A stretch of 64,000 nucleotides of DNA from Dipodascopsis uninucleata var. uninucleata (lineage: Eukaryota; Ascomycota; Lipomycetes; Lipomycetales; Lipomycetaceae), in assembly GCA_030568195.1 (NCBI GenBank), contig JAJLTO010000002.1:434001-498000 (forward strand), in the 5' to 3' direction. The notes beneath the pieces were generated by a model. That model ran no database searches, had not been told where the DNA came from, and was given only the letters and a program-made list of their open reading frames with translations. The position numbers and the translations under genes were made by a program. Below, in pieces: positions 1-64,000 of this stretch. Within the stretch, counting starts at the first letter, position 1. Every line of letters begins with the position of its first letter.

Positions 1-660
1 ATTTTTCATCCGGCAGACCCCATCAGCTATCGTATGGAGCCTCTGGTTGTGAAGAGAATGGCAGAGCTTAAGCCTCAGCCAATACCCTCGACAAGACGGG
101 GCCTTAATACACAAATTGCAAATATCGCTGAGCTTACACAGCGTGTTGCACAGAGTGCTTCTAATATGTGGAGCAGTGTTGCCTCAGGCTTAGCCAGTTC
201 AATTCTTAACAAATCACTAGGTTACGAGGCAGAGCGACCGACTTCATCATCGCAAAATGCTACAGATCACAATGGCAGCAATATCGATAGTAGCGTTTCA
301 CAACAGGACCTGAAAACTCCTGTCGGCAAAGAGCATGAGAAAATCGAAACTTTGTATTCGAAATTTCAACAGGATAATGGTAAGCTTGCCAAGACAGCCG
401 ATTATCACGCGAAGTTACAGCGTGATGAAGAGCTCATACGAGGTTTAAATTACACAGGGAGACTTGATTTTGCTTTGCAAGAAGGATACATGGATATCAC
501 TCTTCTTGCATCTCTAAGTTCACATTTGGGTTATTTTAGAGATCCTGACGTTGCAAATTTCATTATTGGCCAGCTTATTGCACGGCCATATCCCAAGCGA
601 ATGAAGAGTATTTCGGGGCGAAATAAGAATCCTTTTCAATCGCTAGATGCACTTTCGTAG
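1..660 (+). CDS. DDHD-domain phospholipase, C-terminal part (5' end outside window)
   Basis: The frame is open from base 1 and ends at TAG 658-660. It is the tail of an intracellular phospholipase A1 of the DDHD family (mammalian DDHD1/DDHD2/Sec23IP, yeast Ddl1), which act on phosphatidic acid and related lipids at Golgi and mitochondrial membranes. The first residues read IFHPADPISYRMEPLV, the hallmark F-HP-DPV-YR-EP-L segment of the DDHD domain, and the end reads RLDFALQEG then SSHLGYFRDPDVANFI, matching the RIDYVLQE and SH-YW-S-D--FI closing motifs. Between them lies a serine- and glutamine-rich stretch (about residues 70-110) of low complexity, as in other members. The catalytic GXSXG lies upstream and is not visible. 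The family call is secure; the exact orthologue is not. Nothing in the visible part looks broken. Confidence 0.85.
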   Translation: MFHPADPISYRMEPLVVKRMAELKPQPIPSTRRGLNTQIANIAELTQRVAQSASNMWSSVASGLASSILNKSLGYEAERPTSSSQNATDHNGSNIDSSVSQQDLKTPVGKEHEKIETLYSKFQQDNGKLAKTADYHAKLQRDEELIRGLNYTGRLDFALQEGYMDITLLASLSSHLGYFRDPDVANFIIGQLIARPYPKRMKSISGRNKNPFQSLDALS

Positions 661-1296
661 ATGATATTTAATCTGAGGAGGAGAAAAGGATGCCTAATGT
701 CTAATTTCAAAAACAACTCTACTTTTCTGTACCTCTTCAAGACTGCTTTATTGTATTTTCTATATTCTTTATATTTCCAGATATCAATCACTTGCATGAG
801 TCCATACTACGCTCTATATAATAATGTCATTCTTAGAAGGTTTAGCTATTTTAGTTGCTAATATCTTCCGCTTACTTTTCAAGCTTGAAGAAACTAATAT
901 TATAGAGCATTCTTCAATAATTTGTAAGAGAATGATCCTGTAATAGCAAATCTATAAATGGTCTGCTAAATGTATATATATAGATATCTAGTTATGGCAC
1001 TAAACATATACATATATGTGTGTGTATACTAATTTACTTTTTATATTTATGGTAGTGCTTATTGTGAAATTTTTTTTTAATTACACATTTTGACGTAATT
1101 GCAGTTTTATGCTTTCTTCGAGGAATCACCTTTGTGGGCTGCGGTAGTAGCGGCTTTAAGGACTATTTATCATAATAGAACGTCCACTTGTGCTGCCAAT
1201 ATCCTCTTAAATACCAAGCTACAAACAAAAATTTGATTATAACTTCATAACCGAAATTTGAGAATCATTTCCAATATATATTGAAAAATAAGAAAA
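661..1296. other. Intergenic spacer, tandem genes
   Basis: AT-rich, 636 bases between the DDHD stop and the next start. It must hold the 3' end signals of the first gene and the promoter of the oxidoreductase. A TG/TA-rich run sits near 965-1030. No open reading frame with an ATG and protein-like composition, and no RNA gene, was recognised. Confidence 0.5.
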
Positions 1297-2585
1297 ATGT
1301 CGTCTAAATCATTAATTCGTGTCGGAATCCTGGGAACTGGCGTAAGAAGCATTTTAAGCGATAGAGAAATTAAACTGATCGCTTACTAATTATTTAGATT
1401 TTCGCAAACGAAAGCCATTTGCCAGCAATTGAGTCTGTTAAGGATTTGGAGCTTGTTGCTTGCGCTAATCGTAGTAAAGACAAAGCCGTTGAATTTGCAG
1501 CAAGGGCCGCTATTCCCGAAGCGAAGGTCTATGACAGTCTCGAGAGCTTGCTTGATGATCCTTCAGTAGATGTCGTTGACATACTACTTCCTTCTCAATT
1601 CACACTTGGTGCTGTTAAGGATGCAATTGCTGCTGGGAAGCCTGTCGCATTTGAGAAACCGATCGCTGCGAAACTTGATCAGGCTAAGGAGATAGTTCAT
1701 CTAGCGAGATCGACTGATCTGCCAGTCATGGTGCTCGAGAACTTCGTATTCTGGAATAGTCTTGATGCTATCAAATCCGTGTTACCACAAATTGGTGATG
1801 TGGTATACTTTTCGCACTACTGTACAGCTCCATTCAATTTCAACAACCAATATTTGAAGACATGGTGGCGCCAGAAGCCTGAGCACGTTGGTGGTTTTCT
1901 GTCGGACGGAGGTGTGCATCAGGTTGCTCTCTTTACAGAAGTTCTAGGAGAAGTTGAATCTGTAAGTCTGACTGTTACTTATCATTGAGCCATCAAAAAC
2001 TAAATTTTTATATTCATTTAGCTATCAGCCTTGACTGTTCAAGTTCGTAAGGAATCTGGTGACGTAGACTCGCTAACATCTACACTGAAGATGAAATCTG
2101 GTGTTATGGGAACGTTTACTTATACATCTGTAAGATACAGTTTACAGCTCGACCTAAATTAAATTTCACTTTACTTACGTCTATATTATCTACAGGCTGT
2201 ATCTGTTCCTCGAATGAATGTTCTTCGAATCCATGGTACTACCGGTACTATTGTTTATGACTTCTCCGACAAGAGCAATTCAACTATTACTCTCTTTACT
2301 GATGAATACAAGCAGGGTAAGAATGTCGAGTTCTTGCCTACGACTGACAATGGTGTACCAAGCGAATTTGAGAATTTCGCTGCTGCTGTTCAAGCTAAAG
2401 ACAAAAGCCTTCTAAAGGTATGTGGCTACATAATTTTGGTTTCCAATATTACTTCACTTTTTTAACTAATAATCTCGTCATCATAGGTTCCGATTGAAAA
2501 AGCATTCCATCACTTTGCAGTTATCTGTGCCTGCGTAGAGAGTGCAAAGAAGAATGGTACCTCTGTTCCAGTCGAGGTGCCATAA
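1297..2585 (+). CDS. Gfo/Idh/MocA-family NAD(P)-dependent oxidoreductase
   Basis: Five exons (1297-1341, 1398-1961, 2022-2129, 2196-2417, 2487-2585) give 345 aa, the usual size for this family of soluble sugar or dihydrodiol dehydrogenases. Splicing exon 1 to exon 2 restores the Rossmann start RVGILGTGIFANESHLPA (residues 8-25). The family's EKP motif, with the catalytic-site lysine, is seen as AFEKPIAA at about residue 98. The C-terminal half carries the GGFLSDGGVHQ and GTTGTI patterns of the alpha/beta substrate domain. All introns are 56-70 bases, begin GTAAG or GTATG and end AG; intron 1 has TACTAAT just before its acceptor. The ATG at 1297 is the only one before the nucleotide-binding motif. 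The substrate cannot be deduced. The protein has no signal peptide, so a cytosolic enzyme is inferred. Confidence 0.85.
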
Positions 2586-2894
2586 GATCTTACATTTGCA
2601 TACTTGTCGTTGCGAAGATTGTCTTCCAAAACTACGATATGCAGTCTCAATAGGGCTTGTTATAAATACTACTATATGCGCGAGTTTGCTCGAACGAATG
2701 AATGCCAAATACAATCTTCGAAATTTGGATACAAAATGTAGTACAATTGATGAATAGTTAATCATCTACAAGTTGAAAAAAAATGTTCCGCGAACATATT
2801 AATATATAGTTAATAGTTTAGAGTAAAGCTGCTTTATTCTTTTCAAACTTCATAAACAAGAAAGTAAAATGTACGTAGAAATATGATACCTTCC
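2586..2894. other. Convergent 3' spacer
   Basis: 309 bases between two genes that end towards each other. AT-rich with AATATATAG-like stretches suited to poly(A) signals for both strands. No gene seen. Confidence 0.5.
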
Positions 2895-4086
2895 TTAACC
2901 AGCGATTTTCTTTCTCTTACCAATATGAGCCTGGAAACCAGTCTTGATACCACTAACTGATCGCCTACTTCCACAGCTCTCACAAACCAAGAAGTAAAGA
3001 CGATTCTCCTTTACAAGGTGGGTGCTAATAGACTTACAGGTTTTGCAGGTAACATACTCCATAATATAACGACGTAAAACGTTTTCCAGCTGCTTCTGCT
3101 GGAAACGACCCTTAATAACCAAGCGAGAGTTACCGTCGACAGATCCGGAGGTACCCAACTCAGCAAACAAAAACTGCATAACATGCTCGTAGGGACGATG
3201 CATTCTGTCGGATATGTCTTTAAGATTAGCGAAAATGGTCTTTTTATTACCTTCTCGCATAACACTTGGCGGGGGAATCTTGTATCGCTGTCCACGCTCG
3301 CCAGCAAGTTCAGGGTTGTTGGTACGTAAGATTTTAAAAAACCTGTGAAGAAGTTCGTCATAGGTGTATTCACGATCGCTTTTCAGCCATCCGGCCTCCT
3401 CGTCCTCCTTATCAAATGCTTCCTCATCTTCGTTAGCCTCGTCACCCTCCTCCTCATTGACACCGGCTTCCTCGAGCTCCTGCTCGAATGCAGAAACATC
3501 AGTGGTGACTTTCTTCTTCTTTTTCTTCTTCACACTGAAGTCGAAATCTTCAGCATTCTCATCAGCTGTAGGCTCCAAGTCGGCCAAATCGCCATCAGCT
3601 TCAGCACCGGACGAGGAGCTTGATTTCTTCTTCTTCTTCTTGAGACCAGAGAACATCTCAGTAAGCTCATCAACTGCTGGATCTGATCCTTCCTTGGAAA
3701 CCTCCTCCAGAGTATCTTCTGATTCTGTAAATGATACGACTTTTGATTTCTTCTTTTTCTTCTTCATGGTGGGATCAAACTCCAGCTAGATCGAAGAGTT
3801 AGTATCACTTTTAATACAGTGCCGTATCGCTAGAGCTCATTAGAAAAGTGTACAGGGAAAATGGTTGCTCGTCAGGTCGTACGTGCTTAAAGCATTAGAC
3901 CAATCATCCATCCCACTTATGACATTCGATCTTGTATACAGTATTTAAATCCTCCTCTGCTATCTAATGTACTGCTCTTCCAGCTAATGCGATATTTTTA
4001 TCATCAATCAAGACTAAACTGTCTGTTCAGATACCACTTACAGTCTCATCAAGACTTACAGTTGAGACTTCGTCAACTTCAGCCAT
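2895..4086 (-). CDS. SUI3: Translation initiation factor eIF2 subunit beta
   Basis: Two exons (4086-4042 and 3785-2895, minus strand) give about 311 aa. The protein is the eIF2 subunit that binds eIF5 and eIF2B and contacts the initiator tRNA. Diagnostic features: three lysine blocks in the N-terminal half (the eIF5/eIF2B-binding K-boxes), the [13 protein letters not shown] entry motif created by the splice, the conserved eIF2B/eIF5 fold starting near [11 protein letters not shown], and a C-terminal C-x2-C ... C-x2-C zinc ribbon (CKTC and CESC). The intron (4041-3786, 256 bases) ends with a perfect TACTAAC before ATCTAG. A second GTAAGT at 4059 could shorten exon 1 by six codons; both options keep frame, and I prefer the downstream donor. 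Without the first exon the ORF would start at the lysine block and miss the FDPT motif. Confidence 0.93.
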
Positions 4087-6546
4087 TTTCCGATACCTAT
4101 GTATTTCAAGCGCTTCTGACAACTTTTCGAATGATATAAACCTCCACTATGTAGCGTACGTACTGCTACGGCGGTTTATTCAATATATATATATACCAAT
4201 GTATATATTGGTTTTATATAAACTATTAAATATCACTACACCAACTGGACACCTCTGAAGAGATTTCCTATCTTTCACTAAAGAATGATGGCGAAATGAT
4301 TAAAAAAAGCGTGTATTTTTTTTTCTTAGTTTTTGATAGTCTCTCTCTTTTCACAAGTGCAAAGCTCATTTATTCCACTGTAACCCTGACTAATTGTGTA
4401 CGATAACCCTTGTCTCAAGTCACATGTTTTCATATACGGTACCCTTATTATCCGAGTTACACAATACCCTTATACATAAAAACTCAAATGACATGAGAAT
4501 GGAAGTAGATTGCAAGCAGCTAGATACCTCACAGCTGACTATGAACGAAGTTTTAAGCTAGCAAGCAACTCTCTATAAGCTATTCGCACGCATTCTATGG
4601 CATACCATTATGACTCTTGAAGAATGGTCACTAGCTAAATCCTCGACGTGCTTGTTTGAGTAATTCGTCAATTGAGCCCAACAAAATGAAACCGTGGGAT
4701 GAGATCTAATAGACGACATTGTATCATTCTCAGCGCAATTTCTAATTGTGAGTAAATTCTACGAACACAAGTTCACATAAGCAATCATAAAGGGTCCTGT
4801 CTAGTGCTCTAGTACATTGATAATGGGCGCAGTAGTGTGTTGAGTGTGCGCATCGAAACTCAATTAACGTCGCATCGTGCATTTTCTGCGCGCAATGATA
4901 TAGCTAAATTGAGAGAAAAAAGCGAATAGTCATGCTTGAAGTCCAATTTGTAGTTTGCATAGCCTGGCCTCTTTGCGCTGTCAGTGCCGTTAGTGATCTG
5001 TCTTACGGTCCACTAAACCATGACGTGCAAGTAGAAATACGCTGGAGAGGGCATCAGCGAACAGGACACAGACTGCATAACTGCTCAAGGAGAATATTAA
5101 CAGCAGCAGAGGGATCAATAGCTATTGCGCAGCTGTTTGGTTTCTGTGCACTGATAACAGGCTGAAAAAGGCAATTTGATGATGTCGAAGAAAAGGTTGG
5201 GGATATGCCGAGCTTTTAACGTAGGCGATGTGTAGCACTAGCTAAGGTAGTGCTTTAAGTAACTGTAAGGACTGCCGAGCATTAATGGTTCTTGTGAGCA
5301 GTTTAGGAGATTAATTGTCTCGATGCCGAACTCAGCTGTGGCCATCTACGCGCCATCAGCTGCGAGAAGCAGCATGGTGTAGTGTAATGATGTAATTGTT
5401 AATTGTTGCGCTGTGTTATATATGTTCACCATTGTTGACATGAATATATTTAACTGCATCTCTCGGCTAGTGGCTCATGGGGAGAAACTAATATATGCGT
5501 TGGGCTTGGGCCCTGCGAAATATGCGTGTTGCTTGCTATTAAGCTTGCGATTGCAGCAGATCAATAGCATCTAATGACACGCATTAGGCGCTTTTGGCTC
5601 TGTCCTTGAGTCTATTCTGTCAGAACCTGGCCTTTGCCCGTAATAATTATCAACAGAGCTGAATAAATTGACTACATAGCGTTAGCAGAACTAAATCACG
5701 AATTTTATAGAATATAGTATACTATAGCGCCATTTAGCAGTATATGAGGCGGGTACTAGTAGGCACTAGTAACGCAATATATCTTGTTAGTTCTGAAGAA
5801 CGATGGGTGCAGTTCTAGGAGAGAGTAAAGATATGTTCTTTGTTTCTACTATTTGGGTATAGTGTATTATCTTAGATTTCAGACTACCAAGAAGGTTTAG
5901 TATATAGTACTTTTAGCTTCGTTTTTGTTGACTTTCTTTTTTGTGACTAGCTTGTTTCGTTTCTTTTTTGCTATAGGCGACCCATCAAAAACTGAACTAC
6001 TGGGCTAATTACATTTTATAAAATTGGGTGAATAGCATCTGATGGCGTAATGATATTGTTGGATTGACCGTCAAGATACATCTAGACAAACTTTTGGGCA
6101 GTAGGTTATTCCCAAGGCTAAGTCCCAAAATACAGATCTGAAGAGCTATCAGAAGAGAATTGTTAGTCATTTCAATAGTAGTAGTCAGCTCAATGGCCAG
6201 TCAACTTCAGCTATATATCCCACCTCGGTCAGAAGCACGGAGAAAATACTGTAAGCGAAGTATGCAAAAACTCTCGCTCTGCTGCGTTTAAAAATCAATT
6301 CTATCCCGAAATATTATTTTTGTGGGAAGCTTAAGTGTAGAAATCTTGATAATGAACTTAAACCCTGGTAAATCTGCAGTCCACCTCTCTGTGGATACAA
6401 AAGAATTTTGGGATCAAGTTCATATGGCAAAAAAGTTATTTAAATCAGGTCGTCGAACACCAAAAAAATTCCTCGCCAAGTAGACCGACAGACAATAGCA
6501 GTCTACTGTAGTAATATAGAGTCTACAAATATTGATTTTATTCACG
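4087..6546. other. Long divergent spacer with no recognisable gene
   Basis: 2460 bases between the eIF2-beta start and the MFS start. It must contain both promoters. An inverted repeat CCAAT/ATTGG lies at about 4197-4212 inside an AT-repeat. The only ORF of note (about 4932-5165, 77 codons) has no protein-like features. T-rich tracts occur at 5925-5975. No tRNA, 5S, U6 or other RNA gene was recognised by eye. The middle part (about 4930-5650) looks less AT-rich than its flanks, so a non-coding transcript or a decayed gene is possible but not shown. Confidence 0.4.
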
Positions 6547-8232
6547 ATGATGAGCAGTCTTACAATAGCCGAATCCCCAGAAAAGGACTCCCATCCTACG
6601 CACGTCAGGGGTGAACCTGAAAATGTCCTTTTCACAATTGCAGACGATTCAAGTGATTTGGAGGTTCCTGATCAGACAAGTCTCAATAAAATATACAGAA
6701 AACTGGACTATAGAATAATACCAGGTATGTATCTAATTGTGTGCTGTTGTGGTACAAACACAGGACCCGTCTTACGATGTTGTGCAAGTCCAATGCGTAG
6801 CTAATAGATTTATTTATGTATAACAGCTCTGTGGTGTTTGTATTTCCTTGTTTCTGCAGTTCGTTCCAACGTCGGTCTGGCACTGACTATGAATCAGAGC
6901 GAACATCATACCCTTATTGAAACATTGGGTCTTACCTCCCATGATACCTCGGTCGGCCTTGCGCTGTACTACGTAGCGTACACATTATTCGATGTACCAT
7001 TTAACTTGATTATGACCAGAATTGCTCCACATGCATGGCTCAGTCGAAACGTCATAACTATTGGCATAGTGGGTTCCTGTATGACTGCTATGGCAGCCCC
7101 TTGGAGTTTTATTCTGTTGCGTTTTCTTCTTGGTATTGTTACAGCTGGGCTGTGGCCAGGAATGGCTTACTATCTCACACTTTGGTATCCGCCTCATAGA
7201 ATCGCCCACCGAATTGGATTTTATTTTACTGCAGCTCAGATATCTGCTGCTGTTGTCGGTCTGGTCTCTGCAGGTTTCCAATATATGGATGGTGACCGAG
7301 GACTGACTGGGTTTCAATGGATGTTTTTGCTATATGGCGTCATTACTATAATCGTCGGAATCTCTCTGCTGTGGTGGCTTCCAGATCGGCCAAACAGAAA
7401 ACCTTCCAATGGCACGAAGTGGCTCGATCGACTACTTCCTTCGCAAATGCCTATTTTGAATGAGGAGGAGTCCAAGCTTCACAAAATTGACATGAAACTC
7501 ACTTACAACGCTCACAAGTGGACTTTGATGGATCTCTGGAAAATTCTGATCGATGTTAGATTATACCCACTTACAATAATGTATTTTGGAGTGGTCGGCA
7601 TTGGCATTGGCATTCAGAACTTTGCGACGGTCATTATTGAGTCTATCAATCCGAATCTAAGCTCTATTGATCTCAGTTTACTCACTGCCCCCATCTGGCT
7701 TTGTGATTTGGCTGGTATCTTGATGGTTACACCACTCTCTGACAAGTTTCATGATCATCGCGCTCTCTTCTTTTCTGGACCGTGCTTGGTCATTATAACT
7801 GGGCTTCTTACTATGACTTATGCCACTCACGAGTGGCCCAAATATGTTGGTGTTCTGATTGTCGGATTAGGATTGGGTCCGACTGTGCCAATTTGTATGA
7901 CTTGGACTGCGGAGATCTTCCAGCCTCGTCACGGTGAGGTAGGCACTGCTGTTGCTACTGCCTTTGTATCGGGTCTTGGAAACCTAGGCTCTGTTACAAC
8001 TACGTACGCACTTTATAGTGGATGGCCGTCTGATGCTGCGCGTAACTATAGAGACAGTAACATGGTTATGGTTGCTATGGCTGGCACAAGTATCCTGTTC
8101 GCTTTCCTTAATGTGGTTCTTCGCAAGTTTCTTGGCGATCCGATGACCCGTGAAGAACGAAAAAAGCGAGAGATTGTGCAGCATGAGCTCTCTATGAGAC
8201 AGATTGACGAAGGCTCGGAAATCGAAGATTGA
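6547..8232 (+). CDS. MFS transporter, allantoate/nicotinate-type anion permease family
   Basis: Two exons (6547-6724, 6827-8232) give 527 aa. The join restores the family entry motif RKLDYRIIPALWCLYFLVSAVRSNVG, typical of the fungal anion:cation symporter (ACS) group that includes Dal5, Tna1, Fen2 and vitamin carriers. About 12 hydrophobic helices follow, split by a central cytosolic loop around the SQMPILNEEESKLHKID region, and the chain ends in a charged tail. The protein should sit in the plasma membrane and import small organic anions such as allantoate, nicotinate or pantothenate; which one cannot be told. There are two adjacent ATGs (6547, 6550) and an in-frame TTG further upstream that need not be used. 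The intron (102 bases) has GTATGT and AACAG ends. Full-length by family standards, no lesions. Confidence 0.88.
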
Positions 8233-8626
8233 TTCGGTATCAAATTTAAGTGTAAAAACTAGTCGCAAATACTAATAACCAAAAAATCATTAGTGCTATT
8301 TAATGTAGCAAAGTATAGTTTGTATTTATTGAGAGACATAAAAGCATAATATAGTTTAAATGAGAGAATAGAGAAAACGTAGGTCATAAACATAAGAGAA
8401 ACTCGCTAGATATTAAATATTATCAAACTGTTAAGTAGTTGTAATCCAGAAATAGAGTAGCATCAACAATAAATAGAAAATAGAAAAAATTAAACAAAAA
8501 TCAGACTAACAATATCTCAAGATGACAAAAATTCGAATAAAGTTACTTATATCAAACGAACGATAGTTGAAGTTAACTTCTAACTTCGAAAAGAAATAAA
8601 GAAGTACACGAAAAGTAATCATATTA
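8233..8626. other. Convergent 3' spacer
   Basis: 394 very AT-rich bases between the MFS stop and the FHA-protein stop. Many AATAAA-like words on both strands. No gene seen. Confidence 0.5.
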
Positions 8627-10491
8627 CTAAACAGCTTCTTCGGCTGCAGAAGCAAGCAAAGCGGCAAAAGTCCCCACGCTACCAATCATAATTCCAGCAG
8701 TCGTAGCAGCGATGTATCTTCCTACTGAACTTGGCGTTTCAGGAGCTCTCAGTTCGCTGGAGTTACTAGCAGTTGTACTAGGAACTATAGTTTCATTCTC
8801 CTGCTGTTGTTCGGGAGTAAGTTCATTAGGATTGGCATTCCCATCTATCTCAACTAACCTATTCTCAACACGACGGCGCTTACTGAAGAGACCGAAATTA
8901 GGGGAAAACATCTTAAAACGACGATTCATTGGGGTATTTTCATCAACGTTCACATCAGTAGACGTGGGATCAGTCGGATCAGTTTGAGCTTGCTCAGAAA
9001 CATCATCTTCTGTGTTCTCACCGTCTTCGTCAATTTCAGCTATCTTCCGCTTCCTTAGAAAGCTGTTCACAAAGCTGAATCTCTTAGCACCGAAGAAACC
9101 AGAAAGCTTCTTTGAATTCACATTGGAGTCAGAGGTTTTTTCGTTACTTTCATCGTCCTCATAGTCCGCCTCATCATCCGCAACATAGTCAGCAGTGATC
9201 TCAATTACGTCATCCTCTTTCTCTTGCTGATTATTTTCATCGCACTCTTCATTGGCATTAGTAGTGTCAGCAGAACCTTCTCGTACTTCCTTCTCTCCCC
9301 TTTCTTCTTCTTCAGCTTCAGAGTCATCATTGCCATCATCTACATCCTCAGTAGCAGTTTGCTCGCTACAGGATGGCTCTGGGGTTTCAAGCCAGCGCTT
9401 TATCTGACCAGAAACCGATAATTTCTTGGAGGAGGTAGAGCGACTGGTAGGCGTAGCAGAGTTATCAATGTCTATCTCTAGGTCATCATCGTTATTCAAA
9501 GTTACATCACGGTCGACATCCCCATCAAAAGTGTCTTCTGAGAGTGACACAGATGCTTGCGTATCTGATCTCTGATGGCCCATAGACACTTGATTCTGAC
9601 GGGATGTAATAGCATCATCACTATCGGAGCTAGAATCCTCTCTATCAGAAGCAGTGACCCATTCGTAAGAGACTCGAATATTAAGAGCTGGTGTGATCAC
9701 TATGAGATTTATAGATATTTAGCATAAAAATGCTGTTGAAACTGGTAGCATACGTACACATAATACGTCAAAACTTACCTCCATTATGTAGTATCTTCGT
9801 GCCAAGGCAAATAATGTCATTCTGCGTCAAAACGACAGCATTTCTTGTTACTCGCTCTCCGCGACGATAGGTGCCGTGCAGAGAACCACTATCTCTAATT
9901 CTAAGAATTTGATTAGCTACTTCATCGCCTTCTACGAAAATTGTAGCATGATGTCTTGATACGTTAGCGGAATCGAAGAAGGCATTATTTTCAGCAGGAA
10001 CGATGTGCTTTCTCGCATTCTTAGACGATCTGCCGATGATAAGATAGTTCTTGTTGTTGTCATTAGGGACAAGACGTATAGTTCTTGTCAGTGCCCCGCT
10101 AGGACGGAACTCCTGATCGTCGCTGAACTCAAGAGGCACTATTTTAACGATCACCTCCGCAGCTGCAGGATAATAATAAGAATGTATTAGCTATCGACCA
10201 TCTAACCGCCCATAGACATTCTGAACACAGCAGACCGACAGCTCAGAAATCATGCTCCATATTCTTAGCCATCTTATGCAAAGAGCGTAACTGATGATGG
10301 AAGCATATGAGCTTTCAGTAAACAAGAGCATTAGCTCGAGCTCTTTACTGATATCTGCTATATACCCCATCACTCGGTAAGTTTCACTCCTGCTTATCCG
10401 ACATTAACAAGTATATGACGGCAACGAGTACCTGCTTGCGCTACGCGTTCACCAATATTTACGTACCTGATTTCTCCTGTTGATCCGCCAT
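8627..10491 (-). CDS. FHA-domain protein with acidic middle and C-terminal membrane anchor
   Basis: Three exons (10491-10467, 10162-9779, 9699-8627) give 493 aa. Residues about 10-140 form a forkhead-associated phosphopeptide-binding domain: the motif set GRSSKN, SRHHATIFVEGD, RDSGSLHGTY and LGTKI is complete, including the Arg, Ser-x2-His and Asn/Thr-type binding residues. The middle (about 150-330) is highly acidic and serine-rich with short basic patches. The last about 25 residues are a hydrophobic helix (AATTAGIMIGSVGTFAALLA) followed by a short acidic end, which predicts a tail-anchored protein. FHA plus tail anchor recalls yeast Far9/Far10 and animal SLMAP (STRIPAK subunits), but I do not see their coiled coils, so orthology is unproven. 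Intron 1 is 304 bases and contains a CTAATA-type branch site; exon 1 encodes only eight residues. Confidence 0.75.
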
Positions 10492-12549
10492 TTACTCGTT
10501 TGATACAGCTTTCTGCTTTGATGATCTGACGACTGCTCTTGACTTATTCTAATTGGAGACTGTTTACTACTTTGCGCTTGCAGTTTCACTATATTGTTGC
10601 TGGCACACTGTCGTCAGTCCAACTATATAACCTAATGAAGCGAGCGCGGCGCTGTTCTCTTCTAAGGTATAGGTTTTTGCAGGTTATTCCCCTCCCTTCC
10701 GCATAAATCAAATATTTTGATCAATAAGTGACAAGTTTCCGAAGGCTCAAAATGGCCTTCTATAGTACTAATGTGTTGACAAATGTTAAAATAACCGGTT
10801 GAGAAATTCTTGTGTTTATATGTCGAATATAAGATAAAAGACTTACGCCAGTTTTTACCAACTGGGAGAGGAAACACATATGGAAGGGGTTGGACGGCCG
10901 GCGGGATATCATCATACACGAAGACAGATAAAATCGTAGTATTTCGAGATCAGACACAATGACAGGCTATTACGAGTGTAAGATCTTTTCTTTGCTAGTA
11001 ATATTGAATATCAGCCGAGTTCTAACATTCCGGAAAGCGGGAAAGGGAACAAGTTTGATTTTGTCTCTGAAAACTGAGTGGCATGAAAGAGGGTATGAAG
11101 TGGATAAAACAGAAGTTTGTACATGTAAAATACTCTGAAATAATTAGTCTCTTCGGTCTCTTCTCTTCTGCTCACTTGTTACTTTTACCAGTTAGCAAGC
11201 ACGTAGTAACAAAAGCTCCACCGTGAACAGTGAAATCGTATCTCGCTTGTCTATGTACTCCAGGGGATGAAGCGGATTCGCCGTCGATGTGACAAGAGCC
11301 CGGACAGAAATATCCTACTAGAGCTTCGCGCCATCCGGAACTGGGCAGCTCCATCAGTTCAACTACTATTACAGACGCATCTCTTGCCAGCAGATGCATA
11401 TTCTGCAACCTAATAGAGAATGATATTGCTAGACACCAGATATGCAAGTGACAATGGCACTCCAGGTAGCTGTCCTTGGTTGTAATTCATACTTACCTGC
11501 ATTGAGTCATGGAAAAAGCGCATTTCCTCTTCTACTATAATCCCGCCCGAATGAGCCTCATTATGCAAGAGAAGGATGAAAAGCACACATTCTAACAGTA
11601 TTTGTAGTGATAATTATAGTTGAAGCTGGACCAAAAAAAGCCTCTTTTTTGGCTTTTTTCAATCGCTTCCTGGGCTTTTTCTCCTTATTTCCTTCCTGCT
11701 ATAGTGTACTACTTCATAGATTTCCGTCCACTACGCCTATTGCACATAGCTGCATTCGTATTTTTGCTGTTGGTATTAATAAAGGTCTACGTTGGTTGCG
11801 TTCTGCCAAATTCCTTGACACTCCTATTTCGTCACATAGTTGCTGGTCATAGCATTGTCACGACAATCTCACGGAGACTAGAGAGACGAGGAGAATTATT
11901 CGAGTAGCTGGCCGTTATTACTTTGATTGGATTTGATATCTAGCTGTAGACAGAGAAATTTTACGTACATTTCTTTTTTGGGAGAACGCATAGACGATCC
12001 CGCAACAAATCATCTGCAAACTTAAGTGACCAGATTGTACAGACAAAGGCGACGTAAAAAGTCTTTTCTGGGTGTACATACAAACACACACAGCTTTCAG
12101 CAGAGTTGATCTACTGTCGATGGGTCTCTAGACATTAGGACGTCAAAGACTAGGTAGATTTGTATATATAAAGACAAATACTTGTATATTTTATGCATTG
12201 CTGTCTTTTTTTGGAATATTTTGTGTCATTAATTTCATGTTTACTTGAATGCTTCTACCTCAATTCGAGCCTGTAGGAGGAACACATACACGGCAAGACG
12301 AGTAGCGACACTCAGGGCGAAAATAATTGAGAATACGGCAAGTTAATTAAGCCGCTAATTTGTTGGATGGATATACCGCATTTACAGCCTGAACAGGTAG
12401 ACGGAAGCAAAGAGTGCATTCCTATTGCTTCGTGAAGAGCACACTTTATGGGATTTCAGGAGGATACTGAGGACTACTCGAACACAACGACGAATTAATA
12501 GTTTTTGAATAAATTATAGTAGAAATAGCAATTGAAAGAGCAGCTGAAA
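10492..12549. other. Unresolved 2 kb region with scattered exon-like fragments
   Basis: Between the FHA-protein start and the next plus-strand gene. Three exon-like pieces can be seen and none forms a complete gene that I can defend. First, minus strand 11575-11172 (listed separately). Second, minus strand about 10949-10662, where an open stretch ending in PLPVGKNW meets a GTAAGT donor at about 10846 and can continue, via an AG near 10762, to QGHFEPSETCHLL and a stop at 10662. Third, plus strand 11620-11907, opening right after an AG and encoding about 95 residues with two hydrophobic segments and a basic tail ending RRLERRGELFE. The last about 600 bases are probably the promoter of the 12550 gene. 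Confidence 0.35.
11172..11575 (-). CDS. Possible spliced gene fragment, function unknown
   Basis: A candidate exon (about 11575-11497) reads HNEAHSGGIIVEEEMRF then FHDSMQ and stops at a textbook 5' splice site, GCAG/GTAAGTATG. A matching acceptor TTGCAG at 11403 opens a second exon (11402-11172) that stays open for about 76 codons, including ASVIVVELMELPSSGWREAL, and ends at TGA. I find no ATG start: the first exon runs into a stop about 13 codons before the visible HNEAH segment, so a further upstream exon would be needed. No family is recognised. The strong donor is the main reason to list it. A hydrophobic plus-strand frame begins just beyond it (11620-11907); with so little space between them, at most one is likely to be real as drawn. 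Confidence 0.2.
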
Positions 12550-15500
12550 ATGACATCTTTGCCTCAAGAAGATGTTTCTTCTTCTTCTCAGCATTCCGCG
12601 CAATATCAGAGCGAACAACAGCACGAGCCTCAAATAGCGACCGATCATGTCTCGGGCTCTAAATCTCTACGGCCAGCTTATGTGTCGATGGAGGCTGTTG
12701 CCGCAATCATGACATCTGATAAGCTGATGACGCAATGCATGGTAACTCTCGGTCCTATTCCGCCATCTATCATAGATGCTTTAAACGGTTTTCTCGACTA
12801 CTTCGTATTTACTCTACTGGGAAGAGCACGATCGGCGTTGTTGGACCCTCTCCGTCAGACGGTTCGTTTGGTGCTCAAAAACCAATTAGGTTTAGAGGCA
12901 GTCGCCGAGGGTGAGGCCGAATTGCGCATGTACATCCGAACGCCAGAAGAAGAGTATGCACTTCTGGGTCCATCGTCTCTCTCATCTGTGACTAAATTTC
13001 CTGCAAACCCGAGATTTGATATCGAATACGCTTGGTCAATGGCACGCATAAGATGCATGGTCTATTCCTCGCTTGGCAATATTGAAGAAGCCGATGTAAT
13101 TGATTTTGTGCCTGACCAACGGAACCTTTTTTTATCGAGCAATTTTGAGATGGATGACCAAATAATATCGCCTATTTGTACAATTTTCCTTACGGCCGTT
13201 CTTGAACATATTGTGGGATATGTTATTCGAGTTGCAACTCATGCTGCTTTCAGTCGTTTCCTTGTGACTGCAGCTGCACATCATCCAGGGCCCCGGATTC
13301 TAGACGTCATAGATTCAGATGTTGAAAAAGTTGAGCATGATCCTCTAATCGGCAAGCTCTGGCGTCAATGGAAGAAACGTGGTCCATTGACGGAACGATA
13401 CCATCATAAATATAAGATGTCAACTTCGAAAAGCCCTTCAAGCTCGTCTGAGAGTGGCCTTCTTGGTCTCATACCTGAGCTGAAATCGGCCAACTCACCT
13501 AGTGATACTACCAAACACGATGAGCAGCATCAGATTACTTCCCCAGTGATAGTAGATCACGCATTCATTACACCACAACCTTCACCTCTTACAGAGTTTA
13601 GTTATGAAGATTTTCATAGTTATGAGGATGATGATGAACGTGACGATGGAGAAGATTATCGCGAGTTTCCTAGCAATGAGCAGATTATACCTGATGTAGA
13701 TATTTTAGCTAGAGCGAAGCTGTCGGAAGCCAGGATGTCGGCGACTGTACCTGTTACCCGTGAAAGTGTTTATAGTCGTCGCCAATCGCGGCCTTGGAGT
13801 TATCATGGTCAACGTTTCTCTAGATACAGTGTTACTTCAATGAACCGTCCATTTTCAGTAACCGAACGACTAATGGATAAGTGTGGTCGGCAATCAGTAC
13901 CCATGGACAGGTCGCATTCTTCAATGTCATCAGCGTCTCATAAAGTTGAAGACGCCATAGTTCGAGCATCATCGCCAGGAGTGACTGGCGACAATGCAAT
14001 AACTGAATGCGGTGCCGAGCGATCTGACTTTATTGCTAATCAGTCTAATGGTACAGTCGAGGGAAGCAGTGATCTGGTGACAAATGCAGTTTCAGACAAT
14101 GCTCCTTACCACGAGGATGAATATGAATGTGAAGAAGATGTGGACGATGATAGCAATGATGCAGACACAGAACCATCTAGCACAACCTCCCCGACCTCCC
14201 CATATCAAACTGAGTTCGGTGCATCTACTATGCTACTGGCATCTGTACCATTAGATAGAAAGATATCATATAACGCACAAGAAGGTCTAAGAAATGATGA
14301 TACATCTTTGAAAAGGCATACTAGCGCATTTTCTAGTATGATGAGGAAGACAAGAGGTCAACAGGGAACCGGAACTGAACTCGGACCTGATATTCTTTAT
14401 TCAGTTCCTTCCGAGAAAGTTAGAAAGTATATTTGGATATCATGTCAACGCTCGGAAAATGATATTCAGTCGTTGTCGCCTGAAAACTATAGTAATGGCG
14501 AATTTGAGCGCGTAACATTTGAGCGGCTTTTAAACAGCAATGTGACGTTTAAGGTTGATTTAACTCCTGATAAGTTGCGTGAAGCGAAACCTCTAAATGA
14601 AGTAATAATATCAGGTCTCAATTCACCTAGCGACTCCTCGGATGAGTCTCTGAAGGTGAAATCGAGTTTAGATAAAGAGAAGCGGCCTGTGGAAGCCCTC
14701 AGTAAGCAGCCTAGCTCCTCTTATTTTTCTTCCTTGACTGAACCCCACAGATCATCTCCTGCAGACAAAGGCGAGCCTAGCATAGGAATTTCACAACGAA
14801 CTTCCTATACCTTAGTACCACAGCAAATGACTGTGCACAAGCGTGAACCTCGTGATGCTACTATAAAGGAGTTGAATACGACATATCCGCAAGAACTCAT
14901 CGATTTCCTCAATCAACCGAATGCTGTAATTGTAAAGGAAGACTCGAGTGTAACGAAGCCAGGAGGTAGCGTGACAGAGCAAAGCGCTCTTAAGTCTCAA
15001 TCCAGCTCAAGAAATATTCGAGAGATTTTTGGTAAGAAGACTGGTTCTGATACAATCTCGATTACTTCGTCACTTCTATCTTCATCTGCATCTATGACCT
15101 CAGGAAAAAAGAAGCTCACTACAAAGGCATCCATGGTGTCATTGAATAACAATCTTCACGATTTAAACAGTACCTTGACAAATGTATCTAGTAAGAGTCC
15201 ACGTAGCTCTACAAGCAGCAGCATCGACCCTAAGAAGAGAATTCCAATTTTGAATTCTCTCGCCCCCAGGGATGAAATAGGACTCACATCGCGTTCTGGA
15301 AGTAAGAATGATCTAGTTGCTTTTCTCAATAGCACTGGTCCCACTGGCCGAGACTATACATTGTCCGAGTCACTTAATGTCGACGGTGAGAATACAATTG
15401 CCGATGGAAATATCAAGTCGACAGCTACAGGTCCTATCAGACTATTAAAGAAGAAGAGCTTAAAGCTAATTAGCCGTCTCAAATCAGAGCATAGAGATAG

Positions 15501-15618
15501 CAACGAAAGAAAGGTCAAAATTATTAGCGATTCAAAGGAATCAATTCCACCTCTTCCCCGGGACCTAAATCTGCCACAGCATCTAAATGAGATCTCCAAT
15601 TCTTCAAATTTCATGTGA
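12550..15618 (+). CDS. Large fungal protein with histone-fold-like N-terminal region and long disordered tail
   Basis: Single exon, 1022 aa from the ATG at 12550. Residues about 45-285 are well structured: PPSIIDALNGFLDYFVFTLL starts one helical block, and a second, ISPICTIFLTAVLEHIVGYV, closely resembles the H2A-type helix pattern (ISP-A-IFL-A-LE-I) found in a conserved family of uncharacterised fungal proteins. It is followed by a block ending GKLWRQWKKRG. The remaining 730 residues are Ser/Thr/Asp-rich and look disordered, with repeated acidic patches (DDDERDDGEDY) and many SP sites; near the C-terminus there is a basic KKKSLKLISRLKSEH segment. A histone-fold role in chromatin or transcription is an inference from the helix pattern only. 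The coding frame is free of introns over 3 kb, unlike its neighbours. Confidence 0.6.
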   Translation: MTSLPQEDVSSSSQHSAQYQSEQQHEPQIATDHVSGSKSLRPAYVSMEAVAAIMTSDKLMTQCMVTLGPIPPSIIDALNGFLDYFVFTLLGRARSALLDPLRQTVRLVLKNQLGLEAVAEGEAELRMYIRTPEEEYALLGPSSLSSVTKFPANPRFDIEYAWSMARIRCMVYSSLGNIEEADVIDFVPDQRNLFLSSNFEMDDQIISPICTIFLTAVLEHIVGYVIRVATHAAFSRFLVTAAAHHPGPRILDVIDSDVEKVEHDPLIGKLWRQWKKRGPLTERYHHKYKMSTSKSPSSSSESGLLGLIPELKSANSPSDTTKHDEQHQITSPVIVDHAFITPQPSPLTEFSYEDFHSYEDDDERDDGEDYREFPSNEQIIPDVDILARAKLSEARMSATVPVTRESVYSRRQSRPWSYHGQRFSRYSVTSMNRPFSVTERLMDKCGRQSVPMDRSHSSMSSASHKVEDAIVRASSPGVTGDNAITECGAERSDFIANQSNGTVEGSSDLVTNAVSDNAPYHEDEYECEEDVDDDSNDADTEPSSTTSPTSPYQTEFGASTMLLASVPLDRKISYNAQEGLRNDDTSLKRHTSAFSSMMRKTRGQQGTGTELGPDILYSVPSEKVRKYIWISCQRSENDIQSLSPENYSNGEFERVTFERLLNSNVTFKVDLTPDKLREAKPLNEVIISGLNSPSDSSDESLKVKSSLDKEKRPVEALSKQPSSSYFSSLTEPHRSSPADKGEPSIGISQRTSYTLVPQQMTVHKREPRDATIKELNTTYPQELIDFLNQPNAVIVKEDSSVTKPGGSVTEQSALKSQSSSRNIREIFGKKTGSDTISITSSLLSSSASMTSGKKKLTTKASMVSLNNNLHDLNSTLTNVSSKSPRSSTSSSIDPKKRIPILNSLAPRDEIGLTSRSGSKNDLVAFLNSTGPTGRDYTLSESLNVDGENTIADGNIKSTATGPIRLLKKKSLKLISRLKSEHRDSNERKVKIISDSKESIPPLPRDLNLPQHLNEISNSSNFM

Positions 15619-16375
15619 ATGAATTTGTTAGAGCTTCGATAACAAGTATTTTCTACTTTGAAGTAAGATTTATGTACGAATATTTATGTCAACTATTGTT
15701 CAATTATTTTTAACTTTGGATTTGATATACCTTTTTGCTATTCCTTCTGTCATACTTAGTGTTTGTATTATCATCGAAATTGATTTTTGAATTTGGCCCC
15801 CCATAAATATGTTTTGAGTATCACTTTTTTCTTTTGATTTGCATTTAGAAAGTACAGTTATTTTGGATACGATCTGGACTTCTTATTTTTAGGATATAAT
15901 TCAATTAGCGTTGAGTCCTGCTCTTAGTCTCATTCATTATTTCACAAACTTAATGGATTTTTAAATTAATTTTCTAACGAGACGAGAGACTATTTTTGAA
16001 GAATACAATACTAAATATGAACAATTTTCTAGTAAGGAGCTTTTTTCGTTTGGCTTGGATAGCGAAATGTGAAACTATGACAAGTATTAATTTTATAATA
16101 TATATATGCGCAATTAGCCAAGAGATAATTTTTGATTCAAATAGTAACATAGTGTACAGAATTAGTTAAGTTCTTAATCTCCTATATAGTTGACAATGTA
16201 TTATGATCTCAATTCGAAATTATTCGCACTTCCGGGCTTTAGCGTCTGTGAACTAATATACATACTATATAGGTAGCCTCATAATAAATGTATCTTCCAG
16301 CTCAAGCCTATAGACTGTTGTGTAAAGCTCATAATATAGTACACAACTATTGAGCAAAATTGTAATTTAATTCCT
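15619..16375. other. Convergent 3' spacer
   Basis: 757 AT-rich bases between two genes ending towards each other. No protein-like frame or RNA gene was recognised; many T-rich and TATATA words. Confidence 0.5.
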
Positions 16376-17211
16376 CTACCGACCTGAGGGTTTCTGAGTG
16401 TGTTGAGATGGCTGCTGTTGTTGCTGCGATGATAAATGCTTTTGCATCTGTGGTGGGATCACACCAGGTGGAGGAATAGGAAGCATACCTGGTGGCGGTG
16501 GAACAGGAAATGAGGAGCCAGGTACGCCAGATACAGGGAGTGGTGGTATTGGAAGAGGTGCGCCTGGTGGCAATCCTGCTAACGCTCCAGGTGGCGGTAT
16601 AGGAAACATACCTGGTGGCGGTATAGGAAGACTACCAGGAGGAGGCACAGGAATTCCAGGCAATGTAGGTGGCGGTGGAATATTAGCAGGAAATGTATAA
16701 GGGAGCTGCTTCACAGGTACATTAGGTTTTTCTTCAGAATACTGACTCGTGATAGAATCGATAATAGCCTGTGCTTGCTCCTGACTTATCTCTATATATG
16801 GAATAACAAAGGCGAAGTTAGTAGAGCATTTGATGTAGACAGAAGATAATCATAATCATGAGATTACTGGTGAATGTTCCAGCGTAGAAGTGAACATAAG
16901 CAGACCAATACATACGCTGATAGTAATCTACCACGTTCTTGATGTGATTTTTTCCACTGTTGTGTGCTTTTCGAACACTGATCGAATCGTGTGTTAAGAA
17001 CACTGAATAATTGTGTTTGTCAGTAATCAGCAAACGCAACAGTATCGTCAACTCAACTGAAAAATATATGTAACGATAAGCTATACGCACCATCACAATA
17101 ATCACAGAAATAGTAAACCTATAATGTCAGTAGACAAAATCAAACAAAGATTTCCGTAAACAAGAATTAACGGCGAACAAACTTAACACCCCGGGTACTT
17201 ATCTTAGGCAT
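16376..17211 (-). CDS. YHC1: U1 small nuclear ribonucleoprotein C (U1-C)
   Basis: Four exons (17211-17203, 17112-17091, 17002-16916, 16791-16376) give 177 aa. U1-C binds the U1-70K/Sm core and stabilises pairing of U1 snRNA with 5' splice sites. The N-terminus reads MPKYFCDYCDVFLTHDS then [12 protein letters not shown], a full matrin-type C2H2 zinc finger (Cys6, Cys9, His24, His30), followed by VVDYYQQISQEQAQ, the conserved helix. The C-terminal 100 residues are a run of PIPPPG-like repeats ending in a Gln-rich tail, as in other U1-C proteins. Intron 1 lies after codon 3 and must start AT and end AC to give the invariant MPK-Y-(F/Y)-C junction. A GT-AG alternative (donor GTTAAG at 17187, acceptor AG at 17119) is possible but inserts seven extra residues into this invariant start. 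Introns 2 and 3 are GT-AG; intron 3 has TACTAAC. Confidence 0.93.
17113..17202 (-). other. AT-AC intron in the U1-C gene
   Basis: 90-base intron 1. Donor AAG/ATAAGTACC, branch-like TACTGAC, acceptor GGTTTAC/TATTTC. Removing it gives MPKYFCDYCD. The donor and branch look U2-type (GTAAGT with G changed to A; TACTAAC-like), not U12-type (ATATCCTT; TTCCTTAAC). Confidence 0.75.
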
Positions 17212-17593
17212 CTTGCGCACTTTCCAAGAATACTTTATGGCTTATTCTTTATAAAGTTCTCCAATAGCTATCCGTCTATTTTTGATTAAATATAAATGAA
17301 CGTCGATTGTAGGGAAGTTGACGATCAGACTGTTACCTTTCACCTGCTTAATACCAGGAACCGTAATTTATCAAAAAAATATTCTAGTGAAAGTTACTTA
17401 CCAAAAACCCTAGCAGAACTCCCAGAAATAAGCAAACAGTAAAGCGAAAGGTCAGATGTGGATAGAATTTTATCATATTTGTGTAGTCTGACAGATCTTT
17501 TTATAAGTTTCAGTAATATTAAATCGATTTAGTGTTCTCTCTTTCATTCTTATCTCTCAATAGTTTCCTGTTGGACAGCAGTATATCGTCGTG
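17212..17593. promoter_or_regulatory. Divergent promoter region, U1-C / E2 gene
   Basis: 382 bases shared by two genes that start away from each other. A T-rich/A-rich core and ATAAA-like words are seen on both sides. No specific operator is recognised. Confidence 0.5.
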
Positions 17594-19180
17594 ATGTCGA
17601 AGTTGGCAAGTGCATCTCTACTGTTAAAACAGTATAGAGAACTGACGGACCCCAAACATTCTATGCCGTCATTTCACATAGAGGTAAGCGACTGCAGTAC
17701 AAGAAAACGATAGCTTAATTATACTGGAAAAAAGAACTAGAAATTGCTGACTAGACCACTTCATGTATATAGCTCAAAGACGACAATGTTTATATATGGT
17801 AAATTATAAAGATGTTCTTTTTAAATGGCAATTTGTGGACCAGGAGATACATAGTTTCTAACCGAGACCGTCGACTCTCGTCCTCTTTATTTATTTTAGG
17901 AACTTGGCTGTGATGGTATTGAACAAAGAATCGGCTTTCTACGGAGGTTACTTCAAGGTAAGTTATCTGGCTTTGAAGGTGGAGTGCTAGTCGTTTATCT
18001 GTAGACTATACTAGTATGGATTGCTAACGAGATTTTCGCAGGCGGAAATGAGGTTTCCATTTGATTATCCTTTTAACCCACCAACATTTAGATTCGTTAG
18101 ACCCCTCTTCCACCCTAATGTATACAAAGATGGAAGACTTTGTATTTCAATTCTTCACCCTGGAGAGGACGAGACATCGGGTGAAGCACCATCTGTAAGC
18201 AGCTTCTTTAAATGCTACATGAAACAGAGTTCTGTTTTGTCATCGTGTATACTAACAAATCACTGATATAGGAACGATGGAGTCCAGCACAGGTATGCAG
18301 ATTGCTATTGTTCATTATTGAATAATTGCTTGTATTAACTCGGTTACTGTTATTATCTTTAGAGTGTTGAATCTGTGCTCATATCAATCTTGTCGCTTTT
18401 TGAGGATCCAAATCCTGACTCGGCTGCAAACGTGGATGCGGCGGTTGCATGGAGAAATGATAGAGAGACGTACAATAAAATAATAAAGCGTAAGTACCAG
18501 ACTTATATAGAGAATGCATCGATATAAGTTAGAATCTCTCTATCGTTGCTAACAACTATGTATTATAGGACAAGCAGAGATCTCGAGACAAGATATGCCA
18601 GAGGGTTTTGTTATTCCCGAATCCGAGGTATATGCTAAACCTGCTATTGAAGATGTTGTTGACGATGATTTCTGGTATGAAGATGCTGAAGAAGAGGGCT
18701 ATGATGATGATTATGGTTTTGATGACGTCGATGAGGACGGCGAAGACGCTCAAGAAAGTGATGTAGACGCAAGCAATGAACTACACAACGCTTTTGATGA
18801 CGATGAATGTAATTCTGCAAATGATGATATACAAGATATGATGGAGGACTCAGAAAGTATGTATTTAGATCGCGATTGCTTTTTATAAAATGATCGCAAT
18901 TTGCTAATGGCTGTTGCTTCTCTTAGGTTCTGATGAGTTCGAAAAATCGCTTGGCGGCCAGTCTGAAACTGTACTGTCCGCTATCGAAGGCGAGACTACA
19001 TTAAACTCTAGCTTGAATGACGATGTCAGGGCGGACAAAGAGGGATTTGTGCACGCGCCATTAAGTCCAATTGATGAGGATTTATCTAGCTCTGAGGCCT
19101 TGCTACACTCAACAAAGCGCAAGCTATGTGACTACCAAAGCTCTGAGGCAGACAGAGCTACTACCCCACAAGCGGATTAG
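17594..19180 (+). CDS. CDC34: Ubiquitin-conjugating enzyme E2, Cdc34/UBE2R type
   Basis: Eight exons (17594-17683, 17773-17798, 17900-17957, 18042-18194, 18272-18292, 18363-18489, 18569-18856, 18927-19180) give 338 aa. This is the E2 that works with SCF cullin-RING ligases to build K48 chains on cell-cycle regulators. The UBC fold is complete: FHPNVYKDGRLCISILHPGE carries the HPN motif and catalytic Cys (codon 18141-18143), and it is followed by the acidic loop insertion EDETSGEAPSERW that distinguishes Cdc34/Ubc7 enzymes from other E2s. After the fold comes a long acidic tail (DDDFWYEDAEEEGYDDDYGF and more), the Cdc34 feature that binds the basic canyon of the cullin. Exons as short as 21 and 26 bases are supported by the conserved residues they encode (ERWSPAQ; LKDDNVYIW). 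All seven introns are GT-AG. Confidence 0.93.
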
Positions 19181-20360
19181 ACCTTTGTTATATTTGCAAT
19201 TTCAAGCATCATATTGGATTCGCATACGGAATAATATAATGGCATATTTAATACAGCTTTGTGCTAGCGTCGCTGGCGTGCGTGTTGGTCAAGAATAGTC
19301 TATGTATTTTATGGAACTGATTATTTTGTTGGCCGTCGCTTACTTGTCTGCGGCTAGTGGTATACTTGCGATTTCGATTTCTACCGTTCTCTTATCCTTA
19401 TTGTACTTACAGTTTATTAAAGTTGGTTTTATCGGCATGGGTTCCGCAAGTAGTTCGTTTTAGTTTTCTCTTCAAGCAGTTAATGTCTGGTTCGTGATTT
19501 TCTATTTTGCACTAATGAGATTGACGAGGTCGCTGCTATTTGTTATACTCTAATCCGACGACCCTATTTATATTCTCTTTATTTCTACTGCATTTGGTCG
19601 TGTCTATTTTACTTTATACTATGTGTTTTTCTGGTTTTGCTTAGTTCGGTTGATTTGTGTACAAGCGCTTCTCTGTCCTATCACTACATGTGCTGAGCGT
19701 ATGTTTTTTAATATTTACAATATTTTATATCCTTTTAGTCAGTACTCTATGTTATATTTCCTAAATTTTTAAATTTTTGGATCCTTTCACTTGCTTGTGT
19801 AATAATATATATTATCAGCTCGTAGTTATGGCACCTTTATAATGCGTATATGCGTCTCAAAAATATGCACACATTACTGTCTGGTAATTCTACTGCAGTG
19901 GTAGTAAGCATTTTTGAACCCTATTTGTAACGCACGTTTCCCGCCACTGAGTTTCGATTATTTTATCATTTATGGCATAAATAAGTAAGTACCCTACATT
20001 TATAGCGCACTCGCCTTGTGCGACATCCCGCTCTCATCGGCGTTGAATGTCGTGTCGAGGATAATCGTCCTTGATTTAACTAATACTACTGAACGTGTCG
20101 CCTGTCGAAAATTTTTTTTTATAAACCATTAAACGAGCAACTCAGAGTTCGTTCCAATTTTATATAAATCAACGCTATTTTTCTCTAAATACTATCCGCT
20201 TTGTTAGAGGAGTTTAGATACGGCATTCCTGAAGAACTTCGAGTCTGGAATCGACTGTATATATTAGCTGCAAATCTCCATAGAGACGGGTAAGACGTCG
20301 TGTGTCGCTTGTCTCAAAACGATAAGTCTCGCACAAGTACATACGCATACAGGCGCAGAA
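19181..20360. other. Tandem intergenic spacer
   Basis: 1180 bases between the E2 stop and the PP5 start, T-rich on the plus strand over most of its length. It must hold the E2 3' end and the PP5 promoter. No gene or RNA recognised. Confidence 0.5.
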
Positions 20361-22133
20361 ATGCACAGAATGGCGCTGGGTACCGATCCGATCCGCAACG
20401 CATCACCAGGAAGCAGAGATCTTGTAAATGATCTAAGCAAGCTCACAGTAATGACAAAAGAAAATCCAGAACGAGGAGCGGCGGATGATTATTCCAGCGT
20501 TTCAAGCGGTGGGGTTGACGACAGCAGTAGCATTTCAACCGTTGATGAGGAATCTACAAGATTAAAGCGTAAATGGAATCCTACGAAGGAAGAACAGGAT
20601 CAGGCTGCTAGGCTCAAAGATGAGGCTAATAAACTACTAGTGACTGGTAATTATACGCAGGCCATAGAAAAGTACACAGAGGCAATCGAACTCGATCCAG
20701 AAAAGGAGGTCTATTGGTCTAATCGAGCACAGGTAAGCATAAATGCGATGTTCTCCGGTCGTCTGCTGACGACCGTCATACGAAAGAAAAATTTTAGGTG
20801 TAGTATGGATGCTAATAGCATATGCATCCTGGTGATGCTTGTATAGGCGCATATTAAAGAGGAAGCTTATGGGAGCGCAATTGCCGATGCCACGGAAGCT
20901 ATCAGAATCAATTCAGCATACGTAAAGTCATATTATCGCAGAGCTGTCGCATATACTGCAATCCTACGGCCAAAGGATGCCCTGAGGGACTTTAATGCCG
21001 TCGTTCAGAAGGCTCCATCTGATAAAAGCGCTCGTATAAAGCGAGACGAGTGCCAGAAGCTCGTTAGACGCCTTGCGTTCGAGGCTGCGATAGAAGTTGA
21101 GGATGAGGTTCCTGTGTCGCAAACGATTGATTACATGTCAATGACTGTCGAAGACTCATACGATGGCGTGCGACTAGAAGTCGATGGCCAACTCAAGATT
21201 ACCCCTGAGTTTGTGCACGACATGATCGAGCGCTTCAAGAGTGGAAAGAAGCTTCATCGAAAATATGTCTTTGCTATCATCATTGAGACCATGAAGATTT
21301 TCATAGCGGAGCCCACCATGGTTGAAGTTGACGTCAAAAATGAGGAAACTATTACAGTTTGTGGCGATACACATGGTCAGTTCTTTGATCTCCTGGAGCT
21401 CTTTAGGATTAATGGTCCACCAGGTATAGGTCATAAGTTCTTGTTCAACGGAGATTTCGTAGATCGGGGATCATGGTCTACTGAAGTTGCATTGCTCTTG
21501 TTTTCTTATAAATGGCTATACCCTAAGGATTTTTTCCTGAACAGAGGCAACCACGAGGCAGATGATATGAATAAAGTATATGGTTTCGAAGGCGAGTGCA
21601 AGGCGAAATACTCTGAAAAGGTGTTTAAAGTATTTTCTGAAGCTTTCAGCAAGCTCCCATTGGCATCTCTGATAGGAAGCAGCTACCTTGTGTTGCACGG
21701 TGGTCTCTTCTCTGATGATAAAATTACTCTTGACGATGTTCGAAAGTTCAATCGTTTTAAGCAGAAGCAGCCGGGTCAGAGCGGCTTGATGATGGAGATG
21801 TTGTGGACGGATCCGCAGCCAATGCCTGGTAGAGGTCCTAGTAAAAGAGGTGTCGGCTTGCAATTTGGTCCAGATGTCACAAAAAGATTCTGTGAAAATA
21901 ACAATATCATGGCTGTTATTCGTAGTCATGAGGTTCGCATGGATGGTTATGAGGTTGAGCATGATGGTCGACTGATTACTGTGTTCTCTGCTCCTAACTA
22001 TTGCGATTCTCAAGGTAACAAGGGAGCTACTATTACTATCGATTCTAAGAACGAACTACACTTTAAGACGTTTGAGGCTGTCCCTCACCCAGATGTACGA
22101 CCGATGGCATATGCAAGCAATCTTATGATGTAG
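20361..22133 (+). CDS. PPT1: Serine/threonine protein phosphatase 5 (TPR phosphatase)
   Basis: Two exons (20361-20732, 20847-22133) give 552 aa. PP5 dephosphorylates Hsp90 and its co-chaperones; its TPR domain docks on the Hsp90 C-terminus and keeps the catalytic site shut. Residues about 78-190 contain the three TPRs (AARLKDEANKLLVTGNYTQA, then NRAQAHIKEEAYGSAIADA, then KSYYRRAVAY). The catalytic domain has every metal-site motif: GDTHG (about 21363), NGDFVDRG, RGNHEA, LHGGLF and APNYCD. The chain ends AYASNLMM, like the regulatory C-terminal helix of the family. The N-terminus is odd: about 78 residues rich in Ser and Asp precede the first TPR, where most PP5 proteins have 20-30. The ATG at 20361 is the first in frame; a start at the second Met (codon 4) would change little. 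Confidence 0.93.
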
Positions 22134-22969
22134 AAAGTACCAGTATGAGTACATAGCTGTGTTTGAATTATTAGCTGTGCAAGCTCAACGAATAAGGTGA
22201 ATTCAAACAACGAAATCGATCGCGTTGCGCAACTTTAACTTTTAAAAGCTATACGCATACTTATGTTTTAATAGATTGATTTGACTATTTGTTGCGCATG
22301 TGTTATTTAGTATTTTCACAACGGTTGATCAAAACATCGCATATCTTACATTACATGGTTATGTCTATTATAATTTGTGATACCGTTTGATATTTTCTTG
22401 TTTTTTGGTGGCATCAATAATTACATGACTTATCTTCTATATAATATAGGTCATGCGAATTTTTATTATTGATTGTATTGTCAAAATCGATAACTCATCA
22501 ATTCTGTATATGACATTGTTGATAGTATATGTTTTTTCCTGTCTAATATTACATGACAGCTTATGCTTCATTCATTTCTTGTTGTATTTATGCATATAAG
22601 TCGACTTAATATTCTATTCGTTAAACATTATGAGTTTCTTGTAGATGAGTTTATCCTTGCGTAGGAGAAATGTATATTACTCTATATATACAAATTACTA
22701 GTGTTAATATCGCCTTTTACTTCCTATCTATACAACTCATGGAATGTAAAAAAAAAACATAAACAGACTGTTAGAAATTAATTTACATATGAACTAGATT
22801 GCGTAGTAGCATATAAGTGAAGCTATATAAATAAATGACCACAAGAAAATAAAAGTAGATAATTAATTTGAATGATAGACTTGTTTCGTTCATAGTCGCT
22901 ACTAGAGTACGCAATTGCGAAAAATAAAGGCAACTAACGTTTATTTATAAAAATAAACACTAGAATCCC
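22134..22969. other. Convergent 3' spacer
   Basis: 836 AT-rich bases between PP5 and the AP-2 mu stop. No gene or structured RNA recognised. Contains an A9 tract near 22748. Confidence 0.5.
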
Positions 22970-24565
22970 TCAGAACTATTTAAGGTTTGTTAATAAATAA
23001 TAAAAATCACCAGAGACTTTTCAATCAGTAATTTGTACTTACTCTTATTTCATAAGAACCAGCTCGAACGACATAACGAACCCACTTGACAGAAGAATAA
23101 TTTGATTTTTCAAATACCTTTAAGTATCTAACCAATAATCCGGAACTTGTAAACATCATAAGTGAGAATTGCATCGATACCGGTGGTCGCGACCACACTT
23201 TTGTGTTTGTCATGGAAGATAGTAGCTCAGCTTGGCCCGAGAAAACATACTCGGCACCACCAGTGAACCGAGCAATGCGCCATATAATAGCGTTCTCAGA
23301 TGGCTCATACTTCGATTTGCCTTGAGTTACATGGCTTGTGACAGATGCAGTATTCAATGGAGTTGGGATCTTAATAATAACGTTGGTTGCAAATAGCTTA
23401 GATCCGAATGTTGCTTTAACCGCAACTTCATAATCTACTCTGATCTTGCCCACCTCGTTAACCAAGACATGTACCCTGAATGGCAGATTAATGTTCTCCG
23501 TTGCTCTGTATTTCATCAATTCAAATTCTCCATCAGGCGGAATAAAACTAATAGTTCTGTCTGCATCAAATCTACCGAGTCTAACACATTGGTGAAACTG
23601 GCAATCTTCTAAGTTAACAGATCCAGCAGCGGCCTTTGATGTTTTGTGACCACCCTCCATCTGTAATTCATCAGCCTTATCAAATAAGAGACTATCGTTG
23701 AGACCAAACTTGCATTCCGGCATTCCTGATAAGAAAGCTCGTAAGACAATCTGACCCGTTACATCTGCGCGCAGAACATTTCCAGTAGCACTCATCAGAA
23801 GGTTAACATCTTCGTACACATCTACGAATACCTCGTTACGGCGGTATCGGATATCCTCACGACGCCACGACATAGCGCCAGTCGCTTGCATAGTAATTTT
23901 TGAAGAATCCTCCTGGTAACAGATGTCAGTAAAGGAATTAATAGTCCTGACTACATGTACACATACCGGTCGCATTTCAGACTTGATTCCTTCCGTCATA
24001 ATATACATTTTAAGCGTGTCAGTTTCAGTGTTCTGTGGATAGCCAAAATCCATGACCTCTGTTCGATAACCAAGAGTTAGTAGCAAATATACCCATAATA
24101 ATCAAGCATAAATAACCTACAACACATACCATCTAAGAGTTCGTAGATTAAGGTAAAATTGCTCTTAACAGATTCCTCATCAAATTTGCCAAAATATGCT
24201 TTTCCTAGTGCTATAATTTTGTACAAGAACTCGAATGAGAGCGCAACATCCACATTATGCCTTGAGATAACAACAAGATAGATATTTTCATGTTTGACAT
24301 GGCAAAATGTCGTAGTTCCAAGTGTCAATACCGGTGATCGTATCTATAGAGATTCAGTTCGCATGTAACTCGATTAGAATGTTTCATTTCGCCTACACTT
24401 AACCTCCTGCCGCTTGCCCAGTAAGAATGTCCATCTACTTACATCTGGATTTGATATGACTTGAATACGAAATAAATCGGCAATACTTTTTCGCAAGCTA
24501 TCACGATATAATCGCGAAATTAGGACCTCACCCTTTTGATTATAGATCAAAACTGCTGAGATCAT
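22970..24565 (-). CDS. APM4: AP-2 clathrin adaptor complex, medium (mu) subunit
   Basis: Four exons (24565-24443, 24343-24130, 24058-23043, 22975-22970) give 452 aa. Mu2 binds YxxPhi sorting signals and PIP2 at the plasma membrane during clathrin endocytosis. The longin-like N-domain opens MISAVLIYNQKGEVLISRLY; the linker gives ELLDEVMDFGYPQNTETDTL; the mu-homology domain has GWRREDIRYRRNEVFVDV-like, SGMPECKFGLNDS, CVRLGRFDADRTISFIPPDG and PTPLNTASVTS motifs. GYPQNTET and the WRRE---YRRNE run point to AP-2 rather than AP-1 or AP-3. Introns 1 and 2 are GT-AG; intron 2 has a TACTAAC. The very end is uncertain: splicing at GTAAGT 23042 to AG 22976 gives ...YEIRF, close to the family's YETRC end, whereas read-through gives YEIRVSTNY and a stop at 23025. 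Confidence 0.9.
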
Positions 24566-25722
24566 GGTTCGTCTGTAATCAAGCGGCTATGTCGGTAGAA
24601 ATAAATATCGATATATATATATAGAAAATTATATTAACATAAGAATATATCCGCAGACTAGAAGTGTCATACGATATCTACACTGTATACCATGCAAGTA
24701 TAGCTATCTCAATTGGTCTTTTGCTTTCGGGCCTTAGATGTAAGCCAAAACCTGGAAGATAAAAGAATTGAATTGACTATTCTTTTCTCCTTAATTCTGT
24801 AACACAACTCGCACTTTCCTCTTATTATAGTCTTTACTCTTCTCGTACAGATTCTTTTAAATTTGTATATAAAGCGTACTGTCTAATTTTGAAGGCTCGA
24901 AATGCCGAATTATTGTAAGGTTAGTCTGTAGATCGTGACTTAGTTGCTGATTTCGCACTTCTATCGACCAATATGGTTCAATAATATAAACGCTTCCAAT
25001 TCTCAAAATGTATACGTCGAAATAAAAGATTCACGTACAATTTACTAGATAGGATCGAATCATCAAAAGTGTAGCCAGAAGTCAAAAGCAGGTATATCTT
25101 CAGTTTGCTGTTGAGATTCTGTCATGATATTGAAAACACCCGGCTCAATATTTAATCTTTTTAAAAACGTCGACTAGGGTAGGATTTTACGACTGTTCGC
25201 GCACATCGCATACGAAGATCCAGTTCGAGGGTCCATTGCACTATAACAAGTCTAGACTTATACATTATGTCGCATGATTATCTCATTGATGTCTACATAT
25301 TCTTGTGAAGATAATCTCATCCGAATGTCCATAGACTCTGCAGAAGAAACATTGAAAGCCTGGCGTGAAACGATGAATTTGGCATAGAAATAAAACTTGC
25401 AATTCTATTACCCATCTTCTATATGGGCATGAATAACAAAATTAAAAATAACCGGCACTTCGCAACCATAAACAAGAAAATAGAGATGTATACAAAAGAA
25501 TAGTCATAAAATTTATAATCTCAAGTATCCAAATTACCTGGTGAGGCCAGAAATGCGACTAGAAATATAGTCGAGCAAGCTCGGCATATTTAAAAAAAAT
25601 AGAACAAAAAGTAGAAGGCAGTACTCTAAAAGGCTCTGCATATAGAAAAAAATTAAGAAGTGTAATACACCAGTGTATTAATTACATGATGTCAAGTAAA
25701 ATCTGACACGGTCGTGATTTAC
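24566..25722. other. Tandem intergenic spacer
   Basis: 1157 bases upstream of the AP-2 mu start and downstream of the succinyl-CoA ligase stop. AT-rich; an ATATAT tract at about 24608-24622. No gene recognised. Confidence 0.5.
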
Positions 25723-27165
25723 TTACAACAAATCGTATTTAACGAACTCCTCATACAAGGTCTTTCCTAGACGAGCAGGACTCTTCTCAACCGCAACACC
25801 AGCAGCAGTAAGAGAAGCAATCTTGGAGTCGGCACCACCCTTTCCACCGGAAATGATAGCACCAGCGTGACCCATACGACGTCCAGGTGGGGCGGAGACA
25901 CCAGCGATGAAAGAGCAAACTGGCTTAGGAACGGCGCGAGAAAGATTGTATTCCTTAAGAAACTCGGCAGCATCCTCCTCGGCAGATCCACCAATTTCAC
26001 CAATCATAATGATACCATCAGTCTCCTCATCGTCAAGGAAAACCTTAAGAGCATCAATGAAATTAGTACCACTGAATGGATCACCGCCAATACCGATAAC
26101 AAGACTCTGACCAAGACCGACGTTGGTGGTCTGGTTGACAGCCTCATAGGTGAGAGTACCAGAACGAGAAACAATACCAATTCTTCCACGCTTATGGATG
26201 TACGAAGGCATGATACCAATCTTGCATTGTTCAGGAGCGATAATACCAGGGCAGTTAGGACCAACTAAGCGAGTCTTGCTCTGGCTGTTAAGCATATCGA
26301 CAACGCGAACCATGTCATGCTGAGGAATACCCTCAGTGATACAGACTGCAAGAGGAATCTCAGCCTTGATAGCCTCCTCAATTGAAGCAGCTGCAAGTGG
26401 AGGAGGAACGAAGATGGCTGTAGCGGTAGCACCAGTCTCCTTTACAGCTTCTTCGACAGTGCCGAAAATCGGTAGTCCCAAGTGAGTCTGGCCAGCCTTC
26501 TTCGGGTTGGTTCCACCGACAACCTATTGATAAAGAAAACAATTTGTTAGGACCAATAAGCAGTACTAAACAATTCTACAAAGCGAAAAGTATATACTTT
26601 TGTTCCATATTCAATAGCCTGCGTAGCATGAAAAGTACCCTGCCTTCCAGTGAAACGTGCAAAGAAAGTTAGTATCATAGCTGTTCGCGATCCATCGACT
26701 GAAAAATAAGACTATAGGAAATACTTATCTTGGAAGATAACTTTGGTATCACCGTTAATTCTAAGGTTTTTCACGGTATCCGCATAATCCCTGCGAGCTG
26801 AGGAAGAGCTGAATCCACGTCGACCAGCAACAGACCTGTAAAAGAAAAAAACATAATAATTAATATAATCATAGGATGAAACTATATACTCATAGTTAAA
26901 TAGAATCACGAGTACTATGCAGAAAGAAAAAGCATAAAAGAGCGATTGAACAACAAAAAGAAGGAAGGCAGACGAATAACCGTTATTCCATACGCATCCG
27001 CATCACTACAATGATCAATTACCCACTAGGCATAATCCACAATCAATCCACATGCACACGATACACAGCAGAAATAAGATGAAATAAAAAGATTACTTGT
27101 GATTAATAACAAAAACCCACTTACTTGACTCCCTGTCTCGCAAAGATAGTTCTAACAGATGACAT
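25723..27165 (-). CDS. LSC1: Succinyl-CoA ligase alpha subunit, mitochondrial
   Basis: Four exons (27165-27125, 26835-26729, 26656-26598, 26523-25723) give 335 aa. The enzyme converts succinyl-CoA, ADP/GDP and phosphate to succinate and ATP/GTP in the TCA cycle. The N-terminus ([20 protein letters not shown] then GFSSSSARR) is an Arg/Ser-rich, acid-poor mitochondrial presequence. Then come [20 protein letters not shown] (CoA-binding loop), [17 protein letters not shown], and [18 protein letters not shown] with the phosphorylated His (near 25867). The chain ends [11 protein letters not shown] without truncation. Intron 1 is 289 bases and intron 3 is 74, both GT-AG. Intron 2 (26728-26657) must be removed as AT-AC to encode the invariant QGFTG; a GT-AG alternative exists that would replace GFTGR with DK (see findings). 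Confidence 0.93.
26657..26728 (-). other. AT-AC intron in the succinyl-CoA ligase alpha gene
   Basis: 72-base intron 2. Donor AAG/ATAAGTATT, perfect branch site TACTAAC, then TTTCTTTGCAC as a pyrimidine-rich end with terminal AC. Removing it joins CAAG to GTTTC and yields [11 protein letters not shown]. Confidence 0.8.
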
Positions 27166-28843
27166 ATTTGCTATTGTTTGCTTTACGGATAATAAACCCC
27201 CGGTTAATTTTTTCCTTTAAAAAAGAGCTCAAAAATCTGTTGCTAAGCTAAACAACAAATTCTAGTTAAGCACTTCAAAGATAGAAGAACAGTCGACTTG
27301 ATTGACGAAAAAATTAAAGTAAAAGAAAGAAATAAAAAAGATGGATGAAAAGAGAAAATCCAAAAAAGGTACAGACCAGCGAATGTTATTTTGCTACCGA
27401 ACCGACAACTGCTGCGAAGTAGGAAAAGGTAAATTTATAGCGGGAGGAAGAAGTCGGATTAGCGAGCACTTTTAGTTGTAGGAAACTTGCCGCCCTCTCA
27501 GTTACCCGTCGCGTACATACAATTCTCCCACAACAGAAATTGTCATACTCTCAACTTATCATTTTTACATTTATCCAGAATGCCAAACCAGTACCATGTA
27601 GTACATCAGCACCATGCTAGAGCGAAATATGTCTTGCACTTATAGAAATAGGAACTTCTATAATACAGGTTTAATAAAACTGAAAACGCGTAATAATATT
27701 GCATTGTCCCAGAAGGTGGATTGTTATGAATGAATGACTATTTTATATACCGAAGGCATCTGAGTAATGCAGCTATAAGGCAGCATATCATCGTAGAGTT
27801 ATATCTCTAAATGCATAGTAACAAGGGACCTCATAAATTATGCAGTTATTCAGTAAGAGAAATGAATTGAGGGTGCATCTCTTACGACGTTGTTGCTATC
27901 GGAAGTGTGCAACACTCTCGTCGGATACAGGGCAATGAAGTCTGTAACCCGCAAAGATTGTGCTATTCAGTTCTGAAGTATATAGCAGCACGATTCGTGA
28001 CTGAGTTCCAGACACTAACGCCACTGTTGAAGTTTGTGTAACAGCGGTGTCGAACATATTCCCAGCTCGTCAGCCTGATACCTGTGCTGCCTGCGACATA
28101 AGTTACAATCGTCGCTACTATTCAATTCTGGTAGTCGGCAAGCCTTCAGACTCACGTTTCCGTATGGAATGTGCAGTATTACATGGCTATAACCCAATTC
28201 TAATGTTATGTCTGAATGCTTGCTTGGCCAATGTGGACGATCAATTGTCGGCAAAAAGAAACTCCGAAGTAGGAGAGCATTAGAACCGGAAAACACTAGA
28301 ATTAGAGATATTGTACTTGCGCACTAGCGAGCAGCTTTAAATAGGCTATCAATTACTAAATTACATAAACATTTACTTTCTTAATCTCGTCTAACCACTA
28401 AACATACTACTAACTGCGGATCATCTGCTTTAAGATAGTTGAAATCTTGTTCATTCTCTTCGCACTAAGAAGGTACGCATGTGAGCGAAGAGATAGGGGC
28501 ATAAGCCGCACACGACGATTTAACATCCGCTGACTTTAACGAAATAAACTAACTTCAAAAAATAGCAGGACTGAACGTCCGTCTTTCCCATAACTTTTCT
28601 ATTCATGTACGCATGTGAGCGTGTATTTTTAAATATATATGTAACTGATTTCTATCATAGTACTGATTCATGCCTTTCTTCAAATCAAGAAAGTCCAATT
28701 TGAAAGAGAAGAAACCAACACCATGACTTATGTAACATAACCTATACGAAGAAATATATAACAGAATACATTAATTTCACAGCCAGGATATCATTTCATA
28801 CTTGCAAAATACGAAGATGCTCGTGAATCCTATATAAGCCAAC
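27166..28843. other. Tandem intergenic spacer with a small repeat/hairpin
   Basis: 1678 bases upstream of the succinyl-CoA ligase start and downstream of the Ser3 stop. The first about 400 bases (poly-A-rich in plus sense) look like the ligase promoter. Overlapping ORFs at about 28015-28296 on both strands have no recognisable family. A 15-base direct repeat GTACGCATGTGAGCG lies at 28473-28487 and 28607-28621; the first copy overlaps a perfect 8-bp inverted repeat CTCTTCGC/GCGAAGAG (28456-28463 and 28485-28492). Confidence 0.4.
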
Positions 28844-30286
28844 TTAGTACAAAAGACGAGTAAGAATCTTGAAAGGAGTACGCTCGAGCTTCTCATAAAG
28901 CTCACGGATATCCTCTGCATTGACATCAGAAATATCAGCCATCAAGTATGCAATGTCACCACGCGAGTCAGAGAATTGCTTATCAATATTATGCTCCGAA
29001 AAAATCTCATTTACAGTGCGGAGGACACCAGGAACGTTAGAGTGAACGTACAACACTCTAACATGGTTTTCCTCTTCGAGAGTGAGTGAGCGGAGAGACA
29101 CCTCTGGGAAGTTAACGGCACCAATTGTGCTTCCTTCGTTGATGTATCGAACAAGGGCCTGTCCAACTTCGACTCCAATAGCGCTCTGCGCCTCCTCGGT
29201 ACTACCTCCAATATGAGGAGTCAAGATCAAATTCTTTTGAGAAGAGAGCTCAGTAAAGAATTCGTTCAAACTATCATCGAAGAATAGACCGTTCTTGGCG
29301 GGTTCGTTGGGATACACATCAAGAGCTGCACCAGCAATCTTGCCAGTCTTCATAGCATTGACTAATGCTGGGATGTCAACAACAGTACCACGACTGGCAT
29401 TGATTAAGTAGCTGCCGTTCTTCATAGCAGAAAACTGAGGAGCGCCAATCAAGTTCTCCGTCTCAGGAAGTGCTGGAACATGGCAAGTAACGAAATCGGC
29501 TTCCTTCAAAAGGTCGTCCAGAGTTGCAACCTGCTTAGCAGTACCCAAACCCATGATAGGAAGTGTATCATAGTAGACAACGGACATACCCATTGATTCT
29601 GCCAAAACACTGAGCTGAGCACCAATGTGTCCATAACCGATAATTCCAAGAGTCTTACCACGAATCTCCCAGCATCCTGCGCTCACCTTGTTCCACTCAC
29701 CACGAGCCATCTCTCTCGCTCGGTCAGTGAACTGTCTAGCAAGAGCGATCATTTCTCCAATGACGAGCTCAGCAACACTACGAGAATTTGAGAATGGAGA
29801 ATTGAACACTGCAATGCCGTGCTTAGCAGCATATTCAGTATCGACCTGGTTGACGCCGATACAGAAGCATCCGATGACAACCAAGTTACGAGCCTCTGCC
29901 AAAACTTTCGCAGTCAGCTTAGTTTTCGAGCGGATACCAATGGCATGAAAATCTCGAATCTTCTCGATAAGTTCTTCTTCAGGGAGAGAAGTTTTGTGAA
30001 ATTCTACCTGGTATCCCTGGTCTTTCAAGATATCAACAGCCGTTTGGTTCACGTTCTCGAGCAACAAAATCTTGATGTCTTCTGTAGCGAACGGCTTGAG
30101 TACCTTTGCCGAAGGGAACTTTATTGATGTCCGTCTTTGGTTCGGGAAGTATGAAGTTGGCGGCGAACCGGAGAAATGGCTCGGAGAGCCAGCTGGAAGG
30201 AACGACGACTGAGGGGACGAACTCAATTTAACCGAGTTCTGCAATGAGTTTGACAACTCGCTGTTGATATATCTTGGTGAAGTCAT
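28844..30286 (-). CDS. SER3: D-3-phosphoglycerate dehydrogenase
   Basis: Single exon, 480 aa, start ATG at 30286. It catalyses the first committed step of serine synthesis, 3-phosphoglycerate to 3-phosphohydroxypyruvate, with NAD+. After a Ser/Pro-rich leader of about 65 residues (yeast Ser3/Ser33 have a similar leader) the chain reads KVLKPFATEDIKILLLENVN. The catalytic D-isomer dehydrogenase core shows GKTLGIIGYGHIGAQLSVLA (nucleotide-binding GxGxxG), INASRGTVVD, AALDVYPNEP and LILTPHIGGSTEEAQ (catalytic His). A C-terminal ACT domain (RVLYVHSNVPGVLRTVNEIF) ends ILTRLLY and is the likely serine-feedback site. The leader has several SP/SS sites that could be phosphorylated. No introns and no defects. 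Confidence 0.95.
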   Translation of the reverse strand: MTSPRYINSELSNSLQNSVKLSSSPQSSFLPAGSPSHFSGSPPTSYFPNQRRTSIKFPSAKVLKPFATEDIKILLLENVNQTAVDILKDQGYQVEFHKTSLPEEELIEKIRDFHAIGIRSKTKLTAKVLAEARNLVVIGCFCIGVNQVDTEYAAKHGIAVFNSPFSNSRSVAELVIGEMIALARQFTDRAREMARGEWNKVSAGCWEIRGKTLGIIGYGHIGAQLSVLAESMGMSVVYYDTLPIMGLGTAKQVATLDDLLKEADFVTCHVPALPETENLIGAPQFSAMKNGSYLINASRGTVVDIPALVNAMKTGKIAGAALDVYPNEPAKNGLFFDDSLNEFFTELSSQKNLILTPHIGGSTEEAQSAIGVEVGQALVRYINEGSTIGAVNFPEVSLRSLTLEEENHVRVLYVHSNVPGVLRTVNEIFSEHNIDKQFSDSRGDIAYLMADISDVNAEDIRELYEKLERTPFKILTRLLY

Positions 30287-31543
30287 TGTTCCTTAATACT
30301 AACACTATTTACGCTACTTCTAGCTATGGAAAAATTTATATATAGCGAATTTATTCAGATGTTCTTTTTGACGCTGATAAGAATACTCAAGCCGATATTA
30401 TACCTTTAATTCGAGTTGCTCTGTAGCACTGTGTTAGTTCTACTATATATGTATTAATATTACCATGCAATTTTAATCCCGTAGGATAATGACGCCGCTG
30501 GCCTTTTAAGTCTTAACATCATCACACTTACACAATATGGTTGATCCGAAATATATTTCAATTATAAAGAAATATTTTGTAGTTTTAGATTCGATTTCTG
30601 GAAAACCAGCAGAATTGAAACTTTTATAGGTCACAAATCAAATATACTAAGAACTTATGACTCTTTTTGCTGAGAAATATAGAACAAGACGAGAGAATTT
30701 TTCCTCGAGCGAGAAAAAAATTTAATTTGGTAACGGGAAATGACGCCACAGTGGCTCCTATTTATGGAATTGGTTCTAACGCACTGCCACATATTATTGG
30801 GCGAAAAAAGGTGCTACATAATTTAAGATTTTTATATAATAATCTTAATAAATTCTGTCAACTAATAAAGGAATATGCTGGTACGGATAGCATAGGTAGA
30901 GGACATCTAGAAACATGTATTACTCAACTGTGTTTTATCTTTCAAATTGTTTAAGAAATGAGACAGAAAGCCTATGTTAACATAGATAACCGAGTGCCAT
31001 GTTGATAGGGATCCCAATGGTAAAGCTAATCAACTGTTAACTACTACTAACTCTATATGAAAAAGCAAATACAAACTGGCAGATACAGGGCTAAATCTCG
31101 ATGTCCATTTCATGCACAGCATAACGCTTATTTTACAATACAGAACTGCTATCGAAGATTTGAGAGCATATATATTTCTACGTATGACGCTGAAATCCGT
31201 TGCAGACAAAAGAACGAGCCGAAAAAAAGTGCCATCTCTATGGCAATCAAAATAAACAAAAATTATAGCTCAGAACATACATATGTACATGTGATATATA
31301 CATCTGTATTAGTAGAAATATGCGAATGATTCAATGGCAAGAATACTAATCGAATAAACTAAACAAAAATTTTATTAGAGATTTATACATGAAATATCAA
31401 ATGGAGTTCCTTCAGATAGTTGAAAATAAAACTCATAAATATTAGCACATCCAGAAACCAGGTTTTATACGATTTTAATTGAAAAAAAGAACGAAAAAAA
31501 GTTATTCCAAGTAGACATCCGCCAAATATCCTGATGAAGATGA
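30287..31543. other. Tandem intergenic spacer
   Basis: 1257 bases between the Ser3 start and the NAP1 stop. Very AT-rich. A plus-strand frame at about 30667-30954 is open but starts with TTG and has no recognisable motif; another at 31057-31329 has an ATG but looks random. I would not call either a gene. Confidence 0.4.
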
Positions 31544-33386
31544 TCAAGACTGTTTGCATTCGGCAGTCTCCTGCTTAGGTTTGTCGTCACCTTCCTCATC
31601 TGAATCGTCGTCGTCGTTCTCGTCGTCGTCCTCATCTTCATCCTCAAAGTCGTCCTCATCGCCATCTATATCCTCAAAGTCATCATATGCCAATGCCTCG
31701 CCAGTGTACCAGTCAATGGCTTTTGGGACGAGCTTCTCCTTAATCTCTTCGCCAAGCTGATAGTCCAATTCAAGACGAACCTCCAAGTCTTCTGGCAAAT
31801 CATCTTCATCATCATCCTCTGGTGCGATTGGTGGACTGAAAAAGTTGAAAAAGCTCTCAGTAGGAGTGATCTTCTCAACAGTTCGAGTGGCTTTAGTATG
31901 CTTGTTACGCTGCTTCTTCTTCTCAATCTTGATAGTAAGGTTTTTTCCTTCCTTCCACTCGATAGAATCACCATCTGCATGGTCATATATGTAATCACCA
32001 TTGAATGTGGTTTCCTCTTGATAGTAGTATGTTTTTGAGAGAGTCTTGTTTGTGAAATACTCGTTCTGAGCGAATTCGAAAACAAGCTTGAAACCTGGCT
32101 TCTCGATGTATTCCACATGGATATCAGTCAAGTACTTCAAAGCACTCTCATCAGCATCAGTGATAGTTTCAGATAGAGGCTGCAGATTCTTCATGGCAGT
32201 CAACCAGAACTCTGGGATACCCTTAGCATCAGCTGGAATACTTGAGACAGCATCATCAGCACCAGCTTCGATGTCCTCCTTGATTTCCTCGATGTCTTCA
32301 TCTTCTTCTTCCTTGCCAGCCTCAATCTCCTCCTCAGTTGGCTCAGCTTCACCAAGGACGATCTTAGCACGTCGCTCATACAGCGGTTTGTACTTTTCAG
32401 CGTACTTCTTTTCCAATTCCAAAATTTCTTTGTGGAATTGGACCTCCAACTCAGAGTGTTCCTTCTGCAGACCCTTCAAGCCATTGACTCGCCTCTTCAC
32501 TGGCTCTGGTAACGATTCGATATAACCAGATGAACGTCCAACAAGAGTGCCAAGCTTTCCTTGAATCATAGAGAGCAAGGCTGGGTTGTTGGCGAAGTTA
32601 GCAACAGCAGCGGCCTTGTCTACAAGTAGAAACAAAATATGTTAGTACTCAGATCAACATAATTAATATCATTAATACACAAGAAACCATAGAAAATCTT
32701 ATTGATGATTGTCATTCGACTATTAAACAAGGCCAAATTCTTTAGAAATCATATATCAGAGCATAATATAATATATGGCCCATATATATACCTCCGTGAT
32801 TCCTTTGAATGGCTTATTTTAGCCAAATGCAGAAAAAAAAAACCCAACCATTTAAGTAGGCGCACACCCTCTTCAACTTGGATACCCATCACAGAAAACC
32901 AATGAAAATTTTGAACAGCCAAGCGAAAGGAAATTCTCAATATTAATTGCCACCACAAAAATCATTCAGCTTTCAAAACTGAAGATCATTCATATCCTTT
33001 ACAGTTCTAATCTCTGTAATTAGCAACTACTACGATACCTCCAGAAAACGTAGTTTGACATAATTTGCCGGTGTCCTCCCAACAAAAAAATTATACCGAT
33101 CTCTACCATCGTACAATAACCAACAAAAAAATTCACAAATCAGCCCTATCGCAAGTACCATTTGCTATGTTGTAAGCAATCTCAGATTATCTGAGTCCCT
33201 CAAAGTAACAAGATAAATGCAATAAATAGTAAATTTTTTAATTTTATTACCTTCTTCCTGGATTGTGCTGACACTAGGCTCTGAAGCATGAGATGCAATG
33301 TAAGTATTTGACGCGGGCGTGTTCTGAGGAGTTGGCGCCGCGTTAGCGAGGTCGTTGACGCGCTTGTTTCTGATCGGCTCGGCCAT
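31544..33386 (-). CDS. NAP1: Nucleosome assembly protein 1 (NAP family histone chaperone)
   Basis: Two exons (33386-33251, 32619-31544) give 403 aa. Nap1 binds H2A-H2B dimers, shuttles them into the nucleus and also acts with mitotic cyclins in yeast. The NAP domain is complete: the dimerisation helix (RRVNGLKGLQKEHSELEVQF), the IPEFWLTAMKN motif, then YFTNKTLSKTYYY, IEWKEGKNLT and ESFFNFFSPP. The C-terminus is a stretch of about 40 mostly Asp/Glu residues, as expected for the histone-binding tail. Joining exon 1 (ending IQEE) to exon 2 gives EEDKAAAVANFANNPALLSM, a smooth N-terminus for the family. The single intron is 631 bases, the longest in the window. Confidence 0.94.
32620..33250 (-). 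other. Long first intron of NAP1
   Basis: 631 bases, GT (GTAATA) to AG (TTGTAG), about ten times the usual internal intron here. Stop codons interrupt all coding-like frames. I looked for box C/D or H/ACA snoRNA motifs and saw none that is convincing. Confidence 0.6.
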
Positions 33387-34306
33387 AGTACCTCTCTGCT
33401 TCTATTACTCGTGCAGCTGATGTGAGAGATGGTATTCGAAAAGAAAGAAGTACAGTTCTGCTTCTAAAAATCTGTCAAGACAAAAGATCGAGGACTATGT
33501 AAAATTTGATACTGAAAAGAAGGAGAAATGGCGCAGAAGAAATGCCACAATTTTTAACTATAGAACTGCTCAGGTAAGTTGAAAAAAAAAAGTGTTGGGT
33601 TTTTACTTTAACCAATATTGCTTAATTTGGGGTTCATTGTCTGGTTGATCGTCTTGAAAGTGCTTGTACTTAGTATGTCCTTCTCTATAATCTACGAAAG
33701 AAGCTTACGGACTCCAAGCCGTGCATGCGCACCCATAATAAATAGCATTGCTTGTACGATTATGGCTTAAGCGGCAAAATTGCATATCCTTTTGTACATG
33801 ATATGGCATAAATGACATATCTGTTTTTTGCTTGTGCGGAGAGCTAAATAACTTGTAGGGTTACTTTATTTTAGGAATAAAGGCGTATACAGACATACGT
33901 TAATGCCATATACGTAAGGGTAATTTTCTATTCATGCATACCGGACTAGGGCCAACGCGCTCGTTATGGCCTTTTAGGAGCCATTTCGCCAGAAACGCGT
34001 CTCGGCTATCCAATTCTCAAAAATATTTCTATTGTGATACTGGGATTGCATTTGTTGCGGTACAGTCAACATCGAGCTATAGAGACTACTTAGAACATAG
34101 ACTAATTAATAGTTCTGATTTGCTTGAATTGTGATTGCTCTTTAGTATTTTGCGCTCCTTTTTATTTGGCATTGTGTGTCAGGGTATCTTGTCTGGCGAG
34201 AAAGGAGCATCAAAGCGGTATTAGCAGACAGGGTCGGACCTGACTGGAGACATCCTCTAGATTTTTTCTTTGACTCCCTGCTTTACAGTAAAACGAAGAG
34301 GACGCT
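33387..34306. promoter_or_regulatory. Divergent promoter region, NAP1 / myosin V
   Basis: 920 bases between two outward-facing starts. It contains short open frames (33934-34134; another from 34176 runs through the myosin start) that could be upstream ORFs of the myosin mRNA, but composition gives no support for a protein. Nothing else recognised. Confidence 0.4.
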
Positions 34307-37300
34307 ATGGTATCACATTTCGAAGTTGGAACGTAAGTACCCTAAGAATCTGAAGAAAATTAGGGAATGATAATGATAATGGAGTTGCTGAATTTTAACG
34401 CTGTTCTCCTGCATCCTTAAACGGCTGCATGTGAGAACAGGAGGGGATGTTCTGAACTGCTGCAAATTTGAGCCATACTGTGCGAAATAAGATTATCAAG
34501 ACTATTTATATGGGTTTTATTTTATAGAGACTTGACTATCTTTCATATATTTATAGCGGTAGAGGATTAGAAAATCTTTCGATGGTTGGTGTAGGATTGT
34601 TTTGATTATGTGTTGCTAACAAAGGCTGTTTCGGGGATACAGGAAATGTTGGCAGCCTGATGAAAAAGAAGGATGGATTACGGCTGTCATTACTAAGAAA
34701 GATATTAAAGATGATGAGGTCACACTTGAAGTGACATTAGAAAATGACCAGGTATGTTCTGTCAGAAGATTTGAAGGGCGGCAGAGACATTTCTGCTTTG
34801 TACGAAGGAGTACAATTATAGTTGCTGAAGCAGGGGTCAAACATAGCATTTGTGTTAGAGCAATTCTAAGGAATAGCACTAACAAAATAGCAACAACGTA
34901 TTTATTTACAGTGAAAGATATAATTATTTTTCATGGATATGACGCTGACTATTCTATTGTTTTTGCGCGTGTAGGTCAATGTTATTACATGTACAGTAGC
35001 AGACTTGGAAGATGAAAATAATCCAAAGCTACCGCCACTATGCAATCCCCCGATTCTTGAAGCAAATGAGGATTTGACTAATCTGTCGTATTTGAATGAA
35101 CCTGCAGGTATGTTTATAATTTGCTAAAGTGTGCTTCTTGTTATATATTGAATTTCTATGAGTTATAATATTTGCAGCTGGTCGTTTGTGCTGATCTGAC
35201 ATATTTTACCTTGTTTTAGTTATGCACGCAATTCGAATGCGATATCAGCAACTGAGCATTTATACATATAGTGGTATTGTTCTAATTGCTACAAATCCTT
35301 TTCAGCGTATAGATTCACTCTATTCACCGGATATCATACAAATGTACTCGGGTAAGCGGCGTGGTGAACTAGAACCTCATTTGTTCGCAATTGCAGAAGA
35401 TGCCTACAGATGTATGATACGCGATAGCAACAACCAGACAATTGTGGTATCCGGAGAGAGCGGTGCTGGTAAAACTGTTAGTGCAAAGTATATTATGAGA
35501 TATTTTGCTACGGTGGAAGATTCTGAGAGACCTCGAAAGCACTCTAGGGGAAGTAAAGGTGATATCTTGTCAGAAACTGAACAGCAGATTCTCGCAACCA
35601 ATCCTATTATGGAAGCTTTTGGTAATGCTAAGACGACTCGAAATGATAATAGTTCTCGTTTTGGAAAGTATATTGCGATTTTATTCAGCGATAAGGCAGA
35701 AATTATTGGAGCGAAAATACGGACCTATTTACTTGAGCGTTCTCGTTTAGTTTTCCAGCCAGCAACTGAAAGGAATTATCACATTTTCTACCAGCTATGT
35801 GCTGGTGCTACTGATGAGGAACGTGAGGCTCTAGGTCTTGTTCCAGTTACTGAATTTGCATATTTGAACCAAGGGGGAGATGCTGTGATTCCCAATGTTG
35901 ATGATGCTGCAGAGTTTCAAGTAACTAAGGATTCTTTGGGTACAATCGGTGTCAATGCTGATATACAGAAGAAAATATTTGAGATTCTTGCCGCCCTTTT
36001 GCACATAGGTAACATTACCATCACTGCTGGTCGTACAGATGCTACCCTACATTCGACTGAGCCCTCGTTGGTTCGAGTTTGCGAGTTGCTTGGTATCGAC
36101 AGCTTATCCTTCGCGAAGTGGATTACCAAGAAGCAAATCGTTACCCGTAGTGAGAAGATTGTGACGAGCCTTAATTACAAGCAAGCTGTGGTTGTGCGAG
36201 ATTCGGTCTCTAAGTTTATATATTCAGCTTTGTTTGATTGGCTTGTTTTCGTTATTAATAAAGGACTTGCTTCACCTGAAGTTGAGAAGTCTGTGAAGTC
36301 TTTTATTGGCGTCCTTGATATTTATGGTTTTGAGCACTTCAAACAGAACTCATTTGAGCAGTTTTGTATCAATTATGCTAATGAGAAGCTCCAGCAAGAA
36401 TTCAATCAGCATGTATTCAAGCTTGAGCAGGACGAGTATGTTCGTGAGGCGATCGAATGGACATTCATTGAATATTCGGATAATCAGCCATGTATCGACC
36501 TTATTGAAGCACGCATTGGTATTCTTTCTCTGTTGGATGAAGAAAGTAGACTGCCATCAGGCTCTGACGAGTCTTGGATTAATAAGTTATACACTAATTT
36601 TGATGTTGATAAGCACAAGAATTACTTCAAGAAACCACGTTTTGGAAAGTCAGCATTCACTATTCATCACTATGCGATGGATGTTACATATGAATCTGCT
36701 GGTTTTATCGAGAAGAACAGAGATACTGTACCTGATGAACATATGGATCTTTTATTGGCAACCAAAAATGACTTCCTCAAAGAAGTAATTCAGACTTCAA
36801 TTGATATAAATAAGCCGGAAATAGCAGCGTCAACAGTCAAAGGTAGACCAGGGACTTTAACAAGTCGAAAACCAACGCTGGGTGGTATCTTTAAGGGTTC
36901 TTTGATCGAGCTTATGAACACTATCAACTCTACTAATGTTCATTACATTCGATGCATCAAGCCAAATGAAGGTAAAGAGGCATGGAAATTTGAAGGACCT
37001 ATGGTGTTGTCACAGTTGCGAGCGTGTGGCGTCTTGGAGACTATCAGAATCAGTTGTGAAGGATTTCCCACCAGATGGACGTTTGAAGAATTTGTGGGAC
37101 GATATTATATGCTGGTGCATTCTTCGAACTGGACGAAATCTATTACAGATATCGCGAATGAGATCTTGAAAAGTACTATCACTCAACCTGATAGGTACCA
37201 ACTTGGCAAAACAAAGATTTTTTTCAGAGCTGGTATGCTGGCATATCTTGAGAATCTTAGATCACAGCGCTTAAATGATTGTGCTGTTTTGATACAAAAG

Positions 37301-39715
37301 AACTTAAAGAGACTTTATTTCCGCAATAGATATCTCGAGATCCGAAAATCTATTATTCAAAGTCAGGCAATCTTCAGAGGTTATCTTGTGCGTGCTAGAA
37401 TCGAGAAACTCAGATTAAACAATGCTGCTACTAAGATTCAGTCTGCTTGGCGTCGATACTACGCTAGAAAATGCTACCTTGACCTTCGCAATGCTGTTGT
37501 GAAGACTCAAGCTATTCTCAGAGGTCATATGGTCCGTAAGGGCCTATTGCACGGGAGGCAAGAAAGAGCAGTTACCACCATCCAGCGCACCTTTCGTGGA
37601 TACATCGCACGTAAAGATTTTAAAGCCGATCTCCGCAAGATTATTATCATCCAGAGCCTATTTCGACGCCGTCAGGCATTCCAGCAGCTTAAAGATCTCA
37701 AGGTTGAAGCTCGCTCGGCTAATCACTACAAAGAAGTCTCATACAAGCTCGAAAACAAGGTAGTAGAGCTCACGCAGACATTGGCAACTCGTACAGAGGA
37801 GAACAAAAAACTTCTTCAGCAGATCGAGCAGATGGAAACCCATCTTTCTGCATGGCAGGAAAAACATAATGAGCTACAGGCGTATACTAAGGAGCTTGAA
37901 GCCGAAGCTGAAACTGCTAATGAGCATATGAAGCATGCTCAAGCCTTGGAATCAAAGCTTTCCGAGTTGAATGATATGTTCCAGAAATCTGCATCAAAGA
38001 TGGAGTCGCTAGAATCTGAGAGTGAAACACTTCGGAAGTCCTTGACTGACAAGTCTAATCAGCTTGCTGAAGCCATGTCCCTACAAAAGCAAAAAGAAGA
38101 GAGTGTGAATAATTTAAATGAAGAAATTGAGAAACTCAAAGAAGAGATTGAAAAACTTTCTACTTATGGTCCAGCTACTGGTGCTTATATTAATGGAAAT
38201 GCAATGAATGCGAACTCTGCTAATAGAGCGATCAACATCACATCCACAACCAAACTTGCACGTTCCTTGAAGAGACACAGTTTAAACACTACTCTTCCAG
38301 CTGTCGAGCCAGAAGTCAGCCAGATGACGCCGCAGAAGGATTTCAGTCCTCGTCCAGCTTCGATGGCTGCGCCCCCAACATCACCGGGTTACTTTGCGGC
38401 TTTCGGTGATGCTGGTGATGATGAGTTTTATGCTTCTGCGAATATTGATGAAGAAATAGAGAAGATCCTTGATAGTAGTGATGTCGTTAATATGGAGGTT
38501 GCAAAGGGACTGGTTGAGAGTCTCAAGATACCTCAACTATCAAGCCATAGCAAGGCTACCGCTAATGAAGTTTTGTTTCCTGCTCATATCATTAATCTAA
38601 TTACATTTGAAATGTGGAGGTTAGGATTTGTCAAGGAATCAGAGGTTTTTCTGGCGCTTGTAATGCAATCTATTCAGGAGAAAGTTATGTCTTTCTCAGG
38701 AGATGAAATTATTAGTCCTGGTGCTTTCTGGTTATCTAATGTCCATGAGATGTACTCCTTTGTGGTTCTTGCAGAGAGAAATGTCCTCGAAAATGAGAAC
38801 AGTACCAGTATGAGTGAATCGGATTTAGAAGAATACGAAAGACTTGTTAGTCTAGTCAAGCATGATCTGGAGAACCTGGAGTTCAATATTTACCATACTT
38901 GGATGAAAGAGCTTAAAAGAATGCTACATCGCATGATTGTTCCAGCTGTTATTGAGTCACAATCACTTCCTGGTTTTATTACTAATGAAGGCAACCGATT
39001 TTTCAGCAAGATTTTGAATCCTTCTAACACTCCTCAATATAGTATGGATGATTTACTGAATCTTTTGAACAAGATTTACAAGGCTATGGAAGTTTATTAC
39101 CTGGAGGATGAAGTTGTTAGACAGGTTGTTATTGAGCTATTGAAGCTTGTGGGTGTTGTGTCCTTCAACGATCTTTTAATGAGGAGAAATTTCTTGTCTT
39201 GGAAGCGTGGCTTGCAGATAAGTTACAATATTACTAGAATTGAAGAATGGTGCAAGAGCCATGAGGTTCCTGAAGGAACTTTGAAGCTGGAGCACCTTAT
39301 GCAGGCTACCAAGCTCCTTCAGCTGAAGAAAGCTTCGATTAAGGATCTCGAGATAATCTATGATATTTGTTGGACTTTGACTCCTGCTCAGGTTCAGAAA
39401 CTCTTCACACAGTATCATGTTGCAGATTATGAAGCGCCAATTAGCTCGGATATTTTGAAAGCTATTGCGAACAAGGCAATGAATAACGGTAATGATGTTT
39501 TACTTCTTGAAACAGTTCCATTAGACGATAGCGGTCCATTTGAAATAGTTGAACCTCGTCAACTAGCTGCCTTGGAAACATACATTCCATCTTGTGAGTT
39601 ACACTTTTGTATTAAAATAGCTAAAGCATCTACTAATTTTTATCCAATAGGGCTGCAAGTTCCGACTCTTAAGAAGCTCGTTGATCTTACGTTACGAAAT
39701 TCATCAAAAATGTAA
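34307..39715 (+). CDS. MYO2: Class V myosin heavy chain
   Basis: Five exons (34307-34332, 34643-34751, 34975-35107, 35220-39593, 39651-39715) give 1568 aa. The motor moves secretory vesicles and organelles along actin. In order: the SH3-like N-terminal barrel (MVSHFEVGTKCWQPDEKEGW); the motor with P-loop GESGAGKT (near 35452), switch I NDNSSRFGK, switch II LDIYGFEHF, and the actin-contact HYIRCIKPNE; a neck of six IQ motifs (about 37265-37720); a coiled coil (about 37725-38160); a linker; and the globular DIL cargo domain (about 38590-39600). Exon 1 was chosen because its 26 bases supply the conserved FEVGT before KCW. The last intron (57 bases, GTGAGT, TACTAAT) contains no stop and keeps frame, so retention would add 19 residues near the C-terminus. 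Confidence 0.95.
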
Positions 39716-40745
39716 AAACTAAATTATATAAAACCTTTTTTTATTTAGTTGATGACCTACCTTTCTTGTTTATGTTACACGTTTTTTAAATATTTTTGTA
39801 CAAGATACGATACGATACGATACGATTCCATCAATTTATCATTATCTTTTTTGGGCGTCATGCTTCCTCTCATTTTACTTCTCATATATATTGAATCAGA
39901 ATTTTTGACGAATTTATTTTATTCTTGTTAATCACCATATTTCCGAGCACATTATTTGTTATTCTTGTGTTGTTTTTAATACTTGATATAGTCGTATCTT
40001 ACTCAATATCTGTTTATGCTTGTTTAAGATTCTTCTCCTTAGTTGTATTTCTTCTGATTTTCTTTCAGATGTATCAAACTCTCCTACGCTAAGTTTTTCA
40101 TGCCGTTATTTCCTTCTTTATATATTTCCGCCTGTCCACTCTCAAGCAACTATGTTATACAGGCTAATTAATATCTTAGAATGTTATGGTCGGCTATCTG
40201 ATATTAAGATGCATTCATACGTATCGCAATAGGATGATGTAAAGTCGTCTGAATCTGGGAATTTAACTTGCAACTGTGACTTCATGGTTGCGTACAATTT
40301 CATTCTTCATTTTAACAATATCGGCCATTTTTTCTGATGTGATGATATCTTTATTTCTTTTTTATCTATTTTCTATGTAGAGAAGGTTCTTGCAGTCACC
40401 ACCTAACTGAAGATACTATAAAGGATTGTAGAGATCGCACTGTTATGAGTAATATGATAATTTTAAGAATAATATTTAAAATTTATGCTTCAGTCCAGTA
40501 ATTTATATATTCAGTTGCATTGCTATCAAATTTTCTACATATTTTTATTCAGTTGTTCACTCACTCATCTCATTGAAGGCTTTCGAAGAAATCTGAATGC
40601 TATTTTTGACGTTTAAGGTAAGAAATCTGTCTAGTTTGTAAAAATTTAATCTGATAGATTCATCTTAAGATATGACAATTTGTATGTTTATTCTACTAGA
40701 ATTTAATGTACACGGTATTCCGCAAAAGTATAGTTATATAGTTGC
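39716..40745. other. Convergent 3' spacer with a GATAC microsatellite
   Basis: 1030 AT-rich bases between the myosin and Aos1 stops. A run of four GATAC units lies at 39804-39823. Some open frames (39749-39931, 40020-40232) look like T-rich noise. No gene recognised. Confidence 0.5.
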
Positions 40746-41950
40746 TCAAATACAGTAGATTGGCGAGCTGAACGTATCGCCGTCAAGAAATACCCAATTT
40801 TGAATCGGTTGTTCTTTGGCTGCAAGGTAGTTAAGAATATCTTGAGCAACTATTCCTCCAAGAACTGCAGCTACAGGAGACAGCTCGGTTGTTGGCATTG
40901 AATTCTCAAACGAGGTAGTGAACTGGTCGGATATTATTCCCACTGGAAGACCTAATGATCTACATTTCTCTAGTACGAGCTCATGGAATGATGTTGATCC
41001 CTTGTCCGCATCATCCCACATGGCTAAAACTGCTGGTAAAACAGGAGAAACCTTGAGAAGCGCTCGCGATCGTAGACCACGAAAGACGGAAGTTGCATTT
41101 TTAACAGAATCTGAAAGTTTATTGTAATTCTCTTCCTTAGTTATAACTTCCTTTGATGTTACTCCTTCTCTAACAGTCTTGATGTCGACAATACTTCTCG
41201 ATGAAGTTTCAGGACCGATCTTGGCTGAAATGTTTGACTTCTCTCGTTCACTGCAGATTCGGCATGTTACTGTTAACACCAGAATCACGAATTCAAATGA
41301 TAAACAAAGACACTTACATAATGAATCTATGTCTGCAAAGATCAACAAATACATAGCCATACAGTCCTATCAGGCCAGCGGCGTAGAAAGGCTTATTTAG
41401 AGAATGACAAATTTCATTGATGGACAGGTACTCCTCGAAAGTGAGTTCCGAGGCCACAATGACATCAAATGGCGCGTAAAAATTATCATCTTTTGATCGA
41501 AAATCTTCCGCAAGAGCCTTGACTGTAACCCTCCGATTCAACTTCTCTATGTTTTCAAGGCAAGCCTCCGCTCGATTTTTGCCAATTGATTCCTCTGTCA
41601 CAAAAAACTGCGCCGCTAGATCAGTGGCTGCAACTGTTCTCGAGTCGATTATAGTAAGTGATCCAATACCAGCTAATACAATATTTTTTGCAACTTCATT
41701 TGCAAAACCTCCTATTGTAATTAATAAGACATTAGCTGATCGCATGCGTTCCTGCGCAGCAAGGCCCCAAAGCCGAATCTGTCTGTCATAGAGGGCAATT
41801 TCATCTATAGAAAGGAAATAATGGCCATTCGGTTAGTTTTATGTAAATTTTTACTCAAGTATCCTTTACTCTAGTATTATTTTTCTCAACTAAACTAATG
41901 ATCCCTTATAACTCACTTGCTGATATTCCCTTATTTGATTCATCTACCAT
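40746..41950 (-). CDS. AOS1: SUMO-activating enzyme (E1) subunit Aos1/SAE1
   Basis: Three exons (41950-41917, 41804-41318, 41250-40746) give 341 aa. Aos1 pairs with Uba2 to adenylate SUMO. The spliced N-terminus reads NEIALYDRQIRLWGLAAQER, the signature of the E1 inactive half; it is followed by VLLITIGGFANEVAKNIVLA (nucleotide-fold glycines), ATDLAAQFF, and at the C-terminus SPVAAVLGGIVAQDILNYLA plus the closing NWVFLDGDTFSSPIY. The catalytic Cys domain is absent, as expected for this subunit. Its length matches SAE1/Aos1 (about 345 aa) rather than the larger NEDD8 E1 subunit Ula1. Introns are 112 and 67 bases, GT-AG, with a CTAAC branch in each. Confidence 0.9.
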
Positions 41951-42301
41951 TTCCAAATTAAAGCAGTCGTTATAGACCTCAATAGATTAGTAGCCTTTAT
42001 GTACAGGTCAATTGAAATGCTACGCCAGAATTTAGTAGATTATAACTTGTAGCGCGTGTAGTTATAATACTGGGAAGATATATTGTATACCCTATTAACG
42101 GACAATTATGTATATTTTTCTCGCAAATTACCGGAAAGTGCAAGCTACACTTTGTCGAAAGTAAAATTCGATAGTTTATAGCTATAGAGCTCAAACCAGT
42201 GTGTGTCATAATTATATTTAAGAGCAGTTTAGCTCGGTAGTCGTAAACGAACGGCTACATCAGCACAGAGATACGAGTGTGAAAAGGAGAATAACGGAAT
42301 A
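41951..42301. promoter_or_regulatory. Divergent promoter region, Aos1 / 42302 gene
   Basis: 351 bases between outward-facing starts, AT-rich. No operator recognised. Confidence 0.5.
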
Positions 42302-43558
42302 ATGACTTCGCCAAATCGCCATCTTGAGGATGGCGAGCTGTCGCCTGCGCTTAGGGGTCAAGGTAGTCGTTCTGAAAATATGGCATCATACTATTCAGCA
42401 TTGGGGTCTGCTATTGTACCGGTACAGGTATCATCCATTCGAGAAACATATGCTCCATCAGCTCGGCGTAATAGTACAAGCGATTGGCAATTGCAACATA
42501 TGCGCTCCCGCGATTTCGAAGAGCCACAAAGTAACCGGGATGAAGATGCCTTTGAGCATGAATATGAAAGTAGAGCTATTGGAGACGACGAAGAGAGTTC
42601 TAGTCAGCTGTCTCCTCATCAGATACTTGAGCGATTGCGAAGAATTCTACGACACAACTCATCGCTACCACCTGTATTTTATAGAGACTTCTCGCCAAGC
42701 GACGTTATGAACGGTGAAGATTACGATGGAAATGATATAGAAGATACACAGGAGCAAGATGATCAGGAAGATCAAGACGAGCGTGAAGAGCGTGAGGAAA
42801 TGCAGATGATGAGAAGAAGTCTGCTTCGACGGACAGGAACTATTCGTTGGCGGACAAACCCCTTCTTAGATAGATCAATCACCGGCCCAGCAAGCGGCGC
42901 TTCGAGTATACCACATGCATCAATGTCGAAGCGTCGTCGCAAATATGATGAAGACATTTCAGCCACTGCATTATCTTCAGCCACTGCACGTCCTGTTCCA
43001 ATACCTCTTGAGTTGGTTTATTGCGACTCTAGGCCGCGGTCTGAGGACTTAGGTCCCAAAAACGTCCTTGCCCCGGACTGGACTGTTTTCTGTGCAATCT
43101 CATCGTCTTGCTCGCTAGTTTTCAGAAGAGTTCATGGAAAGCCATTTTCTGTATCTTCAATTTCGGTTAAGGTACCTCCTCGTGCATTTTCCTCACCAGC
43201 ACAGACTGGTGAAGTATATTTAGCTATGTCTGCTAGTGAACTAAATCTTGCAGGCTCAAGACAATCGCAAGCAGAGCCTTCATACGTAACAGGAGGTTCA
43301 GAAAACTTATGTCCAACTGCTTCTCTGGATTCAAGTTCGTCAATAACTGCATTATCGAATACGTCGGAGCCAGTTGCTACTTTTCGATTAGCTAAGTGTA
43401 AGGCGCGTCGTACAATCAATCTTCCATGCGCTATGTCTGCAAGATATATACATATAAAAATAACGAGCTCAGATCCTAACAGACCCGTAGATCTACAATC
43501 TGTTGCAGTGTCAGGATTCCTGGGACCACAATGCTTTCCCATCCTTGAGCTTCGTTAA
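42302..43558 (+). CDS. Conserved fungal protein with a galactose-binding-like C-terminal domain
   Basis: Single exon, 418 aa. The N-terminal 230 residues are acidic and low in complexity (EQDDQEDQDEREEREEMQMM near residue 155) with a basic cluster KRRRKYDED that could be a nuclear signal. From about residue 235 a folded domain begins, with LELVYCDSRPRSEDLGPKNV, then DWTVFCAISSSCSLVFRRVH, then VYLAMSASELN. After a Ser-rich insertion it ends ARYIHIKITSSDPNRPVDLQ and VAVSGFLG. The pattern of Tyr-Ile-x-Ile-Lys followed by Val-Asp-Leu-Gln-x-Val-x-V-x-G is that of discoidin/APC10-type beta-sandwich domains. I recognise the general fold only, not a named orthologue. No introns and no defects are visible. 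Confidence 0.6.
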   Translation: MTSPNRHLEDGELSPALRGQGSRSENMASYYSALGSAIVPVQVSSIRETYAPSARRNSTSDWQLQHMRSRDFEEPQSNRDEDAFEHEYESRAIGDDEESSSQLSPHQILERLRRILRHNSSLPPVFYRDFSPSDVMNGEDYDGNDIEDTQEQDDQEDQDEREEREEMQMMRRSLLRRTGTIRWRTNPFLDRSITGPASGASSIPHASMSKRRRKYDEDISATALSSATARPVPIPLELVYCDSRPRSEDLGPKNVLAPDWTVFCAISSSCSLVFRRVHGKPFSVSSISVKVPPRAFSSPAQTGEVYLAMSASELNLAGSRQSQAEPSYVTGGSENLCPTASLDSSSSITALSNTSEPVATFRLAKCKARRTINLPCAMSARYIHIKITSSDPNRPVDLQSVAVSGFLGPQCFPILELR

Positions 43559-44125
43559 GTCATTTTACTTCCTCAAGTAGATTGCTGTAGTTAAGTGACG
43601 GTGTTCTTGAACTTATTTTGAACCTGTTTATAGCCTATCACTATCACTATTTATTTTATACAATCGTGAAAGCAAGATTTCTAACTTCAAAGAGGGTGCC
43701 ATTTTTCAATTGAACTCTGCATTAATACTATGGGATTTGGATTGTATATGCGTTAATATTAATCTTTCAATATATTTTCTTTTAGTTATAATACAATACT
43801 GAAAAGGTACAGTCTTATGAACTTCATATCCAATCCACTTCTTGAACAGCCGACTAGATCTCTTGTACCATATCAAAATAGTTTCAATTAATTTTAAATC
43901 ATCACTTAAAATCTCCAAATTTTGCCAATTAAAAACAAGTCGTTAGCCAAATCGTCTCGATAGATCTGGTATTCTTTCGGATTTATAGTATACACAAAAT
44001 AACTTAACAAACGAACTTATAGAAATCAAATAAAATAACTTTTAAAATTTGATTCATGTCACGAATATGATATATTTTTGTACATATGTAAACCAATATG
44101 AAGGTCAGCCATGATGCTGTGTAGC
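43559..44125. other. Convergent 3' spacer
   Basis: 567 AT-rich bases. No gene recognised. Confidence 0.5.
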
Positions 44126-46793
44126 TTATCTATGGCGACGCTCACGTCTACGGCGCCTTCTTCGACCACTATGGTCCCCATTAGAATCCCCATTATTAGT
44201 AGAACCAACAGGTGACTGAGACCTTGATAGAGACTTGGAAGCTGCTCGCTCTTGTTTTCGCTCTGATAGACGATCTCTATTGCTACCTCTATCTTTCTCG
44301 CGATCCTTATCTCGGATTCTGTCACGAGTCCTATTTCGGTCCCGGTTCCTCTCGCGGTCACGTCGTTCCCTCTCACGATCACGCAACTCACGTTCACGAT
44401 CATGATTCCTTTCTCTGTCTCCTCGAGGCCGCTTACGTTCTCTATCTCCATCCAGACGCTGACGCCGTGACCGACCAGACGAACGCTTACCCTCAAATCC
44501 AGCCTCTTGGTGTGGACCAGGAGACCAAGACTTCGATCTGGACAAAGTTTCATCCAGTGAAGTGGATCGAGAAGGCGATATAGAAAAAGAGGCACCATTT
44601 ACCCACTTAAGAGAATCTCTTCCATTCTCGTCATGAGGAGCAGCTGAATTTGTACGTGTACCATAATCTTCATGGTCAATGTCGTCTCCAGCAATATCAA
44701 TATCATAGTCATCATCATCATAGTTAGTAAAGGCACCATTAATACGTAGCTCAGTTGACTGATTTTGATTTTGGTCTCCGTCCACTCTTTTGCCGTTCTT
44801 TGATTGTTCATGTTGACTTGCTTGGCATTCATTCTTGTCTGGTCTGCTTATGACTGAAGACACAGAAGGCGACTGCGGCTGATTCAAATGAAAATTTGCT
44901 GGTTGGTTCTGTCCTATCTGAGATGACTGAGTCTGCTGAGTTTCGCGGAACTTTCGAGGACCTATAGGGGGATTTAGATGTTCTGCCGACACATCAGATA
45001 TTCCATGCTTTTCGGAAATGCCATTTTGGCCAGGATATGATTGTGCAGATGATTTCTTTACCGTAGAAGACAGAAGATCACTCTCATGTGCAGAATCGCT
45101 TATATCTCCCGCGCTCTTATTGGCACTGTTATTACTATTCATATTACTACTATTATTATGGCCGCCACTGACGCGATAACTATTAATATCATAACCATTT
45201 TGATCAGAACTACCATTATTAATGTCATTCATATTACTGTTGCTATTGTGGTCTTGCTGGCTTATAAATGTAGGGTAAAGCGATTGATTCTTTATACTGG
45301 GATCAGGCTCTGACTTTGTCAATTCTATGGCAGCTGTTCCAGAGCCCTTATGACGGTTATACTGATACCTTATATCGTTTTGGTTGTAATATGTAGGAAT
45401 CGGCTGATGTTGTAGCTGACTTTGTTGACCAAGATACTGTTTTTGCATCATTGATGGTCGTATCTGCTGCTGCTGATTTACATTCATGAGATATTGAGGT
45501 TGTTGACCTTGCTGTAGATGAAATCCCGCATTGTGCCAGCCACGCCCTCCAGCTCTATCTTGATATTGAAGCTGATGATATACATCTGGAGTCATATAGT
45601 AGTCCTGATTCCAGCCATTCCACATCATTCCTTGCATTCCACCCATAGCATGCATATTTGGTATGCCATTCAGTCCATTCATACTGCTCATAACGTTCAT
45701 ACCATTCATTGGAACCTGCTGCATACCGGTGCTCGAGGAATTCATATGCGACATTGTTTGAATTCCGGTCATTGGCATGCTGTTCATGTTCAGAGAACCA
45801 GGAACTTGTATTTGAGAACTTGCCGACATCATGGATGCAGGACTACTGTATTGCGCAGTAGATGTGTATTGCACAATAGGTGTTGATTGAGCAGTAGATG
45901 TAGATTCCTTTGAATCGGTGGATTTGCTTGCAACAAACGATGGATTTGAAGACGAAAGAGGCTGGTCTTGTGACTTATCTACCTGGTCTCTAGGTATATC
46001 CTTTGGTGGTTTTTGCGTTTCGTATTGAGCTTGCGGAGAAGCCGATAGTTGCAACTGCGGAGACTGCGTATCTAATTGCGCCATCGACTTCACCATAGGT
46101 ACAACGGGCACGATAGGTAGTGCAGGCGACTGGGACTGAGAATGGGACTCTGTAGGCGCAGGAGAAACAACAGATGCAGATGGGTCCTGCTTTGCCTTCT
46201 TTTGAGAATCACGAGCACGTTTCTCGGCATGTCTGAGAAACACTGAAATCGTAGTCCGCAGAGAAGGATTATCGACCCATCCATCGGTTTTTGACATGGG
46301 CCCTTTACCGCAGACGGGACATTTTACAATATCGGAAATCGATTCATCAGAATTATTTAGCTGATCTTTGAGTAGCCGGACGCAGCTGCCGCAGATGCTG
46401 GAATCACAACAAACAAGTTTTGCAGCATCGCGTGCTAATTCTCGGCAGTTTGCACATTTTAAGCGCTCCGGAATTCTGGAGGTTGAATCTGTTAGTTAAA
46501 TGTCTACTTTCAAGTATCCGTCTACATGTTTCAGTGTCCCATGAAAATGTCACTTTCATATCCAAGGAAACAGCTCACACACAGTAGTCTTCTCCTTATA
46601 TTCTCAGCTATTCGACTTAATAAAGGTATAGCCTAGATGACTTTAATAGTTCTGCATCTTGCCTTGGATTAATCCATCCGTTTGTGCTTCTTTCATGGTT
46701 CACATCATCGTACATCCATAGAGGTCATAGAACATGTCAAAATACTTACTGGAGCTGCACGCCCGACGACTGTGCAGGTTGAGTCGAAGCCAT
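44126..46793 (-). CDS. RBBP6/Mpe1-like RING-type zinc-finger protein with RD-rich tail
   Basis: Two exons (46793-46750, 46475-44126) give 797 aa. Residues about 15-100 form a RING/U-box-like zinc finger, IPERLKCANCRELARDAAKL then CCDSSICGSC and KCPVCGKGPMSKTDGW, followed by NPSLRTTISVFLRHAEK. The Cys spacing and the trailing N-x-LR-x-I-x-x-FL helix match the RBBP6/Mpe1 family, E3-like subunits of the pre-mRNA cleavage and polyadenylation factor. The middle is rich in Met, Gln, Asn and Ser; the last 100 residues are a RDRERERRDRERNRDRN-type tail flanked by SR/SP sites, as in splicing and 3'-processing factors. The usual N-terminal ubiquitin-like DWNN domain and the CCHC knuckle are missing, and only 335 bases separate this start from the next gene, so there is no room for them upstream. 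Confidence 0.75.
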
Positions 46794-47128
46794 GCCATAT
46801 GGCGTGTATTTTAAGCTATTCAAATTAATATTGGATCTCCTTTTAAATTTGAAGTGATTGGTCTGGAATACGACTCTTATGAGCCAAGGGGGATAAATGA
46901 AGAACAGAGAGAGACCACACTGAAATTCTAGTCTGGAAAATCTGCAGAAAAAGAATCTAATAGGGTAAGGTCTAGAGCCAAATGCGTGCGGCTAGATCAT
47001 TCGTCATCAAGGCAAAAATACTAATTTACGTTTCGACAAAGCAAAATAAACTAAAACCTCATAAAAGCGGTCGTTCGAATGGCTAGCTAAATTGTATATC
47101 AATCAGTAAATTCAAATAGATTCTCAAT
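46794..47128. promoter_or_regulatory. Divergent promoter region, RBBP6-like / ELMO gene
   Basis: 335 bases between outward-facing starts. AT-rich; no specific site recognised. Confidence 0.5.
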
Positions 47129-48418
47129 ATGAATAGTGTGGCAGAATTTATAGACAGAATTGACACAGTTGCACTTCTGGAGCGTGGATGGGACATCGTG
47201 AGATGGCATCTTGTGAGAGAAAAGCTCTGGCAGAGGTCAGAGTCTCGCTGCGGTAGAGATATCTGGCAAGGCATAGACTGGAAGAGAGCTGCAATCGGCA
47301 CTACTGGTGTTTTTATGTACAGAATAGCAAAGCGTATTGTACGGTATGTGACTGGACAGTCCACGATCGCAAGGGCAGCAGCAACTGCAGTGGCCTCAAT
47401 TACGGCAGCTGTATCTAGTGGTGTGCGAACAAATGAGACAGACGCACGAGTTAAGAACGGATGGATAATTGCATCAGAAATGCTGATTTCGAAGGATTTA
47501 GAAGAAGACGAAGAGCAGGTAGAGAAAATTGGAGAACAGGCGGTGTCTTCGGACGAAAAAGTTTCTACGGAAGCACTGGAGCAAGTAAGGAGTATCGCTG
47601 TGTGGGTTGGGAGGCGTAAAGAAGTGGGCCAGTGTGAGGACGAGCACGAGGACCGCAAGAGACTTTGGCGAGCAGAAGAAGCTTTTGTAGAGGCTGCTTT
47701 AAGTGTGCATGCCAGTGTAGAAGGTATTATTCGTGATATTCGTCGTCGGGCCGCTGAAAGCGTTAATTGGAATAATAACGGATCTAGCTTACAACAGATC
47801 TGGACCACTTTGCATGAAGATTCCAGCTGGCCAGAATGGGCCAGTGCTGGTGCAGTTTCTCGAGGCTCCCGTGGAGGGGTGAATTGGGTAACTATTGGAT
47901 TTCAAGGTCTTGATCCCACGGATGACTTTCGTGGAAGCGGTAGATATGGCTTGGACTGTTTGTTTAGCTTTGTTGAAAACCACACACTGTCAGCATGTGA
48001 AATCATTGTCGGCTCACGTTCACCAGAAATTCACCTCGATAGCGTACGAGCTGCATGGTATAGTGCGGCTTTGGCCGGTATTCATGTATCAGCATTTATT
48101 CTTGAACTGGGTGACACCGTCGAACTGAGACACTGGCTGAATACCTGTATAATGATCAAATGGCAGATGTCATCTCACGTTAGTGGAAATTGGGTGCGTG
48201 AACTAATGGATGAACTCTATGGATACATCTTCATAGAATTTCACAAAGTATGGAAGAACGAGGTGAAATTGGGGACAATTAAAACAATTCTGGATTTCGA
48301 AAGTGCTTTTAGAAGATTCAAAAATATGATTACGGAACGTATAGGAAAATTACATATACCAATAAGCCACAGCGAGTTCCGGACGTATTGGGAAATAGTA
48401 GAAAAGAAACGCGACTAA
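47129..48418 (+). CDS. ELMO/CED-12 domain protein (ELMOD type)
   Basis: Single exon, 429 aa. The ELMO domain occupies about residues 215-405 and is marked by NWVTIGFQGLDPTDDFRGSG followed by RYGLDCLFSFVE. That W-x2-IGFQG-DP-x2-DFRG-G motif is the core of ELMOD1-3, which are GTPase-activating proteins for Arf and Arl GTPases, and contains the Arg needed for GAP activity. The N-terminal half is helical with an acidic stretch (DLEEDEEQVEKIGEQ) and a possible weak amphipathic or membrane-prone segment (TIARAAATAVASITAAVSSG). No SH3-binding or PH region of the Dock-partner ELMO1-3 proteins is seen, so the ELMOD type is favoured. Its partner GTPase is unknown. ELMO-domain genes are absent from budding yeasts, which helps place the organism. 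Confidence 0.82.
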   Translation: MNSVAEFIDRIDTVALLERGWDIVRWHLVREKLWQRSESRCGRDIWQGIDWKRAAIGTTGVFMYRIAKRIVRYVTGQSTIARAAATAVASITAAVSSGVRTNETDARVKNGWIIASEMLISKDLEEDEEQVEKIGEQAVSSDEKVSTEALEQVRSIAVWVGRRKEVGQCEDEHEDRKRLWRAEEAFVEAALSVHASVEGIIRDIRRRAAESVNWNNNGSSLQQIWTTLHEDSSWPEWASAGAVSRGSRGGVNWVTIGFQGLDPTDDFRGSGRYGLDCLFSFVENHTLSACEIIVGSRSPEIHLDSVRAAWYSAALAGIHVSAFILELGDTVELRHWLNTCIMIKWQMSSHVSGNWVRELMDELYGYIFIEFHKVWKNEVKLGTIKTILDFESAFRRFKNMITERIGKLHIPISHSEFRTYWEIVEKKRD

Positions 48419-48728
48419 GAAGATTCAATGTATTTTTGGATTTATTAGCGTCCAGTTCATTATTGATTTATATAATGGATAGCAAGGAAAATGATGAAGA
48501 CGGCGTAATATAATAATTCAGAGTTTGAGGGAAGGTACAAGGAAATGTACCAAGATCTGGCAAGGATTAGTGTTCTTGATAATATTTTGTATTATGATAA
48601 TGAATTAATTATCCAAAATGGTGCATATATATTTGTTTGTATCAAATTTATACATTTCAATCATACAGGTATATGCTATGTTTCTGCCCTAGTTTTTTTC
48701 ACTTTTTATCTCTTGATTCAGCTGCATA
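48419..48728. other. Convergent 3' spacer
   Basis: 310 AT-rich bases; an open frame at about 48545-48808 overlaps the velvet gene's end on the other strand and is not supported. Confidence 0.5.
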
Positions 48729-49970
48729 CTACCGATTACGACGTCTTCGACGAGGGTTCTGGTGAGGTGAAGAAGGCAATTCTGGGGATGATGATAAATC
48801 CCTCTTAGGTGGAGGAAGTTCGTGACTTTTACTGTAATACAGATCCTGATCAAAAGTCGTCAAGTTGTTGTTATGGATATGACTCCTGTTGTAAGGGTCT
48901 TGAGTCACGATAATTCCAGACTGTATTGATACTATAGATGTGGGTGTTGAAATCCTAGTGCTCTCATAGCTTCCGGCTAACCTGCTGCTTTCTGTATCGA
49001 CATATGTTGAAGTCAGAGTATTTGCATTTAGTTTAACATCAAGTCCATCAAGTCCATCACTATTACTACCGCCGATACTGCTCATTTTATTGTCATTATC
49101 TCGTATAATACTATTTAATGTTTTATTATAATTATGACTATCATTCTCATGACCCTCAGCATGAATAGCATTACTATTTATGCTGTTATAGTCGTTGATA
49201 TGATCAGAGTTGTCATTGTTGTTAAAAAGCTTTTTAGTCTTGTAAACATTGTCGCTGTGTCCTTGATCTTTGTAATCTGTCTCTTTTGAAATACCCGTTG
49301 GACTCGCCCTTAATACTGGTGCACGGTTACCAGGATGACGGGACGCTCGCTGCAGACCGCCTCTGATCCATAATCCATGCTGCTTGAGCGCCAGTGATAT
49401 GGACGTCATTGGTAGCATGGAAGGAAACTCCTTTGCGGAATAAACGCGGAAGACATCTGATAACTGATAGCCCATGGTGCCCATAGACCGAACATGAGAT
49501 AAGGACATTTGAGGATCAATCCATGCCCACTGGAATTTCAGACGATACAGACCAGCTGTGGAAAATGACAGGTCAGGAAAACAAAAGTAACAGTTTTCGC
49601 CACGTAGACCATCAATATCCAAGTCTACATATTGTGCGTTACCTACCAAATTTCCTCGAATAAGCGTTCGTCCCCTTGTATTTGTTGCTGGAACATTTCC
49701 ATTGCCATTAATATCGACTGGATCTGCCGAGTAAATAAAGCATTGCACAATCCATGAAAATCGCTTGGTATAAACTAGATCAAGCTCCCCTGTAGCTTTG
49801 TTCCGAATTTCAAGCTTGAGCACCGGTGGAGGATCTAAACATCGTCTATCCCTGTCTGCGTTACCGCAAGACCGTGCTCTGTCCGGCTGCTGAATTATGG
49901 ATAAGTCAGCCGTGTAATGACCAAAGTCAGGCGGTCCGTCAGGTGGATTTTGAATTCTGTTTCCCGGCAT
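48729..49970 (-). CDS. Velvet-domain transcriptional regulator
   Basis: Single exon, 413 aa from the ATG at 49970; the frame is open for 14 more codons upstream but offers only a GTG. The velvet domain starts almost at once: YTADLSIIQQPDRARSCG, DPPPVLKLEI, then the second part FCFPDLSFSTAGLYRLKFQW and QLSDVFRVYSAKEFPSM. The long Asn- and Asp-bearing insertion between the two halves (DPVDINGNGNVPATNTRGRT) is common. Velvet proteins (VeA, VelB, VosA, VelC) are nuclear DNA-binding dimers that link light and development to sporulation and metabolism. With the domain at the N-terminus and a disordered Ser/Asn tail ending in a basic PRRRRRNR, it is most like VosA/VelC, but the subtype is an inference. 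Confidence 0.9.
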   Translation of the reverse strand: MPGNRIQNPPDGPPDFGHYTADLSIIQQPDRARSCGNADRDRRCLDPPPVLKLEIRNKATGELDLVYTKRFSWIVQCFIYSADPVDINGNGNVPATNTRGRTLIRGNLVGNAQYVDLDIDGLRGENCYFCFPDLSFSTAGLYRLKFQWAWIDPQMSLSHVRSMGTMGYQLSDVFRVYSAKEFPSMLPMTSISLALKQHGLWIRGGLQRASRHPGNRAPVLRASPTGISKETDYKDQGHSDNVYKTKKLFNNNDNSDHINDYNSINSNAIHAEGHENDSHNYNKTLNSIIRDNDNKMSSIGGSNSDGLDGLDVKLNANTLTSTYVDTESSRLAGSYESTRISTPTSIVSIQSGIIVTQDPYNRSHIHNNNLTTFDQDLYYSKSHELPPPKRDLSSSPELPSSPHQNPRRRRRNR

Positions 49971-51821
49971 CGGGCCTTCTTCAGTACTATCTTGGCAGTC
50001 GGTATCTATCACAGTTACTCAATTCTTGCGACTTCAAGCTTGTTATAGACTATTTACTCCTCACGTCGGCTACTCGATGACTTTTTGCTGATTTACGTTT
50101 ATGTCTGTACTAGTGCGCTACACCAGCTGTAAACTTGCGTCTATTGCTAATATGTAATCAATCTTTCAAAAGATATTATTTTAGCAAATCGTGATTCCTG
50201 TTGTGAAACCTTCAAGCTCTAGCTAGTAATATATAATTTAGAGTAGTGCGATATCAATATTATTGACAACCTATTCACTCTGTTGCTTCGTAGAACTGCG
50301 CCTTGTCTGCGTTGAAGGTCTTGAAGTTTTCACTCCCCTTTCAACGGCTAATCTCAACGTCCCACTGCGCAGGAATACGTTTACCAGGATGTCTCTGCAG
50401 TTTGCCTTTGGTAATCACCGTCTTTTAACGCTAGCTTCACTTATTATGACTTCTAGTTCACTGACCGCGACGAACCTGGATGCTAAAAAAGTTGTACCGC
50501 TAAAACTGGCAATTGCATATACCGGCACAAATACGTGCAAAACGTCAAAAACCAGTACTAGCAATGGTTCTGATAGTGATATCAATACTGAGGCCTGCGT
50601 ATCCTTTGCGGCCAATACGGGTCCTGAGTGCGTTAGTCCACTCCCTGCACTTCACTTCGTACCGTCTGGAGCTTGTCCTTGCGTCCTCTTATTGGAGTAA
50701 CTCTGCTTTCTATGCCTGCAGTATGTCTACCAGTTCGTACACTACCCGTTCGTCCAGTGTGGGTCAGTAGGTTTACCTCTGGATATCTAGTCCCTTTCCC
50801 CCTGTGTATAGGATCGACACTTAGTGCACATTAGCTAGACTCGCCTTTTATTTTATGGAAAGGCTCCGCACTTTCTTGTTCTACAGGCTACCGTTTAACG
50901 GCAAACCAGGCCCTGCCTCAGAGTTTAGAATCTGAGGAGTTTCGCAGAAGTGGAAATTTTCTCGGTGAATTTCCTATTATGGCAATATTTATCTTCTCAG
51001 AGTACTATATTCCTTGATTAGTAACATGAGCCTTATGATTAGCAAGCTGCTTGTTCTACTATGACTAAGTGTTTATGGTTAGGGCTTTGGCACTGTACTA
51101 TCATTATCATGATTATCAGGATGGATTAGAATAAAACGCATGACTATTCACGGCTGGCCCACTTGTTTGCGCTCAATTTTTGGAGTCGATGACTGCAGAT
51201 AGCACTGAAGTGCCTTATTGGGCTTATGGAGGGCCATATATGTAGCCGAGTAACCCGCTGGTCACATTTCATAGTTTCAATTGCATACGCGAGCTGAAAA
51301 TTACGCAGGTGGTGCTTTGGGGGGTGGGGGGCCTTCTATTACTGTCCCGATTATGCTGTGTAATAATGCTTAGAGCCCGGAAGATTCACGGAAAAATAAG
51401 GGACCCTGGTACGCTCCGTAATTGCATACTTTCGCATGTTTTCAACACTACGTAATATATGCTGCTATACACATGCATTTCTACCCTTTCCGCCCTTGTC
51501 TTGAAGGTACTCAATAAAAACCTAACCATGAATATAGTGTTAGAATATAATCACCCTGCTTTAACAATGTTGCGCAGGAGAGTATTAGTCATTGCACGTT
51601 AGATATTACTCTTGCATTACATAATATATTATTAGTCATACCTTTGATTCTTTTAACAGTACAAGAACCTTATTCTAGCCGGTGGTTCAGAAAGCAAAAA
51701 GTTAATGAAAACAAAAAAAAAATCTACACAAGAGTAGAAGAGCTACAAGAAATATAAAACATAAATAATTAGATATTATCAGGTTGATAATAGCACAAAT
51801 TAGTTAATTCATAGCTGCTGC
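49971..51821. other. Long divergent spacer, velvet / arginyl-tRNA synthetase
   Basis: 1851 bases. Long promoters are usual for developmental regulators such as velvet genes, so much of this may be regulatory. It contains the possible small ORF listed next, a G-rich stretch GGGGGGTGGGGGG at about 51318-51330, and an A-rich tract (51708-51722) about 100 bases before the synthetase start. No RNA gene recognised. Confidence 0.4.
50389..50700 (+). CDS. Possible small Cys-containing secreted protein
   Basis: 103 codons from the ATG at 50389 to TAA; the frame stays open 42 codons further upstream. Residues about 10-28 (HRLLTLASLIMTSSSLTA) could be a signal peptide, and six Cys lie in the rest, including NTCKTSK, TEACVSF, GPECVSP and GACPCVLLLE. 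This is only a reading of composition: no family is recognised and there is no independent proof of transcription. A TCTCTGCAG right after the ATG could also be a 3' splice site. It may be chance. Confidence 0.2.
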   Translation: MSLQFAFGNHRLLTLASLIMTSSSLTATNLDAKKVVPLKLAIAYTGTNTCKTSKTSTSNGSDSDINTEACVSFAANTGPECVSPLPALHFVPSGACPCVLLLE

Positions 51822-53876
51822 ATGCGATTCGGCTCGAAGATCTTCTCACAATTACGTAAAATGGCTGCAATATCACCGTTTTCAAGTGAAAAGCTTCATA
51901 TATTTCACGGAGCAAACCTGGAAGGTAATCCAGTGGACATGTTCCGTGCTCATATCGCATTTCACCTGGCGCCAATTGCTTCAGTTGATCCAGATGTTAT
52001 TGTGCCTGCTTTAGAGTGGACGCAAACTGCAGATCGTGGAGATCTGGTATTAGCAGTTCCTCGTCTCAGGATTAAGGGCGAGAAGCCAGACATTTTAGCT
52101 AATAAGTGGGCTATTGAGCTTGCAGAGCAAGACACATCATCGGTCTTGACCAAAGTCATTGCTAAAGGTCCATTCTTACAGTTCTTCTTCAACCCTACTA
52201 TCTTAGCAAAATTGGTCATACCTGCAGTTCTCAAGCCAAAAGAAGGTACTTCATTTGGTGACTCCGACGTTGGCAAGGGCAAACGTGTAGTTGTCGAGTT
52301 CTCTTCTCCTAATATTGCTAAGCCTTTTCACGCTGGTCATTTGCGTTCTACTATCATTGGTGGCTTTATTGCTTCTCTTCATGAGCGTATGGGATACGAC
52401 GTCATACGTATAAACTACCTAGGAGACTGGGGAAAGCAGTTTGGTCTGTTGGCTGTTGGATTTAAGAGATTTGGCAGCGAGTCTGAGTTGGAAACGGATC
52501 CAATCAACCATCTCTTCAAGGTTTATGTGACTGTTTCTGCTGCTCAGGCTGCTGAGGAGAAGGTTTTCACTGAAGTTACTGCTCAGGCTGCTCTTCCAGA
52601 GGATTCTGATGAGGCTACGCGCAAACAGGCTGCTGATACGGTAAAGGAGGCTGTTATTGCTGCCCGAGCCGCTTTGACGGCCCTTAATAAGAACGAACCA
52701 TTTTCGAGTGAGACTAAGTTTGGTGACGATATCGCTGCTGACTCTGCATTCTTTGCAAAACGTCCAATAGACACAGAAGCAAAGGAATATTTCCGAAAGA
52801 TGGAAGATGGAGATAAAGATGCTCTCGAAATCTGGTCTCGTTTTCGTAATTTCTCTATCGAAAAGTACAAAAGCACATATGGACGACTCAACATCAATTA
52901 CGATGTTTATTCTGGTGAATCTCAGGTCTCAAACGAATCGATGCAATCTGTAATTGAACTGTTTGAAAAGAAGGGTCTTATCCATGTCGATCGTGGGGCT
53001 AAGTTAATTGATTTTTCTCGATTTAACAAAAAGCTCGGTAAAGCACTGATGCAAAAATCTGATGGTACCTCATTGTATTTGACTCGTGATGTAGGCGCTG
53101 CTATTGAGCGCTACGAGAAATATAAATTTGATAAGATGATCTATGTTGTTGCATCTCAGCAGGATCTTCATCTCGCCCAGCTTTTCAAGATTTTGGAGCT
53201 CTGTGACTTTCCATGGGCCAAAACTCTTCAGCACATCAACTTCGGTATGGTCCAGGGAATGTCTACGCGGAAAGGTACCGTCGTGTTTCTAGACACAATT
53301 CTCGACGATACCAAGAATGCTATGCATGAGGTTATGAAGAAGAATACAGCCAAGTATGAACTTGTAGAAGACCCAGAAATGGTTGCAAACCTTGTTGGCA
53401 TCTCCGCTGTCATGATTCAGGACATGCAGTCTAAGAGAGTCAACAACTATAAGTTTGATTGGTCTCGTATGCTTTCATTCGAGGGTGATACTGGTCCATA
53501 TCTTCAGTACGCTCATTCCCGATTGTGTTCTGTTGAACGTCGTGCTCTCGGTGATTCTGAATTGAATCTCTCCACTGTGGATTTGACTGATGTCGACTTT
53601 TCGAAGCTGGAGGAGCCAGCTGCTCAAGAGCTTATACGTGAGTTAGCAAAGTATCCTGATGTTCTTCTCAATGCGTTGCGTACACTAGAGCCTTCTACTG
53701 TTGTCTCATATCTCTTCAAGCTCACACATATTGTCTCGTCATGCTATACTGTTCTGTGGGTTGCTGGTCAGCCAGCTGAACTAGCCGCTCCTCGGCTTGC
53801 TCTTTATTCTGCGGCACGTAATGTTTTGCGTTCTGGTATGATTCTTCTTGGACTCACACCTGTCGAACGTATGTAA
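51822..53876 (+). CDS. RRS1: Arginyl-tRNA synthetase, probably cytosolic and mitochondrial
   Basis: Single exon, 684 aa, class I synthetase charging tRNA-Arg. The catalytic core shows VEFSSPNIAKPFHAGHLRST (HIGH-like HAGH, near 52330) and the tail-side MSTRKGTVVFLDT (the KMSKS-like loop is MSTRKG, as in many ArgRS enzymes). Between are YLGDWGKQFGLL and the TRDVGAAIERYEKY binding block. The anticodon-binding domain (FEGDTGPYLQYAHSRLCSVE through VSSCYTVLWV) is present and the chain ends GLTPVERM, the expected C-terminus. The first ATG (51822) adds MRFGSKIFSQLRK, a short basic amphipathic leader, before a second in-frame ATG at 51861 that would start a cytosolic form at MAAISPFSSEKL. Two starts for two compartments is an inference from this. 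Confidence 0.94.
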   Translation: MRFGSKIFSQLRKMAAISPFSSEKLHIFHGANLEGNPVDMFRAHIAFHLAPIASVDPDVIVPALEWTQTADRGDLVLAVPRLRIKGEKPDILANKWAIELAEQDTSSVLTKVIAKGPFLQFFFNPTILAKLVIPAVLKPKEGTSFGDSDVGKGKRVVVEFSSPNIAKPFHAGHLRSTIIGGFIASLHERMGYDVIRINYLGDWGKQFGLLAVGFKRFGSESELETDPINHLFKVYVTVSAAQAAEEKVFTEVTAQAALPEDSDEATRKQAADTVKEAVIAARAALTALNKNEPFSSETKFGDDIAADSAFFAKRPIDTEAKEYFRKMEDGDKDALEIWSRFRNFSIEKYKSTYGRLNINYDVYSGESQVSNESMQSVIELFEKKGLIHVDRGAKLIDFSRFNKKLGKALMQKSDGTSLYLTRDVGAAIERYEKYKFDKMIYVVASQQDLHLAQLFKILELCDFPWAKTLQHINFGMVQGMSTRKGTVVFLDTILDDTKNAMHEVMKKNTAKYELVEDPEMVANLVGISAVMIQDMQSKRVNNYKFDWSRMLSFEGDTGPYLQYAHSRLCSVERRALGDSELNLSTVDLTDVDFSKLEEPAAQELIRELAKYPDVLLNALRTLEPSTVVSYLFKLTHIVSSCYTVLWVAGQPAELAAPRLALYSAARNVLRSGMILLGLTPVERM

Positions 53877-54044
53877 AAATTATTTGATTATTTTGTTTGT
53901 CTATTATAGCTTGTTTTTTTGCTTTCATATATCAATTGTATTTTTTTGTGCTATTATATAGTAAATATGAATATACTGTTATATCTACATCTATTGTACA
54001 AATTGCTCTATAATAATTTAACAATTTCAAACTTTTATATGAGT

Positions 54045-57000
54045 CTACTCTGTTAATGCTTTTAGCAGATTGATTTTTTCTAATATAGCACGTATGTCAG
54101 CGTTGCGACGACACATGATATCATTGAGTGTGCTGATTAATTGTTCTGCCATGTTATGCCATTCTTTCAACTGTCTTTTCTGTAGCTTGTCTTTAAGTCC
54201 TACTTTTGCAAGAACACCACCCCAAACCTGGACATCAGATATGTCGTTTCTATATAAATTTGCTGATTCGACAACAAATAATGAGGTATCTTGTTCCTTC
54301 GCAATAGCTAATTGTATTTCTGGCTGTGGACCATTGATATCAATCAGCCTCTTAATACTACTCGATCGGATTTCTTCTACATCTCCTTGATCTACAATTG
54401 ACTGAACAAGTCTTTTAGAGGTAGTCACAGCTGTCGATAACTCACTATGTAAAATATTAGAACAAACACATTGACCTGCTAATTCTCTGAGAGTATCATC
54501 ATCATCTTGAAGAAAATCATAGAGAACAAAGGCAACTCGAGTAAACATCAAAGAACACGACCAATCACTGATAGACCTAACATAACCCACTGTCGATTGA
54601 AGCGCAGCACGTCTACTTAAGTATGATTCTTCATCCGCTTGGTGCACCTTAATTAAATTTAACCATAAATTTTCTCGTTCTTTAGTCATATCATCCTTAA
54701 CTGTAGCTGTAGCTCTTCCCAGAGCCGAGAGTGCGGCCTCACCTAACGAATTTGCCTCTTTACGTTTCTCTTCAATGCAATCGTAGAGTAGTTGCCATCT
54801 GATAGCAGATTCCTCGACGTTGTCAGCCCACATTCTATTATAGACACGGACAGCGATTTCACGGATGGAATCCCAAATACCTGTATCCGCCACAATTCTC
54901 CAAACATCACTGCCCAGTTCTGGTGTTGCTATCTCGCTCTCATCAAGTACATCCAGTGTGAACTCAAGAGCATAGTTGTCGGCCAAGCAGTTCTTAATAG
55001 ACTTAATAGCGTCTGATTGTGGTAGATCCAGCACAGCTCGAGTTACTCTTGCTTTGACTAATTCTGACGTCAATAGCCTCCCCCCAGCTCTCCACCAAGA
55101 AGCTACAGAATCAAAATCCGTTAAAGCTTTAAGTGAAATATCTGAGCCAGCGGAAATACCAATTTGCAACCAAGCACGTTTATTGATATTACATAACTTC
55201 GAAGGAGATACAGTAGCTAGTCCACATAATATTGCATCTCTTTCCATCCTACCATACTGTATTGCCAATAGTCTGCCATGGATTCCATTCTGATTAACCC
55301 TCTCGGAAGATATGTCATCTACAAATTCTTGTATTGGTACAGTTATCGCTAATATTGCCCTTGCTGCCATTTCTCGAACTTTCCACAAAGGATTTTCTAA
55401 GCAACGTAAGAGAAACGGCTTAAATTCATCCAATCCATCATAATCGTTTGTAGCTTCCACTCTTGCTAGAAGTGATAAAAGAGGAAAGATACCTTCCACA
55501 TTTCTTTTATCTACCTCTAGTCTTGCATAATATCCAAGCACAGAACGTAGTCCCTTGAATCTCATGAAGAAGAGCTTGGCCGACATTTTTGTCTCTTTTT
55601 TTTGTTCCCTGCTTGCAGAACCAAATAGTCGAGTTTGAAGAGCAGCAAAGAGCATGACTCCGCAGTTTCTAATCGACCATTCTGCACTACTAAAGGCCTC
55701 AATAGCCAATGAAGCGCCACGATCTACAAAATGCGTAGCAACATTTGCGAGTCGTGTCTCTACAAACAAAATTTTTATACAATTCAGTGCATGTACTTGA
55801 GGTAGATCTGTTCTTTCAACTTCTCTAACTGGTATTCTGGCTATCTTCTCCAGACGTTCAAAAATGCTTTCCAGTAGTGCGGGTCCTTCAATTCTACCAC
55901 TCTCAATGTCTGCAGCAATAATACCAACAACAAGATATGGCAAACCACCAGATCTTCTGGTAATAACCTGCGCTTTGGTTTCGATCAACTTCATATTCCT
56001 ATCCAACCATTCCTCCGGTAATGCATTAAGCCTTTCATCATTCGACCGTCTGCATCGCTTGCAACAGGCGACAAAAGTTGGATACACTGATGAAAAAGCG
56101 CCTCTATGGCGTATAGTAGCAAGCTCATCCATAACAAGTTCTCCAACCTCCATTGTGTCGACAGGTAAGTTTCGGTCCAGTAAAATAGTAAACACGGCAG
56201 TAGATTCACTAATTGCTCTCCAAGAATAACTTAGCACTACTTGACTTGCTGGTCCAAACATATCGTCAAGACCATCAATTTCATCGGGCATATTTCCTTC
56301 AGGCGAATTATGGCTTAATATTCCGATAACAGATTTCCACATTCTCTTGCAAATGCTTAGAATCCGTGATACTATAGTGACAGTTCGTTCCTGATCATAT
56401 GCTTCAAGCTCTAGTTGCTCAAACACTAATCGCAAAGCGGTAAAATATCCATGAACCGGATGTTTCGCCACGGCCGAGATAAGATTGTCTTCAGCGATTT
56501 TGACTGCATTATCGAGAATATCAACCAGGCGATCTAAAAATGAATTTGCAGCGTCACGACTCACAAATCTCCTTGTAAGATAATAGCAAACATCCAGGAC
56601 ACGTGCTCCTCCATCACCTTCACGACCACGAATACCTCTAACAAGTTCAAATCCTTCCTGTGCTTTATAATCTATAAACTCTATTATGGAATTCTCTTCG
56701 CTAGAACCAAAAAAAGCCGCCTCGGGTGCCATTTTGAGAATATCACCTGCTGTTTTTCTAATATCTTCATACTTGTTCAGCAAATTGTCAAAGAGCAGGT
56801 TCACAGTTTCCTTATCAAATAAGTCTAAGTGAAAAGGAAACTCTAAGCTGTTCTTTTCGTACCACGTATTCGACACACGATCATCCAGTCCAGATTTCAC
56901 AAGACTCATAAGTAACCTTAAGCTCATATGCATTCGTTGATATGAGGAGCCAGGTCTAAGAAGATCTTTAATATAGCTAAAATATGAATCTAAGAAAAAC

Positions 57001-58326
57001 TTGTTCTTGTTCAAGAACTTCTCTAATTCAACAGTCCTTTCATGTTGTATATTTTTCTGTTTAAGTTTTCTGAGCTCTCGTGCTTTCGCGTAAGACGAGT
57101 CACGGATTCTGGCAACAGCCTGACGCATGAATCCATACACCTTATTCCTGAATTCCGGATCGGAGTCAAGAATGAGATCATCAAGAGCTTCTAGTACAAC
57201 GTCCAATATTTCTGAATGTATTGGACGGGAAGCTTGAGGGCATGAAACGGCCAAGGAAAGTCCACCAATACGTCTTTCTTGAGATCCACTGTGTAAAAGC
57301 TCTGATAAGAAATCTGATGGCAGAGGAATATCACTATCATATGCTAAATCCTGACCGACTTTTAAGCAACCAATCAAAACAGAAACATCCAAATCATTGC
57401 TATTTTGCATATTTGAAATGAATTCTTGATATGCAGTCTTGGACAATTTGAAGATGTTTGGTAGAAGATAGATTTCAAGATGACGCCGAAGCCGGCTATC
57501 AGCAAGTGCTGTAGCTACGTCGTTTCTCCAGCTCTCAAGCCAGGCCACATCACTTTCATAGTGACTGCGCGTCGTGCTCAAAATCATAGTAATCATTTTA
57601 CATATTGGATTAGCAAGGGCGTTGCTGTACGTCAATTTGAGAGAAGTTTCTATCAGAGTACCATCCTTGTCTATGAGTCGCTGACCTCCGACCTGTTGCG
57701 CGAATATCTCCAATGTAAAATATACTACTCTCATAGTTCTAGGGTATTTCAAAATTCTCTCGATCCACACATTTAGCTTCGCCAGCTTGTCCTCTATGGG
57801 CATGATTCTCTCCAAAAGTGACATGGTCTTCGTAAAGAGTTCTCGTAATGCATTTCCTAATGCTGCACCAGAATCGGTCCAGTATTCGCATACAAAATCA
57901 AATATGGCATCAAAATCTGATATATTAATTAGGCGCTTGATACTAAAAATAAACGCGTCTACATATGAAGTGTCCATGGCTTCTATGCGGAGGCATTGAC
58001 TGGTTCGCTGTATCCAGACGCTGAGTGTATCGCAAGCGACTGTTCGATACTCTCCGAGTCCAGGAGAATTCATCATTGATTTGAATAAAGCATTGTACAT
58101 ATCACACAAATTTCTATTTAATATTCACTAGTCAACAGAGATTCAGTAATCATTTCGTAATTGCATATACTCACATAAGGCCATTATTAGTTTCTGAACA
58201 GATAAATTCTTCTGCTCGATGTTCAACGATGTACTTTCGAACTGTCAGTAATTGATTTTCGTCCAGGCGATCATTTTCCGCCAAGTCTTGGTCAATCACT
58301 GCTCTGACAGTCTCTGACTCTATCAT
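54045..58326 (-). CDS. TRM732: Trm732/THADA family protein (tRNA 2'-O-methylation partner)
   Basis: Two exons (58326-58175, 58113-54045) give 1406 aa. Trm732 binds the methyltransferase Trm7 for 2'-O-methylation of C32 in the tRNA anticodon loop; animal THADA is its orthologue. The protein is a long array of helical (HEAT/ARM-like) repeats. The DUF2428 core is seen as ASQVVLSYSWRAISESTAVF, then ITRRSGGLPYLVVGIIAADI, then PQVHALNCIKILFVE and WSIRNCGVMLFAALQTRLFG, all hallmark segments in the right order. The 60-base intron (GTGAGT to AATAG) joins NNGL to INLCDMYNAL. The length is close to yeast Trm732 (about 1420 aa). Its tail-to-tail neighbour is ArgRS; I attach no meaning to that. Confidence 0.93.
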
Positions 58327-58584
58327 TGTAATCAGCGCCGTCCTATAGTATCTCTGTACTTTAAAGTCAAGGACTATGATTGCTCGCTTTACTTATATTG
58401 AACAGGTATTGTATTGCATTGGTTTCCTTTAATAATATTCGTTATTTAAAAAATTTTGAATACAAACCTTACCCTATGAGGCGATCGATATTTGACACAA
58501 TTTGCTTTGCTCTTCATATGTTAATCGCATCCGGTATTGATATATATCTACGAGTTATCATTTTGACATCTAATTGTTAATATA

Positions 58585-59716
58585 ATGTCTACGGAAGAAG
58601 TATATCAGATAGACGAAACCCCAGAAACGCCGGTTGAGACGCACAAGAGATCGGCACCGAAAGATGAAGAAGGTGAAGAAGTTGTAAATGTACTTGAACT
58701 TAGCGAAACACGGTTGGAATCACAGGATGGTGATGTAGGCGAGGGCCAAGCAGAGACTGACGAAAATACGCAAAGAAATATTAATTCTGATGTTGAAGGA
58801 CCAGAAAACGACGAAAAAAAGAGCCTTGTGAAAAAAGATAAGAAGAAGAAGAAGAAACGTCCCGCACGACCGCAGATCGACGCTGACAAACTTAAGGAAA
58901 AACAAGCTGCTCCTCAAACTGGTACTGTTTATAATATTTGGTACAATAAATGGAGTGGTGGTGATCGGGAAGATAAATATGCCAGTCAGACACACGCAGA
59001 AGGCAGATGCAATATTGCTCGTGATTCTGGATATACCAAAGCAGATAAGGTACCGGGCAGCTTCTTTTGCCTATACTTTGCTCGAGGAATATGTCCAAAT
59101 GGGTAAGTCATATCTATCTTGAAAAGTTATAGAAGACATTATTTCTAATTTTTTTAAGAAAAACCTGTAACTATTTGCATAGACTACCGGAAGTGACCGA
59201 CATATTCAATCCAAATGTTGACTGCTTTGGCCGTGACAAGCGAGCAGACTACAGAGATGATATGGGAGGTATTGGTAGTTTCATGAGACAAAATCGAACA
59301 ATTTATGTTGGTAGAATAAATGTCACTGATGATATTGAAGAAGTGGTCGCGAGGCATTTTGCTGAGTGGGGAGATATCGAAAGAGGTAAGTGAACTTATT
59401 AAATATTCCTCGAAAGTATATTAACATATTTTATTCAGTTCGAGTACTTAATTCACGAGGTGTAGCATTTATTACATACATGAACGAAGCCAATGCTCAG
59501 TTCGCGAAAGAAGCAATGGCTCATCAATCTTTGGATCATAATGAAATTCTAAATGTTCGATGGGCTACTGTCGATCCAAACCCATTGGCAAAGGCACGGG
59601 AACAACGACGGTTGGAGGAGCAAGCTGCTGAGGCAGTTAAAAAATTACTTCCACCAGATTATCTCAAAGAATTGGAATCGCGTGCTCTACAACCTGCAAA
59701 GAGAAGGAAAATGTGA
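58585..59716 (+). CDS. CWC2: Pre-mRNA splicing factor Cwc2
   Basis: Three exons (58585-59102, 59159-59385, 59439-59716) give 340 aa. Cwc2 (RBM22-like in role) sits in the Prp19/NineTeen complex and contacts U6 snRNA and the intron in the spliceosome's catalytic core. After an acidic and then lysine-rich leader of about 100 residues comes the Torus/zinc-finger core: TVYNIWYNKWSGGDRED, then FFCLYFARGICPNGKTCNYL (a CCCH finger completed by the first splice), DCFGRDKRADYRDDMGGIG and the RRM NRTIYVGRINVTDDIEE with GVAFITYMNEANAQFAKEAM. It closes with PNPLAKAREQRR. All junctions are GT-AG and keep frame. The promoter region of 258 bases is shared with Trm732. Confidence 0.95.
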
Positions 59717-60070
59717 TTTAGAATTCAGCATTGTATCCCATAAAGCTACATTACTGATTTATTAATCTGTAATTTATGGCACTTGTGCGTTTTGTATATT
59801 AGTAGATGTTGTTAGCAACATAAAAATGTATAGCTCATTACATGAACATTACTTAAACAATAAAAATAGTAGGTATCACTTGAGAAAGCCGGAAAAGTGG
59901 TTTATGAATCATACCATATAAAAGGTATCAATATGAAATAAGATAAGAGTATATATTAGTGATTTAAGTACATATTTAAAAATTCTCATTATTACCATAA
60001 TGACATCAATAAGAAGCTGTTCCAGAGTAATGCTCCAGATTTATTATATACAATGTTTTGAATTTCAGTC
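59717..60070. other. Convergent 3' spacer
   Basis: 354 AT-rich bases between the Cwc2 and Gcn2 stops. No gene recognised. Confidence 0.5.

Positions 60071-64000
<3,930 letters not shown>

Follow-up and report, generated by a model that had tools for sequence, protein, structure and literature searches.

The locus of U1-C, a protein of the U1 snRNP with a part in the recognition of intron starts, raises the question whether the gene is itself interrupted by an intron with the ends AT and AC and, if so, whether such a donor ties the splicing of the gene to the level of its own product. The window analysed here is a stretch of 64,000 nucleotides from the fungus Dipodascopsis uninucleata var. uninucleata (contig JAJLTO010000002.1). 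From the ATG at 17211, its minus strand reads ATGCCTAAG and then ATAAGT, as had been claimed in the original prediction, and the first intron ends with GTTTAC; the order of elements is ATG CCT AAG/ATAAGT...TACTGAC...TTTAC/TAT TTC TGT (Table 1). Removal of this AT-AC intron and of two GT-AG introns gives a protein of 177 amino acids, with the end of the gene at 16376. The U1 zinc finger is complete in this protein (PF06220 positions 1-38 of 38, 79.3 bits), and PDB chains of U1-C from human and yeast align with it from residue 1 and free of gaps for at least 42 residues over the zinc finger; the proline-rich tail gives a gapped alignment to the human chain. Excision of ATAAGT...TTTAC does restore the canonical start of U1-C, as had been proposed. 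We conclude that intron 1 (17202-17113) is very probably a genuine AT-AC intron of the major spliceosome and one of at least two in the window; it is most likely constitutive and would reflect a tolerance of the lineage for A at position +1, not a device specific to U1-C.

Table 1 Predicted features of the U1-C and succinyl-CoA ligase alpha genes (positions in the window).
Feature	Position	Strand	Remarks
U1-C coding exon 1	17203..17211	-	ATG CCT AAG (MPK)
U1-C intron 1, predicted U2-type AT-AC (ATAAGT...TTTAC)	17113..17202	-	90 nt, phase 0
U1-C intron 1 branch-site motif TACTGAC	17126..17132	-	branch A 17127, 14 nt upstream of AC end
In-frame AG in U1-C intron 1	17119..17120	-	8 nt past branch A; AT-AG end would add Val-Tyr
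U1-C exon 2	17091..17112	-	22-nt microexon, YFCDYCD, TATTTCTGTGATTATTGTGATG
U1-C intron 2	17003..17090	-	GT-AG, GTGCGT...TTCAG
U1-C exon 3	16916..17002	-	
U1-C intron 3	16792..16915	-	GT-AG, GTATGT...TATAG
U1-C exon 4	16376..16791	-	proline-rich C-terminus and stop
Succinyl-CoA ligase alpha gene (SUCLG1/LSC1)	25723..27165	-	4 exons, 335 aa; introns 1 and 3 GT-AG
Second predicted U2-type AT-AC intron, intron 2 of succinyl-CoA ligase alpha	26657..26728	-	AAG/ATAAGT...TACTAAC...GCAC, 72 nt, phase 1

Is this junction forced? If GT, GC or AT donors are combined with AG or the observed AC end, an ATG can be connected in frame to YFCDYC by 52 junctions; the top 25 of these and the pair starting with GTTAAG were listed. 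The zf-U1 domain of Pfam scores 79.3 bits for the AT-AC reading, 70.4 bits for an AT-AG reading and 68.0 bits for the GT-AG reading from GTTAAG. The junction was chosen by homology, and these scores are therefore not independent of it, whereas the splice motifs do not depend on that choice. Apart from the A at +1, the AT donor at 17202 matches the consensus of the GT donors in the window; its score of 8.1 (positions -3 to -1 and +3 to +6) equals the top of the range covered by the 23 curated GT donors, 0.6 to 8.1, with a matrix that was built from these same donors and ignores the first two bases of the intron. A rough estimate of the probability that chance brings together TAAGT at +2 to +6, an AC end and, 10-28 nt upstream of that end, TACTRAC is 1.5e-7 for the U1-C intron, but this is a product of factors that were assumed to be independent and picked after the intron had been seen. 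Chance is an unlikely explanation because the motif sits exactly on the border set by homology, not because of the number of motifs.

An ordinary GT-AG intron could end with the 17119 AG and start either from GTTAAG at 17187 or from GTAAGT at 17401 in an upstream exon, which would alter the N-terminus of the protein. Both donors are in frame, and GTAAGT at 17401 is strong, with a score of 5.6. However, GTTAAG scores only -8.7, far outside the range of the curated donors, and the form starting from 17401 would exchange MPK for MIKFYPHLTFRFTVCLFLGVLLGFLVY, unlike the U1-C chains from the PDB that were compared. We regard a GT-AG intron at this position as very improbable. The GTAAGT at 17401 on the minus strand, upstream of the U1-C start, possibly belongs to a 5' UTR intron or to an alternative first exon (ORF MIKFYPHLTF...). 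Further upstream, a gene for a CDC34-like ubiquitin-conjugating enzyme is oriented divergently from U1-C; 382 bases lie between the predicted start codons (17212-17593), and the two genes perhaps have a common promoter.

The 3' end of the intron requires closer consideration. At 17119, six bases upstream of the AC, stands an in-frame AG that had been overlooked when the intron was first described. With the AT donor kept, this AG would give an AT-AG intron and the start MPKVYYFC, with two extra residues, either as the sole form or as a minor isoform. The AG follows the branch A at 8 nt and the AC at 14 nt, and a gene finder that was permitted to use AT-AG in place of AT-AC introns did choose this AG. 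Spacing was compared with that in the 29 curated GT-AG introns of the window. In the 15 with a strong branch motif, the distance from branch to AG is 13-38 nt, and four AGs at 3-5 nt are passed over; in all 29, the distances from the best motif are 8 to 38 nt. The case at 8 nt is intron 1 of the GFO/IDH gene, which also has an alternative motif at 19 nt. By sequence, the donor of this intron is at 1342; the statistics were calculated with 1345, and the number of full-match donors is the same with either. Because of this one intron, the spacing favours the AC in U1-C without proving it. Against the AG at 17119 stand the loss of zf-U1 score given above and the fact that exactly five residues precede the first zinc cysteine in human and yeast U1-C (PDB). 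Taken together, the AT-AG reading is disfavoured and we consider it unlikely, all the more since the second AT-AC intron of the window ends in AC and has no AG downstream of the branch site.

This second intron was found in the gene for the alpha subunit of succinyl-CoA ligase, 9.5 kb away from the first. A scan of the window for ATAWGT with a branch motif and AC gave 19 placements, and AAG/ATAAGT was present at two donors, those of U1-C and succinyl-CoA ligase alpha. Excision of 26728-26657 extends the reading of DTKVIFQ, and the alignment to human SUCLG1 is free of gaps at the junction. Between DTKVI and GTFHAT, there is one in-frame GT/GC-AG alternative; it disrupts the QGFTG loop and lowers the score of the CoA_binding domain from 100.8 bits with AT-AC to 85.8 bits. 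If donors anywhere in exon 2 are allowed, the number of in-frame GT/GC-AG pairs rises to 21, and the other 20 each lose part of a ten-residue stretch of the protein. Not a single AG is present from the branch site to the AC, so that this intron is free of the ambiguity seen in U1-C. By eye, no similarity between the two AT-AC introns was seen that would indicate a common origin as a mobile intron. That normal GT-AG introns were misread through errors of assembly or sequencing is hardly credible, since this would demand four coordinated errors, at the two terminal bases of each intron.

Which spliceosome would remove these introns? The minor spliceosome recognises most AT-AC introns according to PMC7072748, and a U12-type intron was considered. 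The U12 consensus is printed as ATATCC for the donor and CCTTAAC for the branch site in PMC3033335. Both are poorly matched: the donor ATAAGT agrees with ATATCC in 3/6 positions in both introns, and the branch motifs agree with CCTTAAC in 3/7 and 4/7 positions but with TACTAAC in 6/7 and 7/7. Both donors have G at +5, which is U2-like, and the branch motifs are TACTGAC in U1-C, 14 nt from the AC, and TACTAAC in succinyl-CoA ligase alpha, 12 nt from it. A U12-type intron is extremely improbable, and the intron type claimed in the original prediction is upheld by motifs and homology. Furthermore, both AT-AC donors match AG/_TAAGT in 7/7 positions (-2, -1 and +2 to +6), compared to 2/29 of the curated GT-AG donors (Fisher p = 0.013). 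The full match at the remaining positions looks as if it compensated for the mismatch of U1 at A+1.

Usually, the first and the last base of an intron form a G-G pair in the second step of splicing; in AT-AC introns, an A-C pair takes its place. For the introns described here, U1 snRNA would pair with AG/_UAAGU completely save for the mismatch at A+1, and UACURAC would be paired by U2. In step two, the first position, A, would be paired with the last, C, a non-Watson-Crick combination that is permitted at the intron ends instead of G-G.

U2-type AT-AC introns (AT-AC type II) are exemplified by intron 21 of human SCN4A, which has the same ends and is a substrate of the major spliceosome; in the sodium channel genes, every intron of this type has G at +5 (PMC2831892). 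In contrast to SCN4A, the introns described here are fungal, two of them occur within 9.5 kb, in the genes for U1-C and succinyl-CoA ligase, and their splicing is predicted. In yeast, AT-AC ends rank second to GT-AG in efficiency, and the protointron of SUT635 and an alternative junction in RPL30 demonstrate the use of AT-AC ends by the major spliceosome of a fungus (PMC6726248). The former is non-coding and the latter an alternative junction, whereas the AT-AC junctions predicted here are needed for two conserved proteins. In Caenorhabditis elegans, at least 42 AT-AC introns were judged to be real in a species seemingly devoid of minor snRNAs, so they are probably spliced by the U2-type machinery (PMC3033335). 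They make up a small fraction of the introns of that genome, compared to 2/31 in a single window here.

The original prediction went further and proposed that a non-GT donor in the U1-C gene forms a feedback loop. This is compatible with the AT-AC reading: the donor with A+1 would tie splicing of the U1-C transcript to the level of U1-C, and retention of the intron would lead to an early stop and decay. Indeed, retention of intron 1 places an in-frame TAA at codon 15. For several mismatched donors, +1C among them, relative binding is improved by human U1-C, and +1A is absent from the table of oligonucleotides shown in PMC4383343; according to the same paper, U1-C makes no base-specific contacts. 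Loops that serve U1 homeostasis exist. The human one is negative and acts via U1-70K and NMD (PMC3798272), and the cross-regulation of U1-70K and U1C is similar in that the supply of a U1 snRNP protein is under splicing-based control; there, an alternative 3' splice site in U1-70K is used together with NMD, whereas the candidate element here is a donor in U1-C. However, the loop proposed would be positive and not homeostatic, since U1-C would promote its own splicing, and apart from A+1 the donor of intron 1 equals the best of the window. More important, the same AAG/ATAAGT...AC intron is present 9.5 kb away in succinyl-CoA ligase alpha, a metabolic gene. This argues for a tolerance for A+1 in the genome and against a feedback specific to U1-C. 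The feedback part of the prediction gained no direct support, and we consider such a device quite improbable. Relatives of U1-C were not found in viral_contigs or genome_contigs, which are collections of viral and prokaryotic sequences.

How common are AT-AC introns in this genome? The curated set contains 31 introns, 29 GT-AG and 2 AT-AC, which corresponds to a 95% interval of 0.8-21% for AT-AC. The GT-AG introns of CDC34-like, AP-2 mu, myosin, succinyl-CoA ligase and U1-C lie in genes whose spliced products have domain or PDB matches; the others were placed by our own reading of conserved protein motifs, partly by eye, and predicted introns lacking homology support were excluded. The names eIF2 beta, NAP1, AOS1, Cwc2, CDC34 and AP-2 mu are what we take these genes to be. 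Of the annotated fungal introns, 0.019% are AT-AC (Table 1 of PMC7072748), and the fraction was small in all species of a survey of 61 species (PMC3033335). The probability of at least two AT-AC introns among 31 is 1.7e-5 at 0.019% and 5e-4 at about 0.1%, but AT-AC introns were deliberately sought, the sample of 31 is small and AT-AC introns are probably under-called in annotation. We take the enrichment as no more than suggestive.

Motif counts did not help in this respect. A gene finder based on coding potential and permitted to use AT-AC called exactly two introns with these ends, those in U1-C and succinyl-CoA ligase. Nine decoy pairs of ends gave 0-5 calls per pair, several of them at these same AAG/ATAAGT donors. 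In view of the decoys, the count of two AT-AC calls is no evidence, but its agreement with the borders fixed by homology is. AAGATAAGT occurs three times in the window, compared to 0.94 expected, and 8/100 shuffles reach three; significance from motif counts alone was dropped on these grounds. The third copy (22436, minus strand) is located between the gene models for PPP5 and AP-2 mu and was taken as chance.

It is tempting to speculate that the major spliceosome has been retuned in this fungus and that AT-AC is a standard class comprising several percent of the introns (2/31), with a full AG/AUAAGU donor and a strong UACURAC branch site, the U1-C gene included. This may be so, yet we put it forward as a tentative possibility to which we incline less than to its opposite; that transcripts are spliced at the AT-AC junctions and that the frequency is raised genome-wide are both inferred from sequence. 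If the rate did hold for the genome, the fungus would provide a natural system with a major spliceosome that takes introns beginning with A at the percent level, as opposed to the 0.019% quoted from PMC7072748. It would offer a way to ask which parts (U1, U6, U1-C, Prp8) allow A+1 and to study the origin and the persistence of AT-AC introns outside the minor spliceosome. Among the matches listed from the open-licence literature, neither an AT-AC intron in a U1-C gene nor a fungus with U2-type AT-AC introns at the percent level was described. A practical consequence is that a gene finder restricted to GT-AG introns misplaces the starts of genes such as these two; our own GT-AG-only run placed the starts of both U1-C and succinyl-CoA ligase wrongly.

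It should be mentioned that many predicted genes of the window have few introns or none. Scans of the window with Rfam (gathering threshold) and for tRNAs gave no matches. The 22-nt microexon of U1-C is flanked by the AT-AC intron on one side and by the donor GTGCGT on the other. In the Cwc2-like splicing-factor gene (59103-59158, plus strand), the reading that fits the protein ends the intron at AAG, 10 nt past the best branch motif, and bypasses a CATAG downstream. Velvet proteins are fungal, and the gene for a Velvet factor at 48732-50018 on the minus strand points to a fungal source.
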